From positions 6,014,430 to 6,078,429 of the forward strand of contig NZ_KQ031391.1 in NCBI RefSeq assembly GCF_000966285.1: 64,000 nucleotides of DNA, read 5' to 3'. The notes below the pieces were generated by a model. The model was not told the DNA's origin, searched no databases, and worked only from the letters and a program-made list of their open reading frames with translations. How positions within the stretch are numbered: the stretch's first letter is position 1; every line of letters starts with the position of its first letter. This document shows, piece after piece, positions 1 through 64,000 of this stretch. The stretch is from Pseudofrankia sp. DC12 (GTDB lineage Bacteria; Actinomycetota; Actinomycetes; Frankiales; Frankiaceae). The translations under genes were made by a program, and so were the position numbers.

Positions 1-1011
1 GGCCTTCGTCAGGTCGGCGGCCACATGGTCGGCGTCCCGCTGGGTCCGCACGAACACCAGCGTGCGGCCCTGGCCACCCGTCAGGGCGGTGACGACCTCC
101 AGCTGGCTGTACCGGTCGGACGCCTCCAGGGCGTGCCGGCGCAGCGTCGTGACCTGGCTGTTCTCCGAGTCGACCGCGACGAGCACCGGCTCGGGCAGGT
201 ACTCGCGGACGAGCACCTCGACCTCGCGGTCCAGCGTGGCGCTGAACATCAGCCGCTGGGCCGCGGGCGAGGTCGCGTCCAGGATCGACCGGACCGCGGG
301 CAGGAAGCCGAGGTCGCACATGTAGTCGGCCTCGTCGAGAACCGTGACCTCGACGTCGTCGAGCTGGCAGGCACCCCGCTCGACGAGGTCGAGCAGCCGG
401 CCGGGGGTGGCGACGACGATGTGCACGCCGCGGCGCATCATCGAGATCTGCCGGGAGATCGACGTGCCGCCGTACACGGGGCGCAGCCACAGGCCGACGG
501 ACCGGGACAGCGGGTCGAGCGCGTCGCTCACCTGCTGGGCGAGCTCACGGGTCGGCACGAGGATCAGCCCGCGCGGGCGCAGCGGCGTCGCCGGGCCGCG
601 CCCGGCCAGCCGAGCCAGCATCGGCAGCCCGAAGCCGAGCGTCTTGCCGGAGCCCGTCTTGGCCCGCCCGAGCACGTTCTCGCCGGCGAGAACGTCGGGC
701 AGTGTCGCCGCCTGGACCGGGAAAGGCGTGCTGATGCCGCGCTCGGCGAGCGCCCGGACGAGCCGGGCGGGCAGGCCCGCGGCCTCGAACGACTCGACCG
801 GCGGCCGAGGCTCACGGGTGGGTAGCGCCGGACGGGCCGGTGCCGGCCGCCGGCCGAGGTTGTTGCCGCGGCGTGGGCCGCCGGAACGGCCGCCGTGGCC
901 GGCGCCCGAACGGGGACGCCCGCTGCCGCGCGCGGGGCGCGCCGGACGGCCGCCCGTGGGCGAGCCGCCTGGGTTGCTGGGATGTGTCGCGGAATTGCTG
1001 GGTTGAGACAG
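1..1011 (-). CDS. DEAD-box ATP-dependent RNA helicase, C-terminus off the left edge
   Basis: Reading leftward, the frame shows the ordered SF2 helicase motifs: a Q-motif region (PFPVQAATLPD), motif I AKTGSGKT, Ia PTRELAQQ, Ib TPGRLLD, motif II DEAD, motif III SAT and the start of domain 2 (TLVFVRT). Motifs V and VI lie beyond base 1. Some 65 residues rich in Gly, Arg and Pro precede the core, a typical RNA-binding tail. Family role: ATP-driven RNA unwinding in ribosome assembly or mRNA turnover, often cold-induced. The frame is open up to a stop at 1024-1026, and no ATG, GTG or TTG occurs before the Q-motif. The best initiator is a CTG at 1009-1011, about five bases after GAGGG. The start is therefore uncertain; the family call is firm. 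Confidence 0.92.
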   Translation of the reverse strand, partial: MSQPSNSATHPSNPGGSPTGGRPARPARGSGRPRSGAGHGGRSGGPRRGNNLGRRPAPARPALPTREPRPPVESFEAAGLPARLVRALAERGISTPFPVQAATLPDVLAGENVLGRAKTGSGKTLGFGLPMLARLAGRGPATPLRPRGLILVPTRELAQQVSDALDPLSRSVGLWLRPVYGGTSISRQISMMRRGVHIVVATPGRLLDLVERGACQLDDVEVTVLDEADYMCDLGFLPAVRSILDATSPAAQRLMFSATLDREVEVLVREYLPEPVLVAVDSENSQVTTLRRHALEASDRYSQLEVVTALTGGQGRTLVFVRTQRDADHVAADLTKA

Positions 1012-1388
1012 TGGAGCCCTCGATCAGGTCGGGGCCACCGCGCACATGCGCGAACACGAGCCGGCGGCCGGTACACACGGCCGGGTTCGCGAGGGATTGC
1101 CTGGGGGTCTTCCCCGGACCGTCAGCACCGCCCCGCAGCACACGACCAGGCCAGCGTCCACGGGTGAACCAGGTGTCGGACCCACGGCCGAGCGGACTCG
1201 ACAGCGGGAGGTGCGGGAGGTGGACATCCACCGCCCGGCCAGACATCGCGGCTTTCCGGGGCGCTGGCCGAAAGCCAGCGGACATGCGGGGCCGGTACCG
1301 CTCGCACCGACCTCTCACGCCCTGCCGTGAAGCGTCTCGTGACGCGGTTTGGCCGGGCGCGTGACGGCGGGAGCGGCCGTCAGTGCTT
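1012..1388. other. Gene-less interval between two leftward genes
   Basis: About 375 bases without a convincing gene. It must hold the helicase promoter and, beside 1389, the end of the upstream gene. Open frames here have no codon-position bias distinct from the opposite strand and match no family I recognise. Confidence 0.5.
1363..1381 (-). terminator. Weak stem-loop after the GT87 gene
   Basis: GACGGC (1363-1368) pairs with GCCGTC (1376-1381) across a seven-base loop, eight bases beyond the stop of the leftward glycosyltransferase gene. There is no U-run, so termination is only suggested. Confidence 0.3.
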
Positions 1389-2813
1389 TCACGTTACCTG
1401 GCCGGCCGGCCTGGACGGGCTCCGGTGTGTGCTGGGCAACGAACTGACGCCCGAACGCAGGGTCCGGTGTGCCCCCCAGGCGAGCAGCGCGAGCACCGCG
1501 ACGGTCGCCAGATAGGCGCCGGTGACGGCGTCTCGGCCATGGTGAGCCCGGGCCAGCGCCCAGCACAGCTCCAGGCCGGCGGCGGTGATCGCCGCCACAC
1601 CGACCACCCAGGGCGCGAGATCCCGCGCCAGGCCGAGGGCCCCGGTCCCGGGCGCGCGAGCGGGTCCGCGCCGCCCGGCCTGGCGGCGCAGCGCGTCGCG
1701 CAGGGGCGCGGCGACGAGCAGGGCGACGACGACGGCGGACACCGCGATCTCCGGCGGCGTGCTCAGATGGGGCGTGACGAGCAGCCAGCTGACCGCGGTC
1801 GCGACCGCCAGCGCCCCGGTCCGCTCCCCGCCCTCCACGACGAGCAGCGGGACGGCGAGCAGCAGCAGGTAGTGGGACCACACGATCGGGGACGCGAGCA
1901 GCGCCGCGGCGACGGTGGCCGTGAACAGCAGCCGGTCCTGGCCGGCGTCCGGCGCCGGGACCGCGGACGCGGGTGGCGTCCGGCGGCGGCGTACCGCCAG
2001 CCAGCAGCCGGCGATCAGCGTCGCCGCGAGGGCGCGCGCCGCCCAGGTCGCGGCGCCCAGCCCCAGCCCGGCGTTCATGAGCAGCCCGGTGAGGCTCAGC
2101 CCGTCGGGCGCCTCCGCCCGCGCGAGCGCGTCGAGCATCCCCGAGTAGGCGGTCAGTCCCATCGGGCTGACCGCCTGGCCGACGCCGAACAGCGCCACCA
2201 GAGCGCCGGCAGCGGCCGCCGTCGCGCGCCACCGCCCGGTGAGCAGCAGCCACAGTGGCAGCGGCGCGAGGAACAGCTTGCTGTAGACAAGCAGCGCGGC
2301 GAGCAGGCCGGCGGCCACCGGCCGGTCGCGTAGCCGCCACAGCGCGGCGAGCCCGGCGAACAGCAGCGCGTTCAGGGTGCCCATCTGGAGGCCGGTGATC
2401 GTGCAGGAGGCGACGAGCACCAGCGCGTACGCCTGCCAGCGGCGGGCACCGGCCAGCCGGCAGCCGGCGAGCACGGCGAGCACCGACAGCCCGATGAACA
2501 GCCCCTCGGCCCCGGCGCGGGGCAGCCAGGCCAGCGGGACGAACGGGATCGCGACCAGGTAGGGATAGACGAAGGCGAACCCGGAGGACACGGCCGGGCT
2601 GCCGGGCGACGGGTAGGGGTCTCGGCCGGCCTCGACGGCGGCGCCGGCGCGCAGGAAGACGTCAATGTCGAAATGCGCCAGCGGCCGCACGTAGGCGACC
2701 CAGATCACCAGGACCAGCCCGCCGATGAGCACCGGCGCGAACGCCGGCCAGCCGGCCGGCCGGGCCGGTCGGCGCAGCCGGGCCGTCATGACCGAGGCCA
2801 GGCCTGTCGTCAC
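1389..2813 (-). CDS. GT87 / DUF2029 polyprenol-phosphate-mannose-dependent glycosyltransferase
   Basis: A polytopic membrane protein of about 474 residues with roughly ten hydrophobic helices. Near the N-terminus an extracytoplasmic acidic motif (FDIDVFLRAG) is followed by AGRDPY, the arrangement of GT87 enzymes, which use polyprenol-phosphate sugars to build cell-envelope glycans in actinobacteria. I chose the GTG at 2813, where GGGAG lies about ten bases upstream; an in-frame ATG at 2789 is an alternative. The frame stays open far upstream, but that extension covers the DUF445 gene in another frame and is spurious. Sugar and acceptor are unknown. Confidence 0.8.
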   Translation of the reverse strand: MTTGLASVMTARLRRPARPAGWPAFAPVLIGGLVLVIWVAYVRPLAHFDIDVFLRAGAAVEAGRDPYPSPGSPAVSSGFAFVYPYLVAIPFVPLAWLPRAGAEGLFIGLSVLAVLAGCRLAGARRWQAYALVLVASCTITGLQMGTLNALLFAGLAALWRLRDRPVAAGLLAALLVYSKLFLAPLPLWLLLTGRWRATAAAAGALVALFGVGQAVSPMGLTAYSGMLDALARAEAPDGLSLTGLLMNAGLGLGAATWAARALAATLIAGCWLAVRRRRTPPASAVPAPDAGQDRLLFTATVAAALLASPIVWSHYLLLLAVPLLVVEGGERTGALAVATAVSWLLVTPHLSTPPEIAVSAVVVALLVAAPLRDALRRQAGRRGPARAPGTGALGLARDLAPWVVGVAAITAAGLELCWALARAHHGRDAVTGAYLATVAVLALLAWGAHRTLRSGVSSLPSTHRSPSRPAGQVT

Positions 2814-2923
2814 TCTGCCATGCTCCCAGACGACCGGAGCGGCCGCCGAGCGTGCCCCCGCGACACGGCTGCGCCGCGATGCCGCGGGCAGGGGGCTGGT
2901 CCGGCGGCCCCGAGGGCGGGCGG

Positions 2924-4183
2924 CTACAGGACGAACTCGGTGACGAGGTGGATCAGCAGGCCGGCGAGCGCCCCCACGACGGTGCCGTTGATCCGGATGA
3001 ACTGCAGGTCGCGGCCGACCTGCAGCTCGATGCGCCGCGACGCCTCGACCGGCTCCCAGCTGGCCACCGTGTCGCCGATGATGGCCGCGATGTCGCCCTT
3101 GTAGCGGTTGACCGCCCGAGCGGCCAGGTCGCCCGCCGCCTGGTTGACGGACGCGGCGAGCTCCGGGTCGGTCGTGAGCTTCTCGCCGAACGAGGCCAGC
3201 CGGGTCCTCGCGGCGCGGCGGGGGACGGAGTACTCGTCGGTGCTCAGGTCGAGCAGGATGCCCTTGGCCGTCGACCACATCGCGGCGACCGCGTCGGCGG
3301 CGGCCGGGGAGGCGAGCGCCTGCGCCTTGAACTCCTCGACCTTCTCCCGCATCGAGGCGTCGGTGCGCAGCTTGCGGGCCAGGTCGGCGAGGAACCCGTC
3401 GAGGTTCCGGCGCAGCCGGTGGTGCCGGTCGTCGCGCAGCGCGACGACGAGCCGGACGGCCTCGGTGTAGATCTTGTTCGCGACGGCCTCGTCGACCCAC
3501 CGCGGCGACCAGGCCGGGGCGTGCTCCAGCACCAGCCCGCGGACCGCGTCGGGGTTCTTGACCAGCCACTCCTGGGCGTGGTCGAGCAGGACATCCGCGG
3601 CGCGGTGCTGGAGCCCGTCGGCCATCGCCCGGTCGAGCAGCGCCCCGAGCACCGGTGCCCACGGCACGTCGACCAGCCGGGGCAGCACGGACTTCTCGAC
3701 CAGCTCGACGACGAGCGCGTCGTTCATCTTCTCCAGCGCGCTCGCGAGCCGGCTCGCCACCTCGGTGCTGACCCGGTCGGCGTTGGGTGGCTGGCGCAGC
3801 CAGTCGCCGACCCGGGCGGCGGCCCCGATCTGGGCGACCTTGCCGCGCACCACCGGCTCGGCGAGGAAGTGGGTGGCGACGAACGACTCCAGGCCGCGGC
3901 CCAGGTCGTCCTTGCGCTTGCGGATGATCGCCGTGTGCGGGATCGGCAGGCCGAGCGGGTGGCGGAACAGCGCGGTGACGGCGAACCAGTCGGCGAGCGC
4001 GCCGACCGTGCCGGCCTCGGCGGCGGAACGGACGTACCCGACCCAGCCGGGCGCCCCGTGCCAGAGCGACGTGGCGATGTAGATCGCGACGGCCGCGGCC
4101 AACAGGCAGGTGGCGACGGTGCGCATCCGGCGCAGCCCGGAGCGCAGCGCGGCCTGCGCCTGATCGTCCGGTGCGCGGTCCAC
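2924..4183 (-). CDS. DUF445 family membrane-associated protein
   Basis: A 419-residue protein with one N-terminal transmembrane helix (about residues 20-38), the conserved block GYVRSAAEAGTVGALADWFA followed by TALFRHPLGLPIPHT, a long charged helical middle and a C-terminal hydrophobic segment (GTVVGALAGLLIHLVTEFVL). This is the DUF445/YheB-type layout, whose function is unknown. Start at GTG 4183 after a G-rich stretch; a TAAGGT box further upstream could be the -10. It is separated from the GT87 gene by 110 bases on the same strand and may be co-transcribed. Confidence 0.85.
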   Translation of the reverse strand: MDRAPDDQAQAALRSGLRRMRTVATCLLAAAVAIYIATSLWHGAPGWVGYVRSAAEAGTVGALADWFAVTALFRHPLGLPIPHTAIIRKRKDDLGRGLESFVATHFLAEPVVRGKVAQIGAAARVGDWLRQPPNADRVSTEVASRLASALEKMNDALVVELVEKSVLPRLVDVPWAPVLGALLDRAMADGLQHRAADVLLDHAQEWLVKNPDAVRGLVLEHAPAWSPRWVDEAVANKIYTEAVRLVVALRDDRHHRLRRNLDGFLADLARKLRTDASMREKVEEFKAQALASPAAADAVAAMWSTAKGILLDLSTDEYSVPRRAARTRLASFGEKLTTDPELAASVNQAAGDLAARAVNRYKGDIAAIIGDTVASWEPVEASRRIELQVGRDLQFIRINGTVVGALAGLLIHLVTEFVL

Positions 4184-4280
4184 TGGTCCCCCGGTCGTCT
4201 CGACACGTGGTCGCTGCGGGCCACCTTACGGGTTTCGCCGCTGGTTTAGCCGGGCCAGCCGGCCCGGCTCCGCGACGCAG

Positions 4281-4320
4281 CGACGCGGCCGGGCCAGCCT
4301 GGGGCGGCCCGGCCGCGTCG
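4281..4320 (-). terminator. 15-bp perfect stem-loop
   Basis: CGACGCGGCCGGGCC (4281-4295) is perfectly complementary to 4306-4320 with a ten-base loop. It lies 20 bases beyond the stop of the decayed oxidase gene at 4340 and before the DUF445 gene, so it probably insulates the two. Confidence 0.65.
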
Positions 4321-4339
4321 GCCGGGAGGGACGCGCCGG

Positions 4340-4929
4340 TCAGGGCGCCAGGGTGTCGAGCAGGGGGCTGGAGAAGATCCGGGACGGGTCGTGGGTGTCC
4401 AGGGCCGCGAGGGCCGTGTCCCAGGTGTCGCCCGGGGCCCGGCCGGCACGTAACGCGTTCGGGACCGTTGTTCCGATCATCGTCGAATCGGCCCAGGCCG
4501 AGCTGTTCGTGTAACCCCAGCCCTTCGACCATTCCGGCCGGGCCGCCGCGTAGGAGCCGGAGTAGTTCGAGAACACCCAGGCCTCGGCCTCGCGGCCCGC
4601 TGATCGTGACGGCGGTCAGGTGCTGGGTGGTGTCGACGAGGATGACGTTGTCGCCGGACGAGCCGGCGGTGGGCGTCAGCGGCGACCAGCCGTGCCCCAT
4701 GCCGCGCGGCCGGATCCTGTAGTTGTCGCCCTGGCCAGTTGGCCAGGGTCACCACGTCCGCCGGACTGGTCGGCGCGCAGGTCCAGACGCCGGTGACGTC
4801 GATCTCCCCGGACCAGTTCTTGAACTCCTGGCGGTAGAGCGAGATGCCGGCGGGGAAGCTGGGTGGCGCCGGCGGGTCGGCGCCGTCGCCGCTCGGCTCG
4901 GCCCCGATGCCGTCCTGCTCTCGCCCCAT
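4340..4929 (-). pseudogene. Cholesterol-oxidase-type FAD oxidoreductase, internally deleted and frameshifted
   Basis: Pieces of one family appear in order in three frames. The N-terminal FAD-domain start (SLYRQEFKNWSGEIDVTGVW, TSPADVVTLANW) runs to about 4745; one missing G then shifts the frame to YRIRPRGMGHGWSPLT (to about 4600). After a large deletion, a third frame gives the C-terminal end (EAWVFSNYSGSY, ALAALDTHDPSRIFSSPLLD). Only about 190 of the usual 550-600 residues remain. The ATG at 4929 has AGGAG seven bases upstream, so the 5' end was once a real start. The family name rests on the N-terminal and C-terminal blocks typical of FAD-linked sterol oxidases. It cannot encode a working enzyme. 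Confidence 0.7.
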
Positions 4930-5156
4930 CGCGCTCTCCTCGATGCCGCGTCCCGCCAAAAATCTGATGAGTCGTCAGATAGTGCGGCCATGACGGCATG
5001 AGCCTGGGAGAGCATGGTCAACAGTCGAGATCGACGTTCGTAAAGGCCCAGGCGAGAGCTGTCTCTGTCGGAGGTCGACGGGACGCGGCAGCGTCGGCGG
5101 TGGGTTCTGGTCTTTACGAGGCGTCAGCAACGACCCATCCCGGGCCGCGGCGCCGG

Positions 5157-5504
5157 CTACGGAAGGTAGCTGCCGCTGTGGTTGCGGTCCTGCTGCCGAG
5201 GGTCGGAGCCCATCGCGTCCGGACGGCGCAGGCGGCGGCGCCGGCGGGCCCGCAGGCCGATGACGGTCAGGTCGACGATGGCGGTCGCGCCGGCGACGCA
5301 GAGCAGGATGGCGGGCACGGTCCAGCCGGCCGCCGCGAACAGGCCGGCGACGACACCGCAGAACACCAGCCCGAACACGGCGAGCGCTGCCCGCAGCCCC
5401 AGCGCGGAGCGGGCCGGGGCCGCGCCGGTGAGGCCCGAGAACCTGCCGCCGACCGGCCGACGCGCCCCCTCCGGCCGACGTTGGTGAGGAAGGATCCGAT
5501 TCAC
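5157..5504 (-). CDS. Small two-helix membrane protein, DUF6343-like
   Basis: A 115-residue protein whose centre ([20 protein letters not shown], then [19 protein letters not shown]) holds two hydrophobic helices flanked by Arg-rich stretches. The conserved 'ARSxLxLRxxLAxFGL' opening resembles DUF6343 proteins of actinobacteria, which have no known function. The ATG at 5504 is the only start giving this length. It lies 93 bases beyond the ald stop on the same strand. The family call is moderate; the membrane topology is directly visible. Confidence 0.55.
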
Positions 5505-5597
5505 CCCAGCGGTGTGCCCTGGCCCGGTCCGCCGAACCGCCCGTCGGGCGGGGAGAAGGCCTTAGGGCCACCGGAGGTGCTGGCGGCCGCCGGCCGG

Positions 5598-6737
5598 TCA
5601 GGCCCCGGGTGGCTGCGGCGCGGTCCCGAGGACATCGGCGGGGCTCAGGCTCGCCAGGCCGTGCGCCGCCGCGACCGGCGGGCAGGTCACCTGGCCGTCG
5701 TGGGTGTTCAGGCCGCGGGCGAGGGCCGGGTCGCGGCGCATCGCGCCACGCCAGCCGCCGTCGGCGATCGCCAGCGCGTAGGGCACGGTCGCGTTCGTCA
5801 GCGCGTGCGTCGATGTGCGCGGGACCGCGCCCGGCATGTTCGCGACGCAGTAGAAGACGGTGTCGTGCACCCGGTAGGTCGGGTCGTCGTGGGTGGTCGG
5901 GTGCGTGTCCTCGAAGCAGCCGCCCTGGTCGACCGAGATGTCGACGAGCACGGCGCCGGGCCGCATCCGAGCGACCAGCGCGTTGCTGACCAGCTTGGGC
6001 GCCCGCGTTCCGGGGACGAGCACGGCGCCGATCACCAGGTCGGCGCCCAGCACGGCCCGCTCCAGCTCGTAGGCGTTGGACGCGACGGTCCGCACCCGGC
6101 CGGCGAACCGGGCGTCGGCGGCGCGCAGCCGACCGAGATCCAGGTCGAGCAGGGTGACGTCGGCTTGCATGCCGACGGCGATCGCGGTCGCGTTCAGCCC
6201 GGCGACCCCGGCGCCGATCACGACCACCTTCGCCGGGTCGACGCCTGGCACCCCGCCGAGCAGCACCCCACGCCCGCCGGCGGCGGCCATGAGCGCGCCC
6301 GCGCCGACCTGGGGGGCGAGCCGGCCGGCGACCTCCGACATGGGTGCGAGCAGCGGCAGCGACCGGTCCGCGAGCTCGACGGTCTCGTAGCCGACCGCGG
6401 TGACCTTCGCGTCCAGCAGTGCCCGGGTGCAGGGCAGCGACGCCGCGAGATGCAGGTAGGTGAACAGCACCAGGCCGGGCCGCAGCCGGTGGTACTCCTG
6501 CTCGACGGGCTCCTTGACCTTGAGGACCAGATCGCCCGCCGCCCAGGTCTGGTCGGCGCCGTCGACGATCTTCGCGCCGGCCGCGACGTACTCGGCGTCC
6601 GGGATCATCGAGCCGGCCCCGGCGCCCTCCTCGACGAACACGTCGTGACCGTGGCGGGTCAGCTCGTTCACGCCCGCCTGGGTGACCGCCACGCGGTACT
6701 CGCGGTTCTTCACCTCGCGGGGGATCGCGATCTTCAC
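5598..6737 (-). CDS. ald: Alanine dehydrogenase
   Basis: Catalyses the reversible NAD-dependent deamination of L-alanine to pyruvate and ammonia. The 379-residue product starts [16 protein letters not shown], the family signature. It contains the catalytic Lys in LVLKVKEP, the His in FTYLHLAA, the dinucleotide-binding turn [12 protein letters not shown] and the Asp in VDISVDQGG. The length is normal (about 370). Start at GTG 6737, with GGGAG about eight bases upstream; the frame extends 28 codons further but without an RBS. It is transcribed away from a class III aminotransferase, which suggests shared control of pyruvate/alanine-linked nitrogen flow. Confidence 0.95.
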
Positions 6738-6947
6738 TGAGTGCTCCCTCGTCGACGTCGTGGCCCGCTGGGCCGCCGGCGGCACCCGGCGGCCCGGCTC
6801 GGTGGGGTGCGCGCCGCCCACGGCCAGCGTGGGTCACGGCGAGGCCTGGGTTACGGCGGCGCGCCGCGGGCCACCCGTTCACCGGGCGGCGTCCTGCCCG
6901 ATACCGCAACGACATAAGGCGGCAATGCGGTAACCATTGTCGTGACG

Positions 6948-7004
6948 ATCATACGCTGCGGAAAAGTTTGTGGGCCTGCCTGCCATCCGCGCTAACCGTA
7001 TGAT
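6948..7004. promoter_or_regulatory. Back-to-back promoters of ald and the aminotransferase
   Basis: CGTATGAT occurs twice in opposite orientation (6948-6955 read leftward, 6997-7004 read rightward). Each copy contains TATGAT, a near-consensus -10 box, one for each divergent gene. The 41 bases between them would hold both -35 regions. An outer pair ACGACA (about 6910) / TGTCGT (about 6938) could bind a regulator such as an Lrp/AsnC protein; that is inference. Confidence 0.55.
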
Positions 7005-7135
7005 GTGTGCGATCTTTGGGGTGCATCGCGGACGGCCCTGCCCGGTCGCACCGACGCGGTGCGCCGGGTCCGGGGCCGGGCGCTGGCGCGCCCCGCCACT
7101 CGTGACACCCCGCCTGGCTCGGTGGAAGGACTGCC

Positions 7136-8536
7136 GTGACGACCCTCGACGAGACAGCGACCGACCTCAGCACCGCCACCGACTCGCTCAACAGGTCGGC
7201 CGCCGCGCACCTGTGGCCGCACTTCACCAGGCTGTCCGCGCTCGCCGCCGGCGAGGCACCGGTCATCGTCCGCGGCGACGGCGCCTACATCTGGGACTCC
7301 GACGGACACCGGGTCCTCGACGGCCTGGCCGGGCTGTTCGTCGTGCAGGTCGGCCACGGCCGGGCCGAGCTCGCCGAGGCCGCCCGCAGGCAGGCCGAGC
7401 AGCTGGCCTTCTTCCCGCTCTGGGCGCACACCCACCCGGCGGCGATCGAGCTCGCCGAGCGGGTCGCGAACCTCGCCCCCGGCGACCTGAACCGGGTGTT
7501 CTTCACCTCCGGCGGCGGCGAGGCCGTCGAGTCGGCCTGGAAGCTGGCCAAGCAGTACTTCAAGCTGGTCGGCAAGCCGCTCAAGCACAAGGTGATCAGC
7601 CGGTCCATCGCCTACCACGGCACCACCCAGGGCGCGCTGGCGATCACCGGCATCCCGAGCCTGAAGGAGATGTTCGAGCCGCTGGTGCCCGGAGGCTTCC
7701 GGGTCCCGAACACCAACATCTACCGCGCGCCGCTGTTCGGCGACGACCCGGTCGCGTTCGGCCGCTGGGCCGCCGACCAGGTCGCCGTCGCGATCGAGGC
7801 CGAGGGCCCGGACACCGTGGCCGCGGTCTTCCTGGAGCCGGTGCAGAACGCCGGCGGCTGCTTCCCGCCACCGCCCGGGTACTTCCAGCGGGTCCGCGAG
7901 ATCTGCGACGCCTACGACGTGCTGCTGGTCTCCGACGAGGTGATCTGCGGGTTCGGGCGCCTCGGTGCGATGTTCGGCGCGCAGCGCTACGACTACCAGC
8001 CCGACATCATCACCTGCGCCAAGGGCCTGACCTCGGGCTACTCGCCGCTCGGCGCGATGATCGCCAGCGACCGGCTCGCCGAGCCGTTCCTGCGCGGCTC
8101 CACCAGCTTCGCGCACGGCTACACCTTCGGCGGGCACCCGGTGTCGGCGGCGGTGGCGCTGGCGAACCTCGACATCTTCGAGCGCGAGGACCTCGTCGGC
8201 CACGTCGCCCGCAACACGCCCACCTTCCGGGCGACGCTGGAGAAGCTGACCGACCTGCCGATCGTCGGCGACGTCCGTGGCGACGGCTTCTTCTACGGCA
8301 TCGAGCTGGTGAAGGACAAGTCCACCAAGGAGAGCTTCACCGACGCGGAGTCGGAACGGCTGCTGCGCGGGTTCATGTCCGGCGCCCTCTACGAGGCGGG
8401 CCTCTACTGCCGGGCCGATGACCGGGGCGACCCGGTCATCCAGCTCTCGCCGCCGCTGATCTGCGACCAGTCGCACTTCGACGAGATGGAGTCGATCCTG
8501 CGCTCGGTCCTGACGGAGGCCTGGACGAAGATCTGA
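7136..8536 (+). CDS. Class III (omega) aminotransferase, PLP-dependent
   Basis: A 466-residue fold-type I transaminase. Visible marks are the PLP-phosphate loop FTSGGGEAVES, the Asp of LLVSDEVICGFGR, the Schiff-base Lys in TCAKGLTSGYSPLG (about residue 295) and YTFGGHPVSAA. The sequence style is that of omega-amino-acid or diamine:pyruvate transaminases (for example YHGTTQGAL, LWAHTHPA). Divergence from alanine dehydrogenase fits a cycle in which pyruvate takes the amino group and Ald releases ammonia; the amine donor is not predictable. GTG 7136 follows GGAAGGA by five bases. Confidence 0.88.
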   Translation: MTTLDETATDLSTATDSLNRSAAAHLWPHFTRLSALAAGEAPVIVRGDGAYIWDSDGHRVLDGLAGLFVVQVGHGRAELAEAARRQAEQLAFFPLWAHTHPAAIELAERVANLAPGDLNRVFFTSGGGEAVESAWKLAKQYFKLVGKPLKHKVISRSIAYHGTTQGALAITGIPSLKEMFEPLVPGGFRVPNTNIYRAPLFGDDPVAFGRWAADQVAVAIEAEGPDTVAAVFLEPVQNAGGCFPPPPGYFQRVREICDAYDVLLVSDEVICGFGRLGAMFGAQRYDYQPDIITCAKGLTSGYSPLGAMIASDRLAEPFLRGSTSFAHGYTFGGHPVSAAVALANLDIFEREDLVGHVARNTPTFRATLEKLTDLPIVGDVRGDGFFYGIELVKDKSTKESFTDAESERLLRGFMSGALYEAGLYCRADDRGDPVIQLSPPLICDQSHFDEMESILRSVLTEAWTKI

Positions 8537-8684
8537 CCTGTCGGACCGCTGGCGTAGGTTGTGGCCGTCCGGGCTGGTGCTCGGGCGGCCACGACAGTGC
8601 GTGCTTCCACCGCGCCGGGGCCGGCCGGAGGCCTTGGCCGGTCCGGGCGGCGATGGAGGGCGCCTTCTCGACGGGAGCGCGCCG

Positions 8685-9071
8685 ATGCGGATCCACCTGA
8701 CCAGCGTCTTCGTCGACGACCAGGACAAGGCGCTGCGTTTCTATACCGAGGTGCTCGGCTTCGTGAAGAAGACCGAGGTTCCGCTGGGGGACTACCGCTG
8801 GCTGACGGTCGTCTCGCCCGAGCAGCCCGACGGCGTCGAGCTGCTCCTGGAGCCGGACGCCCATCCCGCGGTCGGCCCGTACCGGTCGGCCCTCGCCGGC
8901 GATGGCATTCCGGTGGCCTCCTTCGCCGTCGACGACGTCCACCGGGAGTACGAGCGCCTGCGCGGCCTCGGAGTCCGCTTCACCCAGGAGCCCACCGTCA
9001 TGGGCCCGGTGACGACGGCCGTCCTCGACGACACCTGCGGCAACCTCATCCAGCTCGCGCAGCACGGCTGA
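8685..9071 (+). CDS. VOC (glyoxalase/bleomycin-resistance fold) protein
   Basis: 128 residues forming two beta-alpha-beta-beta-beta modules: an N-terminal half with TSVFVDDQDKALRFYTEVLGF and a C-terminal half with SFAVDDVHREYERL and CGNLIQLAQ. Metal-ligand positions are plausible (N-terminal region, Glu of VELLLE, C-terminal Gln), but the reaction is unknown. The ATG at 8685 has GGGAG seven bases upstream. A TAGGTT box near 8550 suggests a transcript with about 125 bases of leader. VOC proteins of this kind are usually single-gene units. Confidence 0.8.
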   Translation: MRIHLTSVFVDDQDKALRFYTEVLGFVKKTEVPLGDYRWLTVVSPEQPDGVELLLEPDAHPAVGPYRSALAGDGIPVASFAVDDVHREYERLRGLGVRFTQEPTVMGPVTTAVLDDTCGNLIQLAQHG

Positions 9072-9311
9072 CCCCGCCGAGCCCCTCCACGTGGTCCGCG
9101 GGGTCATCCGGCCGCGCTCGCGACTTCGCCATGGTCGGCAGCCTGCGCGCCGCACGGCCGTCTCGGGCGGCGGGAAGGTCGGCTGTCGGCTTTCTTACCA
9201 GGAAGGTTCTTACCGTTCCTTTCTCGATTGCCCAGTTACAGTAGCCCCGCCTACTCTGCTGCCGTCAGGCCGCGGCCCGGACAATGCGCGCGCCGCTGGC
9301 TGACTGGGAGG

Positions 9312-9494
9312 ATGGGCGGCCGAGTGGTGGAGACAGGACGATCCGGCAGTCGGCGGGCCGAGACGGTGTGCTTCCTCGTCATCTTCATCGCGCTGCAGAC
9401 TGTCACGATCTTGTTTGTCGAGAATGGCGACAGCCTGGTTGCGGACTTCGTCGCCGCCTTTGTCGTCGCGGTGTTCTCGCGCTGCGTGGCGTGA
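9312..9494 (+). CDS. Small hydrophobic protein, unrecognised
   Basis: A 60-codon frame with one long hydrophobic stretch (VCFLVIFIALQTVTILFV, then DFVAAFVVAVFS) and strong third-position GC bias. I recognise no family. GGGAGG abuts the ATG at 9312; a GTG at 9324 or 9327 may be the true start. A promoter-like TTGCCC (about 9226) / TACTCT (9251-9256) pair with an 18-base spacer lies upstream. Probably a single-pass or hairpin membrane peptide. Confidence 0.5.
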   Translation: MGGRVVETGRSGSRRAETVCFLVIFIALQTVTILFVENGDSLVADFVAAFVVAVFSRCVA

Positions 9495-9550
9495 CTGGTT
9501 TTCGGCCGGCGCCGCCGCGCGCGTCCGTGACAGCGCGTCAGGTGAATCCG

Positions 9551-10456
9551 TCAGGCGGCGCGGCTGGGCCGCAGGCAGCGCTCCAGGAAGGTCGCGGCCG
9601 TCGTCGACAACGGGCGGTCGATCGGAATCCCGATCGCCAGCTGATAGCGCGGCGGATGCGGCTCAATAGGCACGTATCGCAGATCGCTCGCCTGGTCGGC
9701 GAGCGATCCCGGGACGAACGCGACCCCGAGCCGGTGGCGGACGAAATCGACGACGGTCGCCAGGTCGGTGAGCTCCAGTTCGGGCGGACGCCGGGGTAGT
9801 CCGGCGGCCGCGTAGGCGCGGTCCACGGCGGCCCGCACCCCCCAGCCGGCCGGGAACTCGATCAGGCCCAGCTCGCCGGTCTCGGGCAGGGTCAGCGCCT
9901 CCCGGCCGGCCAGCGGGTGGTCCGCCGCGCAGGCGAGCACGAGGGTCTCGGTCCGCAGCGTGTACAGCCGCACGCCCGGAACCGGGCCAGTCGCCGCGAG
10001 CACGGCCAGGTCCAGCTCGCCCTCGCGCAGCTTCGCCTCCTGCGCCGGCTGTCCCGTCCGGCAGCCGCCGGGGCCCGGCGCGGTCAGCCGGACCTGCACC
10101 AGTGGGTGCTCGGCCCGGAAGGCGGCCAGCGCCGCCAGCACGGCGCGCGGGGTCAGACCGTCCGGGATGCCGATCGCCAGTGTCCCGCGGGCGCCGTCAC
10201 GTACCTCCGTCACCACCTGACGGGCCTGCCGGACCGCGCCGAGGACCCGGCGCGCCTCCGGGATCAGCGCCCGGCCGGCCTCGGTCAGCTCGACGTGCTG
10301 CGTCGTGCGCTCGAACAGGTCGACGCCCAGTTCCCGTTCCAGCGAGCGGATCGACGCCGACACGCCGGACTGCACCATGTGCAGCCGCGTGGCGGCCCTG
10401 GTGAACCCGCCCTCCTCGGCGACCGCGAGGAAATGCTCCAACCTGCGTGGCTCCAC
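9551..10456 (-). CDS. LysR-type transcriptional regulator
   Basis: 301 residues with an N-terminal winged HTH (LEHFLAVAEEGGFTRAATRL, SGVSASIRSLERELGVDLFE, residues 5-55) and an effector domain (about residues 90-295) containing the typical LAIGIPD opening and GLIEFPAGWGVR. The length is standard. LysR proteins often control the gene across the divergent gap, but here the facing gene (FkbM methyltransferase, about 200 bases away) is not an obvious metabolic target. The effector is unknown. Confidence 0.9.
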   Translation of the reverse strand: MEPRRLEHFLAVAEEGGFTRAATRLHMVQSGVSASIRSLERELGVDLFERTTQHVELTEAGRALIPEARRVLGAVRQARQVVTEVRDGARGTLAIGIPDGLTPRAVLAALAAFRAEHPLVQVRLTAPGPGGCRTGQPAQEAKLREGELDLAVLAATGPVPGVRLYTLRTETLVLACAADHPLAGREALTLPETGELGLIEFPAGWGVRAAVDRAYAAAGLPRRPPELELTDLATVVDFVRHRLGVAFVPGSLADQASDLRYVPIEPHPPRYQLAIGIPIDRPLSTTAATFLERCLRPSRAA

Positions 10457-10641
10457 GCCGCGTCAGACGTCGCCGCGGCGGTCGAAGTTGCGCGGTCCCA
10501 GGCACTCCAGGTCCCGGGAAGGGTGTGACCAGGCACGAGGCGCGCCCGACGCACCGCTGCTCGCGGCGCCGTTCCGTCCGGTTGTGGCCGGGGCTTCGGC
10601 CGTAACACGCCCCTGGTCGCGTCCGCCCGAGGTTGCGGTCG

Positions 10642-10647
10642 TATGGT
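10642..10647 (+). promoter_or_regulatory. -10 box of a leaderless gene
   Basis: TATGGT ends six bases before the ATG at 10654, so transcription should start at or next to the start codon. No Shine-Dalgarno sequence is present. Confidence 0.5.
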
Positions 10648-10653
10648 GCGCCC

Positions 10654-11406
10654 ATGGTGAAGGCAAACCCTCGTTGGGTCGCGCGCAACGTCGTGCGCCG
10701 CGTCCCGCCGGCGAACGCGCATATGCCGCTGAACATGTGGGCCAGCCTCTGGGGGGGCGCCAACGGCCCGGGGATCGACGCGGTCTCGATCGTCAAGCGG
10801 ATCGCCGACCGGGCCGGCCGACCGCTGTCCGTCGTCCAGATCGGGGCGAACGACGGCGAGATGGGCGACCCGATCCATGACGTGATCGTCGGCCACGGCT
10901 GGCACGGAGTCGTCGTCGAGCCGCTGCCGCATCTGTTCACCGCGCTGACCAACTCCTACCGGGGCGTGCCGGGCATCAGCTGCGAGCGGACGGCGATCGG
11001 CGCCGAGGAGGGGACGGCGACGATGTACGCCGTCCACTGGAAGCCGAGCGACCCGGTCTGGGTGATCGGGCTCAGCTCGCTGCGCCGCGAGGTCGTCCTG
11101 GAGTCCAAGATCCTGATCCCGGACATCGAGGAGCGGATCGAGGAGATCCAGGTCCCGGTCATGCGGCTGTCGACGCTGCTGGCCAAGCACCGGATCGACC
11201 ACATCGATCTCCTGCAGATCGACACCGAGGGCTTCGACTTCGAGATCATCCAGCAGATCGACTTCGCCAGCTCGTGGGCGCCGCGACACCTGATCTACGA
11301 GGCCTGCCACCTGGGCGTCGACCTGGCGAAGGCCCGGGCGCTGCTCCGGAACGCCGGCTACAAGATCTTCCCTGCCGGCTACGACGACTACGCCTTCCGC
11401 CCCTGA
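10654..11406 (+). CDS. FkbM-family SAM-dependent methyltransferase
   Basis: 250 residues. The SAM site is visible as VVQIGANDGEMGDP (about residue 60) and the acidic strand-2 end VVVEPLP; HIDLLQIDTEGFDFEII is the hallmark FkbM motif. The family O-methylates sugars, polyketides or lipids. There is no biosynthetic partner nearby, so the substrate is unknown. The ATG at 10654 was chosen because a TATGGT -10 box lies six bases before it; a TTG at 10633 is in frame but less likely. Confidence 0.88.
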   Translation: MVKANPRWVARNVVRRVPPANAHMPLNMWASLWGGANGPGIDAVSIVKRIADRAGRPLSVVQIGANDGEMGDPIHDVIVGHGWHGVVVEPLPHLFTALTNSYRGVPGISCERTAIGAEEGTATMYAVHWKPSDPVWVIGLSSLRREVVLESKILIPDIEERIEEIQVPVMRLSTLLAKHRIDHIDLLQIDTEGFDFEIIQQIDFASSWAPRHLIYEACHLGVDLAKARALLRNAGYKIFPAGYDDYAFRP

Positions 11407-11574
11407 CCGCTGGGCCGGATGACCGGTCCCGACTCGACCTCACTCTCGGTCGTTGATCGTTCTCTTAATCGCCGCAACTGTGGACGATTTTGGGCTAGTC
11501 CTTACATTCCGCCCTTGCCCGTCGTGGCGGTCCCCGCCTGTGGGATGCTGGTCCGGCGCGCTTGAGAGGAATCG

Positions 11575-13572
11575 ATGGGCGACGGGCGGGACTCGGTTGA
11601 TCTGGCCGAACTATTCGGCCTTGATGGCGGGCGCGTGCATATCGGCCGCCCGCTTGGCGACGCCGGCCAGGGCCGGCTCTACGCCCGGAAGGGGCATCCC
11701 GGGACGGCGGTGAAGCTGTTCAGTCCCGCCTTCCTTCTCCGGTCGGCCGCGGACCTGCGCGCGAAGCTGACCTGGATGATCGCCCACCCGCCCGTGGATG
11801 TCATCGGCCGTTACCGGTTCGCCTGGCCACGGGAGCTGGTCGTCGACCGGACCGGCGCGCTCGCCGGCTACACGCTGCCCGGGCCGCTCGACGGGGTCGA
11901 GCTGCGGGCCCTGTTCGTCCGCCCCCGCCAGACCGCTCCCGAGGCCCGGCCGCCGGACTGGCTCGTCGGTCCGCCTGCCCAGCGGCCCTACCGGGCCGAC
12001 CGGCCGCGGGTCGCCCGCGACTGGCGGCTGCTGGCCCGGGCGGCGGCGAACCTGGCGGCCGCGACGGCCGTGCTGCACGAGCGCGGCTACGTTGTCGGCG
12101 ACTTCCATGACGGCCTGGTCCGGGTGAACGCCCAGGGCGGGATCACCCTCGTCGACTGCGACGCGGCGCAGGTGAGCGTGCCGGACCCGTTGGGCCCCAT
12201 CGGCCTGCCGGACGTCACCGGGCAGCGGGAGATCCCGGGGCCGGCAGCGGCGGCGCCGCGGGGCGCCGCCGCCCCGGAGGGCGGTCACGTGTACCGGGCG
12301 CCGGTCGGCCGGCCCGAGTTCATGCCGGCGGAGCTGCTCGCCGAACGCGGCCGGCCGCTGGGCCCCGGCGCCGACGACTACGCGCTCGCGGTCCACTGCT
12401 TCGCCCTGCTGCTCGGCGGCCATCGGCCCTACACCGGGATCTGGCGGGCCGCGGGCGCCGAGCCCGCACCGCTGGGCCTGGCCCGGCTCGGGCTCTACGC
12501 GCTGGCCGGCGGCGGCCGCCTCGACCCGCCAGCCGGCATGGCACCGGCCGAGGTGCTGCCGGATGAGCTGCTGACCCTGTTCGAGCGCGCTTTCGGCCCC
12601 GAAGCAGGGGCGCGCCAGCCACGTCCGGCGGCCGTCGAATGGCGCGACGGGCTGCGCGGGCTGGCCGACGGCCTCGTGACGTGCGCGCGGAAGCAGACCC
12701 ATCACTACCGTTCAGGCCTCGACGCCTGTCCGTGGTGCGCCGGCGAAGACCAGGCCCGGACGCGTACCGCCGCGCTGGTGCCGGCCGCCCTGCCCACGGC
12801 GACGCCAGGCCCGTCGCGGACGGTCGTGACGCCGCCGCGCCGGGCCGTGCCGCGGCCGCCGGCGAGCCCGGCCCGGACGGCCGGTTCGGGGCGCCCGCCC
12901 GGCCCCCGGCACCGGACGCCCCCGCGGCCTGAGCCCCGGCGGCGGGCCGGCAAGGTGGGCGCCGCCGTGCTGTGCCTGCTCGGCGCGGCACTGATGGCGC
13001 TCACCATCTTCGGCGCCGTCGACCAGCCGTCGGCTACCGATCAGTCCCGGCGGGACTCCGGCCGGCCGGCCCCGGGTGGCGCGTCCGTCGCCGGCGCCGC
13101 CGCGGCGCCGGCGACGCCCTCGGGCAGCCCGACGGCCGGCCGGCTGGCGGCGATCTGGCCCTGGCTCGGCCGTTGGCAGAGCGTCGCGAGCTCGCCGCTG
13201 CCAGGCTTCGGCCTGGAGATCGAGGACCAGGGCGTGACGGGTGACCGGGAGGAGATCACGGCCACCGAGACGTCCGGGACCTGCCCGGTCCGCTATCACG
13301 GCACGGTCCGGGCGCCGCGGGACGGGCCGATCTCGGCCTACCCCACCGACGCGTCGGTGGACCTCACGCTCGACGCGTCGCTGCCCGCCGGCCAGGATCC
13401 GAAAGGCTGCGCGCTGCTGCCCGACCCGTCGTCCTACGCCGACGCCGGCGGCACGCTGACCAGCCCCGGCGTCATCCGGTTCCAGGTCACGGGTGCGATC
13501 GACGATCTCGCTCAGGCCCGCGTGATCGTGCGCCCTGGCGAGTCGGTCGCGTTGATACTGCAGCGCGCCTAG
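11575..13572 (+). CDS. Membrane-anchored protein-kinase-like protein with zinc-ribbon-like hinge
   Basis: 665 residues in four parts. The first is a kinase-like N-terminal domain with the catalytic-loop equivalent GDFHDGLVRVN (about residue 175) and the metal-loop equivalent LVDCDAAQV, plus GRPEFMPAELL in the substrate-loop position; the normal glycine loop is reduced to GDAGQGRLY. This style matches YegI-like kinases. The second is a Cys motif C-x14-C-x2-C at about residues 370-388. The third is a Pro/Arg-rich linker and one transmembrane helix at about 458-480. The fourth is an outside domain of about 140 residues with two Cys. ATG 11575 follows GAGAGGA. Activity and ligand are unknown. Its stop overlaps the convergent sigma gene. 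Confidence 0.75.
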   Translation: MGDGRDSVDLAELFGLDGGRVHIGRPLGDAGQGRLYARKGHPGTAVKLFSPAFLLRSAADLRAKLTWMIAHPPVDVIGRYRFAWPRELVVDRTGALAGYTLPGPLDGVELRALFVRPRQTAPEARPPDWLVGPPAQRPYRADRPRVARDWRLLARAAANLAAATAVLHERGYVVGDFHDGLVRVNAQGGITLVDCDAAQVSVPDPLGPIGLPDVTGQREIPGPAAAAPRGAAAPEGGHVYRAPVGRPEFMPAELLAERGRPLGPGADDYALAVHCFALLLGGHRPYTGIWRAAGAEPAPLGLARLGLYALAGGGRLDPPAGMAPAEVLPDELLTLFERAFGPEAGARQPRPAAVEWRDGLRGLADGLVTCARKQTHHYRSGLDACPWCAGEDQARTRTAALVPAALPTATPGPSRTVVTPPRRAVPRPPASPARTAGSGRPPGPRHRTPPRPEPRRRAGKVGAAVLCLLGAALMALTIFGAVDQPSATDQSRRDSGRPAPGGASVAGAAAAPATPSGSPTAGRLAAIWPWLGRWQSVASSPLPGFGLEIEDQGVTGDREEITATETSGTCPVRYHGTVRAPRDGPISAYPTDASVDLTLDASLPAGQDPKGCALLPDPSSYADAGGTLTSPGVIRFQVTGAIDDLAQARVIVRPGESVALILQRA

Positions 13573-14861
13573 CGCCCGCCCCGGGTGGCGTCGTCCGCTC
13601 CGGGCACGGCGGACTGCTCCTCGGCCTTGGCGAGCAGGTAACGGCGCTCGGGCTCGCTCGCCGTGCGCTCGGCCGCGGCGCGGAAGTCCGCGCCGGCGCC
13701 GGCGCGGTCGCCGGTCTGCTCGCGCAGGTGGGCGCGCACGGCGAGCAGCCGGTGGTGGGCTGCCAGCTGGCCGCCGGCCAGCTCGTCGACGGCTTCGAGG
13801 GCCGCCGCCGCGCCGCGGACCTGGCTGAGCACCACCGCCCGGTTCAGCGCGACCATCGGGTTCGGCGCGATCCGCTCCAGCAGGTCGTAGAGGCCAAGGA
13901 TCTGCGGCCAGTCGGTGGCGTCCGTGTCGGCCGTCTCGGCGTGCACCGCGGCGATGGCGGCCTGCACCTGGTAGGCGCCGACCGGGCCGACCGGCAGGGC
14001 CTGCTCCACCAGCGTGAGGCCCTCGGCGATCAGCTCCCGGTCCCAGCGGGACCGGTCCTGCTCGGCGAGCGGCACCAGCCGGCCGTCGGCACCGGCCCGG
14101 GCAGGGCGCCGCGCGTCCGTGAGCACCATCAGCGCCAGCAGCCCCAGCACTTCGGAGTGGGCTGGCGCCCCGGCGGGCACCAGCCGGGTCAGCCAACGGG
14201 TCAGCCGGATCGCCTCGTCGGACAGCGCCGGGGCGGTGAGGTCGGCGCCGGAGCTCGCGGTGTAGCCCTCGTTGAAGATCAGGTACAGGACGTGCAGGAC
14301 GGCGCGCAGCCGGGCGTCGTACTCGGTGCCGGTGGCCGGCAGCCGGAACTCGGCGCCGGCGGCGCGCACGCTCTGCTTCGCCCGGCTGATCCGCTGCGCC
14401 ATCGTCGCCTCGGGGACGAGGAACGCGGTCGCGACCTGCGCCGTCGTCAGGCCGCCGACCGCCCGCAGGGTCAGCGCCACCTGGCTCGGTGGCGACAGCG
14501 CCGGGTGGCAGCACAGGAACAGCAGGCGCAGCGAGTCGTCCAGGTCAGCGGGTCGGTCGGCGTCCGCCGCGGCGGCGACCAGCTCTCCCGCGGGAGTGGC
14601 CAGCGCCAGCCCCTCCTCGCGGCGCCGGCGGGCGGACTCGGCCCTGATCGCGTCGATCACCCGCCGGCCGGCCACCGCCGCGAGCCAGCTGCGCGGGCTG
14701 TCCGGGACGCCGTCCGCCGGCCAGCCCGTCGCCGCGGCCAGCAGGGCCTCCTGGACGGCGTCCTCGCACAGCTCGAACTGGGTCGGGTACCGGCGCAGCA
14801 GCCCGCCGAGGACCCGCGGCGCCAGCTCGCGCAGCAGGTCCTCGACGGGGCGGCCGGCCAT
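13569..14861 (-). CDS. ECF42-type RNA polymerase sigma factor with long C-terminal domain
   Basis: 430 residues: sigma region 2 (CEDAVQEALLAAATGWP, SPRSWLAAVAGRRVIDAIR), region 4 (SPPSQVALTLRAVGGLTTAQ, TMAQRISRAK) and then about 230 residues of helical, TPR-like extension (HVLYLIFNEGYTASSG, IAPNPMVALNRAVVLSQV). This is the ECF42 layout, in which the extension is needed for activity and no anti-sigma factor is used. The gene starts three bases after the YCII gene ends, so the two form an operon; YCII/DGPF neighbours are the usual ECF42 partners. It ends tail-to-tail with the kinase-like gene, stops overlapping. Confidence 0.92.
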   Translation of the reverse strand: MAGRPVEDLLRELAPRVLGGLLRRYPTQFELCEDAVQEALLAAATGWPADGVPDSPRSWLAAVAGRRVIDAIRAESARRRREEGLALATPAGELVAAAADADRPADLDDSLRLLFLCCHPALSPPSQVALTLRAVGGLTTAQVATAFLVPEATMAQRISRAKQSVRAAGAEFRLPATGTEYDARLRAVLHVLYLIFNEGYTASSGADLTAPALSDEAIRLTRWLTRLVPAGAPAHSEVLGLLALMVLTDARRPARAGADGRLVPLAEQDRSRWDRELIAEGLTLVEQALPVGPVGAYQVQAAIAAVHAETADTDATDWPQILGLYDLLERIAPNPMVALNRAVVLSQVRGAAAALEAVDELAGGQLAAHHRLLAVRAHLREQTGDRAGAGADFRAAAERTASEPERRYLLAKAEEQSAVPGADDATRGGR

Positions 14862-14864
14862 CGG

Positions 14865-15233
14865 CTACGACCGCTGGGGAGCCGGCGACTCGTGGGGGAG
14901 CGGGACCAGCTCGACAGCCTCGTGCGAGGCCCACGGGAGGTCGGCCGCGATCTCGACCGCCCGTGCCTCGTCCGGGACGTCGAGGATGTAGAAGCTGCCC
15001 ATGAACTCCTTGGTCTCCAGGTACGGGCCGTCGGTGATGGCCGGCACCCCGTCGCGGACCCGGATGACCTTCACGTCGGCCTCGGTCCCGGAGCCGTAGG
15101 CGCCGATCAGCTCGCCGGAGTCGAAGTACTTGCGGTTGAACGCCTCCTGCGCGGCGATGGCGGCCGGCCACTCCTCCGGCGGGATCGCCGCCCAGGTCTC
15201 GTCGCTTCCGTAGATCGTCACCAGGTACTTCAT
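14865..15233 (-). CDS. YCII-related (DGPF-type) protein
   Basis: 122 residues starting MKYLVTIYGSDETW, with the family core ITDGPYLETKEFMGSFYILD at about residues 65-85. Standard single-domain length. The ATG at 15233 has GGAG in front of it. Proteins of this kind are encoded beside ECF42 sigma factors and are thought to be part of that signalling module or its regulon; their chemistry is unresolved. It is the first gene of the two-gene operon here. Confidence 0.9.
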   Translation of the reverse strand: MKYLVTIYGSDETWAAIPPEEWPAAIAAQEAFNRKYFDSGELIGAYGSGTEADVKVIRVRDGVPAITDGPYLETKEFMGSFYILDVPDEARAVEIAADLPWASHEAVELVPLPHESPAPQRS

Positions 15234-15399
15234 GGTCGGAACTCCTGCCGTCTCTGGCGCCGCCTCCCGGCGCCGACACCACGAGGTCGAGGCCGCACCT
15301 CCATTCTCTACACCCGGGCGGGATGAGTGACATAGGTCACAGATCGCCGGTGGTGGCCGGCCCGGTGGTGGTCTCCCAGCCGGCCAGCTGACTGGTACG

Positions 15400-15797
15400 T
15401 CGCCTGCGGCCAACCGGCCGCCGGCCGGGAGGGGTGGTCATCACGAGCGAGGCGGGCCGGCCGCGCCTGACGAGCGTGGGCAAACGCGGCCATACGGGCT
15501 GGCGTCGGCGGATGGCCGTTCAGCCCGGCCGGCACCACCGCCGCGGCGAGATCGTGCGTGACAAGCGCGGCCAGTTGCCCGGCGGGCAGCCGCTCCAGCA
15601 ACGGCAGGCCGAGGACGAGCCCGTGGCAGGACCGCCGCCGTGGTGACCGCCACGACCGGGGCGGCTGGCAGACCATCGCCTCCGGTGTCGGGAGGACGTG
15701 AACCAGGACGGGCCGGCTGACCCCAAGCCGGTCGGCAACCTCGCTCACGAGCGCCTGCAGGTCCGGCTCCTTCTCGCAGGCGCGGCCATCCCCGACC
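15400..15797 (-). pseudogene. M48-like metallopeptidase remnant
   Basis: One frame shows VSEVADRLGVSRPVLVHVLP and, after a jumbled stretch, GLVLGLPLLERLPAGQLAAL then VTHDLA. Together these resemble the run-up to the zinc motif of actinobacterial M48 peptidases, but HELGH is degraded to THDLA and nothing recognisable follows. There is no start codon with an RBS. A decayed fragment is the best reading; the family call is tentative. Confidence 0.4.
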
Positions 15798-15887
15798 CGT
15801 GATCGTCACTTGGGTGCCGGGGTGGTCGTGGGAAGGGGCCCGGTCACGGCTACCGGAGACTCCTGCTGGCCTAGTCGGGCCCTGAGC

Positions 15888-16929
15888 CTACCGGCGGACA
15901 ATCGCCTCGTAGCTGGTTCGCGCCGTCCTCGCCACGCCGTGCCAGCCCTCCAGGCCCTCGGCCCACGCGTTCGAGTTCGAGTTCGAGTAGAACATGAAGG
16001 CGGTGCCCATGAACCGCGGCGGGCCCCAGCCCAGCGCCTTGAACGCGGCGGCGAAATGGAACGTCGAGTAGCCGTAGCCCATGTAGACGATGGCCTCGGC
16101 GCCCTGCGCGCGCATCGTCTCAAGGCTCTCCTGGAAAGCCCCTGGGGTCCGGCCCGAGGCGGACCTCCTTGATGATCTCGACGCCGACGTTCTGCGCGGC
16201 CGTCCGGAAGTACTCGGAGTAGTGGTCTCCGGACGAGCCCTTCTCCCAGAAGAAGCCGACCTTGGTGTGCCCCTGCTGCGCGCACCAGTTGGCGCCCATC
16301 ACCGACTCGGTCGGGATGTCGCCGTTGGCGACCGTGAAGCAGTAGTCGCCGGCGAACTTGACGCTGCCGGTCCAGCCCAGGCACGCGACGCCGGTCCGGT
16401 TGACGGTGTCCATCAGGTTCAGCGAGTTGTCCGAGATCATCGGGCCGAGCACGACGACGCACCCGTCGTCGACCAGCTTCTGGTAGCCCCGGCGGACCTT
16501 CAGGTAGTTCTCCCGCGGCAGGCCGCGGGCGTCCGCTGTGATGACCTTCACTGGGCGGTCGTAGACGCCCTCGTTGAGCGCGTCCTCGATGGCGAGAATC
16601 GTCGAGTCGACCCAGTCGGACAGCAGCTGGCCGAGGTCCATGTCGACGAGGATGCCGATCTTCACCGGTTCGAACGGATCACCCTGGGTGGCCACTCCGC
16701 GGGTCGGCGGGTAGACGGCGATCGACTCGACGGCCTTCTCGCCGACCCGCCCGCCCCCCTCGTACCAGCGACCGTCCGGGTCGTTGTACGCGACGGTGTC
16801 GGTGCCCCGCTCGACCGTCGAGACGGCCCGGTCCGGCCGCGCGATCCCGTGGTCCACCGGCGCGGGGAACAGCCGCTGCGCGTACTGGGTCTGCTCCTGC
16901 TCGGGTGATGCCGGCCGGCTCCCGCTCAT
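15888..16929 (-). pseudogene. ABC transporter substrate-binding protein (Peripla_BP_6 type), one-base frameshift
   Basis: The N-terminal frame gives a type I periplasmic-binding fold (VKIGILVDMDLGQLLSDWVD, CVVVLGPMISDNSLNLMDTV, TKVGFFWEKGSSGDHYSEYF). At about 16145 it runs into a stop; removing one C from a CCCC run restores DPGAFQESLETMRAQGAEAI and reads on to 15888. Even repaired, the product is only about 346 residues and lacks a signal peptide or lipobox. The ATG at 16929 has GAGGAG six bases upstream. Homologues bind branched-chain amino acids or aromatic acids. No permease or ATPase gene is adjacent. The same family recurs at 41.7 kb and as a fragment at 55.4 kb. Confidence 0.75.
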
Positions 16930-17017
16930 CCGCGACTCCTCATCCACTGCCCACAGTTCAGGTGGCCGCCGCGCTTCGCGAGCGCCACCAGGCCCGCGCT
17001 CGCCCGGGCGGTCGAGA

Positions 17018-17042
17018 ATGATCGGATAGTATATACAATCAT
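17018..17042. promoter_or_regulatory. GTATATAC palindrome upstream of the binding-protein pseudogene
   Basis: An AT-rich island: ATGAT (17018-17022) and ATCAT (17038-17042) flank GTATATAC (17029-17036), about 90 bases before the start at 16929. TATAC-centred palindromes are typical of GntR-family operators; the regulator is not in the window as far as I can tell. Confidence 0.35.
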
Positions 17043-17065
17043 CCTAGAGTCGAGGGCTCGGAGTT

Positions 17066-17110
17066 GTCGGGCCGGGCGTGCCACCGTCGCGGTGGCACGC
17101 CCGGCCCGAC
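17066..17110 (-). terminator. 20-bp perfect stem-loop after the SLATT gene
   Basis: Bases 17066-17085 pair perfectly with 17091-17110 around the loop GTCGC. The hairpin begins 41 bases past the SLATT stop and separates it from the next leftward gene. Confidence 0.75.
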
Positions 17111-17151
17111 CGAATGCGGTGCCTGCCGGGGTCTGCGGGCGGGGACTGCCG

Positions 17152-17835
17152 CTACAGCGTGAGATCGGCGAACGACAGCTCGCCCGCGCCGTCCGCGGGC
17201 CCGCGGTCGGCGAGGGTGCGCAGGTCGGCCGTGAAGGAACGCAGGATCGCGAGCCGGTCGGGGATGGTCCCGTCCGCGGCGCCGGGGACGCACGCGGCCG
17301 TCCAGTCCTCCTGGAAGATCTCCAGCCGGCGTTGCGCCCGGGTCGCTGCCGAGTGGCCGCGCGCGGCCGCCGCGGACAGGCCGCAGACGTGCTCGATGGC
17401 CAGCAGCGCCAGCGCGGCGCCGAAGAACAGCGAGCACCAGGCCGCTCCCGCGATGTCGTGCCGAGAGGCCGCGATCACCGGCAGCAGCACGCCCACCGCC
17501 GCCAGCAGGACCGCCAGCACCCGTAGCAGGTGCGAGAGCGACCGAAGGTCGTGGCCACGGCGCCGGTGCCGGTCGGCGGCGTCGATGGCCTTGCGTTCCA
17601 GCCGCCGGTAGAGCGCGGCCAGGACCGCCTCGGTGTCCTTCCAGTCGCTGGACGAGACCACGGGAAGCAGGTCCGCGCTCCCGCTGCTGACCGGCCCTCC
17701 GATCGCCCGCGGCCGCCAGGCCAGCCACGGCGCCCGGTCGGTCGGCGCGACCGTGCCCGCGAATGCCGCGACGGGCGCGAGCGGCGAGCGCGGCCCCTGT
17801 GGCGGCGGCTGCGTCCTCGGACCCCACAACACCAT
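17152..17835 (-). CDS. SLATT-domain two-TM protein
   Basis: 227 residues. After a Pro-rich, poorly conserved start comes an amphipathic helix (LAALYRRLERKAIDAADRH), a membrane hairpin (SHLLRVLAVLLAAVGVLLPV and WCSLFFGAALALLAIEHVCG) and a conserved cytosolic tail (SAATRAQRRLEIFQEDWTAA). This is the SLATT architecture, a proposed pore-forming effector domain often linked to nucleotide-sensing (SMODS/SLOG) conflict systems. No CD-NTase, SLOG or other sensor gene is next to it, so it is an orphan. GGAGG precedes the ATG at 17835 by four bases; an AT-rich promoter region lies at 17850-17885. Confidence 0.7.
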   Translation of the reverse strand: MVLWGPRTQPPPQGPRSPLAPVAAFAGTVAPTDRAPWLAWRPRAIGGPVSSGSADLLPVVSSSDWKDTEAVLAALYRRLERKAIDAADRHRRRGHDLRSLSHLLRVLAVLLAAVGVLLPVIAASRHDIAGAAWCSLFFGAALALLAIEHVCGLSAAAARGHSAATRAQRRLEIFQEDWTAACVPGAADGTIPDRLAILRSFTADLRTLADRGPADGAGELSFADLTL

Positions 17836-18294
17836 CTGACCTCCTTCTGCGCGATGGATACTCTCCGAACAATTATAGTTACGGATAGTGGCCAGAAGCG
17901 GGATCGGATGCCGTCACCCGGCGTGCCGCGCCGACGCCACGGCTAGGTCCAGACCCGCCCGAGGGTCTACCGGGTCCTGCGCCGTATCCCGTGGATCGTG
18001 AGGCCGGTCGATGACGCCAAAATCCCCACCCAACTGGCGATCTCCGGCCTCTCCTGGCTGCTGGAACCGGCATGATCGCGAACTGCGCAAGCGTAATTGC
18101 GGCAAATGGGACTCGGAGCGACAGGTCTGCTGCCCAGTTGGCGATCATCAGACCTGTGAGCGCCGTCGGCCGCTGATGATCGCCAAATGGGCAGGGGGTT
18201 TGGCGTGGCGAGGCCACGAGGCGGCCCTTGCTCGGGCGACGTCACCTGGGCCGCGCGCCACCGTCCGCTGTTCGTCACGGTCTGGATACGACCG
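17836..18294. other. Intergenic region with repeats and AT-rich promoter zone
   Basis: No gene supported. The left end is AT-rich (about 17860-17885) and suits the SLATT promoter. The middle has two related segments (the ACTGGCGATCTC region near 18033 and the AGTTGGCGATCATC region near 18136) and the hairpin described separately. Confidence 0.5.
18121..18193. repeat. Two mutually exclusive stem-loops
   Basis: Arms 18131-18151 and 18173-18193 form a 21-bp stem with a single mismatch. A competing stem pairs ACAGGTCT (18121-18128) with AGACCTGT (18150-18157), whose loop contains the left arm of the longer stem. Similar GGCGATC text occurs about 100 bases upstream, so this looks like a dispersed intergenic palindrome. 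Confidence 0.6.
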
Positions 18295-19506
18295 CTACCA
18301 GGCGATGGGAAGGCGTTCGGGGTAGCGCCAGATGGAGCCGGTGTGCCAGGGGACTTCCTCGGGGGGCACCGCCAGGCGCAGTCCCGGGAAGCCGGCGAGC
18401 AGGGCCTCGAGGGAGATGCGCAGCTCGGCGCGGGCGAGGCTGGCACCGGCGCAGTAGTGGGTGCCGTGACCGAAGGTCATGTGGGTCGCCGGCCGGTGGC
18501 GCTGGAAGTCGAGCGCCTCTGGGTTCTGGAACACGTCCGGGTCGCGGTTGGCCGCCAGGTAGGAGACGTGGACGGCGTCACCGGCGCGGATCGTCACGCC
18601 GCCGAGCTCCAGGTCCTCGGTGGCGATGCGGGCGATGCCGACGCCGTGGCGGAATGGGATGAAGCGCAGCAGCTCCTCGATCGCGGGTTCCAGCAGGCTG
18701 GGACGCGCGCGCAGCAACGCGAGCTGCTCCGGGTGGGTGAGCAGCGTGTAGACGATGTTGCTGAGCTGGTAGGTGCTCGTGTCGTGCCCACTGATCGTGA
18801 GGACCATCGACATCACCGCGAGCTCGGTGACACCCAGCAGCTCGGCTCCGTCCCGGGCCAGGGCCAGAGTGCTGATCAGGTCGTCGCCGGGCCGGGCGCG
18901 ACGCTGTGCCGAGAGCTCCAGGAAGTAGGCGCGCAGGGCGGCCTTGGCCTCGCGGGTCGGCCCGGGCCCGGCGTCGGTGGACATGAGCGTGACCACCAGC
19001 TCCCGGATGCGCTGCTGGTCGGCCTCGGGGATGGCCATGATCTCGCAGATCGTGGTGAGCGGCAGGCGCGCGGCGAACAGCCGGGCGAAGTCGGCCGGAG
19101 GTCCCGCCGCGCGGATGTCGTCGAGGAGCCGGGCCACGACCGCGCGGATCTTCGGGGTCATGCGCTCGGTCTGCGGCGCGGTGAACCCCTGCGCGACCAG
19201 GCGCCGCAGCCGGGTGTGCCCGGGCGGATCCATCAGGTTGACCGCCTCGGCCTGGGCGATCGGCTCGGGCGTCATCCGCGGCAGGTCCCGGCCGATGCCC
19301 GCCGCGCGGCTGAAGCGGTGGTCCGTCACGACCGTGCGGACGTCGTCGTAGCGGGTCACCAGCCAGGCCCAGCCCCGGCCGTGGGGCATGCTGATCCGGA
19401 TTACCGGCTCCTCCTTGCGTAGCTGCCGCAGCAGGGGGTCGAACTCCAACGCCTCCAGGTGGCCGAACGGGCAGTGCCGCACCCGGGGCTGGGTCTCGGT
19501 GGTCAT
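18295..19506 (-). CDS. Cytochrome P450, coupled to the type III PKS
   Basis: 403 residues with all P450 signatures: I-helix ISGHDTST, ExxR in EELLR, and the haem loop TFGHGTHYCAGASLAR with the thiolate Cys. Its ATG overlaps the TGA of the PKS gene by one base (TGATG), so translation is coupled. In streptomycetes a P450 of the CYP158 type directly follows the naphthalenetetrol synthase and couples flaviolin units into pigment; this pair has the same order. No ferredoxin is adjacent; electrons could come from elsewhere. The exact reaction is inferred from context. Confidence 0.9.
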   Translation of the reverse strand: MTTETQPRVRHCPFGHLEALEFDPLLRQLRKEEPVIRISMPHGRGWAWLVTRYDDVRTVVTDHRFSRAAGIGRDLPRMTPEPIAQAEAVNLMDPPGHTRLRRLVAQGFTAPQTERMTPKIRAVVARLLDDIRAAGPPADFARLFAARLPLTTICEIMAIPEADQQRIRELVVTLMSTDAGPGPTREAKAALRAYFLELSAQRRARPGDDLISTLALARDGAELLGVTELAVMSMVLTISGHDTSTYQLSNIVYTLLTHPEQLALLRARPSLLEPAIEELLRFIPFRHGVGIARIATEDLELGGVTIRAGDAVHVSYLAANRDPDVFQNPEALDFQRHRPATHMTFGHGTHYCAGASLARAELRISLEALLAGFPGLRLAVPPEEVPWHTGSIWRYPERLPIAW

Positions 19507-20612
19507 CACGCGGCGCTCTCGCGGGCGGTGAGACGAGTGCGCAGGTCGGAGGCCTGGCTGATCGGCGCGGACCAGGTCCCGACGCAGCTTTCGGCCGTGA
19601 TGCCGGGGCCGAAACCGGCGATCACGCCGGTCGCGCCATGTTCGAGCACGTTGTCCTCGAACATGCGGCGCAGGGCGTCGAGCACGACAGCGCTCGCTAT
19701 GTTGCCGTGCTCGGTCAGGGTCGCCCGGCTGTAGCGGAAGAAGGCCGGGTCCAGGCCGAGAATGTCGCGCAGGTCGTCCAGAATGCGAGGGCCGCCGGCA
19801 TGGATGATGTAGAAGTCGAGCGTGCCCGCGTCCCAGCCGTGGCTTTCCGCGAGAGCGCACAGTGCCGGGGCGAGCATCGCCATCGTCTTCGGCACCCGCT
19901 TGTCGAGCCGGAAATGGAAGCCCGTTTCCTTCACCGCGTAGGAAATCCAGTCCTCCGTGTCCGGCACGAGGTAGGAGCAGTTGCGTTCGAGCTGCACGCC
20001 GTAGCCCCCGCGCCCGCGGACCACCGCGGCGGCGACGGCGTCACCGAACAGGCCATTGGCCAGGAGCGAGCCGACGTCGTGGTCCGACGGCTGGTAGAGC
20101 AGTGAACAGAACTCGCAGGCGACGATGAGGACGTTCGCGCCCGGGTAGGCGTTGCAGAAGTCGGCCGCCCGGTTGATGGCCGCGCCACCCGCTGCACAGC
20201 CGAGCTGCGCGATCGGGATCTGCCGGGTATCGTTCCGGAACCCGAGGTTGTTGATCATCCAGGCCGTCAGTGAGGGCATCAGGAAGCCTGTGCAGGAGAC
20301 GAAGATGATGGCGTCGATGTCCTCGGGCCCGAGGTCCCCGGCCGCCGCGAGAGCGGGGCGCACCACTCCTGGTATCCGCGCCATCGCCTCTTGGGCGTAG
20401 ACCGCGTTACGTGCCTCGAAACCGGGGTGGCGCAGAGTCTCGGCAAGCGGGCGGACCAGGTGGCGCTTGTCCACCCCGGTGTTCGAGATGAGCCGGAGAA
20501 CGAGATCGAGCTGAGGGTGGTCCGCGTGCATTCGGCGGGCCAGCTCGAGGGTCTCCTCCATTCCGATCGTATTTTCCGGGACCAGGACGGCAGGGCGGCA
20601 GAGGATTGGCAT
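19506..20612 (-). CDS. Type III polyketide synthase, RppA/THN-synthase-like
   Basis: 368 residues of the chalcone-synthase fold. The catalytic triad is visible as Cys in IAQLGCAAGGAA, His in FYIIHAGGPRI and Asn in TEHGNIAS. A second Cys in FVSCTGFLMPSLTAW occupies the place where naphthalenetetrol synthases have an extra active-site Cys. Expected chemistry is condensation of malonyl-CoA units to 1,3,6,8-tetrahydroxynaphthalene, which oxidises to flaviolin. GGAGGGG precedes ATG 20612. The downstream P450 supports a pigment operon; no MarR or cupin partner was seen. Confidence 0.9.
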   Translation of the reverse strand: MPILCRPAVLVPENTIGMEETLELARRMHADHPQLDLVLRLISNTGVDKRHLVRPLAETLRHPGFEARNAVYAQEAMARIPGVVRPALAAAGDLGPEDIDAIIFVSCTGFLMPSLTAWMINNLGFRNDTRQIPIAQLGCAAGGAAINRAADFCNAYPGANVLIVACEFCSLLYQPSDHDVGSLLANGLFGDAVAAAVVRGRGGYGVQLERNCSYLVPDTEDWISYAVKETGFHFRLDKRVPKTMAMLAPALCALAESHGWDAGTLDFYIIHAGGPRILDDLRDILGLDPAFFRYSRATLTEHGNIASAVVLDALRRMFEDNVLEHGATGVIAGFGPGITAESCVGTWSAPISQASDLRTRLTARESAA

Positions 20613-21163
20613 GCGAAGCGCCCCTCCTTCGCGGGTTGACGTCAGCCGGGGCGGCTGCCGCGAATCCCGCGCGGCCAGGTTGGATTGATCCGGTGAGCCT
20701 GGTTGGCTCGCTCAACGTACCCGTTCTCGCAATGCCGAAACGATAGCCGACAGTGGTACCGGGAGACGCCTCGACGTGACTGGATTGTTCCGCCCGATAC
20801 GGGTGACCGGTGGGCGCAGATTGCCCGTTCTGGAATACGGCCGCTGCGGTGGTCGCCGGCGACACCCGCCCGCGCGTTATCCGATTTTACCGTGAATACC
20901 GCAGCTTTGTTGATGGGAACCGGTTTCGGGCTCCTTGTCTGGCCGGCCGAGCCCGGCGGCCCGTGGACCTGGCTGACGGCCGGGTCGGCCCCGCCATGGC
21001 GGGATGCCTGGCGGTCCGCTCCCGCCCGGGCCGTGCTCACTGCCGAGTCCTGGCTCCGCCGGTCGGCCACCCCTTGCGCTGAGCCGGGTTCGGCGCTTTT
21101 GTAGAACCCGTTCTACTCGGTGGTGGGTGCCGCCGATCGCGGCCGGGACGACAGGGGTGCGCT
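20613..21163. other. Divergent promoter region, PKS operon and SDR
   Basis: About 550 bases with lower GC than neighbours, notably 20680-20910. GAGCC/GGCTC (about 20694-20708) is a small inverted repeat near the PKS side, and a KstR-like palindrome sits at the SDR side. Open frames here lack any recognisable domain. Confidence 0.5.
21102..21115. promoter_or_regulatory. KstR-like TetR operator
   Basis: TAGAACCCGTTCTA is a perfect inverted repeat that fits TnnAACnnGTTnnA, the published form of the mycobacterial KstR operator that represses sterol and lipid catabolism genes. It lies 49 bases before the SDR start. No KstR gene is visible in the window. Confidence 0.6.
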
Positions 21164-22084
21164 GTGCAGGACTTCGCCGGCAAGGTCGCCGTGGTCACCG
21201 GTGCGGGCCAGGGCATCGGCCGGGCCCTCGTCGAGCGGTTCTGTGCCGAGGGGATGAAGGCCGTCGTCGCCGACGTCGTGCCCGACCTCGTCGAGCGCAC
21301 GACGGCCGAGCTGCGCGAGGCGGGCTGCGGGGTCACCGGTGTGGTGACCGACGTGACCTCGCTCGAGTCGGTCGAGGCGCTGCGGGACGCGACGCTGGCC
21401 ACCTACGGCGCCGTGCACGTCCTGTGCAACAACGCGGGCATCGGGTCGGGGCCGGAGGGCCAGCTCTGGGAGCACCACGTCAACGACTGGCGCTGGTCGT
21501 TCGACGTCAACGTGCTCGGGGTCGTCAACGGCATCCGCGCGTTCGCCCAGACCATGATCGCCCAGGACGTCGAGGGCCACATCGTCAACACGACCTCGGG
21601 GAACGGCGGCTTCACCCCATTGATCAACAGCGCGGTCTACGCGGCGACGAAGTCGGCCGTGACCACCGTGACCGAGTGCCTGTGGGGCCAGTTGCGGCAG
21701 TCGGGCGCGAAGGTCTCGGCTTCGCTGCTCTACCCCTCCACGGTGACGCCTGGGCTGCTCAACACCGGGATCTGGCGGCCGGGCGCGAACCGGCCCGACC
21801 GCTACGACCGCCCGGGCGCACCGCCGAAGGAAGGCCGAGACTCCCTCGGCGCCTTCCAGCAGCGGATGGACGCCGCCGGCCTGCCGGTGGTCTTCGCGCC
21901 GCTGTCCGAGGTCGCCGACCTGTGCCTGGCGGGCATCCGGGCCGACACGTTCTGGATCACGGTCCCGAGCGACGCGCAGAGCGCCAAGATCCTCGCCCGG
22001 GCCCGATCCCAGGTCGACCGGTCCGATCCCGACTACCTGCTCGAGGCCAACCTGATGGCCGCCCGCCCCGCCGCCAGGCCGTGA
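21164..22084 (+). CDS. Short-chain dehydrogenase/reductase (classical SDR)
   Basis: 306 residues: cofactor motif TGAGQGIGR near the N-terminus, LCNNAGIG, catalytic Ser in NTTSGNGG and the YxxxK motif YAATK. The C-terminal extension is longer than in basic SDRs. It probably oxidises or reduces a hydroxyl group on a lipid- or steroid-like substrate, as suggested by the upstream KstR-like site; the substrate is otherwise unknown. GTG 21164 was used; no ATG fits. A second SDR follows on the same strand about 130 bases downstream. Confidence 0.9.
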   Translation: MQDFAGKVAVVTGAGQGIGRALVERFCAEGMKAVVADVVPDLVERTTAELREAGCGVTGVVTDVTSLESVEALRDATLATYGAVHVLCNNAGIGSGPEGQLWEHHVNDWRWSFDVNVLGVVNGIRAFAQTMIAQDVEGHIVNTTSGNGGFTPLINSAVYAATKSAVTTVTECLWGQLRQSGAKVSASLLYPSTVTPGLLNTGIWRPGANRPDRYDRPGAPPKEGRDSLGAFQQRMDAAGLPVVFAPLSEVADLCLAGIRADTFWITVPSDAQSAKILARARSQVDRSDPDYLLEANLMAARPAARP

Positions 22085-22212
22085 GACCGCCCGCCCCGGC
22101 CGGCGGAACGGGCCGGTCCGGGCCGCCACCCGCCGGCGGCGCTGGCTCGCGGCCGGCCGACTGATCGCCCCACCGTGCCCGTATCGCCGATCCGCCCCTA
22201 GGAGGCACCCGG

Positions 22213-22983
22213 ATGACACAGGAGAACCTGCTGCGTCGGTTCGATGGCCGCGTCGCGCTCGTCACCGGAGCCTCGTCCGGCATCGGGAGGGCCGTCGCAG
22301 TGCGGCTGGCGGGCGAGGGCGCCTCGGTCCTGGCCTGCGACGTCGACGCCGCGGGGCTGGAGACGCTCGGCAAGGAGCTGCCCGACGACGCCGGCAGGAT
22401 CGTCGGGCGGGTCACCGACGTGCGGGACCGGGCCGCCTGCTTCGCCGCCATCGAGGACGCCGTGGCCGAGTTCGGCCGGCTCGACGTGCTCGGCAACGTC
22501 GCCGGCATCCTGCGGACCGGCCACGTGACGGACGTGTCCGAGGACGAGTACCGGCTCATGTTCGCGATCAACACCGACGCGTACTTCTTCTTCGCCCAGG
22601 CCGCGATACCGCACCTGCTGGCGACCAGGGGCAACATCGTGAACATCGCGTCGAACTCCGGCCTCATGGGCGGCGCCTACACCGTCCTGTACTGCATGAC
22701 CAAGGGCGCGGTCGTCCAGCTGACCCGCGCGCTGGCGATGGAGTTCCTCAAGAAGAAGATCCGTATCAACGCCATCGCCCCCGGCGGGACCGAGACCGCC
22801 CTGGTGGCCGGGACGGCATTCCCCGACGACGTCGACTACGACCTCATCGGCCGCTACATGGTCCCCAGGCGGATGGCCAAGCCGGACGACATCGCCAAGC
22901 TCTTCGCCTTCGTCGCCAGCGACGACGGCCGCAACATCCACGGCGCCATCCTGTCCTCGGACGGTGGCGTCACCGCCGGGTGA
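22213..22983 (+). CDS. Short-chain dehydrogenase/reductase
   Basis: 256 residues, standard SDR length. Motifs: TGASSGIGRAV, acidic Asp after strand 2 (LACDVDAAG), NVAGI, Ser in NIASNSG, and YCMTK as the YxxxK pair; the C-terminal SSDGGVTAG is typical of 3-oxoacyl-ACP reductase/SDR25-type enzymes. Start ATG 22213 with TAGGAGG in front. Probably co-transcribed with the SDR upstream. Cofactor preference is likely NAD(H), from the Asp; the substrate is unknown. Confidence 0.9.
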   Translation: MTQENLLRRFDGRVALVTGASSGIGRAVAVRLAGEGASVLACDVDAAGLETLGKELPDDAGRIVGRVTDVRDRAACFAAIEDAVAEFGRLDVLGNVAGILRTGHVTDVSEDEYRLMFAINTDAYFFFAQAAIPHLLATRGNIVNIASNSGLMGGAYTVLYCMTKGAVVQLTRALAMEFLKKKIRINAIAPGGTETALVAGTAFPDDVDYDLIGRYMVPRRMAKPDDIAKLFAFVASDDGRNIHGAILSSDGGVTAG

Positions 22984-23049
22984 CGACCGCCGCCAGGCCG
23001 GCGATCCCGCCGGTGCGGTCGCGCCGGCGCAGGCCCCGCCTGTCCCTCG

Positions 23050-23715
23050 TCATGGACCTGTGGGTGGGCTCGCCGCGGCGCGGTGGGCTCGCAGCAGGGT
23101 GTCGATGGCGTTGACCTCGCCCGCGGGGGTCTCCACCGGGCGCAGGACACGGACCGATCGCTCGATCACGAGTCCCGGCACGTCGGCGAGGTCGGCCGCG
23201 GTGTCCTCCGGTGAGTAGAGGACCTCGCGGTCCCGTGGGCCGCCGACGCCGTCGGTCAGGTTGCGTGCGTCGTGGGCGATGACGAGCAGGGTGCCGCCGG
23301 GCGCGAGCCAGCCGGCGGCGCGGCGCAGGGCGACCCGGCGGGCGAGCGGGGGAAGCTGCAGGTAGGCGACGATCACGGCATCGAAGCTGCCGACCGCCGG
23401 AAGGTCGGACCTGCCGGCTGTTTCCGGCTCCGCCTCGGCGATGACATCGGCGACGCGGAACCTCGTGCGGGCCGCGACTCCAGCCTCGACCGCGAGCCGG
23501 GCCGCGCGTTCGATCGCGGCGGCCGAGAAGTCCAGGCCGGTAGCCTGCCAGCCCCGGCTCGCCAGCCAGATCGCGTTGCGTCCCTCGCCGCAGGCCAGGT
23601 CGAGCGCGCGGCCAGCCGGTAGCTCGGCGAGCTCCGCGGCGACGAACCGGTTCGGCGGGAGCCCCCACACCAGCTCGTTGCCGGCATACCGCGCATCCCA
23701 GTCCGATGCTCGCAT
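23050..23715 (-). CDS. Class I SAM-dependent methyltransferase
   Basis: 221 residues with motif I ALDLACGEGRNAIWLA (about residue 40), motif II TGLDFSAAAIE and a core AVIVAYLQLPPL. The N-terminal WDARYAGNELVWG opening is common in thiopurine/tellurite-type (TehB-like) methyltransferases of actinobacteria. No partner gene gives a substrate. Start ATG 23715. It converges with the SDR at 22983, with 66 bases between them. Confidence 0.85.
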   Translation of the reverse strand: MRASDWDARYAGNELVWGLPPNRFVAAELAELPAGRALDLACGEGRNAIWLASRGWQATGLDFSAAAIERAARLAVEAGVAARTRFRVADVIAEAEPETAGRSDLPAVGSFDAVIVAYLQLPPLARRVALRRAAGWLAPGGTLLVIAHDARNLTDGVGGPRDREVLYSPEDTAADLADVPGLVIERSVRVLRPVETPAGEVNAIDTLLRAHRAAASPPTGP

Positions 23716-24427
23716 CGCGATCTTGGTTTCCTTCCGCCCGTCCCAGGCCGGGTGACCCGGCTCCTCCCACCCGGCGGGACGTCGCGACCAGCCAGCGCCG
23801 TTCGCCCTTCGGGCACTCGACTATCCCAGAAGCGCGGGCGAGCTGTCGCCAACCGTGACAATTCGGTGAACTCGGCAAGCGCCGCCCTGGCGGCTGGCTC
23901 GCCTGCCGCCGTGGCGGGTGCCGCGGTGCCGCCGCGGGACATCGGGCGGTAGGGGCTCATCCGGCGGCGGAGCGTCGCCCAGGCGCTACGGGAGGTGCGC
24001 CATGCGACCACCTGGCGCACGCGGACAAGGCTGCCCCGGAGACGCCGTTCGTCCCGGCACTGGCAGGGGCCCGCGGCTCTCCGGGTGAGCGGAAATCGCT
24101 GCTGGCGCTGAGAAACTAGGTGAGAGAAGTCCACGCTCACGCCGCACTCGCGGCATTAGGTGATGCACGGTGCGAGGATGACGCCTTGTCGACGACTCCG
24201 ACTTCTCCGTGCCATTTGATGGTGGCTTCTCTCACCTGACAGTCGTTATACCCGCCTCACCGGCCGACACACAACCCTCCGTCCGCCCCTCATCTCCCGG
24301 CACTGGGTGCCGAAATCGGGCTCCCCGACCTGAATGCGTGCTTGCGCCGGGTCCGGGTGCACCGTCCGGCCCGTCAGGCCTGTTCCGTCCGCCGGTGGCA
24401 GCGCGCGGGTGGGGCGGGAGCGCCGCG
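23716..24427. other. Long gene-less interval with an inverted repeat
   Basis: About 710 bases. No frame has a recognisable domain. AGGTGAGAGAAG-TCCAC (24118-24134) is inverted as GTGG-CTTCTCTCACCT (24222-24237) with one gap, about 90 bases apart; it may be a small mobile-element scar or a long-loop hairpin. Confidence 0.45.
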
Positions 24428-24874
24428 TCAGCCGGAGATGCTCGGGCCGTCGCCGGTGAGCGGGCCGCCCTCGGTGAGCGGCGCCAGCTCCTGGTCCCAG
24501 TTGATGTGGCGGGACTCGCCGCCGCAGGGCACCGCGGCGGCGGCCCGGCGCAGGAAGGCGCGCACGGCCCAGCGCGGCAGCCCGATCCGCGCGTGCCCCC
24601 CGGGGCTCGAGAGCGACAGCTCGACGACGGTCTCGCCGGCGTGCGTGATCGGCGCGACCCGGACGTCTGCGATCCCGGCGGGCCGGCGCAGGCCGTCCTC
24701 CAGCAACTCCCGGGCGAAAACCCATTCGACCCAGGCGCCGTTACCGACATCGAACCGGATGACGACCGCGAACGGATCCGTCGACCGGTAGGCCAGTTCG
24801 GCGGGGAATTTCCCGCCGTCGTCCAGCAGCCGGGCGTCGAACGGGACGTTGATGATTGCTTCGGCGCGGGTCAC
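24428..24874 (-). CDS. SsgA-like (SALP) sporulation/cell-division regulator
   Basis: 148 residues beginning with a beta-rich half (VPFDARLLDDGGKFPAELAY, PFAVVIRFDVGNG, VEWVFARELLEDGL) and ending with the helix WAVRAFLRRAAAAVP. This is the SsgA/SsgB family, found only in morphologically complex actinobacteria, where members steer septum placement and wall remodelling through FtsZ. GTG 24874 has GGGAGG six bases upstream. It is monocistronic, as SALP genes usually are. Which paralogue it is cannot be told. Confidence 0.88.
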   Translation of the reverse strand: MTRAEAIINVPFDARLLDDGGKFPAELAYRSTDPFAVVIRFDVGNGAWVEWVFARELLEDGLRRPAGIADVRVAPITHAGETVVELSLSSPGGHARIGLPRWAVRAFLRRAAAAVPCGGESRHINWDQELAPLTEGGPLTGDGPSISG

Positions 24875-25329
24875 TGCGGCCTCCCCTCGCCGGGCGAGTG
24901 TTGACGATGCCGATATGGTCGCGCGTCGACGGGAAACCGGCCAGACCCTCAATGCGTTTCTCCCGCCAGTGCCCGTCGCCGCTGCGCACCGCCAATGGTG
25001 ACACCCAGGCCGACTTGACACAATGTGTCCGGGTTCCGCGTGTCTGGTTGATTTCCGGCCGCACCCGCGCCACGCGAGGCCCGCGATGCCGGCGGGCACC
25101 TTCAGGCCAGCACGACGGCCGGTCGCCGAGCTGGTCGGTCGTCGTGGTCGTCGCGCGCCGGGTTGGTTGGGCCCGCGCTGGAAGCGGCGGGCGTCGGCGG
25201 TAGGCCCGGCCGGGCCTGGCTGCCCGCTCCCGGCGCTGTCTCCGCCGCGACCAGCGGGGAAAGCTGCCTACGAGGGCGCCGCGCCACCCGACAACCGCCG
25301 GGCGCGCGCCTGGAGCTGAGGAGGGCGAG
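24875..25329. other. Divergent intergenic region
   Basis: About 455 bases between the SsgA-like gene and the CBS gene, which are transcribed apart. It presumably contains both promoters. GGAG (25319-25324 region) precedes the CBS start. No RNA structure or gene stands out. Confidence 0.45.
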
Positions 25330-26022
25330 ATGACGATTCCCTACCAGGTGCCGGTCACGGTCTCGCCGGCCACGACGTTGGCGGATGCCGCCCGCCTGAT
25401 GGACCGGGCGGGAGCGGGCGCGCTGCTCGTCCTGGACGGGGAGCGGCTCGTCGGCATCGTGACCGACCGCGACGTCGTGCTGCGGGCCGTCGCGCGTGGG
25501 CTGCCGCGGGACGCCCGAGTCGACGCGGTGATGACGAGCGGCGTTGTCACCCTGCCGGTGACGGCCGAACGGGCGGAGGTGGTTCGGGCCTTTCGGACTC
25601 ACTCGGTGCGCCGGCTGCCGCTCATGGCCGGTGCGGAGGTGGTAGGCCTGATCACGCTCGACGACCTGCTCGCCGAGGCTGTCCCGGAGGATCTGCGCGG
25701 CATCGGCGCGATGGTCACGCATGAGGCCCACCACCCGCGCCACGAGGCCGGCCTCCCGGTTCCGGCGTCGACGGCCGACCGGAAGGCCAGGACCGCCCGG
25801 ACGGAGCCCGGGCCGGGCCAGGCGCGGATCGGCGACCAGATCGTCATCCACCGCCACACCCAGGACCAGCCGGACCGGGACGGCGAGGTCGTCGAGGTCA
25901 GTGGCCCGTTCGGCAACCCCCCGTTCCGGGTCCGCTGGTCGGACGACGCACGGGTCACGTTCTTCTACCCCGGCCCGGACGCCGAGATCCGCCACCTCGC
26001 GCGGGTGGGCCGCCACACCTGA
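25330..26022 (+). CDS. CBS-pair protein with C-terminal DUF1918
   Basis: 230 residues. Two CBS motifs (about 1-65 and 70-125, with ALLVLDGERLVGIVTDRDVV and RLPLMAGAEVVGLITLDDLL) form an adenine-nucleotide-binding module. A linker of about 40 residues is followed by a DUF1918 domain (GDQIVIH, FGNPPFRVRWSD, VTFFYPGPDAEI). The CBS part probably senses ATP/AMP or a related ligand; DUF1918 is a small barrel of unknown role. ATG 25330 follows GAGGAGGG. This fusion occurs in several actinobacteria. Confidence 0.88.
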   Translation: MTIPYQVPVTVSPATTLADAARLMDRAGAGALLVLDGERLVGIVTDRDVVLRAVARGLPRDARVDAVMTSGVVTLPVTAERAEVVRAFRTHSVRRLPLMAGAEVVGLITLDDLLAEAVPEDLRGIGAMVTHEAHHPRHEAGLPVPASTADRKARTARTEPGPGQARIGDQIVIHRHTQDQPDRDGEVVEVSGPFGNPPFRVRWSDDARVTFFYPGPDAEIRHLARVGRHT

Positions 26023-26097
26023 GGGCCGCGGCCACCTGAGCTCCGCCGTGCCGGCGCCGACGAGGTCGCCGCGAGGTGCCGGCGCGAGGTGCCGCCG

Positions 26098-26835
26098 TCA
26101 GGCGTCGAGCAGTTCCACGAGCGTCGCGTTGGCCGTGCCGCCGCCCTCGCACATCGTCTGCAGGCCGTAGCGCAGGCCGTTGTCGCGCAGGTGGTTGATC
26201 AGGCGGGTCATCAGGATCGCCCCCGACGCGCCGAGCGGGTGGCCGAGCGCGATCGCGCCGCCGAGCGGGTTGGCCTGCTTCGGGTCTGCGCCGGTCTCGG
26301 CCAGCCAGGCCAGCGGCACCGACGCGAACGCCTCGTTGACCTCGAAGGCGCCGGCGTCGTCGATCGACAGGCCGGTCTTCGCCAGCAGCTTCTCCGGTGG
26401 CCGGGATCGGCCCGGAGAGCACCTCGATCGGGTTGGCGCCGAGGACCGTGCCGGCGACGTACCGGGCGATCGGGTCAGGCCCAGCTCCCGGGCCTTCTCG
26501 GAGGTCGTGATCAGCAGCGCGGCGGCGCCGTCGGAGATCTGCGACGAGCTGCCGGCGTGGTGCAGGCTGTCCGGGCCGGCGACCGGCTTGAGCGCGCCCA
26601 GGTGTCGGCGGTCGTGCCGCGGCGCAGGCCCTGGTCGACCGTGAACGGGCCGGCTTCGGTCGGCACGGCGACGACCTGCGCGCCGAAGGCTCCGGCGTCG
26701 ACCGCGGCGGCGCCGCGCTCGTGGCCGAGCACCGAGAACTCGTCGAGCTCCCGGCGGCCGAAGCCCCAGCGGCGCGCGATCAGCCCGGCGCCGAGGGCCG
26801 TCTGAGCCTCGGTGCGAGGCGGCTTCGGGCGGAGC
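26098..26835 (-). pseudogene. Acetyl-CoA acetyltransferase (thiolase), 5'-truncated with three one-base shifts
   Basis: The C-terminal half of a thiolase can be rebuilt: GLIARRWGFGRRELDEFSVL, SSSQISDGAAALLITTSEKA, KTGLSIDDAGAFEVNEAFAS, GGAIALGHPLGASGA and CEGGGTANATLVELLDA. Three single-base indels (near 26600, 26472 and 26403) interrupt it, and about 150 N-terminal residues, including the nucleophilic Cys, are absent. The retained catalytic His (GHPLGASG) and second Cys (MCEGG) are intact, but no active enzyme can result. Likely once a fatty-acid or sterol beta-oxidation thiolase. Confidence 0.8.
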
Positions 26836-27012
26836 CGATCGGGCGGGGTGTAGCCGGGTCGGAACTGGGCGTTCCGGTAGTCTCCGGCTAGCTGCGATGG
26901 CAAGGTGTCAGACGTCACCTGGTTGCGGGGGGCGAGATGTCCGGGTCTACGTCATCCGGAGGTGTCATCCAAGGCCGAGGCAGGCCCGGGCGAACGTGAG
27001 GCGGAGGAGCCG

Positions 27013-27198
27013 GTGCGCCGGACCAGGGGCGATAGTGCGGGAGACGCGGAGCCGCTGCCACGGCGGGTGGCGAAGCCGGTCCCGCCGGCCCGTCATCCGG
27101 TGACCTACCTGGACGACCCGGACCTGCTGACCTGGGTCGCCGACCGGCTGCGCGCGCTCGACGAGCGCCGGCTCGCCGGCCTCGGCCGCCTCAACTAA
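27013..27198 (+). CDS. Small hypothetical protein
   Basis: 61 codons starting at GTG 27013, which follows GGAGGAG closely. The end (YLDDPDLLTWVADRLRALDE) is a good amphipathic helix; the first half is basic. The frame extends upstream to 26905. I recognise no family, and it may be a fragment of a longer lost gene. Confidence 0.35.
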   Translation: MRRTRGDSAGDAEPLPRRVAKPVPPARHPVTYLDDPDLLTWVADRLRALDERRLAGLGRLN

Positions 27199-27324
27199 CG
27201 CCGGCCGGCCAGTCGTCGCCGGCGGGAGCGGGTCGCGCGTCGGCGCCTCGCGCGGCAGCATGCGGGCAGTGAAGCATGTGGGCCAGCAGCGAGCGTCGGT
27301 GCGAGTCGGTTCCCGGAGCGGGCG

Positions 27325-28416
27325 GTGACGGGCGGCGGTCCGGCGATCGTCGGCGCGGCCAGTCTGGTCGGGTCGCTGACAGCCGTCCGTGGCATCTCCG
27401 TCGGGCATGCGCGCCGGGTTACCGAGGGCTGGCGGACCGGGGTCACCGTGATACTGGCGCCGCGAGGGGGTGCCGTCGGCGGTGTGGACGTCGCCGGTGG
27501 AGCGCCAGGCACCCGGGAGACGGACCTGCTCGACCCGCGCAACATGGTCGAACGGGTCCACGCGATCGTGCTGGCCGGTGGAAGCGCTTTCGGCCTGGCC
27601 GCCGCCGACGGGGTGATGCGCCGCCTCGCCGCGGCGGGCGTCGGTTTCCCGGTCGGGGCCGCCGGGGTCGTCCCCATCGTGCCGGCCGCGGTGATCTTCG
27701 ACCTTGGCCGCGGTGGCGCGTTGCCGCCCGCCAGCGCGACACCCGGGCCCGACCTCGGTGCGCTCGCCTACGACAACGCCTCCACCGGGCCGGTGGCGCG
27801 TGGCTCCGTCGGTGCCGGTACCGGCGCCAGCAGCTGCGGCCTCGCCGGCGGCGTCGGCGGCGCGGCGACGGTGCTTGGCGACGGGACGACCGTCGCGGCA
27901 CTGGCCGTGGTCAACTCGGCCGGTTCCGCGGTCGATCCGCGCACCGGCCGGCTCTACGGTGATCTTGAATCCGTGTTCCCCGACCCCGACCCGGATCTGC
28001 TCGCCGCCTGGCTGGCCTCGGAGCGACGCCCCAGCCTGTTCCCGACCGGTCTCGGCGCCGGCCACGGCACGGTCGCTCTCACGTCGGCCACGTCGGCGAT
28101 GAACACGACGATCGGAGTCGTCGCGACCGACGCGGTGCTGACGAAGGCACAGTGCGCCCGGCTCGCCGCCAGCGGCCAGGACGGCATGGCGCGCGCGATC
28201 CGCCCCGTACACACCATGGCCGACGGCGACACCGTCTTCGCCCTGGCGACCGGGGCCCGGCCGGCCGGCAACCTGAACGCTCTGCTTACCGCGGCGGCGG
28301 ACGTCTTCGCGCACGCCGTCGCCGACGCGGTCTTCCAGGCGACCGGCTTCGCCGGCCTGCCCGGCTACCGCGAACTGGTGCTCGGGCCCGGCCGGCTGGC
28401 CGGCAACCCCGGCTAG
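27325..28416 (+). CDS. S58 (DmpA/P1-family) self-processing aminopeptidase
   Basis: 363 residues matching the L-aminopeptidase/D-esterase fold: TAVRGISVGHA, VILAPRGGAVGGVDVAGGAP, VLAGGSAFGLAAADGVM, GSVGAGTGASS and, near residue 255, SAMNTTIGVVATDA. In this Ntn-like family the precursor cuts itself just before a Ser or Thr that becomes the nucleophile; the Asn-Thr in MNTTIG is the likely site here. It hydrolyses N-terminal amino acids or beta-peptides/amides. GTG 27325 follows CGGAG. Monocistronic. Confidence 0.88.
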   Translation: MTGGGPAIVGAASLVGSLTAVRGISVGHARRVTEGWRTGVTVILAPRGGAVGGVDVAGGAPGTRETDLLDPRNMVERVHAIVLAGGSAFGLAAADGVMRRLAAAGVGFPVGAAGVVPIVPAAVIFDLGRGGALPPASATPGPDLGALAYDNASTGPVARGSVGAGTGASSCGLAGGVGGAATVLGDGTTVAALAVVNSAGSAVDPRTGRLYGDLESVFPDPDPDLLAAWLASERRPSLFPTGLGAGHGTVALTSATSAMNTTIGVVATDAVLTKAQCARLAASGQDGMARAIRPVHTMADGDTVFALATGARPAGNLNALLTAAADVFAHAVADAVFQATGFAGLPGYRELVLGPGRLAGNPG

Positions 28417-28877
28417 CTGGCAGCCGCGGCTGGCGGAGGTCCCGGGTAGTCAGTCACGAGCAGCCCGGGCGGCGCGTGCGCTACCGCCGCGCCGAGGCGG
28501 CGAAATTCCCGGACACCATCGCGTTCGTGCAGGTCAGCGCGGGTGAAACCGGGGGCGAAGGGGGTCCGCGTGAACTCGGGCCCCACGGGGCGCGCCGCGT
28601 GGACGAGGCGCGGCGGACCGGGTTACCGTGCCGGCATGGCCGGGGCCGCCCGGGTCGACGAGGTCAGGCTCGTCGGGGCGCGGGCCTCGCTGGTCAGGGC
28701 CGACGGACGTGGGCGCCGCGCGAGTCGGTTCGGTACGCGGTGTACCGGTGAGATCCAGGATGAGCCGGAATGGCGGTATTCGCCTGGTTACTACCTGTTG
28801 CGCGATGAACCTCACCGTGACTGACGCCGCGTTGTCAAGCATTGTTGAGGAGAGCCGAATTCTGGACGGGTGACCTG
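28417..28877. other. Interval with one possible small gene
   Basis: About 460 bases. GC drops at 28760-28870, upstream of the wHTH gene. One short frame (EAAKFPDTIAFVQVSAGE, about 28492-28545) looks protein-like but has no start and may be a gene scar. Confidence 0.35.
28636..28824 (+). CDS. Possible small leaderless gene
   Basis: 62 codons from ATG 28636. TACCGT (28624-28629) ends exactly six bases before the ATG, the same spacing as the other leaderless genes of this window. The first 25 residues (MAGAARVDEVRLVGARASLV) read like the start of a normal protein, but the rest is atypical, so this may be the 5' stub of a truncated gene. Confidence 0.3.
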   Translation: MAGAARVDEVRLVGARASLVRADGRGRRASRFGTRCTGEIQDEPEWRYSPGYYLLRDEPHRD

Positions 28878-29249
28878 ATGAATGCTGTGAGCGGTACCAC
28901 CTCTTCTGGCCGCCGGAAGCCTCGGTTAGTAGCCGAGGCTACGACTGGGTCAAACCAGTCGCGCCGGCTTCACCAACAGCCTGTCGCCGTGACGACCGGC
29001 CGGCCCAGCTGGGTCGCGGTCCGGCTGCACGCCGCGCTCACCGAGGCTGATCGCCCGCTTCGGGCTCGTTCGCTCGCCTATGACCTCGGCCTCTCCGCCG
29101 CCGAGGTGACCGCGGAGCTCCGGCACCTGCAGGACCTCGGTGCCGCCACGTCGCGCGACCGCCGATGGACCGTCGCCACCGCGGACCTCAACGCGGCCGT
29201 CGACCGGGCCGCCGCCACGGCGACCTCCGCGCCGCGCCGAACGGCCTGA
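28878..29249 (+). CDS. Winged-helix-like small protein
   Basis: 123 residues. The N-terminal 45 are basic and disordered; the rest (SWVAVRLHAALTEADRPLRA, LAYDLGLSAAEVTAELRHLQ, TSRDRRWTVATADLNAA) is a plausible winged helix-turn-helix. An internal GTG (near 28990, VTTGRPSWVAV) could be the real start. No family name can be given. Position after a lower-GC stretch suggests its own promoter. Confidence 0.5.
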   Translation: MNAVSGTTSSGRRKPRLVAEATTGSNQSRRLHQQPVAVTTGRPSWVAVRLHAALTEADRPLRARSLAYDLGLSAAEVTAELRHLQDLGAATSRDRRWTVATADLNAAVDRAAATATSAPRRTA

Positions 29250-29870
29250 TCTCGCGGAACTGCCCGCCAGCGGGTTCGTCCGGACCGGGACGGCCTCAGC
29301 GTGTCGTTTCCGACCGGTGTCCGCGCTGTTTACGCCCGCTGGTGGAACGGCAGACAGCCGGAAATTGTCCGGCAGCCGACAGCCGCGTGGTTTGTGGTGT
29401 TCAACCCGCCCGGGTCACCGTCATTAAGGCCATTCGGCCCGGGCGGTGACGGCCGGCTGGGCCGTGGCCGTTGGAGCCTGCTTCCCGCCTGTTCCGGCTG
29501 GTAACGCCTGGCCGAACGGCGCGCCTGCCGCGCTCCGGCCCGCCAGCCGGGCGCTCCGCGGGAGGCCCCTCGGGGCGATGCCCGCGACCATGTCTCCGGC
29601 GCCCAGGCGCCGCTCCAGGACAGGCCTGCCGGTCCGTGACACACGCGGCGCACACATTCCACGGTCCCGTAACCCGGCTGGCCGGCCCGTGAAACCTCGG
29701 TACGCCGTAATGGCGGAGAGACGGGAACCACCGCGCGGCACCGCTGCCCGCCGGTGACGCCCGGTCCCGAGCGCCCGGCCGCGCCGCCACGGCCCGCCCG
29801 AGCTCGGGGCCGTCCGGGCGCACCGACCATGACCGGCCCCGGATCGCGGGCCGCGGAGGCGAGGGACCGA
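29250..29870. other. Gene-less interval
   Basis: About 620 bases before the oxygenase gene. Frames here have extreme amino-acid composition and no domain. The small repeat CCGG-AAATTGT-CCGG near 29356 is the only structure I noticed. Confidence 0.4.
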
Positions 29871-30836
29871 ATGACGACGACACCCGATTTTCCGCTGCTC
29901 GACATCGGCCGGTGGCGGGATGGCACCGGTGACCAGCGTTACCGGTTCGCCTGCGAGCTGGACGTGGGGCTGCGCCAGTCGGGGTTCCTGCTGGTCGGTG
30001 GGCACGGGATCAGCCCCCAGCTGCGGGCGGACATCCGGGCGAGCGCCGGGCGCTTCTTCCGGCTGCCGCGTGCGGCCAAGGCCCGCTACACGACACAGGT
30101 CGGCGGCCGGGGCTGGATTCCGGTCGGCGGCGAGGCCAACGCGTACTACGGCGAGGTCGCCGACACCTCCCGGGCGGACCTCAAGGAGTCGCTGACCTTC
30201 GGCCGGACCTTCGCGACCGGCGACCCCGAGCTGGACGACCACTGGTTCGCGCCGAACGTCTGGCCGGGCGAATGCCCGGAGCTCAAGGCGATGTGCGAGC
30301 GGTTCACGGCCGAGGTCCGCGCCCTGTACGACGACCTGCTGCGGGTCTGCGCCGTCGCCTTCGGCCTGCCCGAACCCTGGTTCGCCGACCGGGTCCAGGC
30401 CGGCCCGCACAGCCTCAACATCAACCGGTACCTCCCGCGCGCCGAGACCGGGGCACCGCGCGACCACCAGTACCGGGTGGCCCCGCACACTGACTGGGGG
30501 GTCCTCACAGTGCTCGACCGGCAGCCGGGCTACGGCGGCCTGCAGGTCCAGACCCGCGACGGCCACTGGATGGACGCCCCCTACGAGCCGGATGCCCTCA
30601 CGGTCAACGTCGGCGACCTGCTGGCCCGCTGGACCGGTGACCGGTGGCGCTCGACCCGCCATCGCGTCCTGCCGCCACCGGCGGAGGCTCCCGACGAGGA
30701 GCTGATCTCTCTCATCGTCTTCCTGGAGTCCGACCTGGACGCGGTGGTCGAGCCGCTCGTCGCCGGCACCGCCTACCCGCCGGTCATGGCCCGCAACTAC
30801 CTGCTGGAACGGGCCAGCGCGGCGACCGTCTCCTGA
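29871..30836 (+). CDS. Isopenicillin-N-synthase-like Fe(II) oxygenase
   Basis: 321 residues. N-terminal DIOX_N-type region (FPLLDIGRWR, SGFLLVGGHGI, FFRLPRAAKARY) and a C-terminal jelly roll with the first iron ligands in VAPHTDWGVLTVL (His and Asp) and the distal His in STRHRVLPP. The usual 2-oxoglutarate-binding Arg-x-Ser is not clear after that His; ELISLIVFLES occupies the place. It could be a 2OG-dependent hydroxylase acting on a small molecule. ATG 29871 has GGAGG about 12 bases upstream and GAGGGA nearer. Confidence 0.85.
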   Translation: MTTTPDFPLLDIGRWRDGTGDQRYRFACELDVGLRQSGFLLVGGHGISPQLRADIRASAGRFFRLPRAAKARYTTQVGGRGWIPVGGEANAYYGEVADTSRADLKESLTFGRTFATGDPELDDHWFAPNVWPGECPELKAMCERFTAEVRALYDDLLRVCAVAFGLPEPWFADRVQAGPHSLNINRYLPRAETGAPRDHQYRVAPHTDWGVLTVLDRQPGYGGLQVQTRDGHWMDAPYEPDALTVNVGDLLARWTGDRWRSTRHRVLPPPAEAPDEELISLIVFLESDLDAVVEPLVAGTAYPPVMARNYLLERASAATVS

Positions 30837-30849
30837 CGGCCGCGAACCC

Positions 30850-30889
30850 GGGCCTCCGGGCCTCCGGGCCTCCGGGCCTCCGGGCCTCC
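30850..30889 (+). repeat. Five tandem copies of GGGCCTCC
   Basis: Five exact 8-base units in the gap between the oxygenase and the deacetylase-like gene. Such runs are prone to copy-number change. Confidence 0.9.
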
Positions 30890-30957
30890 CGGGCCTGCCG
30901 CGAGGCGCTGTCCAGCTTCCGGCCGGGCCGGACGCTCGGGCGGACGGTCGGCTGCCG

Positions 30958-30963
30958 TAGGCT
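30958..30963 (+). promoter_or_regulatory. -10 box of a leaderless gene
   Basis: TAGGCT ends six bases before GTG 30970; there is no Shine-Dalgarno sequence. Confidence 0.5.
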
Positions 30964-30969
30964 GCGGCC

Positions 30970-31851
30970 GTGGCTGGTGACCCGACGGCTGGTGACCCGA
31001 CGGCTGGTGACCCGGCGATCGACGGCCAGGACACCGCGCCGGATGTCCGGCGGGCCCAGGTCTCGCGCCGCCGGCTGCTGGCCGGGGCCAGCGCGGCGAT
31101 CGCCACCGCCGGGCTCGCGGCGGCCTGTTCGAGCGACAGCCCAGCCGCCGCACCGGCTCCCGCCACCGCGGCGCCGGCGCCCACGAGCGCGCGCCCGACG
31201 CCGACGGCCGAGCCGGCGCTTACCTTCGCCCCGGTCACCGCGCAGGCGGTGACGAACGGCCCGCGTGACCGCAACCAGTTGGCGCTGACCTTCCACATCG
31301 GGCCGCATGAGGCCGGGCAGGACGTGTCACTCGCGCACCAGCTGCTCGACACCGCCACGCAGCTCGGCGTACCGATCACGGTCTTCGCCGTCGGCCAGTG
31401 GCTCGACGCGCACGCCGACCTCGTCCCGGCGATCCTCGGGCCCGGCAACGAGCTGGACAACCACACCTTCACCCACCCGACGCTGGCCCGGCTGCCCGCG
31501 GCCCAGGTGGCGCAGGAGATCGTCGGCTGCCGGGACGTGCTGTCCCGGCTGGCCCCGGCCCAGGGCCGCTACTTCCGCCCGTCGGGCACCAGCACCGCGA
31601 CCCCGCTGATCGTCGAGCAGGCCGGAGCCGCCGGCTACCCGACGGTCGTCGACTTCGACGTCGACCCGCTGGACTACACCTCGCCCGGCGCGGACGCGGT
31701 CGTCTCCCGGGTCCGGTCGGGCGCCCGGCCCGGTTCGATCGTCAGCATGCACTTCGGCTACCCGGGCACGGTGGCCGCGTTCCCCCGGGTCGTGGCCAAC
31801 CTGCGCGCCGCCGGCCTGACGCCGGTGACGGTCCACACCCTGCTCGCCTAG
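30970..31851 (+). CDS. Polysaccharide-deacetylase-fold lipoprotein, catalytic Asp replaced
   Basis: 293 residues. It begins with three AGDP(T/A) repeats (three 15-base DNA units), then a Tat-like SRRRLLAGAS, a hydrophobic segment and a lipobox LAAACS (Cys about residue 57), and an Ala/Pro-rich linker. The NodB domain follows: the motif normally TFDDG reads TFHIG, motif 2 is kept as LDNHTFTHPT (both His), motif 3 is YFRPSG, motif 4 is DFDVDPLDY and motif 5 is VSMHFGYP. Loss of the first Asp argues against normal metal-dependent deacetylation; it may bind rather than cleave glycans. Exported and membrane-anchored. Confidence 0.85.
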   Translation: MAGDPTAGDPTAGDPAIDGQDTAPDVRRAQVSRRRLLAGASAAIATAGLAAACSSDSPAAAPAPATAAPAPTSARPTPTAEPALTFAPVTAQAVTNGPRDRNQLALTFHIGPHEAGQDVSLAHQLLDTATQLGVPITVFAVGQWLDAHADLVPAILGPGNELDNHTFTHPTLARLPAAQVAQEIVGCRDVLSRLAPAQGRYFRPSGTSTATPLIVEQAGAAGYPTVVDFDVDPLDYTSPGADAVVSRVRSGARPGSIVSMHFGYPGTVAAFPRVVANLRAAGLTPVTVHTLLA

Positions 31852-31879
31852 CCCGGCCCCGAACGGCCGGCTGTGGCGG

Positions 31880-32658
31880 TCAGGAACCGGTCTGGGCGCG
31901 GCCGCGGGACGTGACGGCGCGGCGGCGCGACGCGAGCTCGCCCGGGTCCCGCCGCCAGGTCTCCGCGAGGATTCCCTCCAGCAGATGCGCCTCGTCGAGC
32001 GTCGCCGTGTTCGCCAGCGCCCGGTAGTGGGCGAGCAGCCGGCGCACGCAGCGCTGGTCGTCGCTGACGATGTCGGTGGCGAGCCGGTGCGCGAACGGCA
32101 ACAGCTCCGCGTGCGGCACGACATGGTTGGCCAGGCCGAGGCCGAACGCCTCGTCGGCGGTCAGGAAGTTGCCGGTCAGCGACAGCTCGAGCGCCCGGCG
32201 CAGGCCGACGGCCTGGGCCAGCAGCACCGTCATCCCGCCGCCCGGCATGATGCGACCCGCGCGTGCGTGTCGGCGAACCGGGCCCGCTCGGAGGCCACCA
32301 GGAAGGTGCACTGCAACGCGGTCTCGAGGCCGCCGGTGACCGCCACCCCGTTCACCGCGCCGATGACCGGCTTGGCGATGACGGGCAGGAAGCGGAACAG
32401 GCCGTTGCTGTCCCGCTCGGGGCCGGCGCCGGCCGGTCGGACGGCGGCGGACCGCGGGGCCTCGCCGGAGGCCTCCTTGAGGTCGGCGCCGGCCGAGAAG
32501 GCGGGGTCGGCACCGGTCAGGACCACGGCGTCGATGTCGGGATCCGCGTCGGCCGCGAGGATCGCGTCCCATAACGCCCGCAGGAGGGCTCTGTTCAGCG
32601 CGTTGCGGGCCTCGGGCCGGTTGAGCGTCACGGTCGCGACGCGGTCCGCTTCCTGCAT
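31880..32658 (-). pseudogene. Enoyl-CoA hydratase/isomerase, one-base deletion and 5' junction
   Basis: The N-terminal frame shows the crotonase core (VATVTLNRPEARNALNRAL, VVLTGADPAFSAGADLKEAS, KPVIGAVNGVAVTGGLE). Near 32254 one G is missing; restoring it turns THARVASCRAAG into HARVGIMPGGG and continues to GNFLTADEAFGLGLANHVVP and the stop at 31880. The first few codons are also odd: the reading begins at MQEADRV exactly where a P450 fragment begins on the other strand. If the base loss is a sequencing error, the enzyme would be nearly intact. Confidence 0.75.
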
Positions 32659-33096
32659 CTGGCGACACATCCGGACGACCGGCGCCGGATCGTGGCGGAT
32701 CCGGCGGTCGTGCCGCACGCCGTCGAGGAGCTGTTGCGGGCGTACCCGATCGTCAACATCATGCGGGACGCGGCCGAGGACACCGAGATCAACGGCTGTC
32801 CGGTCTTCCGGGGGGACACGCTGATGATCTCGCTGCCCGCCGCGGGCCGCGACGGTTCGACCTACCCGCGGGCCGCCGAGGTCGACCTCGACCAGGACCG
32901 GACCACTCACCTGACCTTCGGCGCCGGGCCGCACCGCTGTCTCGGCTCCCACCTGGCCCGTCCCGAGCTCCGCGTCGCCTACGAGGAATGGCACCGGCTC
33001 ATCCCGGAGTACGAGCTTGACCCGGAGTTCAGCCCGGTCGAGGCGTCCGGCCAGATGTTCACGCTGAACACGCTGCGGCTGCGCTGGTCGCGGTGA
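32650..33096 (+). pseudogene. Cytochrome P450, C-terminal third only
   Basis: The frame opens inside a P450 at FLHLATHPDDRRRIVADP and continues through ExxR (EELLRAYP) to the haem loop TFGAGPHRCLGSHLAR and a normal C-terminus. About 270 N-terminal residues, including the I-helix, are missing. Upstream sequence belongs to the oppositely oriented hydratase. No start codon has an RBS. The ferredoxin downstream was probably its redox partner. Confidence 0.8.
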
Positions 33097-33112
33097 CCCG
33101 GTGGGGGAGCGG

Positions 33113-33301
33113 ATGAGAGCGATCGTCGACGGCGCGAGGTGCACCGGCCATGCGCGCTGCAAAGCCAGCGCCCCCGAGGTGTTCGCGCTCGACAACCTGG
33201 GCTGCGCCCTGCCCGGCGAGCACGCGGTCGCCGCGGGCGCCGAGGCGGCGGCCCGCAGAGGGGCGTCGGCCTGCCCGGAAGGGGCCATCACGCTCGAGTG
33301 A
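33113..33301 (+). CDS. P450-associated ferredoxin
   Basis: 62 residues: RCTGHARCKASAPEVFALDN and, near the end, ASACPEGAITLE. The Cys pattern is that of small 3Fe-4S or 4Fe-4S ferredoxins that feed electrons to P450s in actinobacteria. ATG 33113 follows GGGGGAG; the gene is 16 bases past the P450 fragment. Since that P450 is truncated, the ferredoxin may serve the intact P450s at 18.3 or 47 kb. Confidence 0.85.
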   Translation: MRAIVDGARCTGHARCKASAPEVFALDNLGCALPGEHAVAAGAEAAARRGASACPEGAITLE

Positions 33302-33435
33302 GCGCGCCAGCCCCGCCCTGGCTCGGCTGAGCTGGGATTTCGTGGCGCCGGCCGGTCACCGCGGTTTGCCGCGGCCGTGGTGTTATGCCCTCTGCGCGGA
33401 TGCGACACCGCGGCCGCGAGGCATGGAGGTGGCCT

Positions 33436-34014
33436 GTGCTCTCGGATCTGTTCACGATGGGCATTCCCGTCATGGAAAAGGTGATCAGGACGGTCGCCGT
33501 GTACGTGGCGATGACGGTGCTCATCCGGGCGTTCGGAAAACGCGAGATGGCGCAGCTGAACACCCATGACCTGGTCGTCATGCTGCTGGTCTCGAACGTC
33601 GTCCAGAACGCCATCATCGGCAACGACAACAGCCTGACGGGCGGGGTCATCGGCGCGTTGACGCTGTTCGTCGTCAACGGGCTGGCGGTCCGGCTGCTGC
33701 GGGACAACGCCCGCGCCGAGCGGCTGTTCGAGGGGACCCCGACGGTCCTGATCGCCGACGGCCGGTTCGACGACCGGGCGCTGCGCCGCGAGGGGCTGCG
33801 CCGCGGGGACGTGGAGCGGGCGTTGCGGGTCCAGGGCGCCGACGACGTCACGGAGGTCGAGTCCGCGACGATCGCCCCGGGCGGCGCGATCGTCGTCGAG
33901 CTGCGCGCCGCCGACCAGAGCGCCTCCCGCGGTGACCTCGCCGACCTGCGCGGCCATGTCGACGCCCGTCTCGACGAGATCAGCCGGGCGCTCGCCCGCC
34001 TCACCCCGTCGTAG
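33436..34014 (+). CDS. DUF421 (YetF-like) membrane protein
   Basis: 192 residues. Three N-terminal transmembrane helices (MEKVIRTVAVYVAMTVLIRA, DLVVMLLVSNVVQNAIIGND, GALTLFVVNGLAVRLL) and a cytosolic domain starting at EGTPTVLIADGRFDDRALRR. FGKREMAQLNTHDLVV is the family motif. YetF-type proteins are needed for spore germination or envelope functions in Bacillus; the role here is unknown. GTG 33436 with GGAGG upstream was chosen over the frame start at 33385. Confidence 0.88.
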   Translation: MLSDLFTMGIPVMEKVIRTVAVYVAMTVLIRAFGKREMAQLNTHDLVVMLLVSNVVQNAIIGNDNSLTGGVIGALTLFVVNGLAVRLLRDNARAERLFEGTPTVLIADGRFDDRALRREGLRRGDVERALRVQGADDVTEVESATIAPGGAIVVELRAADQSASRGDLADLRGHVDARLDEISRALARLTPS

Positions 34015-34068
34015 CGCCACGGGTACCCCGCGTTGGTCGAGCGGCCCCGCCGCGGGCGAAGATGGGGC

Positions 34069-34605
34069 ATGCCCACGGATCTCGCCTTCGAGCCCGCGCT
34101 GTCCAGGCCCGACCTGCTGGCCGGCCCGGTCGCCGCGGCGCTCGCGTCGCTGGGTCTGGCCGAGTCGGTCGAGGCCGCGCCGATCGACCCGGACCTCTCC
34201 GACACGGCGGCCTTCTGCGCCGCCTACGGAATCAGCACGGCCGAGTCCGCGAACTGCGTCGTCGTCGCCGGAAAGCGGGGCCAGACGGTCACCTACGCGG
34301 CCTGTGTGGTGCTCGCGACGACCCGTGCGGACGTCAACGGGCTGGTCCGGCGCCGGCTTGACGCCCGCAAGGTCTCGTTCGCCGCCCGGGAGGACGCCGT
34401 CGGCGCGGCCGCGATGGAGTTCGGCGGCATCACGCCGATCGGCCTGCCGGGAGACTGGCCGGTCCTCGTCGACGCCGCCGTGGCCGCGACGCCCTGGGTG
34501 ATCATCGGCAGCGGCCTGCGCCGCTCGAAGCTCGCCCTCGCCGGCAAGACCCTCGCGGCCCTGCCGGCCGCCGAGGTCCTCGACGGCCTCGGGATTCCCG
34601 CCTAG
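34069..34605 (+). CDS. YbaK/EbsC-type aminoacyl-tRNA deacylase
   Basis: 178 residues with the YbaK fold: TAAFCAAYGISTAESANCVV, VSFAAREDAVGAAAMEFGGI, ITPIGLPGDWPVLVDAAV and IIGSGLRRSKLALAGK. The family removes mischarged Cys, Ala or similar from tRNA. The size is normal for a free-standing member. ATG 34069 was chosen; upstream is a run GATGGGG but no clear SD, so the message may be leaderless. Confidence 0.88.
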   Translation: MPTDLAFEPALSRPDLLAGPVAAALASLGLAESVEAAPIDPDLSDTAAFCAAYGISTAESANCVVVAGKRGQTVTYAACVVLATTRADVNGLVRRRLDARKVSFAAREDAVGAAAMEFGGITPIGLPGDWPVLVDAAVAATPWVIIGSGLRRSKLALAGKTLAALPAAEVLDGLGIPA

Positions 34606-34650
34606 CGCTCACCTGAGCACCCGAGATACCCGCTGCGGCCCTCAGCCGCA

Positions 34651-35655
34651 TCAGATGTTCACGTTCGACATGTTGGCGTACCGCAGGCCCTGGACGGTGG
34701 CGCCCGCCTCCGCGAGCAGGGCGATCTCGGCCGCGGTGAGCGTGACGGCCGCGGCGGCGACGTTCTCCTCCAGGTACTCGCGGCGCTTGGTGCCCGGAAT
34801 CGGGACGATGTCCGGTCCCTGGGCCAGCACCCAGGCGAGTGCGACCTGCGCGGGCGTGGCCTCGTGTGCCGCGGCGACCCGCTCGACCTGCTCGACGACG
34901 GCGAGGTTGGCCTCCAGGTTCTCGCCCTGCAACCGGGGCAGGTGCACCCGGAAGTCGTCCGCCGCGAAGTCCGCGGCGGTGCGGAACGTGCCGGTCAGGA
35001 AGCCCCGGCCCAGCGGGCTGTAGGCGACGAAGCCGATGCCCAGCTCGCGGGTCGTCGGGAGGATCTCGCTCTCGGCCGGGTCGCGGGTCCAGATCGAGTA
35101 CTCGGTCTGCAGCGCCGTGATCGGGTGAACGGCGTGCGCGCGGCGGATCGTCGCGGGCGCCGCCTCGGAAAGCCCGAGATAGCGCACCTTGCCGGCCGCG
35201 ACGAGCTCGGCCATCGCGCCCACGGTCTCCTCGATGGGCACGTTCGGGTCGACGCGGTGCTGGTAGTAGAGGTCGATGTGGTCGATCCCCAGCCGGCCCA
35301 GCGACTCGTCGCAGGCGGCCTTCACATAGGCGGGCTGGCCGTTGACCGGCCGCGCCATCGGGTCGGCGGGGTCGTGCACGATGCCGAACTTCGTCGCGAC
35401 CACGACCTCGTCGCGCCGGCCCGCGATCGCGGCGCCGACCAGCCGCTCGTTCGTGTGCGGCCCGTACCGGTCGGAGGTGTCCAGGAAGTTCACCCCGAGA
35501 TCCAGCGCCCGGTGGATGGTGGCGAGCGACTCCTCGTCGTCCCGCCCGCCGTAGAAGTCCGACATTCCCATGCAGCCCAGCCCCTGGGCGGACACCACCA
35601 GCCCCTGGCCGCCGAGCGGAACCTGGGCGGGCGTCGACTGCGTGTTCGGTGACAT
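34651..35655 (-). CDS. Aldo/keto reductase
   Basis: 334 residues with the catalytic tetrad: Asp and Tyr in [15 protein letters not shown], Lys in VVVATKFG and His in DLYYQHRVD. The NADPH-binding region near the C-terminus is [16 protein letters not shown]-like. The sequence is of the AKR13/YakC type that reduces aldehydes or quinones. ATG 35655 has AGGAGAGG a few bases upstream. It probably works alone; the substrate is unknown. Confidence 0.92.
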
Positions 35656-35803
35656 GTGGGGTCCTCTCCTCGTCGACAACGAGCTTCTTCGCGTAGATCT
35701 CGATCTTCGCGTCGACCCGGCGGCCAGCTGAAGCCGCGGCGGCCGGGCCGGTGGCCCTGCCATCGACGATGCCCCGACGCCAGAGCTTCGAGCGCGGTCC
35801 AGG

Positions 35804-36340
35804 TCAGACCAGGCCAGGCCGCGCCGCGGCGGCCAGCGGCGGCAGTTGCTCGGCCAGCCGCTCCCAGGGGAACGGCAGGCCGGTCGCGGCGGGGTCGAAG
35901 ACGACCCGGATACCCCAGGACCGCAACGTCGTCAGGGCGGCGACAAACGCCGGGTGACGGGCCAGCGGCCCATTGACGGCCGGCACCAACAGGATCGGCT
36001 TCCCGGCACCGAGCCCCTCGTTGAGCAGTCCGAGCGCGAGGGTGTCGGAGATACCGGCGGCCAGCTTGTTCACCGTGTTGAACGTCGCCGGTACCACGGC
36101 GAAGGCGTCCGCGGGCGGCAGCACGTCGGGCTCCTCCGGCCGCTTGTACTCGGAGCGGACGGGATGGCCGGTCAGCCGCGCGAGCAGGCCGGCGTCGACG
36201 AACTTGGTGCCGTCCGGGGTCGCGAGCACACAGACGTCCCAGCCGGCGGCGATCGCCTGCTCGACGAACGGCACGAGCCCGACCGCGGGCTGCCCACCAC
36301 ACACGACGACGTAGAGGACCCCGAGCTCGGGTCTGGTCAC
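35804..36340 (-). CDS. Flavoprotein, Dfp/PPC-decarboxylase-like
   Basis: 178 residues of the HFCD flavoprotein fold: [13 protein letters not shown], the nucleotide-binding area [14 protein letters not shown], the clamp [20 protein letters not shown] and [19 protein letters not shown] decarboxylase-type enzymes have His and Asn at the active site; here PATFNT and PAVNG fill these places. It could be a cysteine-decarboxylase-like tailoring enzyme or a small-molecule flavoprotein; no peptide precursor is nearby. The start at 36340 was accepted with GGAG upstream. Confidence 0.82.
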
Positions 36341-36379
36341 GCGGGCAGCTCCGATCAGGTCGTGGGCCGGTGGCCGCTG

Positions 36380-37138
36380 TCAGGCGTGGGCCTTCCCGTA
36401 GAAGGCCTCGGTGATGTACGGGACGTGGACGTGGCCGTCCTTCTCGTGCCGCGCGGCCAGCGCGCGGACCCGGTGCAGGAACAACGAGCCGACCGCCGCG
36501 ATCGCGCGCTGCGCCTGAGCTGACGAGGAGCTCATCGTGACGAACTCGTCGATGGTGAGCGGCTGCAACCAGGCCTGCTCGCCGTGCGTCACCTCGTCGA
36601 ACGTGCTGGCGAGTTCGCCTTCGACGTCGATCGGCCGGAAGCCGTGGCTGTGGAACGGCGACAGCTCCGCTACGAGGTCCTCGTAGTCACCGGCCAGGCC
36701 GCCCGCGCGCAGGTCGCGGTTGTTCTGGATGACCAGGCAGATCCCACCGGGGCGCAGCGCGCCCGCCGCCGCGGCGCGGAACGCCGGGCGGTCCATCCAC
36801 TGGTAGCTCTGCGCGGCGGTGACGAGGTCGACGCCGCTGAACGTCGCCAGATGCTGCTCGGCGTTGCCCTTGGTCCAGCTGACCTCGGGGAACTTCACCC
36901 GGCCGAGCTCGACCATCTCGCCCGAGACGTCGACGGCGTGGACGTCGGCCCCGGCCGGGAGCAGCGGCAGCAGCGCCTCGAGCGCGATCCCGGTCCCGGC
37001 GCCCGCGTCGACGACGGTGGGCCGGGCGTCCGCCGGCAGGAGGCTGACGGCGTGGCTGAAAAGCTCGACCGGGTAACGAGGCCGGGTTCGCTCGTAGCTG
37101 TCAGCTAGCCCGTCGAGTCTGGCGGAAGGGGTGGCCAT
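36380..37138 (-). CDS. Class I SAM-dependent methyltransferase
   Basis: 252 residues: motif I VVDAGAGTGIALEALLP, motif II VHAVDVSGEMVELGRVKFP, then AQSYQWMDRPAF and LRPGGICLVIQNN. The DSYERTRPRYP opening is typical of Methyltransf_11 proteins that act on small molecules. Forty bases separate it from the flavoprotein, and both point left, so they may share a transcript. Substrate unknown. Confidence 0.88.
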   Translation of the reverse strand: MATPSARLDGLADSYERTRPRYPVELFSHAVSLLPADARPTVVDAGAGTGIALEALLPLLPAGADVHAVDVSGEMVELGRVKFPEVSWTKGNAEQHLATFSGVDLVTAAQSYQWMDRPAFRAAAAGALRPGGICLVIQNNRDLRAGGLAGDYEDLVAELSPFHSHGFRPIDVEGELASTFDEVTHGEQAWLQPLTIDEFVTMSSSSAQAQRAIAAVGSLFLHRVRALAARHEKDGHVHVPYITEAFYGKAHA

Positions 37139-37367
37139 GCCGACGATGATCCTCGGGCGGCGGCCCAGCCCTGGACGCGGGGCAGCTGACGGTGTCGGTG
37201 ATCACATCCTGGTGGCCGGAGGCCGGGCGGGCGGCCCGGCGGGGGAGCCCCAGGCCTGTTCACCCGCCTGCGGCGGCACCAGGCAGCCGGCTGAGCGCGG
37301 TCCGGGCGCGCTCGGCGACCACGGCGACGCGGTCCGTCCGGGTACGGAATGTGGGAGCGTGGTAGTC

Positions 37368-38174
37368 GTGACCGACCGGCTTCCACTGTTTACCGGAATC
37401 GAACTGCTGGCCCCGGCCCGGCTGCGCCTGGAGCCCGCGGACCCGCCCCCGTTGTCGGCCGCCGACCAGGCCGCCGTCGACGACGCGTGGGACGAAGCCG
37501 TGCGGGCCAAGCCGTCCCTGTTCGACGGCCCGGTGGCGGCGTCCGGCGGGCTGCGCTGGGCGCCGGACGAGGCGGGCACCCTGGTGCTCACCTGGCTGCG
37601 GGCGACCTACCGCCGCTACGTGCCGCCCCGGACGCCCGGCTCCGCCCGCTGGCTGCCACATCTGTTCGTCAGCGTCCTGCAACCGACGGACGACGGGTCG
37701 CTGCTGGTCGGGCGGATGGCGTCCTGGACGTCCTCGCCGGGCCGCTGGCAGCTGCCGAGCGGCACCGGCGAGCCGCCCGCGGCCGTCGGCGACTCCCTGG
37801 AGGTCGCCGACCTGCGGGCGCTGGCCGCCCGCGAGCTGCGTGAGGAGACCGGTACCGAGACCCCCGCGGCCGGCCTGCGGCTGTGGCGGCTCAGCCGCGG
37901 CCGGCAGGGCGACGTCGGTGCCCTGTTCGTGGCGCCGCCCCGGCCGGCGGCCGTGCTGCGGGACAGCTACGCGGCCCTGGTGGACGCCGAGCGTGCGGCG
38001 GGCCAGGAGCCCGAGCTGGACCGCATCGCCTTCGTCGGCGTGGACGCCGACCTTGCCTCATTCGACGACCCTCGGGGGGACGTCGACCCGATCCTGGGCG
38101 CCTTCCGGCGGGACGCGCGGGACCTGGCGACGATCCTCGGCCCGGTCGGCTCCGCGCTGCCGAACGGCAGGTAG
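37368..38174 (+). CDS. NUDIX hydrolase
   Basis: 268 residues. The Nudix box is visible as AARELREETGTE with the metal-binding REEtG core, about residue 165; an extra N-terminal region of about 90 residues (DRLPLFTGIELLAPARL) precedes the NUDIX fold. It should cleave a nucleoside diphosphate linked to another moiety. Long NUDIX proteins of this kind are common in actinobacteria and unassigned. GTG 37368, with GGGAG about ten bases upstream, was chosen over an earlier frame opening. Confidence 0.87.
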   Translation: MTDRLPLFTGIELLAPARLRLEPADPPPLSAADQAAVDDAWDEAVRAKPSLFDGPVAASGGLRWAPDEAGTLVLTWLRATYRRYVPPRTPGSARWLPHLFVSVLQPTDDGSLLVGRMASWTSSPGRWQLPSGTGEPPAAVGDSLEVADLRALAARELREETGTETPAAGLRLWRLSRGRQGDVGALFVAPPRPAAVLRDSYAALVDAERAAGQEPELDRIAFVGVDADLASFDDPRGDVDPILGAFRRDARDLATILGPVGSALPNGR

Positions 38175-38259
38175 GCGGAGCCGGGCGCCGCTGCCCTGAT
38201 GGCCCCCGGTCCGCCCCGGCGTCCGAGCGCCGTACCGGCCGGCGCCGCGCCGCGGGCGA

Positions 38260-38529
38260 TCAGGTGGGCCGGTCGCTCGCCGCTATCCCGACCAGCCCGC
38301 CGAGGACGGTCCCGATCACGACCGGGAAGCCGTCTGGCACCTCTTTGTTCATCAGCACCATGGCGATCCAGCCTCCGATGGAGGCGAGCATGGCCACCCC
38401 GAGCAGGCACAGCACGACGAAGCGCGGCTCGCGGTACCTGCGGGCTGCGGCCGCCGTCGCCGGCGGGCCCGGCGCGACCGCCGGGCTTCCAGCGAGGTCG
38501 AGTGGTTTCGCGGCCTCCGTGGGCGACAT
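38260..38529 (-). CDS. Small two-TM membrane protein, unrecognised
   Basis: 89 residues. After a short, Pro/Ala-rich start come two helices (FVVLCLLGVAMLASIGGWIA, then VVIGTVLGGLVGIAAS). ATG 38529 is preceded by GGAGG; a longer frame up to 38598 lacks an RBS. No family recognised. It lies between the convergent NUDIX gene and the MarR gene. Confidence 0.55.
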   Translation of the reverse strand: MSPTEAAKPLDLAGSPAVAPGPPATAAAARRYREPRFVVLCLLGVAMLASIGGWIAMVLMNKEVPDGFPVVIGTVLGGLVGIAASDRPT

Positions 38530-38626
38530 CCGTCCTCCGTCTCGACGCACGGGGTCACGCCGTCCCGTGCGTGCCGGAATGGCGCGACCCGGCCCCACCA
38601 GCCGAAATCGCCAGCAGCCTAGCCGA

Positions 38627-39199
38627 TCAGTCGGAACCGGGCGGCTCGGTGGGTATCCGCGGGCGCATCGCCTCGGGGATCGCGGGCTCGGCCTCGAGGA
38701 CCCGCATCAGCAGGCCCAGCAGCTGGCGCTGCTCGTCCGGCGACAGCACCCGCATCGACGGCGGCGGCACCGCGAGGAGCTCCTGAGCCTCCGCGAGCAC
38801 CTGGCGGCCCTCGCCGGTCACCACCACGGTCTTAGCCCGCCGGTCGGTCGGGTGCGGCTCGCGGCGGGCGACACCGCGGCGTTCCAGCAGGTCGACGACG
38901 CTGGTCAGGTAGGACGGGTCGTGCCGGAACGTCTCGACCAGCTCGCGCATCGGGCGGGGGCCGTCGGACAGCACGAGCAGGACCTTCAGGGCGGCCGGCG
39001 TAAGGTCCATAGCCTGGCAGACGGTGTGCATCCGGGCGGGCGCCGCGCCCCCGAACGTCAGGGCCAGCATGGCCCGCCAGGCCTCCCTGGCGAAGGCATC
39101 CCGATCCGCGACGGCCGGGCCCGCCCCCGCGCGCGTGGCCGCCGCCGGCGCGGTCACGTCGGCCCCCTCGCTGGGGGTCTGCCCGGCGGCTTCGATCAT
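38627..39199 (-). CDS. MarR-family regulator of the adjacent efflux pump
   Basis: 190 residues with a winged helix (LTPAALKVLLVLSDGPRPMR, HDPSYLTSVVDLLERRGVAR, DRRAKTVVVTGEGRQVLA), the classic MarR recognition helix and wing. It is divergent from the MFS gene by about 250 bases, so it probably represses that pump until a drug or phenolic ligand binds. ATG 39199 was used; the frame runs to 39268 but over promoter DNA. Confidence 0.92.
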   Translation of the reverse strand: MIEAAGQTPSEGADVTAPAAATRAGAGPAVADRDAFAREAWRAMLALTFGGAAPARMHTVCQAMDLTPAALKVLLVLSDGPRPMRELVETFRHDPSYLTSVVDLLERRGVARREPHPTDRRAKTVVVTGEGRQVLAEAQELLAVPPPSMRVLSPDEQRQLLGLLMRVLEAEPAIPEAMRPRIPTEPPGSD

Positions 39200-39254
39200 G
39201 TCTCGATCGTAGCGGGTGCGCGCCGGAGAAAGTGTCGTTGTGACGACGATATAT

Positions 39255-39283
39255 TTGACACATCTCAACGAAGGTCGGATGCT
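39255..39283 (+). promoter_or_regulatory. Promoter of the MFS gene
   Basis: TTGACA (39255-39260), a perfect -35, and GATGCT (39278-39283) are separated by 17 bases. AT-rich GATATATTTGACAC overlaps the -35 and is a plausible MarR site. Confidence 0.55.
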
Positions 39284-39445
39284 GGGCGACGAGCAGACGT
39301 CATCCCCTCAGGCCGCCAGGCCGCCGGAGCGGATGAGGCCGCGGCGCACGGCGGGCCGGCCAGCAGGCCGAGCCGCCGGGAGCGCCCGTGACCGACCTCC
39401 GCCCGTGCCGCCGTCACCGGCGGCCACATTCCAGGGAGCAACTTC

Positions 39446-41020
39446 GTGTCCGACCAACCTGACGCGGCCTCGCCGCCGGCGACAGCCACAGCGCCTGGGC
39501 CCGTCCTAGACGACGGCAAGCTCGACCCGGCGCTGCTGCGCCTCTGCGGCACCGTGATGCTCGGCGCGATCATGGTCATTCTTGACACCACGATCGTGTC
39601 CGTCGCGATCCGGGACCTCGGCAAGGAGTTCAACACCTCCCTGTCGACGATCTCCTGGGTCACCACCGGCTACCTGCTGGCCCTCGCCGTCGTCATCCCG
39701 CTGACCGGCTGGGCCGTCGAGCGCTTCGGCGCCACGCGTATGTGGAACATCTCGCTGACGATGTTCATCGTCGGCAGCGCCCTGTGCGGCCTCGCCTGGT
39801 CCGCCCCGGTGCTGGTCGCCTTCCGGGTGCTGCAGGGCCTCGGCGGCGGCATGATCATGCCGATCTGCATGACGCTGCTGGCCCGGTCCGCCGGTCCGAC
39901 CCGGATCAACCGGGTGATGAGCATCATCGGCGTGCCGACCCTGATCGCCCCGGTCCTCGGCCCGGTGATCGGCGGCCTCGTCGTCGACAACCTCAGCTGG
40001 CGCTGGATCTTCTACGTCAACCTGCCGATCGGCGCGCTCGCGCTGTTCCTGTCGTGGCGGGTGCTGCCGCGCGACGACCGCGGCTCGTCGAGCAACCGGC
40101 TTGACCTGGCCGGCCTCGCGCTCATCTCGCCCGGCCTCGCCGGCGTGGTCTACGGCCTGTCCGAGGCCGGCAACGGCGGCGGCTTCGGCAGCCTGAAGGT
40201 CGAGCTCAGCATCATCGTCGGCCTGGTGCTGCTGGTGGCCTTCGTCCTGCACGCGCTGCGCGGGCAGAACCAGAACCCGTTGCTGGACATGAAGCTCTTC
40301 AGGAACAAGGACTTCAGTCTGGCCAGCGTCGCCACGTTCGTGATCGGCGCGATGCTGTTCGGCGCGCTGTTCCTGCTTCCGCTCTACTACCAGGTGGACC
40401 GCGGGCTGAGCGCGTCGCGCGCCGGTCTGCTGCTGGCGCCGCAGGGCCTCGGCGCTATGATCGCCATGTCCATCTCGGGCCGGATCGCCGACAGGCGGGG
40501 GCCGGGCGCCGTCGTGCCGGTCGGCATGGCACTCGCGCTGATCGGCACCATCCCGTTCACGATGGTCGGCGGCCACACGAACGAGGGCTGGCTCGCGGCG
40601 GTGCTGTTCGTGCGCGGCCTCGGCTTCGGCGCGGCGATGATGCCGGCGATGGCCGCAGCCTACGCCACGCTCGCGCCGAGCGCGGTGCCGCGGGCGACCA
40701 CGACGCTGAACATCCTGCAGCGCGTCGGCGGCTCCGTCGCCACCGCGCTGGTCGCCGTCGAGCTCCAGCACAACATCGCCAGGCGGCTGCCCGGTGTCGG
40801 CGGTGGCGAGGGCACGCTCGCGGTGACCGGGGTCAAGCTCTCGGGCCCCGTCACGGACAAGGTCGCCGCGGCCTTCGGCGCCACCTTCTGGTGGGTCATC
40901 GCCCTGTCCGCGCTCGGTTTCGTCGCGAGCCTCTTCCTGCCCCGCATCTCCACACCGGCGGCCGTCACCGCGCCGGCGGCCCCGCCCGCGCCCGCTCGGG
41001 AGCCCGTCGCGGTCGACTGA
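39446..41020 (+). CDS. MFS multidrug exporter, DHA2 (14-TM) type
   Basis: 524 residues, fourteen hydrophobic helices. The opening LDTTIVSVAIRDLGKEFNTS and ITGY-type turn, ALVVDNLSWRWIFYVNLPIG and VLQGLGGGMIMPICMTLLAR are signatures of the EmrB/QacA family of proton-driven drug exporters. Start GTG 39446 with AGGGAG upstream. A divergent MarR repressor and a strong terminator bracket it. A second such gene starts at the right edge of the window. Confidence 0.93.
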   Translation: MSDQPDAASPPATATAPGPVLDDGKLDPALLRLCGTVMLGAIMVILDTTIVSVAIRDLGKEFNTSLSTISWVTTGYLLALAVVIPLTGWAVERFGATRMWNISLTMFIVGSALCGLAWSAPVLVAFRVLQGLGGGMIMPICMTLLARSAGPTRINRVMSIIGVPTLIAPVLGPVIGGLVVDNLSWRWIFYVNLPIGALALFLSWRVLPRDDRGSSSNRLDLAGLALISPGLAGVVYGLSEAGNGGGFGSLKVELSIIVGLVLLVAFVLHALRGQNQNPLLDMKLFRNKDFSLASVATFVIGAMLFGALFLLPLYYQVDRGLSASRAGLLLAPQGLGAMIAMSISGRIADRRGPGAVVPVGMALALIGTIPFTMVGGHTNEGWLAAVLFVRGLGFGAAMMPAMAAAYATLAPSAVPRATTTLNILQRVGGSVATALVAVELQHNIARRLPGVGGGEGTLAVTGVKLSGPVTDKVAAAFGATFWWVIALSALGFVASLFLPRISTPAAVTAPAAPPAPAREPVAVD

Positions 41021-41035
41021 CGCGGCCGCACCTGC

Positions 41036-41079
41036 CAGCGATCCTCGGCCCGGACGTTCGTCCGGGCCGAGGATCGCTG
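41036..41079 (+). terminator. 20-bp perfect hairpin after the MFS gene
   Basis: 41036-41055 pairs without mismatch to 41060-41079 around GTTC, followed by TGTTTCCC. It starts 15 bases after the stop of the exporter. Confidence 0.85.
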
Positions 41080-41149
41080 TGTTTCCCAGGAGGGAGGAGA
41101 GGCGGCCAGCTGGTCGGGACTGGGTCGTCCTCGATCAGGGCCGGCAGCA

Positions 41150-41362
41150 GCCCGGGCGCCGACCTTGCCTGGCGGTGCGGCGCGGCCGGGCTGTACCGCG
41201 AGGTCGCCGACGAGCTGGTCAAGGCCGGCGAGCCGCTCGTCCCGCCCACGCCGAGCGCTACCAGCCTCACCTTCACCGAGCGGCAGATCATGGACCGTCG
41301 TGTCGCCGGCGCCAGCGAGCAGGAGATCGCCGAGGCGCTGTTCCTCGCCCCCGAGGGCTGTC
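41150..41362 (+). pseudogene. LuxR-type regulator C-terminal fragment
   Basis: DLAWRCGAAGLYREVADEL is followed by LTFTERQIMDRRVAGASEQE and IAEALFLAPE, the first three quarters of a LuxR helix-turn-helix (normally ...REIAxxLFLSxxTVxxHL). It ends exactly where the TTGAGGTCGAC palindrome begins. No start or stop fits; it is a stub. Confidence 0.5.
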
Positions 41363-41384
41363 TTGAGGTCGACGTCGACCTCAA
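41363..41384. promoter_or_regulatory. Perfect 22-bp palindrome (site A)
   Basis: Half-site TTGAGGTCGAC is followed immediately by its exact reverse complement. It lies 317 bases before the binding-protein start, next to ATTGCGATACATT, a possible -10 region. See the related sites at 46878, 49974 and 54937. Confidence 0.5.
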
Positions 41385-41700
41385 CATTGCGATACATTGC
41401 CCCGCGTCAGGCCCTGTCCGTTCCACGATCTCGGGGCTGGCGCACCCGCGGGCGCCGGTCCTCAGGCCGGGGCGTCCCGCGCCGCAAGATTGGAGTTCTG
41501 ACGCCCCTACTTAACACCGTGGGCGCCCGGCCCGGTCACGCGGGCGGCCCCACCGGGCCGGCGGGCACCGCCACGGGACCGGCCAGTTCGCTCGAGCAAA
41601 TTTCTCAGGTTCTTGTCAAAGGCGTTCACGCGGACATGCCACGGTTGTCGCGGATTTGCCGTTGAAGTTTCCCGGAATATCAATCAGGAGTGGCCAGGAA

Positions 41701-42948
41701 ATGCGTTCGAGGTCAAGAAATGCTCTTGTCGCGATGGCTGCCGCGAGCGTTCTCGCCGCAGTCGCGGGATGCGGCTCCAGTTCCGGTGGAACGGCCGGGG
41801 GAGCCTCGGGAGGCCCGGCCAAGTCGATTGTCATCGGGCTGTTGACGGACCAGACCGGCCCCGCGGCGTCCGCGGCCCGGACGAGCGTGGACGGCATGAA
41901 GGCCGGCGTCCAGTACGCGGCCCGTAACGGATACAACATCCGTTACGTCGTGGGTGACACGGCCACTAACCCGACGACCGCGCTGACCGCGGCCCAGAAG
42001 ATGGTCACCCGTGACCACGTGACCGCGGTCATCGCCCTCTCGGCGCTGACCTTCACGACGTCCGCCTACTTTACCCAGCACAACGTGCCGGTTCTGGGTA
42101 ATGGGCAGGACGGCCCTGAGTGGATCACTGCTCCGAACATGTTCTCCGTGGTGGGCGCACTGAACACCACCAAGGTCGCCACGACCGTGGGCACGTTCTT
42201 CAAGGCCCAGGGCGTGACCAGCCTCGGCGCCCTCGGCTACGCGATCTCGCCGACGTCCGCGGAAACGGCGAAGGCGGCGGGGGAATCAGCGAAGAAGGCC
42301 GGCATCAAGGTCGGCTACGTGAACGCCGCCATTCCCTTCGGCACGACCGACATCGGTCCTGTCGCGCTGGCGATGAAGAGCGCCGGCGTCGACGGGCTGG
42401 CCCTGCAGATCGATCCCAACACGAGCTTCGCGCTCATCACGGCGCTTCGTGACCAGGGCGTCGACATCAAGGCCGCGCTGCTGCCGACCGGGTACGGCGG
42501 CGACCTTCTCGGGGCCGGCCCGGGGGCGCTCAACGACGCGCAGGGCGCGTTCTTCGGCCTGCAGTTCGAGCCCATCGAGATGCAGACCGCGGCGACCAAG
42601 CAGTTCGCGGCCGACCTCAAGGCCGGCGGCGTCTCCGGCGCGCCGACCTACGCCATGTACAGCAGCTACGTCTCCGTGGGACTGCTGGTCCAGGCCCTGA
42701 AGGCGACCGGCGGCGCCACCGCGCCGGCCGGCCTGATCAAGGCGCTGTCCAGCATCCACGACTTCACCGCGCTCGGCCTGTTCGGTGACCACAAGCTCGA
42801 CATCAACGACCGCAAGAGCAGCGTCGGCGGCGTCGACAACTGCCTGTGGGTCACGAAGCTCGAGGGCAAGGTGTTCACGCCGGTCAAGAACGCCTCGCCG
42901 GTCTGCGGCTCGGTGATCGACGGCGTGACCGTGTCCGCCTCGTCCTGA
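41701..42948 (+). CDS. ABC transporter substrate-binding lipoprotein (branched-chain amino acid type)
   Basis: 415 residues: a basic start, signal helix and lipobox LAAVAGCG (Cys about residue 21), then a type I periplasmic-binding fold (IVIGLLTDQTGPAASAARTS, VGDTATNPTTALTAAQKMV, PVLGNGQDGPEW, LGALGYAISPTSAETAK). The CNCW-like Cys pair near the end (DNCLWV, PVCGS) may form a disulphide. Such proteins bind amino acids, aromatic acids or steroid-like acids for HAAT/LivFGHM permeases, none of which is adjacent. ATG 41701. It opens the catabolic island and may be its uptake component. Confidence 0.9.
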   Translation: MRSRSRNALVAMAAASVLAAVAGCGSSSGGTAGGASGGPAKSIVIGLLTDQTGPAASAARTSVDGMKAGVQYAARNGYNIRYVVGDTATNPTTALTAAQKMVTRDHVTAVIALSALTFTTSAYFTQHNVPVLGNGQDGPEWITAPNMFSVVGALNTTKVATTVGTFFKAQGVTSLGALGYAISPTSAETAKAAGESAKKAGIKVGYVNAAIPFGTTDIGPVALAMKSAGVDGLALQIDPNTSFALITALRDQGVDIKAALLPTGYGGDLLGAGPGALNDAQGAFFGLQFEPIEMQTAATKQFAADLKAGGVSGAPTYAMYSSYVSVGLLVQALKATGGATAPAGLIKALSSIHDFTALGLFGDHKLDINDRKSSVGGVDNCLWVTKLEGKVFTPVKNASPVCGSVIDGVTVSASS

Positions 42949-43003
42949 TCCGGCTGCGGCGCCCGCCGAGCCGGCGCCGCACCGCACCTCCCGAGGTCCC
43001 AGA

Positions 43004-43033
43004 CGACCGCCCAGCCTCCGGGCTGGGCGGTCG
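43004..43033. terminator. Bidirectional 13-bp hairpin
   Basis: CGACCGCCCAGCC (43004-43016) and its complement (43021-43033) close a TCCG tetraloop between the convergent binding-protein and hydratase genes. Confidence 0.75.
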
Positions 43034-43041
43034 ACCCACGT

Positions 43042-44001
43042 TCAGTGGGCGTTCGAGCCTGGGTGGCCGGTGGAGACCTGCTTGAGGGCGGTCTGCGGGA
43101 CGACGTCGAGCTCCGGCAGGTCCGCTCCAGTGACCGCCACCGGGTCGAGGTCGTCGGCCAGCGGTGGGAACTGCGCCTTGCGCTTCGCGAGGAAGCTGGC
43201 CAGGCCCTCGCGGAAGTCCTGGCCCGTGACGGCCACCGCCATGGCCCGGTAGGAGCGTTCCACCGCCGCGGCGAGGTCATCCTGCTGGTCGGTGTGCAGC
43301 TGGTGGCGCAGCAGCGCGAGCGACGTCGGCGAGCAGTTCTCGGCGATGTCGGCGGCGTAGGCGCGGACCGCCGTCGCCAGCTCGCTCGGCTCGACGACCC
43401 GGTTGACCAGGCCCAGCGTCAGCGCCTCGTCCGCGTCGAAGACGCGTGACGACAGCAGCAGGTCGGCCGCCGTCCCGGCTCCGACGAGGCGCGGCAGCAG
43501 CCAGGTGATGCCGAACTCGCCGGCCAGCCCGCGCCGGGCGAAGGCGGTGGTGAAACGGGCCCCGCGGGCGGCGAACCGCACGTCGCACAACAGCGCCTGC
43601 ACCAGGCCCATGCCGGCGCACGCCCCGTTCACCGCCGCGATCATCGGCTTGCGCAGCGCCCACGCCCGGACCGGTGAGCGGCGCCCGGTCAGGTCCAGGC
43701 CGTCGTTCGTGATCCCTTCGAGCCGCCCGCTGTCGACTCCCGGGCAGAAGGTGGTGCCCGCGCCGGTCACGACAACCACCCGGACTCTGGGGTCGCGGTC
43801 GACACGCTCCAGCACCTCGAAGTAGCGCTGTTCCAGCTCCGGGTTCCAGCCGTTGCGCCTTTCCGGGTGGTTCAGGATCACTACGCCGACGCCGTCGGCC
43901 CCGACGTGCAGCGCCACCGGCCCGTCGGTCACCTGCGCGACGTCGCCGTCGACCGGCGTGTAGCCGGTACTGGTCACCTGGGTTTGGTCGCCTGACGTCA
44001 C
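43042..44001 (-). CDS. Enoyl-CoA hydratase/isomerase family protein
   Basis: 319 residues, crotonase fold: GVVILNHPERRNGWNPELEQ, oxyanion-hole region VVTGAGTTFCPGVDSGRLEG, PMIAAVNGACAGMGLVQALL and FARRGLAGEFGITWLLPRLV. One of the two usual catalytic Glu positions is Glu in LAGEFGITW. Typical hydratases are about 260 residues; the extra part is at both ends. It should act in CoA-thioester degradation together with the ligase and dehydrogenases of the island. The start at 44001 is reasonable (MTSGDQTQ). Confidence 0.9.
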   Translation of the reverse strand: MTSGDQTQVTSTGYTPVDGDVAQVTDGPVALHVGADGVGVVILNHPERRNGWNPELEQRYFEVLERVDRDPRVRVVVVTGAGTTFCPGVDSGRLEGITNDGLDLTGRRSPVRAWALRKPMIAAVNGACAGMGLVQALLCDVRFAARGARFTTAFARRGLAGEFGITWLLPRLVGAGTAADLLLSSRVFDADEALTLGLVNRVVEPSELATAVRAYAADIAENCSPTSLALLRHQLHTDQQDDLAAAVERSYRAMAVAVTGQDFREGLASFLAKRKAQFPPLADDLDPVAVTGADLPELDVVPQTALKQVSTGHPGSNAH

Positions 44002-44019
44002 TGTCTCGCTTCCCTCTCG

Positions 44020-44701
44020 CTAGCTGTGCGCGTCCTTGTCGCGAATTCCCAGGGCGGTGAGCCAGATCCGGGTGAGCGCCTCGATCGCGGTGTCGGTGTC
44101 CGCGTCGATCGGGTCGTGGGAGTTGAGGAGCAGCTCGGCGAAGTAGGCGGCCATGCCGCCGAGGGCCTGGGCCGCGTAGTACGGCTCGATGGCCGGGTCG
44201 GCCACGCGGGCCCGCCTGCAGAGCCCGGATCCGCCGCTCGATGGCGTGCGCGAAGGCGTCCTGGCGCTGGAACCTGGTCCGCCAGACCTCGACGTCGATC
44301 GTGGCCAGCTGGTGGATCACCCGCATGATCCCCGCGTTGGCGGCGTAGGTCCGCAGGTAGTGCTCGTTCGCCGCCCGAATCCGGGCGACGGGGTCGTGCG
44401 TGTCCTCCGACGCCGGGTCGACGGTGAGCAGGTCGAGCTCGATGGAGTCGACGAGGGTGCGGAAGATTTCTTCTTTGGAGACGAAGTAGGTGTAGAAGGA
44501 GCCGTGGGAGACGCCGGCCTCGTCGCAGATGTCGGCGACGCGGGCCTGGAGGAAGCCGTCGCGTTCGAAGACGAGGCGGGCCGCGGCCAGCAGCCGGTCC
44601 CTGGTCGCCTGGCGTTCCGGGGAGAGCGCGGCCCGGGCGTCGCGGACCACCTCCAGGTCGACCAGGATCACCGTCCGCCTTCGCTGTGCTCGCTGTTCCA
44701 C
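44020..44701 (-). pseudogene. TetR-family regulator, one-base frameshift
   Basis: N-terminal HTH (RDRLLAAARLVFERDGFLQA, RVADICDEAGVSHGSFYTYF, VSKEEIFRTLVDS) is complete. In the GGGCCC run at 44208-44213 the frame breaks; dropping one C reads RVADPAIEPYYAAQALGGMA and on to the stop at 44020. It sits 18 bases upstream of the hydratase on the same strand and is the natural candidate repressor for the island, so whether it works matters. The start GTG at 44701 is a guess; GTG 44671 is also possible. Confidence 0.75.
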
Positions 44702-44744
44702 GGCAGGTGCCCCCACCGGCGGGCCCCAGGCCCGGTCACACCCC

Positions 44745-46313
44745 TCATCGCTGGCTCGGGAGGAGGGCGTCGCCGGGAGCCGCGAGGAACTCCTGGCGCA
44801 GCGCGGTCTTGGCGAGCTTGCCGGTCGGCATGCGGGGCAGCTCGCCGCGGAAGGTGATCGCTCGGGGGACCTTGAAACGGGCGAGCTGCTCGCCCGCGAA
44901 GGCCAGCAGCTGTTCGGCCAGCTCGGGGGTCGGCTCGACGCCGTCGGCGGGCTGGAGCACGGCGTGGACGTACTCGCCCATCTCGTCATGCGGGAGGCCG
45001 AACACGGCGACGTCGGCGACGGCCGGGTGCGAGATGAGCGCCGCCTCGATCTCGGCGGGATAGATGTTGACCCCGCCGGAGATGATGGTGAAGCTCTTGC
45101 GGTCGGTCAGGTAGAGGTAGCCGTCCGCGTCCAGGTAGCCCATGTCGCCGGAGGTCGTCCACGTCGGGTGGGCGGGATGACGGCCCTCGCGGGTCTTGTC
45201 CGGGTCGTTGTGGTATTCGAACAGGGCGTCGCCGCGGTCGAAGTACAGCAGCCCGGGCTCGCCCACGGGCAGCTCGGAGCCGTCGTCGGCGCAGATGTGG
45301 GGAGTGCCCACGGTGGGCCGGCCGACCGACCCCGGGTGCTCCAGCCAGTCGGCGGCACGGATGAAGGTCATGCCGGAGCCTTCGGTGCTGGAGTAGTACT
45401 CGTCGACGATCGGCCCGAGCCAGCTGATCATCTGCCGCTTCACCGCCGGCGGGCAGGGTGCCGCCGCGTGCACCAGTGAGCGCAGGCTGGACAGGTCGTA
45501 GCGGGCCCGCACGTCGGCGGTAAGCTTCAGCAGGCGGACCATCATGGTCGGCACGACCTGGACGTGGGTCACCCGCTCCCGTTCGATCACCGCCATCAGC
45601 TGTTCGGCGTCGAAGCGCTCCAGGATGACGAGCGTCGCGCCGAGCTCGTGGGCGGCGGCCGCCCACTGCAGGCCGGCCGCGTGGTAAAGCGGCGCGGGGG
45701 TCAGGTAGACCGAGTCCTCGCCGATCCCGAGGAGTGCCTTGCCCATCCGGGCGGCGCTGATCCGGCCCGGCTCGTCCACCTGCAGGCCGGACAGCGGACG
45801 GCGGATGCCCTTCGGTCGCCCGGTTGTGCCGGAGGAGTACAGCATCACCTCGCCGGCCGGCTGGTCGGGCAACGGCGCGTCCGACTGCGCGGCAGCCGCG
45901 TCGCCGTAGGACTCGAAGCCGCCCGCGGCACCGTCGAGGAGGAAGACCGTCGCGCAGGTCGGGCTGAGGGCCGCGACCTCGCGGGCCAGGTCGGTGAACC
46001 GCGCCGTCGTCACGAGGACGCGGGCTGCCGAGTCGTTCAGCAGATAGGCGGCCTCAGGGGCGGTCAGATGCCAGTTGACGGCGGTCAGATAGAGCCCGGA
46101 CCGGATGGCCGCCCAGTAGACCTCGAGATAGCCCACGTGGTTCTCAGCCAGGATCGCCACGGTGTCGCCGGGACGCAGCCCGCGCTCCCGCAGCACTCGC
46201 GCGAACTGGCGGGAACGTGCCTCCAGTGTGCGGTAGTCGATCCGCGCGCCGGCCGGATGCAGGACCACTGCCGGCTTGTCGGGGCTCTTCTCGGCGTACA
46301 GGCCCGGATACAC
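44745..46313 (-). CDS. Acyl-CoA synthetase (AMP-forming ligase)
   Basis: 522 residues of the ANL superfamily: A3 loop YSSGTTGRPKG, A5 EYYSSTEGSG, A7 TSGDMGYLDADGYLY, A8 hinge DRKSFTIISGGVNIYP and the A10 Lys in PTGKLAKTAL. It adenylates a carboxylic acid and attaches CoA, the entry step of a degradation pathway. GTG 46313 has GGAG about eight bases upstream. Members like this (VYPGLYAEKSPDKPAVV) are common in mycobacterial and Frankia steroid/terpenoid-type gene sets; the acid is unknown. Confidence 0.92.
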   Translation of the reverse strand: MYPGLYAEKSPDKPAVVLHPAGARIDYRTLEARSRQFARVLRERGLRPGDTVAILAENHVGYLEVYWAAIRSGLYLTAVNWHLTAPEAAYLLNDSAARVLVTTARFTDLAREVAALSPTCATVFLLDGAAGGFESYGDAAAAQSDAPLPDQPAGEVMLYSSGTTGRPKGIRRPLSGLQVDEPGRISAARMGKALLGIGEDSVYLTPAPLYHAAGLQWAAAAHELGATLVILERFDAEQLMAVIERERVTHVQVVPTMMVRLLKLTADVRARYDLSSLRSLVHAAAPCPPAVKRQMISWLGPIVDEYYSSTEGSGMTFIRAADWLEHPGSVGRPTVGTPHICADDGSELPVGEPGLLYFDRGDALFEYHNDPDKTREGRHPAHPTWTTSGDMGYLDADGYLYLTDRKSFTIISGGVNIYPAEIEAALISHPAVADVAVFGLPHDEMGEYVHAVLQPADGVEPTPELAEQLLAFAGEQLARFKVPRAITFRGELPRMPTGKLAKTALRQEFLAAPGDALLPSQR

Positions 46314-46517
46314 GTGAGGCTCTCCACGAGGTGTCAGGACGGGCCACTGGCCGCCGGTGTGGCCGCGGCGGGCGTGGGCGGGACCCGAGCCTCCGGCTGG
46401 TGCAAGGCCCGGCTCGGGGCTGAGGTGACCACGGCGGGGGAGTGACGTACCGGCGAGTACGCCACCGATCTCCGCCCGGGTGTCCCCGGCCGCGAGCCGG
46501 AATCGCAGCGTTTCACG

Positions 46518-46552
46518 TCGCATTGAGCGAAGCAACAGTCGCATTATGCGAA
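46518..46552. promoter_or_regulatory. Two IclR-like palindromes 21 bp apart
   Basis: TCGCATTGAGCGA (46518-46530) and TCGCATTATGCGAA (46539-46552) share the form TTCGC-n5-GCGAA; their centres are 21 bases apart, two helical turns. They lie about 200 bases upstream of the acyl-CoA synthetase and beside an IclR stub. A third copy is at 46697. Confidence 0.55.
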
Positions 46553-46560
46553 CGGATGCG

Positions 46561-46662
46561 TCAGCGGCGCCAGGCCGGCCAGCGTGGCCCGTCGGCCGGC
46601 TGCCTGGACAGCAGGTCCACCAGGTCGAGGAGCCGGTCGGTCTGCGGTGACGGTCTACTCAT
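46561..46662 (-). pseudogene. IclR-family regulator, N-terminal stub
   Basis: 33 codons, MSRPSPQTDRLLDLVDLLSR then QPADGP, read like the opening of an IclR winged helix just before its recognition helix, then end in a stop. The remainder of the gene is gone; synthetase-upstream sequence follows. ATG at 46662. The three palindromes around it fit former autoregulation. Confidence 0.4.
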
Positions 46663-46696
46663 GATGCGACGACGGTAGCGTCTTGGCTGATGGGTG

Positions 46697-46711
46697 TTCG
46701 CGTAGTGCGAA
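46697..46711. promoter_or_regulatory. Third IclR-like palindrome
   Basis: TTCGCGTAGTGCGAA, a perfect inverted repeat of TTCGC, is 35 bases upstream of the IclR stub start. Confidence 0.5.
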
Positions 46712-46877
46712 TCCTTCGGTGCCCAGGCCGTTGCCGGTTCGCCGACGCGGTCATCCCGGTCACGGTCGCCACCCGCGGCGGCGAGGTGGTTGTGGAATCG
46801 CGGTGTGCTTGACTGGTGCCGCTGCCAGCGCCCGACGGCACGGGACACCAGGTCCGTCCGGGCTTGGTCACTGTTAC

Positions 46878-46899
46878 TATCGACGTCGACGTCGAGTTT
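46878..46899. promoter_or_regulatory. Repeated GTCGA element (site B) before the P450
   Basis: TATCGACGTCGACG then TCGAGTTT, 59 bases before the P450 ATG. The preceding TTACTATC is shared with the site near 54930 and could include the -10 box (TACTAT). Confidence 0.45.
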
Positions 46900-46957
46900 G
46901 AGGACCATATCTGCGTCCGGCGGACGCGATCAGCGCGGAGATGCGGAGAACCCGGTC

Positions 46958-48184
46958 ATGGACAGCGAGACAGCGGCCACCGTCTTCACCGATCCGCGGG
47001 CCTACGCCGACAACGAGCGTTTCTACGCGGCCACCGCCGTGCTGCGCCGTGAGTCGCCGGTACACCTGGTCGAGCATCCGGAATACAACCCGTTCTGGGC
47101 CATCACCAAGCACGAAGACGTCATGACGATCGCGCGGGACGCGGCGCTCTGGATCAACGCCCCGCGTACGGCGCTCGGCCCGAAGCCCAAGGACGAGTCC
47201 AGCCAGGACATCCCGATCCGGTCCCTGGTCCAGATGGACGCGCCGGACCACCCGGTCTACCGGCACATCAGCGCGGACTGGTTCAAGCCGCTCGGGGTCC
47301 GCCGGCTGCGGGCCCGGATCGAGGAGCTGGCCAGGCGGTTCGTCGACCAGATGGCCGACCTGGGCGGCGAGTGCGACTTCTTCGTCGACGTCGTCTCGCA
47401 CTACCCGCTGTACGTGATCATGTCCCTGCTCGGGCTGCCCGAGCAGGACTTCCCCCGGATGCTCAAGCTCACCCAGGAGCTCTTCGGCGCCGACGACGAG
47501 GACATGGCCCGCAAGGGCGACGAGCAGGCCCACATGGCCGCGCTGATCGACTTCTTCCAGTACTTCCAGACGGTCATCGCGGACCGCCGGGCCAACCCGA
47601 CGGACGACCTGGGGTCCGTGATCGCCAACGCCAGGATCAACGGCGAGCCGATCGGCGAGATGGAGGCCGCCGGCTACTACGTCCTGATCGCGACGGCGGG
47701 CCACGACACCACGAGCTCGGCGCTGGCCGGCGGCCTGCACGCCCTGCTGGAGAACCCGGACCAGTGGCGGCGGCTGTCCGGCGACCTCTCACTCGTCCCG
47801 ACCGCGTTCGACGAGATGATCCGCTGGGTGTCGCCGGTGAAGCAGTTCATGCGCACGGCCACCGAGGACACCGTCGTGCGGGGAGTGCCCATCGCGGCGG
47901 GGGAATCCGTGCTGCTGTCGTACCCGTCCGCGAACCGTGACGAGGACGTGTTCGACAACGCGGACGTCTTCGACGTCGGCCGCAGCCCGAACAGGCACGT
48001 CGCGTTCGGGTTCGGCGCGCACTACTGCCTCGGCACCCACCTCGCCCGCCTCGAGGGCCAGGCGCTCTACGCGGAGCTGGTCCCGCGGCTGCGGTCGATC
48101 GAGCTGGCCGGCACTCCCGAGTACATGGAGACGTTGTTCGTCGGCGGCCCGAAGCGCCTCCCGGTCCGCTTCAAGATGGCCTGA
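46958..48184 (+). CDS. Cytochrome P450
   Basis: 408 residues. I-helix IATAGHDTTSSALA, ExxR in FDEMIRWV, haem loop AFGFGAHYCLGTHLAR with the thiolate Cys. The opening (VFTDPRAYADNERFYAATAV) resembles mycobacterial/Frankia CYPs that hydroxylate terpenes, steroids or fatty acids (CYP125/142/268 style), but the subfamily is not determinable by eye. ATG 46958 follows GGAGAA. It is the first gene of a rightward run with a SnoaL-like gene next. Confidence 0.9.
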   Translation: MDSETAATVFTDPRAYADNERFYAATAVLRRESPVHLVEHPEYNPFWAITKHEDVMTIARDAALWINAPRTALGPKPKDESSQDIPIRSLVQMDAPDHPVYRHISADWFKPLGVRRLRARIEELARRFVDQMADLGGECDFFVDVVSHYPLYVIMSLLGLPEQDFPRMLKLTQELFGADDEDMARKGDEQAHMAALIDFFQYFQTVIADRRANPTDDLGSVIANARINGEPIGEMEAAGYYVLIATAGHDTTSSALAGGLHALLENPDQWRRLSGDLSLVPTAFDEMIRWVSPVKQFMRTATEDTVVRGVPIAAGESVLLSYPSANRDEDVFDNADVFDVGRSPNRHVAFGFGAHYCLGTHLARLEGQALYAELVPRLRSIELAGTPEYMETLFVGGPKRLPVRFKMA

Positions 48185-48221
48185 CCGCAGCTTCAAGAGG
48201 ACGACCGCAGGAGGAGCGCTG

Positions 48222-48781
48222 TTGCTTCCCGCTCCCGCGGACCACGTCGCGATCAGCGACCTGGTGGCCCGTTACTGCCTCGCGCTCGACCTGGACGACG
48301 TCGACGGCTGGGTCGGGCTGTTCACCCCCGACGCGAGCTACCAGGTGTACGGGCGCTCCTCGACGGTCATGACGCGCTGCGCGCGATGATGCGGGCCGCG
48401 CCTGGCGGGATGCACCTCGGCGGTCCCAGCATCGAGATGCTGGGACCGGACCGGGCTCGGACCACCCGGAACCTGCTTTTCGTCGGCCAGGCCGACGGGG
48501 CGCCGCGCCACGCGATCTACCACGACGACCTGGTCCGGACCCCGGACGGCTGGCGCATCAGCAACTGCCGGTGCCAGTTCGTCACGGCGGACGGCCTTGC
48601 CGACCGTCCGCCACGCCCCGATGACCAGGCCCGGGGCGCCTCGTGGGCCTGGCCGCCGGTCAGCCCGCGGCCGGCGGCCGGCCCGGCCGCGGCGCGGCGG
48701 CCGCCATCGCCCGTTCCATCCCCCCATTCATGTCGGGGTAGCGCCTCGTGCGTCCCCGTCATGCACGCTGCGATATTGTAA
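48222..48781 (+). pseudogene. SnoaL/NTF2-like protein, one-base deletion
   Basis: TTG 48222 with GGAGGAG six bases upstream starts LPAPADHVAISDLVARYCLA then LFTPDASYQVYGRS. At 48358-48361 a T is missing; restored, the frame continues FDGHDALRAMMR, PSIEMLGPDRARTTRNLLFV and YHDDLVRTPDGWRISNCRCQ, a full SnoaL-like fold. Such proteins are cyclases, isomerases or hydrolases in lipid and polyketide pathways. It directly follows the P450. The C-terminal tail after that is unconserved. Confidence 0.75.
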
Positions 48782-48787
48782 TTCGGC

Positions 48788-48793
48788 TAGTGT
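48788..48793 (+). promoter_or_regulatory. -10 box of a leaderless gene
   Basis: TAGTGT ends seven bases before GTG 48801, with no Shine-Dalgarno sequence between. Confidence 0.45.
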
Positions 48794-48800
48794 GCCGCGC

Positions 48801-49811
48801 GTGTCGGACATCGCGCTCGGACTGAGCCTGGCTGGAACGCGCTGCGATGCGGCTTCCCTCGTCGACGTGGCGCGGCGGGCCGAGCAGGCGGGGTACTGCT
48901 CGGTGTGGACGGGCGAGGCCTGGGGGAGCGACGCGTTCACCCCGCTGGCCTGTATCGCGGCGGTGACGAGCCGTCTTCGCCTCGGCACCGCGATCGCGCA
49001 GATGCCGGCCCGCACGCCCGCCATGACAGCGATGACGGCGCTCACCCTGCAGCAGCTGTCCCAGGGGCGGTTCATCCTCGGCCTCGGTGCCTCCGGCCCG
49101 CAGGTGGTCGAGGGCTGGCATGGCGTGCCGTACCACCCGCCGGTGCCGATGACCCGCGAGTACCTGGCCGTGCTGCGCAGGGCCCTGGCTGGGACCGAGC
49201 GGCTGGAGTTCGCCGGGTCGATCTATTCGATTCCCTACACCGGCGCCGGCTCGACCGGCCAGGGGCGCCCGCTGCGCACCACCCTGCCGGGCGCGCCGGA
49301 CACCCCGATCCTGGTCGCAGCGCTCGGGCCGAAGAACGTGGCGATGGCCGTGGCCGAGGCCGACGGCCTGCTTCCCTACCTGTGGAGCCCGACCCGCTGG
49401 CGCGACGCCTGGGGGGACGCGCTCGCGAAGGCGCCGGACGGGTTCCAGGTCGCCCCGACGGTCCTGGCCTGCGTGGGTGACGACCTCGACGCCTGCCGCG
49501 ACCAGGTCCGCCCCCGGATCGCGCTGCACATCGGCGGCATGGGCTCCAAGACGAAGAACTTCTACGCGGCGCTGGTCGCCCGCTACGGCTACGTCGACGA
49601 GGCGAACCGCATCCAGGACCTCTACCTGAGCGGGGACCGCGCGGGAGCCTGCGCCGCCGTGCCGGACGAGCTCGTGGACGACCTGGCCCTGGTCGGCCCG
49701 CTCGCCCGGGTCGCCGACCAGCTCGCCGCCTGGCGCGACGGCCCGGTGACCACCATGATCATCGAGCCGGCCGACCTCGCCATGGCCGAACCGATAGCGA
49801 GCCTGTGGTGA
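48801..49811 (+). CDS. LLM-class (F420-dependent type) oxidoreductase
   Basis: 336 residues of the bacterial luciferase-like TIM barrel: AEQAGYCSVWTGEAWGSDAF, IAAVTSRLRLGTAIAQMPAR, ALTLQQLSQGRFILGLGASG and TPILVAALGPKNVAMAVAEA. The ASGPQVVEGWHG loop is shared by F420-using members, which reduce or oxidise activated double bonds or alcohols with deazaflavin. GTG 48801 is set by the -10 box just before it. It fits the island as a redox step on the substrate skeleton. Confidence 0.9.
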   Translation: MSDIALGLSLAGTRCDAASLVDVARRAEQAGYCSVWTGEAWGSDAFTPLACIAAVTSRLRLGTAIAQMPARTPAMTAMTALTLQQLSQGRFILGLGASGPQVVEGWHGVPYHPPVPMTREYLAVLRRALAGTERLEFAGSIYSIPYTGAGSTGQGRPLRTTLPGAPDTPILVAALGPKNVAMAVAEADGLLPYLWSPTRWRDAWGDALAKAPDGFQVAPTVLACVGDDLDACRDQVRPRIALHIGGMGSKTKNFYAALVARYGYVDEANRIQDLYLSGDRAGACAAVPDELVDDLALVGPLARVADQLAAWRDGPVTTMIIEPADLAMAEPIASLW

Positions 49812-49874
49812 CCGGCAACACGATCGTCGACAGCAGGTCGGGCGGGACGCGTTCCTCGTAGCTGGGAGAAGCCG

Positions 49875-50042
49875 ATGTCGTCCGAGCAGCGCAGCACCAA
49901 GATGGAGTTCTACAGCTCGGCCGGCGCGCCGAGTCTCGAGCGCGACGGCATGATGACGCCGCCCATCAAAGAAACTCGACGTTGGTGTCGACTTCGATAC
50001 TCTGGCGTTGTCCGGTCCGGCGTCAAGCCGCGGGCCCGGTGA
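49875..50042 (+). pseudogene. 5' stub of a lost gene
   Basis: GGGAGAAGCCG then ATG 49875 opens a frame MSSEQRSTKMEFYSSAGAPS, ERDGMMTPPI, that looks like a true N-terminus. After 35 residues, at site D, the composition collapses into Arg-rich noise until a stop. I do not recognise the family. Confidence 0.35.
49974..49993. promoter_or_regulatory. Inverted repeat (site D) before the amidohydrolase
   Basis: ACTCGAC-GTTGGT-GTCGACT, one mismatch between arms, 77 bases upstream of the amidohydrolase start. Read on the other strand it resembles site B. Confidence 0.45.
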
Positions 50043-50069
50043 TCGATGGCGGACGAGAGGCTGATCAAG

Positions 50070-51254
50070 ATGAACCAGACGGCTCCGTGGATCTTCGACT
50101 TCGACAACCACTACTACGAAGCCGTCGATGCGTTCACGCGCTACCAGGACCGCAGGCTGGGCAACCGCGGTGTCCGGTGGGCCGACGTCGACGGACGCCG
50201 GCGCATCCTGATCGGCGGGAAGATCAACAGCTACATCGCGAACCCCACGTTCAACCCCGTCGCGAAGCCCGGCTCGCTGTACGACTGGTACCGGGGCAAC
50301 CCGCGCCAGCAGACGATCAAGGATGCCTTCGGCGAGCTGGAGCCGCTGCCGCCCGAGTACCAGGACCGAAAGGCCCGGCTGGCAGTCATGCGCGAGCAGG
50401 GGCTCGCGGGCATGCTGCTGTTCCCGACGCTCGGGGTCGGCGTCGAGGACGCGCTCAAGACCGACCCGGAGGCCTGCGCCAAGGTCTTCGAGGCGTTCAA
50501 CCGGTGGCTCGACGAGGACTGGGGCTTCCGCTACGAGGGGCGCCTGTTCGCCGTCCCGTGCATCCCGCTGCTCGACCCGGCCGCCGCCGCCGCGGAGCTG
50601 GGCCGCGTGATCGAGGCGGGCGCCGTCACGGTGAACATCCGCAACGCGCCGGTACCGGTGCCCGGGGGCTTCCGCTCGCCGTTCGACCCGGTGTACGACC
50701 CGTTCTGGGCGCTCGCCGCCGAGGCCGGCATCCCGGTCGCGACGCACGCCGGCCTCGACGGGTACGACGCCCTGGCCCAGATGTGGGAGCCGGGCGGCGA
50801 GGAGAACTCGATCTTCCGTTCGCCGCTGCGCGGGATCGTCACCAAGGGCCGCGCGGTCACCGACTTCTACGCCGCCGCCGTCTGCCACAAGATCTTCGAC
50901 CGGTTCCCGACGCTGCGCTTCGCCAGCGTCGAGAACGGCGCGTCGTGGATCCCGGACCTGCTGCACCGGCTCGACGACGCCGCGAACCGCAGCCCGGGCT
51001 ACTTCGCCGACCACCCGCGCGAGGTCTTCGGCGAGCACGTGTGGGTCACGCCGTTCTGGGAGGACCACATCGACCAGCTCGTCGCCGACGTCAGGGCCGA
51101 CCGGCTGCTGCTCGGCTCGGACTGGCCGCACGCCGAGGGCACCCGCGCGCCGGTGGACTTCGTGACCGAGTCGCTCGACGGCCTGCCGGAGGCCGACGTC
51201 ACCATGATCGCGCGGGAGAACGCGCTCGAGGTCCTGGGCGTCACGCTCGGCTGA
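50070..51254 (+). CDS. Amidohydrolase-2 family metal-dependent hydrolase
   Basis: 394 residues, TIM-barrel fold. Metal ligands: Asp-x-Asn-His of FDFDNHYYE (His replaces the usual DxHxH pair), His in VATHAGLDGYD, and the Asp in LLGSDWPHAEG. FASVENGASWIPDLLHRLDD is typical of this family, whose members decarboxylate or hydrolyse ring-cleavage products. GAGAGG about ten bases before ATG 50070 decides the start; ATG 50046 is in frame. A distant paralogue is at 53.9 kb. Confidence 0.9.
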   Translation: MNQTAPWIFDFDNHYYEAVDAFTRYQDRRLGNRGVRWADVDGRRRILIGGKINSYIANPTFNPVAKPGSLYDWYRGNPRQQTIKDAFGELEPLPPEYQDRKARLAVMREQGLAGMLLFPTLGVGVEDALKTDPEACAKVFEAFNRWLDEDWGFRYEGRLFAVPCIPLLDPAAAAAELGRVIEAGAVTVNIRNAPVPVPGGFRSPFDPVYDPFWALAAEAGIPVATHAGLDGYDALAQMWEPGGEENSIFRSPLRGIVTKGRAVTDFYAAAVCHKIFDRFPTLRFASVENGASWIPDLLHRLDDAANRSPGYFADHPREVFGEHVWVTPFWEDHIDQLVADVRADRLLLGSDWPHAEGTRAPVDFVTESLDGLPEADVTMIARENALEVLGVTLG

Positions 51255-51426
51255 CCGAGGTGGCCCCGAGGCCGTGCGGCGGCCGCTGGTCGAAGCCGGC
51301 CTCGGGAGCCAGAAGGCGCCGGAGGGCCTGGAGACGGCCCAGGACCTCCCGCGCACGTCCGCCGGCGAGATCTCACGGCCGGCCTCCGGCGCCGGGCCGC
51401 GGCCCGGTCTGCGCGCTGATGCCGCG

Positions 51427-52620
51427 TCAGCGGGGGAGGCCGAGCCCGCGCTCGGCGATCGTGTTGCGCTGGATCTCGTCGGTGCCGCCGCCGAGGCGCA
51501 GCCCGGGGGCGAACAGCAGCCGCTCGATCCAGGGCTCGGACATGGCGTCGTCGACGACGGTCGCGGCCATCCCGAGCAGCGTGGTCGCCGCGTCGGCGCT
51601 CAGACGGGCGTGCTCGGAGTAGAGCAGCTTCGTCGTCGGCCCGGCGGCCGCCACCGGGTGCCCGGCCGCGATCCGCGCGCGCAGCAGGTCCAGGGTCCGC
51701 TCCCGGATGGCCGCCTGGGCCAGCAGGTCGCGCACCACAGGGTCGTCGGCGCGGCCGAGCCGCTTCGCCAGGCCGACCAGGTCGTTGGCCGACCGGGCGC
51801 TGGTGCCGCCGCCGATCGCGGCGCGCTCGCTGGCGAGCATGGTGCGTAGCACGGCCCACCCGTCGCCCGGCCTGCCGATCAGGCCGCTCTCGGGGATGAA
51901 TGCGTCGTCGAGGAAGACCTCGTTGAAGTGGTAGGCGCCGGAGATCTGGCGCAGCGGGCGGATCTCGACCCCCGGCTGGGTCATCCTGATCGCGAAGCAG
52001 GACAGGCCGGCGCGGCCGTCCTCCTTGCGCCCGGTGCGGGCGATCAGCAGCGCGTACTCGCTGCAGCCCGCGTTCGACGTCCACACCTTCTGGCCGGTGA
52101 CCGACCAGCCGCCCTCCACCGGGGTCGCCCGTGTCTGGACGCTGGCCAGGTCGGACCCGGCGCCGGGCTCGGACAGCAGCTGGCACCAGCTGTGCTCACC
52201 GCGCGCGATGGGCGGCAGGAAGGTGGCCCGCTGCTCGGCGGTGCCATGGCCGAACAGCACGGCGGGCACCATTTCGAGGCCGACCGCGAACATCTTCGTC
52301 GAGACGCCCCACTTCGCCTGTTCCTCGGCGACGACGTCGTCCTGCCAGGCCGGTGCGCCGTGCCCGCCGCAGTCGGCCGGCCAGGACCGTCCCGCCAGGC
52401 CCGCGTCGAACAGCCGGCGCTGCCAGTCGCGTGTCACGGCGATCGCATGCCGCTCGTGGGCGTGGAACTGCTCGGGGGTCCGCGCGCTGACGATGTGGAC
52501 GGCCGAGAAGTCCGCCGCGGATCCCTTGCGGGGCGCGTTGGCCGCGAACCACGCGTGGACCCGGGCCTGGAACTGCGCGCGGCTTTCCTGGGGGCCTGCC
52601 GGCTCGGCTGGGGTCGCCAT
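51427..52620 (-). CDS. Acyl-CoA dehydrogenase, catalytic-type subunit
   Basis: 397 residues. Flavin- and substrate-binding signatures WCQLLSEPGAGSDLASVQTR and VTGQKVWTSNAGCSEYALLI; C-terminal RLGGGTDEIQRNTIAERGLG, the classic FAD-domain end. The catalytic base is not certain by eye. ATG 52620 after GGAGGAG. It is 32 bases behind a second, divergent acyl-CoA dehydrogenase; such unequal neighbours often form an alpha2beta2 enzyme, as with ChsE1-ChsE2 in sterol side-chain degradation. Confidence 0.92.
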   Translation of the reverse strand: MATPAEPAGPQESRAQFQARVHAWFAANAPRKGSAADFSAVHIVSARTPEQFHAHERHAIAVTRDWQRRLFDAGLAGRSWPADCGGHGAPAWQDDVVAEEQAKWGVSTKMFAVGLEMVPAVLFGHGTAEQRATFLPPIARGEHSWCQLLSEPGAGSDLASVQTRATPVEGGWSVTGQKVWTSNAGCSEYALLIARTGRKEDGRAGLSCFAIRMTQPGVEIRPLRQISGAYHFNEVFLDDAFIPESGLIGRPGDGWAVLRTMLASERAAIGGGTSARSANDLVGLAKRLGRADDPVVRDLLAQAAIRERTLDLLRARIAAGHPVAAAGPTTKLLYSEHARLSADAATTLLGMAATVVDDAMSEPWIERLLFAPGLRLGGGTDEIQRNTIAERGLGLPR

Positions 52621-52652
52621 CGGGTGCTCCTCCGTTCGCTGGTGCGGGTCCG

Positions 52653-53780
52653 TCAGCCGGGCCAGTCGTGTGCGGCGAGCAGGTGCTGGGCGAGGCGCTG
52701 GCGGTGGTGCGCGGGGTTGCCGAACAGCTGGCGTGAGCTGTGCGCCCGCTTCAGGTACAGGTGCGCGGGGTGCTCCCAGGTGAACCCGATGCCGCCGTGG
52801 ACCTGGATGTTCTCGGTGGCCGCGGTGACGTAGGCGTCGCCGGCGCTGGCCTTCGCGAGGCTGGCCGCGACCGGCAGCTCGGGCGGGCTCTCGGCGGCCG
52901 CCCACACGCCGTAGTAGGCGGCCGAGCGCGCCGCCTCGACGGCTAGGTGCAGATCGGCGAGCTTGTGCTTGATCGCCTGGAAGGAGCCGATCGGCCTGCC
53001 GAACTGAACGCGGATCTTGGCGTAGTCGACGGCCAGGCCGAGCACCCGCCCCGCCCCGCCGACCTGCTCGACGGCGACGGCGACGGCGGCGAGGTCGAGC
53101 ACCTGCCGCAGCGCCGGCCACGCGCCGCCCTCCGCGCCGAGCAGCCGGGCGGGGGCGGCCTCGAAGACGAGGTCGGCCTGCCGGCGGGTCTGGTCGAGGC
53201 CGGCCCGCGGCACCCGGCGGACCCCCGGGGCGTCGCCGGCCACCGCGAACAGGCTGATGCCGGCGCCGCTGCGGGCGGCGACGAGCAGCAGCGACGCCGT
53301 CTGCCCGTCGAGGACGTTCGGCTTGCGGCCGGAGATCGTCCAACCGTGCGCGTGTGGCGCCGCGCTGGCCGCGATCGCGTCAGGGTGGTCGGACGACTCC
53401 GTCAGGGCGAGCGTGGCGACGGTCGTGCCGTCGGCGATCCCGGGAAGGTAGTCCGCGCAGGCCAGGGTGTCGTCCAGCGCGAGCAGTGTGGACGCGGCGA
53501 GGACCACGGTCGACAGCAGCGGCGCGCACAGCAGCGAGCGGCCCGCCTCCTCGAGGACGATCCCGAGCTCGGCGAAGCCAGACCCGGCGCCGCCGTACTC
53601 CTCGGGCACGGCCAGGCCCGCGACGCCGATCTCGCCGGCCAGCTGGTGCCAGCTGGCCGGGTCGTAGCCGGCGGCCGTCTCCATGAGACGCCTGACCTCG
53701 GTCTCGGGCGAGGTCTTGTCCAGGAAGTCGCGTACCATCCGCCGCAGCTCGACCTGTTCTGGGGTGAAAGCGAGGTCCAC
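52653..53780 (-). CDS. Acyl-CoA dehydrogenase, partner subunit
   Basis: 375 residues: MDLAFTPEQVELRRMVRDFL, GVAGLAVPEEYGGAGSGFAE, VQFGRPIGSFQAIKHKLADL and ENIQVHGGIGFTWEHPAHLY. The central loop that normally binds FAD is altered (ALTESSDHPDAIAA), as in the non-flavin-binding halves of heteromeric dehydrogenases. The gene lies between an amidohydrolase and the other dehydrogenase, all leftward with gaps of 78 and 32 bases, one operon. Role: dehydrogenation of a bulky acyl-CoA. Confidence 0.92.
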   Translation of the reverse strand: MDLAFTPEQVELRRMVRDFLDKTSPETEVRRLMETAAGYDPASWHQLAGEIGVAGLAVPEEYGGAGSGFAELGIVLEEAGRSLLCAPLLSTVVLAASTLLALDDTLACADYLPGIADGTTVATLALTESSDHPDAIAASAAPHAHGWTISGRKPNVLDGQTASLLLVAARSGAGISLFAVAGDAPGVRRVPRAGLDQTRRQADLVFEAAPARLLGAEGGAWPALRQVLDLAAVAVAVEQVGGAGRVLGLAVDYAKIRVQFGRPIGSFQAIKHKLADLHLAVEAARSAAYYGVWAAAESPPELPVAASLAKASAGDAYVTAATENIQVHGGIGFTWEHPAHLYLKRAHSSRQLFGNPAHHRQRLAQHLLAAHDWPG

Positions 53781-53858
53781 GTGGCCTTCCTCAGGAGGTG
53801 ACGAGGGCGCTGCGCCCGCGCGGGCGCGGCGCCGGGTGTCCGGCGGTGGCGACGCCGC

Positions 53859-54776
53859 TCATGGCGTCGCGGCCAGGCCCAGGACGCGCGCGGCGTTCTC
53901 CCGCAGGAACTTCGGCCACACGTCGTCCTTCAGCGGGACCTGGCGCATCTCCGTCATGATCCGGTCGAGGGAGAGGCCCATCGGGAAGTAGCCCCCGTAG
54001 AGGATCCGGTCCGCGCCCCGGGTGTTGGCGTAGTCGAGGATCGCCGCCGGGTAGTAGCGCGGGGAGAACGCGCTGGTCGAGTAGTACAGGTTCGGCCACT
54101 TGAGCATGAGCTTCACGGCCAGGTCGGTCCACGGCTCGGCGCCGTGGCGCATCACGAACACCAGCTCGGGGAAGTCGTACATGACCTGGTCGATCAGCTC
54201 GACGCGCTGGCACATCGACGGCACCCGGGGCCCGGCGATGCCGACCGTCACGAAGATGGGGATCCCCAGCTCGACGCACTTGGCGTAGACCGGGTACATC
54301 AGCGGCGCGTCGATGGCGACCTGCGGCGACCCGCCGTGCGGGAAGACGGTGGCGGCTCGCACGCCCCACCGCTCGTGCGCCCGGACGAGGGCGCGAATCC
54401 CGTCCATGCCCTGGTTGGGGTCGCAGGTCCACGAGCCGACGAACCGGTCCGGGTGCTCGGTGAGCGCGCGCTCGGCGGCCTCGGTGTTCGCGCTCGTGCT
54501 GATCAGCGCGGTCTCGATGCCGTGCCGGTCCAGCTCGCCGAGGACGAGCCCGACCGGGTCCTCGTCGTCCGGGAGGTGGCTGGCCGGCACGTCGTGGAAC
54601 ATGTAGGACGCCGGCATCACGAACTCGTCGCGTGACTGCCGGTCACGCAGGGAGGACCGGATCTGCCGGTACAGCGCGGCCGGGTCCTGGGGGAGCCCGA
54701 CCATCGTGTCGATCACGCCGAGGCCGGGCGGCCAGGGCTGGCCGGTCGTGGCGGGGGGCGAGAACGTGGAGACCAC
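53859..54776 (-). CDS. Amidohydrolase-2 family hydrolase
   Basis: 305 residues. It starts STFSPPATTGQPW and has VIDTMVG, then AATVFPHGGSPQVAIDAPLM, VMRHGAEPWTDLAVKLML and ILYGGYFPMGLSLDRIMTEM. The usual DxHxH is not obvious (IDTMVG), so the metal site may be altered. First gene of the leftward operon with the two dehydrogenases. I set the start at GTG 54776, six bases after GGAAGG, rather than the frame opening at 54914, which lies in promoter DNA. Confidence 0.85.
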   Translation of the reverse strand: MVSTFSPPATTGQPWPPGLGVIDTMVGLPQDPAALYRQIRSSLRDRQSRDEFVMPASYMFHDVPASHLPDDEDPVGLVLGELDRHGIETALISTSANTEAAERALTEHPDRFVGSWTCDPNQGMDGIRALVRAHERWGVRAATVFPHGGSPQVAIDAPLMYPVYAKCVELGIPIFVTVGIAGPRVPSMCQRVELIDQVMYDFPELVFVMRHGAEPWTDLAVKLMLKWPNLYYSTSAFSPRYYPAAILDYANTRGADRILYGGYFPMGLSLDRIMTEMRQVPLKDDVWPKFLRENAARVLGLAATP

Positions 54777-54936
54777 CTCGTACCTTCCGTGCCGGGGGTG
54801 CCGCAGCCGGAGCGCGCACCGAAGAGCGGGGCTGGGAGCGCCGCGGTGCCGGCCATCGCGGGTGGCGGCGTCCTGACAGGAGCGGCGGCGGTCGTCCTGG
54901 CTGGATTGACCCAACCATAGCCCGTCCTTACTATCT

Positions 54937-54958
54937 ATGTCGACGTCGATATCGACAT
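54937..54958. promoter_or_regulatory. Inverted repeat (site C) between divergent units
   Basis: ATGTCGA (54937-54943) and TCGACAT (54952-54958) flank CGTCGATA. TTACTATC stands just left, as at site B. It serves the amidohydrolase operon leftward and the LLM remnant rightward. Confidence 0.5.
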
Positions 54959-55002
54959 GTGCACCTTACCCGTGACCGTGGTGTGTGCGGGAGGGTGGGC
55001 GG

Positions 55003-55340
55003 ATGACGACGCAGCAGACCGGCGGTGGCGAGCTCCTCACGGAGCTGGGCTTCTACGCGCTCGCGGGGCACAGGGCGACCCCGCGCGACCCGGCTGGCGA
55101 GGTGCGCCAGGCCGAGCGGCTCGGCATCGGGGCCGCGTTCATCCCGGAGCGGTTCAGCACCAAGGAGGCCGCGTCAACGGCTGGGATCCGGCCGTGCTGG
55201 ACCGGTCTCGCGCCGACCCGTTCGTGAAGGGCTTCCGGGGCAGCCGCGACGCGCACGCTACGCAGGACCAGCTCGAACACGTCGCCACGCTGATCCCGCC
55301 GGACTGGTTGCGCCGGCGTCCCAGGCCGTCAGGCCGGCCG
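55003..55340 (+). pseudogene. LLM oxidoreductase, N- and C-terminal scraps joined
   Basis: ATG 55003 gives ELGFYALAGHRATPRDPAGE and QAERLGIGAAFIPERFSTKE, the start of an F420-type LLM enzyme. After about 57 codons the frame shifts to GWDPAVLDRSRADPFVKGFR and QLEHVATLIPPDWL, which belongs near the end of the same family. About 220 residues are deleted. Confidence 0.65.
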
Positions 55341-55357
55341 GACGAGCGCGCGCACCA

Positions 55358-55626
55358 AGGTATGTCGCGCGTTACGGCGAGGCGCCGCCGCTGTGGCCGA
55401 ACGCGATCCCGGTCCTGGCCTATGACACGGCCCGGGTGCTGGCCGCCGGCCTGTTCCGGGCGCCGACGCTCTCCGGCCCCGGCCTGAAGGAAGGCCTGGA
55501 GCGCATCCGCTTCATGCCGAGCACGACCGGCGGGCCGCGTACGTACATCGCCGAGTCGCCCCACGAGCACGGGATGTTCCGTGGCGACTGGCTGCTCTAC
55601 GGCCGGGTCCGCAACGAGAAGCTGGA
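55358..55626 (+). pseudogene. ABC substrate-binding protein, C-terminal fragment
   Basis: YVARYGEAPPLWPNAIPVLA, ARVLAAGLFRAPTLSGPGLK, IRFMPSTTGGPRTYIAESPH and GDWLLYGRVRNEKLE form the last 90 residues of a Peripla_BP_6-type protein, the family of the gene at 15.9 kb. No N-terminal part is present. Confidence 0.6.
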
Positions 55627-55803
55627 GTGCGGGTCGTCCGGGAATGGCGACGCGGCACCGCGCTCGACGACGCCGTCACCGTCTTCGAAGGCAGGCCGGA
55701 GGATGTCTCGGTCGGCGCCCGCCACGACCCGACCGAGGGCTTCACCCGCGACTTCTTCTACCGGAACGTCGACTTCTACCGCACCGAGAAGTTCCTGCGG
55801 ACG
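55627..55803 (+). pseudogene. Prolyl-oligopeptidase segment, inverted
   Basis: RVVREWRRGTALDDAVTVFE, GRPEDVSVGARHDPTEGFTR and DFFYRNVDFYRTEKFL continue exactly where the leftward S9 fragment breaks off (SLTTSGYP), but on the opposite strand. A short inversion separated them. Confidence 0.6.
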
Positions 55804-56371
55804 GGTAGCCGGAAGTGGTCAGCGAGCTCGGACCGAAGTCGGTGCCGACGTAGACCCGGCCCTCGTCGATCCAGCTGGCCGCGTTCTTGGCCTCGGCCAG
55901 GACGAAGCCGTCCGCCACGAAGGACTTCGTGACCAGGTCGAACTCGCGGACGACCGTGGCGTCCGCGCCGCCGCGGGACAGCTCGACGAGGGCCAGCCGG
56001 TTGCCGGGGCGCGACACCCGCGCGCCGTGCCACACCCAGTTCTCGCCCTCCCGGTCGGCGAGCGCGTCGACGTCGAGGACCACCTCCCAGTCCGGGGCGG
56101 CGTCGCGGTACGACCCGAACGAGGTGCGCCGCCACAGGCCACGCGGATGGGCTGCGTCGCGCCAGAAGTTGTAGAGGTACTCGCCTCTCGTGACCGGGTA
56201 GGGAATCCGGCCGTCCGCGTCGAGCACCTCGCGCAGCTGGTCGCGCAGCTCGGCGAACCTGGCGGACGGGGTGAGCTCGGCGAACGTCCGCGCGTTGCGG
56301 TCCCGCACCCAGGCGAGCGCGGCCTGTCCGAGCACGTCCTCAAGCCAACGATGCGGATCGTCCTGCGCCAC
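55804..56371 (-). pseudogene. Prolyl-oligopeptidase (S9) N-terminal fragment
   Basis: GTG 56371 starts VAQDDPHRWLEDVLGQAALA, the S9 N-terminal signature, followed by the propeller start (YLYNFWRDAAHPRGLWRRTS, VVLDVDALADREGENWVWHG, KSFVADGFVLAEAKNAASWI). About 188 residues remain out of roughly 700, with no catalytic Ser domain. The break coincides with the inverted segment. Confidence 0.7.
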
Positions 56372-56746
56372 CCGCCAAGTCTGCCTGAATATGCCGCCAT
56401 ATCCGACCCGTCCCGCCACGCTCGCCCGCGGCGCCGAGACGGCTGGTTCGCGGGCGAGCATCGCTGTGATCGGTGACCATCCGCGCAGCGTCTCGCGGGG
56501 GCAGGGCGGCGGTTGGGCGGCTCCACCGACGCGCGGCGTGGCCGGCCCCTCGCACATCACCCATGATTGCGCGAGCCTGATCCGCTTTTGTGGCGCGTTG
56601 GGTGTCTTGTCGTTACTGTCTGATTCGTATTCGCCGCCGGTCCTGGGGAGGGGCCAGCCCGACCGCCGCGCGCGTTCGGGTCGGTGGTCGGCGCGCAGGT
56701 CAGATCGTCGCGATGGGTTCTCGCGACCGCACCTGGGCGGGGTCAC

Positions 56747-57496
56747 ATGGGGCAATGGGAAGATCCGTCACCGGACGCGGAGGCCACCGAGGCGTCAGAC
56801 GGCGGCGCTCGCCGAGGCGAGGCCGACACTGTCGACATCCTGCGCGCCGAGGCTCCCAGCACTGGGCGTTTCGACGGCGACCTTTACGACGTCGACCGTC
56901 CGGAGGTCATGGGCTACTGGGAGGGCGAGGTCGCCGGCCACGACGAGGCATTCGTGCCGCGGGCGGCCGGCACCGCCGGGGTGATCCCCGCCGCGGCCAG
57001 GTTCGGTCGCCATCGCGACGAGGACGATGACCCGGCGCACCGGCGGGCCATGTTCGTGTGGCGCTCGGCGGTCGTGACGAGCCTGGTGCTCGTGCTCGTG
57101 CTGATCGTCGTCAGCGTGGTCACCACCATCCACAGCGGCGGTGCCAGGACGGACGCCAGCACGGCGCCGCCAGACAGCTTCGCGAGCGCGGCTGCCTCGG
57201 CCGCCGAGACCGCCCCGGCCGCGGACGCCACGAGCGCGGCGCCGGTGGACGCGGTCCCGCCGGCCGGCGGCCCGGCCCCGGATGGGATCTCGGCCCCGCC
57301 GACGTTCGCCCAACAGGTCGCCGCGGCGGCACCCGGCGGCGCGGGCACCGGATCGGGCGGCGGCGCGGCGCCCGCCCGGCCGAGGCCGTCCGCGGGCCCG
57401 GTCAGCGCCGGGCCGCCCCGGTCCGCGCCCCGGTGCGGCCCCGTCGCCACCGTGCTGTTCCTGTTCTGGACCCTGCTGGGTCTCGGGCCCTGCTGA
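56747..57496 (+). CDS. Single-pass membrane protein with Ala/Pro-rich outer part
   Basis: 249 residues: an acidic cytosolic part (about 105 residues), one strong transmembrane helix (SAVVTSLVLVLVLIVVSVVT, about 108-128), then about 100 residues of Ala/Pro/Gly-rich linker and a final hydrophobic stretch (VATVLFLFWTLLGLGPC). No domain recognised. ATG 56747 has only a weak GGGGCGGGG upstream. Confidence 0.55.
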   Translation: MGQWEDPSPDAEATEASDGGARRGEADTVDILRAEAPSTGRFDGDLYDVDRPEVMGYWEGEVAGHDEAFVPRAAGTAGVIPAAARFGRHRDEDDDPAHRRAMFVWRSAVVTSLVLVLVLIVVSVVTTIHSGGARTDASTAPPDSFASAAASAAETAPAADATSAAPVDAVPPAGGPAPDGISAPPTFAQQVAAAAPGGAGTGSGGGAAPARPRPSAGPVSAGPPRSAPRCGPVATVLFLFWTLLGLGPC

Positions 57497-57511
57497 GCGG
57501 ATTCCCCGCCC

Positions 57512-58246
57512 TCACCGGTCAGCGAGCAGCGCGAGGATCCTTTTCATGGCGTCGTCGCGGGCGGCGTCGTCGAAGGCGGGCGTACCGGGCCAGAAGAAGG
57601 CATGCGCAACTCCCGGGTAGATAACCAGCTCGTGCCGCACGTCATTCGAGCGCAGCGCCGTCGAGATCTTCTCCAGCTCGTCGGCGTCGATGAGCGAGTC
57701 GTTCCCGCCGTAAAGACAGAGCAGCTGGCCGGTGATATTCGGTGTCAGCGCCAGGGTGGGCTCGGGACGGCTGAGCGGGATCTCGGTGGTCGGGATCCAG
57801 CCGCCATACAGGACGGCCGTGCGGGAGATGGGAAGCGTAGCCGCGGCCAGATAGGCAAGATGCCCGCCAGCGCTGAATCCCACCATGGCGACGTCACGGA
57901 CCAGGTAACGGTCGGTCAGCGCCGTCATGGTGGCCTTTACGTCGGCGATCGCGTCGGCGCGGGTCAGCCGGTGCAACAGGGCGAAACCCTCGCGCCGCCC
58001 GTCGTCGTCCCGTGGCAAAAAACAGCCCGCCTCGGCGTCACGGTGGTAGAACTCGGGCGCGACCACCACGTGCCCGGCCGCGGCGATCTCGTCGACGACG
58101 GACCGGATATCCGGATTCACCCCGAACAGCTCGTGGGCCACGATCACCCCGACCGGCGCCGGCTCGCCCTCGGGCCGAGCGAGATAGCCGGCCATCGCGG
58201 TGCCGTCCGGCACCGGAATCTCGATTCGCTCCCGAAGAATGTCCAT
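57512..58246 (-). CDS. Dienelactone-hydrolase-family protein with Ser nucleophile
   Basis: 244 residues, alpha/beta hydrolase. IPVPDGTAMAGYLARPEG and GVIVAHELFGVNPDIRSVVD are family marks; the nucleophile elbow is VGFSAGGH, with Ser where classical dienelactone hydrolases use Cys. Asp in YGGNDSLIDADE and His in PGVAHAFFWPG complete the triad. The substrate may be a simple ester or lactone. It is divergent from an XRE regulator 77 bases away, which probably controls it. ATG 58246; no clear SD. Confidence 0.9.
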   Translation of the reverse strand: MDILRERIEIPVPDGTAMAGYLARPEGEPAPVGVIVAHELFGVNPDIRSVVDEIAAAGHVVVAPEFYHRDAEAGCFLPRDDDGRREGFALLHRLTRADAIADVKATMTALTDRYLVRDVAMVGFSAGGHLAYLAAATLPISRTAVLYGGWIPTTEIPLSRPEPTLALTPNITGQLLCLYGGNDSLIDADELEKISTALRSNDVRHELVIYPGVAHAFFWPGTPAFDDAARDDAMKRILALLADR

Positions 58247-58311
58247 GCGGCCCAGTCTCGGCAACGCCCCCGGCCGTAACCACAGCACGCCTTTACCAGC
58301 ATCGGCGTGAC

Positions 58312-58317
58312 TATGCT
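58312..58317 (+). promoter_or_regulatory. -10 box of a leaderless gene
   Basis: TATGCT ends six bases before ATG 58324. Confidence 0.5.
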
Positions 58318-58323
58318 TCCCGC

Positions 58324-59154
58324 ATGGAGTCCGACCGAGACCCGGTCACGTTGGGTGATCTCCTGCGGTCCCGGCGCGCCCGGCTCAGCCCCGCGGCCGT
58401 GGGCCTGCCGCCGGGAGTGCGACGCCGCACGCCCGGGCTGCGCCGCGAGGAGGTCGCCCAGCTCGCGAACCTGTCGCCCACCTACTACGCCTTCCTCGAA
58501 CAGGGCCGCCAGGTCCGCCCCTCCGCGCAGGTTCTCGACGCCCTCGCGGGCGCGCTGCGGCTGAACGCCGCGGAACGCCAGTACCTCGATGTGCTCGCGA
58601 ACGGCCGGCCGGCCAGCGCCCAGCCGCCCCGCGCGCCCGGGCGCCGGGCCGAAGCACCGGTCGAGACGATCTCGGCGGACGTCGTGGACCTCGTCCAGCG
58701 GCTCGATCCGCATCCGACCATCGTCAAGGGACGCCGCTGGGATGTCCTCGCGTCGAACCCCGCGGCGCGCGAGCTGTTCACCGACTGGGAATCCCGCCCG
58801 CCCGAGGACCGGAACCTGGTGCGGTGGATGTTCAGCGGCGGCGAGGCGAGGCGGGTCTACCTCGACTGGGAACGGGAGGCACGCGCCATGCTCGGCCGGT
58901 TCCGGCTGGCCACCGCGGCGCACCTGAACGAACCGAACATCGCCGCCCTCGTCGCCGAGCTTCAGCGCGACAGCGCGCACGTGCGGCGGTGGTGGCTGGA
59001 GCACGACGTCGTCTCGATCGGCAGCGGCGTGAAGCTGCTGCGCCATCCACGCCTCGGCCCGCTGGAGTACTCACACGTCGTGCTCCAGGTCGCGGACCGG
59101 CCGCAGCAGACCCTGGTCACCTACACCCCGCGGACCAGCGGGCTGACCGACTGA
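58324..59154 (+). CDS. XRE-family regulator with MmyB-like ligand domain
   Basis: 276 residues. HTH at about 10-75 (LGDLLRSRRARLSPAAVGLP, GLRREEVAQLANLSPTYYAF, LEQGRQVRPSAQVLDALAGA) and a C-terminal PAS-like domain (PTIVKGRRWDVLASNPAARE, MLGRFRLATAAHLNEPNIAA, GVKLLRHPRLGPLEYSHVVL). MmyB-type regulators probably bind fatty acids or similar ligands. Leaderless start at ATG 58324. It controls, by position, the divergent hydrolase. Confidence 0.92.
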   Translation: MESDRDPVTLGDLLRSRRARLSPAAVGLPPGVRRRTPGLRREEVAQLANLSPTYYAFLEQGRQVRPSAQVLDALAGALRLNAAERQYLDVLANGRPASAQPPRAPGRRAEAPVETISADVVDLVQRLDPHPTIVKGRRWDVLASNPAARELFTDWESRPPEDRNLVRWMFSGGEARRVYLDWEREARAMLGRFRLATAAHLNEPNIAALVAELQRDSAHVRRWWLEHDVVSIGSGVKLLRHPRLGPLEYSHVVLQVADRPQQTLVTYTPRTSGLTD

Positions 59155-59243
59155 ATGCGTGGCTGGATCGGCGTACCGTGCGGTCAGCCGGCGTATTCAC
59201 GCGCCCGGTAGACCGGACACGGATGGCCCGGTGCCCGGCGACA

Positions 59244-59249
59244 TAGCAT
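59244..59249 (+). promoter_or_regulatory. -10 box of a leaderless gene
   Basis: TAGCAT ends six bases before ATG 59256. Confidence 0.5.
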
Positions 59250-59255
59250 CACTCC

Positions 59256-59720
59256 ATGCTCGACCCGGGTACCCGCGTTCCGGCCTTCACGCTGCCGGAC
59301 CAGGACGGTGAGCCGGTCTCCTCGACGGCGTTCGCGGGGCACTGGGTGCTGCTGTGGTGGTATCCCAGGGCCGGGTCGCCCGGCTGCACGATCGAGGGCC
59401 AGGAGCTTCGCGACCGCGCCGAGCAGTTCCGGGCGGCCGGCTGCCTCATCGTCGGCCTGTCTTTCGACACTCCCACGGAGAACAGGACCTGGGCACAGGA
59501 GCAGGGCTTCGAGTTCCCGCTGCTGTCGGATGTGGACCACGCCGTGGGGCGCCTTTTCGGGGTCGAGCGTGACCCGGACGACCAGTACGCCGCGTTTCCG
59601 CTTCGGGTGTCCTGCCTGGTCGATCCCGCGGGCGTCGTCCGCAGGACGTACGCGGTCGCGGGCGTCCAGGAACACGCGGTCTCCGTACTGTCCACGCTCA
59701 CGGCGCTGGGCCGGCCATGA
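59256..59720 (+). CDS. Peroxiredoxin (BCP/AhpC-TSA type)
   Basis: 154 residues, thioredoxin fold. FTLPDQDGEPVSS, the peroxidatic site PRAGSPGCTIEGQELRD (Cys about residue 44), and LIVGLSFDTPTENRTWAQEQ are the BCP signature; the resolving Cys may be the later CLVDPAG. It reduces peroxides with thioredoxin. Leaderless start as shown by the -10 box. A start codon for the next fragment comes four bases after its stop. Confidence 0.9.
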   Translation: MLDPGTRVPAFTLPDQDGEPVSSTAFAGHWVLLWWYPRAGSPGCTIEGQELRDRAEQFRAAGCLIVGLSFDTPTENRTWAQEQGFEFPLLSDVDHAVGRLFGVERDPDDQYAAFPLRVSCLVDPAGVVRRTYAVAGVQEHAVSVLSTLTALGRP

Positions 59721-59723
59721 GTC

Positions 59724-59925
59724 ATGAGTGAGGACGCTCCGGCAGTGGCTGTCCCGTCCCCGCGGTCCGGCCACCGGCCGTACCGGCCACACCAGCCGGC
59801 GCGCCCGCTGCACACAAGCGCCACCGGCGCGCCCGCCGACCCGGCGACCGACGCGGCAGAGCTCGCCGACCAGGTGGCCACGGTCGCGCGCGGTGGTGCG
59901 CGGGCCGCGGTGCTCGACATATGCG
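59724..59925 (+). pseudogene. 5' stub fused to the araB end
   Basis: ATG 59724 gives MSEDAPAVAVPSPRSGHRPY, ADPATDAAELADQVATVARG and GARAAVLDICAG, a protein-like start that runs into the complement of araB. The family is not recognised. Reading continues to 60110 but only on the araB antisense. Confidence 0.35.
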
Positions 59926-59927
59926 CC

Positions 59928-61221
59928 GGGTGCCGAAGGCGGTGGCCTCCAGCAGCGCCCGGTAGACGTGCTCGGGCCGGGTCGCCGGGGTCAGGCCGAC
60001 GATCACTCCGGAGAGGGTGTGGTCGACGAGGATCGACCGGTTGCCGTTCATCCAGTCGAGGGCGAGCAGCCCGTGGGCACCGACCGGCTCGTCGGCGGTC
60101 AGCGCGGTGAGGTGCTGGTGCACCGAGGTCCCGGCGGCCCGCGCGGCGTGGCGGTAGGAGTCGGGCAGGTGGTGCTCGGCCCACCAGGCGAAGATGTCGC
60201 CGACGCCGGACTGGCCGGCCTCGTAGCCATAGCGGCCGACGATGATGCCGCCGTCGACGACGCCGCACATCCCGGGCACGTCGGCGAGCGTGTCGGCGGA
60301 CATGACATGGCAGGTGGACGTGCCCATCACGGCAAGCAGGTGGCCGGGCTCGGTGACTCCCACCGCGGGGGCGCTGACGTGGGCGTCCACGTTGCCGGCC
60401 GCGACGACGGTGCCGGCCGGCAGGCCGGTCCAGCCGGCGGCGCGGGCGGCCAGGCATCCGGCCGGGTCGCCGAGCGGGAGCAGGCGGGTGGACAGGCGGG
60501 TGTCCGCGTAGTCGGCGAATTCGGGGCTGAGGGCGGCGAAGAAGTCCCGGCTCGGGTAGGCGCCGTCCTGGAAGATCCCTTTGTAGCCTGCGGTGCAGGC
60601 GTTGCGGGTCTCGACGCCGGTGAGCTGCCAGACGATCCAGTCGGCGGCCTCGATCCAGCGTTCGGCCGCGGCGTAGACGTCAGGGTCCTCCTCCAGGACC
60701 TGCAGCGCCTTGGCGACCTGCCACTCGCTGGAGATCTTGCCGCCATAGCGGGCGATCCAGGGTTCGGCGCGTTCGTGGGCGAGGGCGTTGACCCGGTCCG
60801 CGTGCGGCTGGGCGGCATGGTGCTTCCACAGCTTCGGCCAGGCATGGGGCCGGTCGGCATAACGGGGCAGCTCGCACAGTGGGGTGCCGGCCGCGGTCGT
60901 CGGGAGCACGGTGCAGGCGGTGAAGTCCGTGCCGACGCCGATGACCCGGGCGGGGTCGACGCCCGCGTCGCGCACCGCCGCGGGGACCGCCGTCGTGAGG
61001 ACCGCGACCCAGTCGCGCGGGTTCTGCAGCGCCCAGTCCGGCGGCAGCGCCCGGCCGCCTGGAAACTGCGCGTCGAGCACGCCGTCGGGGTAGGCGTGCA
61101 CCGCTGTCGCCAGCTCGTGGCCGTCGCGGACGCGGATCACGCTGGCGCGGCCGGACAGGGTTCCGAAGTCGACGCCGACGACGTAGGCGTCCCCGGCGGC
61201 GGGCTCGGTGGTGGCGGTAAT
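59928..61221 (-). pseudogene. araB: L-ribulokinase, 3'-truncated, no standard start codon
   Basis: Phosphorylates L-ribulose in arabinose use. The FGGY N-terminus is clear ([19 protein letters not shown]), as are [49 protein letters not shown] and LLALDWMNGNRSILVD. The frame ends the family match at LLEATAFGTR (59928) instead of about 130 residues later; noise follows to a stop at 59722. Between the araA stop and FGGY no ATG, GTG, TTG or CTG exists; ATT 61221, after GAGGAG, is the only initiator in the right place. Confidence 0.75.
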
Positions 61222-61254
61222 GGCGCTCCTCGCGCGGGATGGGCGGGGCGTCGG

Positions 61255-62198
61255 CTAGCGGCGGCGGTCGAGGCTGAAGTGCAGGTCGTTCAGCCGCAGG
61301 TCCCCGACGAAGGAGCGGACGGTGGTGCCCCCGTCGATGAGCGCCAGCTCGACGCTCGTCATGCTGGCGAACATGTCGAGCATGTCGACGTCCACCGCGG
61401 TGCTCAGGACGGTGTGGTGCGGCCCGCCGGCGGTCAGCCAGCACTCCGCGGACGTGGGCAGGTCCGGCCGCGGGGCCCACACCGCGCAGGCGACCGGAAG
61501 CCTCGGCAGCGCGCGGTCGGGCTCGACGACCTCGATGGTGTTGGCCACCAGCCGGAACCGGTCGCCCAGGTCGCAGAGCCCCACCACGACGCCGGGCCCG
61601 GGCGCCGCGGTGAACCGCAGCCGGACCGGGTCCGCGCCCCCCGATGCTCAACGGGTGGATCTCGACGCTCGGCCGGCCGGCCGCGATCGTCGGGCAGACC
61701 TCCAGCATGTGGGCGCCGAGGATGCGCTGCGGCCCTGGGCCCAGGTGGTAGGTGTAGTCCTCCATGAACGAGGTGCCGCCGGGCAGGCCGGCGCCCATCG
61801 CCTTGACGGCCCGCAGCAGCAGGGCGGTCTTCCAGTCGCCCTCGCCGCCGAAGCCGTAGCCGTCCGCCATCAGCCGCTGTACCGCGAGGCCCGGTAGCTG
61901 GCGCAGCCCGCCGAGGTCCTCGAAGTTCGTGGTGAAGGCGCGGTAGCCGCCGGCGGTGAGGAACTCGCGCAGCCCGGCCTCGACCCGGGCGGCGTAGCGC
62001 AGCGACTCATGTCGCTGTCCGCCGGCGCGCAGCTGGGGCGCGACGGGTCTGGATGTAGCCGAACTCCCGGTCGCCGTGCGCGGCCTGGTTGAGGTTCATG
62101 AAGTCCATGTCGAGGCTGTCCCAGGGCAGCGCCTGGTTGGCCTGGGTGTGCAGGTGCAGGAGCGGCTTGTCGAGCGCCTCCAGGCCGCGGATCCACAT
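61255..62198 (-). pseudogene. araA: L-arabinose isomerase, deleted and frameshifted
   Basis: Converts L-arabinose to L-ribulose. Segments in order: [19 protein letters not shown] to [12 protein letters not shown] (62198 to about 62055); a deletion of about 110 codons; [55 protein letters not shown] and IHPLSIGG; then a sixth G in the run 61637-61642 shifts frame; then [20 protein letters not shown] to the stop at 61255. The metal-ligand Glu and His of [21 protein letters not shown] and [10 protein letters not shown] remain. Its N-terminal 80 or so residues are replaced by LacI sequence. Confidence 0.85.
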
Positions 62199-62882
62199 CT
62201 CCTGGCGCCAGCTCTCCACCCGTCCGGCGCTGTCGAACCAGTCCGCCGGGCCGGACACGTGCCAGACGGTCTCGTGCCCCGCCGCCAGCAGGCACCGAGT
62301 GGCCAGCCGCGCACCCAGCCGCTGGTCGACGGTCACCAACCGGGACGGCCGGGCCGGGTCACCGTCGATGACCACCATCGCCACGTCGTCCGGAACGTCG
62401 TCCAGCGCCTCGTTCGCCGAGACCACCGGCGCGATCACGACGATCCCGGCCACGCGCTGGTCGAGCAGCCGGGCGACGGCGTCGATGATCGACGGCCGGT
62501 CGAGCACCGGCACGCTGGCGATGCCCACGGCGAACCCGTCCGCGCTCACCGCGCGCTCGATGGCCGCGAGCACCGCGGTCGGCCGGTAAAGCGCGGTGTT
62601 CTGGGCGACGATCCCAACGACGTGGGAACGGCCGGTGACCAGCGCCCGGGCGGCCCGGTTCGGCCGGTACCCGAGCTGCTCCATCGCCGCGCGCACCCGC
62701 AGCCGGGTCTGTTCCCTGACGTTCGGGTGGTCGTTCAGCACCCGGGAGACCGTCTGGTGCGAGACGCCGGCCAGCCGGGCGACGTCGGTCATCCCCGGCG
62801 CGCGGCGCGTGGCTGGCCGCAGCGCCGCCTCGCTCTCGCCGAGGCCCGGGCTCGGCTGACCGCCGGTCACGCGTGCGCCCAT
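62007..62882 (-). CDS. LacI-type regulator fused in frame to an AraA segment
   Basis: 291 residues. Residues 28-80 are a LacI HTH and hinge ([40 protein letters not shown]) followed by most of the sugar-binding domain ([60 protein letters not shown]). At 62198 the reading passes without a break from [11 protein letters not shown] into AraA sequence ([32 protein letters not shown]) and ends at a deletion scar. The last third of the effector domain is lost, so DNA binding is possible but sugar response and dimerisation are doubtful. ATG 62882 is the start used. Confidence 0.8.
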
Positions 62883-62960
62883 CCTGCCTGGCTCGGCGTC
62901 TGATCCGGTGCCTGCCTGGGTGCCTCTGCCTGGGTCCGCCCGGACGACTTTTGCCCTGAC

Positions 62961-62976
62961 ATGTTAGCGATCACTT
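62961..62976. promoter_or_regulatory. Degenerate LacI-family operator
   Basis: ATGTTAGCGATCACTT: the left half ATGTTAGCG matches the actinobacterial LacI/AraR style ATGTTAGCGCTAACAT; the right half is eroded. It is 79 bases upstream of the LacI-like start and could be its own control site. Confidence 0.4.
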
Positions 62977-63162
62977 TATCGCCGGCGAATGTCCGAGCGG
63001 CAGTTCGCCGGGATGGTGGGCCGCAAGCCTGGGGGCAAGGGCGCCAGCCGGGTCGCGGCCGCTGAGCCGCGTGCGCCGGTCGTCGGCGCTGCCGTGCAGA
63101 CCTCGACGCGGCGCCGAACTCATCGGACCACCGAGCCGGACTGGTCCGCGCACCGGCGGAGA

Positions 63163-63750
63163 TCAGGGAATCAGCGGTGCACCCAGCACGCCCAGAGCCT
63201 CGTCGAGCAGGCCGAGCGGATCGGGAAGCGACGGGTTGTCGGCCCACCGGCTCATCACCTCGTCGATCACCAGCAGCACCGAGCCGGCGACCAGACGGTA
63301 AGCCATTGGGTCGACGTCGGCGCTGAACCAGGGAGCCAACGCGTCGGCGAGCCGGTCGCGGCTCTTGCGCCGTTCCTCCAGCCAGCGGCCCCGAAGCGCC
63401 GGCGTCTCCCGCAGCAGGAACTGGAAGCCCCGCGCCCGGTCGGGATCGCGGCGGATCGGAGCGAGGACCGCCCGCAGCGCCGAGGTCAGCGCCGCCCGCA
63501 GCGTCTCGTTCTCGTCGCGCCCACCAAGATGGTCGATGACGTCGTCCATCGAGGCGCTGGCGATGGCGGTGACGACGTCCTCCTTGGCCGGGAAATAGCG
63601 GAAGAAGGTCCGCGGAGAGACACCGGCCGCGTCGGCGATGTCCTGCACGGTCGTCGCGTCGTAGCCGCGTTCCAGAAAGAGCCGGCCGGCAGCCTCGGCC
63701 ATCTCCCGCCGCGTCCGGAGCTTGTTTCGTTCCGTTACGCCGGCGGTCAT
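63163..63750 (-). CDS. TetR-family regulator of the adjacent exporter
   Basis: 195 residues. HTH MAEAAGRLFLERGYDATTVQ and DIADAAGVSPRTFFRYFPAK (residues 18-58), then an all-helical ligand domain. The length is standard. It diverges from an MFS gene 140 bases away and the gap holds a GGTGGCA palindrome, so it most likely represses that exporter. ATG 63750 follows GGAG. Confidence 0.93.
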   Translation of the reverse strand: MTAGVTERNKLRTRREMAEAAGRLFLERGYDATTVQDIADAAGVSPRTFFRYFPAKEDVVTAIASASMDDVIDHLGGRDENETLRAALTSALRAVLAPIRRDPDRARGFQFLLRETPALRGRWLEERRKSRDRLADALAPWFSADVDPMAYRLVAGSVLLVIDEVMSRWADNPSLPDPLGLLDEALGVLGAPLIP

Positions 63751-63819
63751 TACCCACTCCTGTCTGGCGCTCAGAGCCGATCGTCTGCTGCGTCACGTCA
63801 CGTTGGCGGCTTCTGCCAT

Positions 63820-63838
63820 GGTGGCATAGGTTGCCACC
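63820..63838. promoter_or_regulatory. TetR operator between regulator and exporter
   Basis: GGTGGCA (63820-63826) and TGCCACC (63832-63838), perfect inverted arms around TAGGT, 70 bases from the TetR start and 53 from the MFS start. Confidence 0.6.
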
Positions 63839-63890
63839 TTGGCGGATCAATCCTCATCGTCGAGCCGCCTGGCCGTAGAGGGGTGCGTGG

Positions 63891-64000
63891 GTGACCAGCC
63901 TTGCCGAGCACGAGCTGACGACGCGGCCGGCGAGATCGACGAAGGCCCAGTGGTCGGTCCTCGTCATCATCGCCTGCGCGCAGCTGATGGTGGTGCTCGA
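63891..64000 (+). CDS. MFS exporter (DHA2 type), cut by the right edge
   Basis: Only the first 36 residues are inside: TSLAEHELTTRPARSTKAQW, VLVIIACAQLMVVLD, ending in the first transmembrane helix whose LMVVLD is typical of EmrB/QacA exporters (…VVLDxTIVNVALP). GTG 63891. With the TetR gene it forms a standard drug-efflux pair. The call rests on few residues and context. Confidence 0.7.
   Translation, partial: MTSLAEHELTTRPARSTKAQWSVLVIIACAQLMVVL

Follow-up and report, generated by a model that had tools for sequence, protein, structure and literature searches.

Three gene remnants and a strand flip at one DC12 locus

The window analyzed here is a stretch of 64,000 nucleotides, positions 6014430–6078429 of the genome of Pseudofrankia sp. 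DC12, a soil bacterium formerly named Frankia sp. DC12. Its genome is a single contig of 6,884,336 bp, the size published under the older name (PMC4541282; PMC9680954, Table 1), and is smaller than those of most relatives in the genus: six of the seven compared have 8.8–11.2 Mb, and the seventh, G007, has 5.4 Mb. Our main comparison genome, G002 (8,815,781 bp), is presumed to be P. inefficax EuI1c, than which DC12 is ~1.9 Mb smaller; the relative G005 is presumed to be Pseudofrankia sp. BMG5.36.

Remnants of three genes lie side by side in the window. The features are as follows, in window coordinates.

55003–55173, + strand: 5' part of a luciferase-like monooxygenase (LLM) gene, 90% to G002 and colinear with it up to 3101504
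55169–55307, + strand: 3'-proximal part of the LLM gene, G002 3102107–3102245, 89%
55308–55331: filler of 24 bp at a 28.3-kb loss, outside the G002-colinear blocks
55332–55357, + strand: 26-bp island of the lost 28.3 kb in its original orientation, 24 of 26 bases equal to G002 3107896–3107921
55359–55628, + strand: C-terminal part of an ABC-type substrate-binding protein gene, 93% to G002 from 3130561
55628/55629: flip junction 1, where the ABC tail meets the flipped S9 piece; the parent sequences have 0 bp in common, and the join reads GGAGT followed by GCGGGTC
55629–55803, + strand: inverted segment of 175 bp from an S9 prolyl oligopeptidase gene, with an open frame (RVVREWRRG...FLRT), G002 3162684–3162510 on the minus strand, 90%
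55803/55804: flip junction 2, where the flipped piece meets the S9 N-terminus; the parent sequences have 2 bp (CG) in common
55804–56371, − strand: N-terminal part of the S9 gene in its original place and orientation, Peptidase_S9_N PF02897, E = 2.8e-21

Alignment to G002 and the seven relatives bears out the three gene pieces and the strand flip that a first-pass annotation had proposed. G002 carries LLM, ABC-binding-protein, and S9 genes in this order over 61 kb, and the pieces in DC12 all keep that order and orientation, except for the 175-bp S9 piece. Between the breaks in the LLM and S9 genes, the alignment spans 61,180 bp in G002 versus 630 bp in DC12. The annotation had confined this gene graveyard to 1.4 kb; it is indeed present there, but it extends further, with more junctions at which DC12 is missing DNA across the window, as described below.

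A Pfam search placed the S9 N-terminal piece alone above the cut-off within the DC12 locus. The remnants below it (both LLM pieces, the ABC tail, and the flipped S9 piece) were identified through DNA alignment, and neither of the LLM pieces nor the flipped S9 piece matched any Pfam family on its own. The intact G002 copies belong to the families Bac_luciferase (LLM), Peripla_BP_6 (ABC), and Peptidase_S9_N plus Peptidase_S9 (S9). No function is expected from the DC12 remnants.

The whole graveyard is also spanned by a 483-amino acid open frame (window 55025–56476, + strand), which reads the ABC tail in frame and then the S9 gene in antisense and has a Peripla_BP_6 match below the cut-off. This frame is probably an accidental product of GC-rich DNA, although it could be annotated as a gene. 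Separately, a DC12 block of ~77.7 kb, running from window 59930–64000 on to genome position 6152108, replaces 4.5 kb of G002 and starts 3.5 kb from the graveyard. No tRNA was found in window 40000–64000.

The LLM and ABC remnants

The LLM gene had been described as missing its middle, which proved correct: relative to G002, 607 bp are gone internally and the frame is shifted, and the end of the gene after PPDWL is absent as well. At the LLM join, CCGCG (5 bp) is common to both parent sequences. The intact G002 copy matches Bac_luciferase (PF00296) with E = 6.1e-42.

A 51-bp stretch (55308–55358) sits at the 28.3-kb loss that separates the LLM and ABC remnants, and most of it is made up of the 24-bp filler and the 26-bp island. 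The island scored 20, compared with at most 15 across the other 1.31 Mb of G002 compared and in 60 control intervals; the match merely equalled the best of 15 random controls that were allowed to overlap the lost interval and became clear once that interval was excluded.

The tail of an ABC binding protein was likewise recovered. It lacks the start of the gene and its last ~8 codons and remained below the Pfam cut-off, compared with an E value of 2.6e-23 for Peripla_BP_6 (PF13458) in the intact G002 copy.

The flipped S9 piece is contiguous with the N-terminus in all relatives

The inverted 175-bp piece matches G002 with E = 9.3e-63, which excludes a chance match, and is 92% identical to G006. 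Next to it, the N-terminal block (55802–56429) corresponds to G002 3162684–3163310 on the same strand with 88% identity. The opposite strand of the flipped segment is thus as originally described, but its start is 55629 and not 55627, two bases later than had been claimed.

The two S9 pieces are contiguous in each of the genus relatives (7 of 7) and align without gaps over 247–248 residues in one open frame (615–758 codons, measured between stop codons or as far as the locus reached), in agreement with the earlier remark that the protein text continues across the flip. We also looked for a relative that carries the DC12 order in a working gene and found none among the seven. Because the pieces are contiguous in one open frame in all of these genomes, the comparison of sequences indicates that the S9 flip is derived in DC12.

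The catalytic Peptidase_S9 domain is present in the G002 copy, and the DC12 locus holds part of PF02897 only. A DNA search with the missing catalytic half returned just 32–50-bp matches anywhere in the DC12 genome, and its relocation elsewhere was rejected on these grounds. S9-family genes as such occur in DC12, with 13 PF00326 matches, 12 of them above the cut-off and none inside the window.

Neither the N-terminal piece (~190 codons) nor the flipped piece (59 codons) contains a stop or a frameshift. The dN/dS of the S9 remnant between DC12 and the seven relatives was 0.32–0.49, within the range of 0.20–0.49 obtained for 21 pairs of intact genes, and the candidate explanation of relaxed selection on the remnant was set aside, as no clear relaxation was seen. 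Judged from these sequences, inactivation of the S9 gene was probably recent relative to the split of DC12 from G002 and G006.

Junction sequences at the flip

The ancestral sequence at the S9 break was taken from G002 and G006 as stand-ins. Beside the N-terminus, it reads GGCTACCC / GCGGGTC, and nothing has been lost or gained there within 1 bp; the two halves of GGCTACCC-GCGGGTC are now distributed over both flip joins. Relative to G002, 31.7 kb are missing at flip junction 1. A search of the DC12 genome with one 20-kb piece of this lost DNA revealed no orthologous copy; its 43 matches were paralog-like, the best being 79% over 0.8 kb.

No single-nucleotide addition was present at the flip joins, and no long homology between the parent breakpoints was found. 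A check for microhomology had been suggested at both ends of the flipped segment; it amounts to 2 bp (CG) at 55803/55804 and 0 bp at 55628/55629. Because the joins have 0 and 2 bp, the flip resembles blunt-type rather than microhomology-driven joining, as far as the sequence of the scar can tell.

The region 53857–57497 lies entirely in G002-colinear blocks, apart from the 51-bp stretch and another of 41 bp. In its present state, this region contains no insertion sequence (IS) or IS remnant at the flip joins, the two leftover stretches being too short. The initial observation that no IS is visible therefore stands, and the repair-based shuffling proposed with it gains support from the lack of room for an IS and from joins of 0 and 2 bp.

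The use of both ends of one S9 cut, each in a different join, argues for a single cut-and-rejoin event. That both break ends can be traced is the main argument for one event with three breaks, with G002 and G006 taken to represent the ancestor, and this reading was weighed against the alternatives below.

A 9-bp perfect inverted pair (55601–55609 and 55853–55861; 22 nt at 73%) brackets the flipped segment, which could suggest that inverted repeats recombined here, perhaps even as a programmed switch that inverts part of the S9 gene. Such a bracketing pair occurred in only 103 of 5000 shuffles of the flanks. The arms stand 19 and 49 bp outside the ends of the segment, however, and recombination between them would turn all of 55610–55852, whereas 55610–55628 and 55804–55852 are unturned; the 9-bp pair cannot explain the flip because the DNA adjoining its arms has kept its orientation. 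In addition, the G002 places of the two arms are more than 31 kb apart, a single orientation is found in all seven relatives, and neither orientation would give a working enzyme, as the catalytic half is absent. No inverted repeats of a site-specific invertible element were found at the ends of the segment, this outlying pair being the sole one. We consider the probability of such a mechanism negligible.

An assembler could also have set the 175-bp segment backwards, the DC12 record having been built from Illumina data as a finished draft, with its 12 contigs in a single scaffold (PMC4541282). The same source gives 657× average Illumina coverage, inserts of 242 bp and 6.5 kb, and a finishing step, which make misassembly of the flip unlikely. 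At that coverage, both joins fit within one average 242-bp short insert. The sole inverted pair around the segment is 9 bp long, and there is no N across 1.2 Mb of DC12 sequence. Taken together, the chance of an artefact appears very small.

Replication template switching would have the fork leave the ABC gene, copy 175 bp of the S9 gene from the opposite strand, and return. Microhomology of 0–2 bp is compatible with this, and the switch point in the S9 gene is a 10-bp palindrome, ACCCGCGGGT, in G002, G006, and G004; just 1.4% of random positions have a palindrome this large within 2 bp. Template switching usually leaves a duplication or a loss, yet here the return point would have to equal the start of the copied piece, with neither. 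The palindrome is absent in 4 of the 7 relatives and was found at 0 of 38 other clean breakpoints, so that we rejected it as a general breakpoint signal despite its position at the S9 break. We regard template switching as rather improbable.

Deletions in the wider DC12–G002 comparison

To place the locus in context, we surveyed a colinear chain of ~760 kb (DC12 5,586,468–6,347,022 versus G002 2,462,046–3,693,030), which was drawn from DC12 5.42–6.62 Mb and contains one 262-kb step in G002. It holds 113 junctions with a length difference of at least 300 bp, at 96 of which DNA is missing from DC12 and at 17 from G002, all 96 being counted relative to G002 alone; polarity by outgroup was established for the flip described here and for two other inversions. 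The net missing DNA amounts to 596 kb in DC12 (231 kb of it in one step) versus 122 kb in G002 (73 kb in one step). Further junctions with DNA missing from DC12 (0.4–2.8 kb relative to the G002 chain) lie within the window.

Window 4592, 11411, 15471, 15551, 26794, 32650, and 44586: DC12-missing junctions
Window 46575, 46714, 48758, 49964, 56430, and 57498: DC12-missing junctions

Short retained blocks are overrepresented: 16 of 95 are below 300 bp, compared with 4.0 expected under random placement and a maximum of 13 in 2000 simulations. Such clustering could stem from selection for certain genes over others. The 47 fillers of 18–700 bp yielded 14 strongly supported pieces of lost DNA, of which 12 keep their original orientation and two are inverted. 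The data do not support a general shattering followed by random rejoining, because 19 blocks below 400 bp are kept in order and the strong filler pieces are 12 in order versus 2 inverted.

These data bear on a reading in which two events produced the flip, namely an inversion (of the 175 bp in place, or of ~32 kb from ABC to S9) and then a deletion ending at the inversion boundary. DNA loss is recurrent in DC12, with the 96 junctions in 760 kb, and the excess of short retained blocks likewise fits repeated deletion. The end of the deletion, however, would have to hit the inversion boundary to the base, with zero leftover bases at either join. We therefore hold this sequence of events to be unlikely, though it deserves consideration.

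Of 223 minus-strand matches between DC12 and G002, 7 lie in the corridor, three strong and four weak (≤87 bits). One of the strong three is the S9 flip itself, and another is a second DC12 flip of like shape, which favors the repair reading proposed below.

5609867–5610069 (genome positions): 203 bp inverted beside a ~640-bp loss, with 0 bp at one join and a filler of ~22 bp at the other

This flip is also derived in DC12, as G002 and G007, the sole relatives with both pieces among the matches listed, are unflipped; the gene concerned is presumably a LacI-type regulator. An 885-bp inversion (DC12 5981259–5982142) was rejected as a DC12 flip: G006, G001, and G004 carry the DC12 order, and the inversion therefore belongs to the G002 lineage.

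Microhomology was scored on 20 of 23 clean junctions, three having been dropped for poor alignment. Twelve of the 20 had no filler, seven had one extra base, and one had two. For the one-base fillers, 7 of 20 is no clear excess over the 20% to be expected if divergence were their sole source. The largest possible microhomology was 0–6 bp, with a mean of 1.75 versus 1.32 when blunt random joins were simulated at 11% divergence, and reached 5–6 bp at 3 of 20 junctions versus ~2% in that simulation. Most of the survey scars thus look blunt, with a minority in which microhomology is possible. At 56 of the 96 junctions, the extra DNA is at most 100 bp, too short for a complete IS.

Discussion

Several illegitimate deletions would have taken out DNA between and within the LLM, ABC, and S9 genes, and the dead locus would be the outcome of erroneous double-strand-break repair. 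For the flip itself, we propose one event with three cuts: one at the 3' end of the ABC gene, a second in the middle of the S9 gene, and a third 175 bp further toward the S9 start. The 31.7 kb bounded by the first two cuts would have been lost, and the 175 bp bounded by the last two would have stayed and been ligated in reverse, giving the present arrangement of ABC tail, flipped S9 piece, and S9 N-terminus. Among possible agents, the Ku/LigD end-joining pathway is the likeliest. We infer both the oneness of the event and the agency of Ku/LigD, and we assign this reading as a whole a probability of about 0.6.

Ku (TIGR02772) and the LigD polymerase (TIGR02778) are above the cut-off in DC12 and in all seven relatives (8 of 8 genomes), and the two genes are 0.4 kb apart in DC12. 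A second LigD-polymerase-like gene (DC12 2985718–2986491) lies away from Ku. With regard to what is expected of Ku/LigD scars, the pathway genes are present, and the joins have microhomology of 0–6 bp without long homology. What counts against the proposed role of Ku/LigD at this locus is that it is drawn by analogy and from the presence of the genes. Some of the survey scars may instead come from microhomology annealing or slippage, because 3 of 20 survey junctions have 5–6 bp and the LLM join has 5 bp.

The analogy is with Streptomyces ambofaciens, in which engineered breaks gave deletions of 191–23,591 bp, scars with 1–6 nt of microhomology in half and added nucleotides in 40%, and an inserted fragment in three clones, of which two (42 or 83 bp) were of nearby origin (PMC5869714). 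These Ku/LigD scars resemble the DC12 locus in deletion size, in having little or no microhomology, and in their short local inserts. In contrast, the DC12 fragment is inverted, comes from the edge of the deletion, and arose in a natural event in which the agency of Ku/LigD is presumed; the word "inversion" is absent from the main text of PMC5869714. A second comparison is Frankia CcI3, another Frankiaceae strain losing clustered genes, whose losses the authors connect with IS clusters and homologous recombination (PMC2770080). Unlike what is described there, the DC12 locus and 56 of the 96 survey junctions have no space for a complete IS.

A literature search for work joining deletion-inversion breakpoint junctions, microhomology, and bacteria returned none; searches on small inversions or template switching in bacterial genomes and on genome reduction by illegitimate recombination gave nothing relevant among the matches listed. 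Complex deletion-inversion rearrangements are known from eukaryotic genomes. As in DC12, they keep an inverted fragment where DNA was deleted, but the present case concerns a bacterial chromosome, a fragment of just 175 bp, and one break without loss.

The locus is a well-preserved example, a fossil, of a known and ordinary repair process, and not a new system. Its use lies in the base-by-base tracing of both ends of one break in a natural bacterial genome, which makes it a useful record of what would be a three-break event. The wider lead is IS-independent genome erosion in DC12. Tentatively, DC12 could be a natural archive of such erosion, with dozens of IS-free and near-homology-free deletions, some of them capturing inverted local fragments, and with end joining as the main engine, a possibility that we put forward with low confidence. 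If it were true, the chief driver of genome reduction in the DC12 lineage would be illegitimate end joining, not IS recombination. Together, the scar and the 96 junctions make Ku/LigD-driven genome reduction in the Frankiaceae testable through a comparison of scars across strains.
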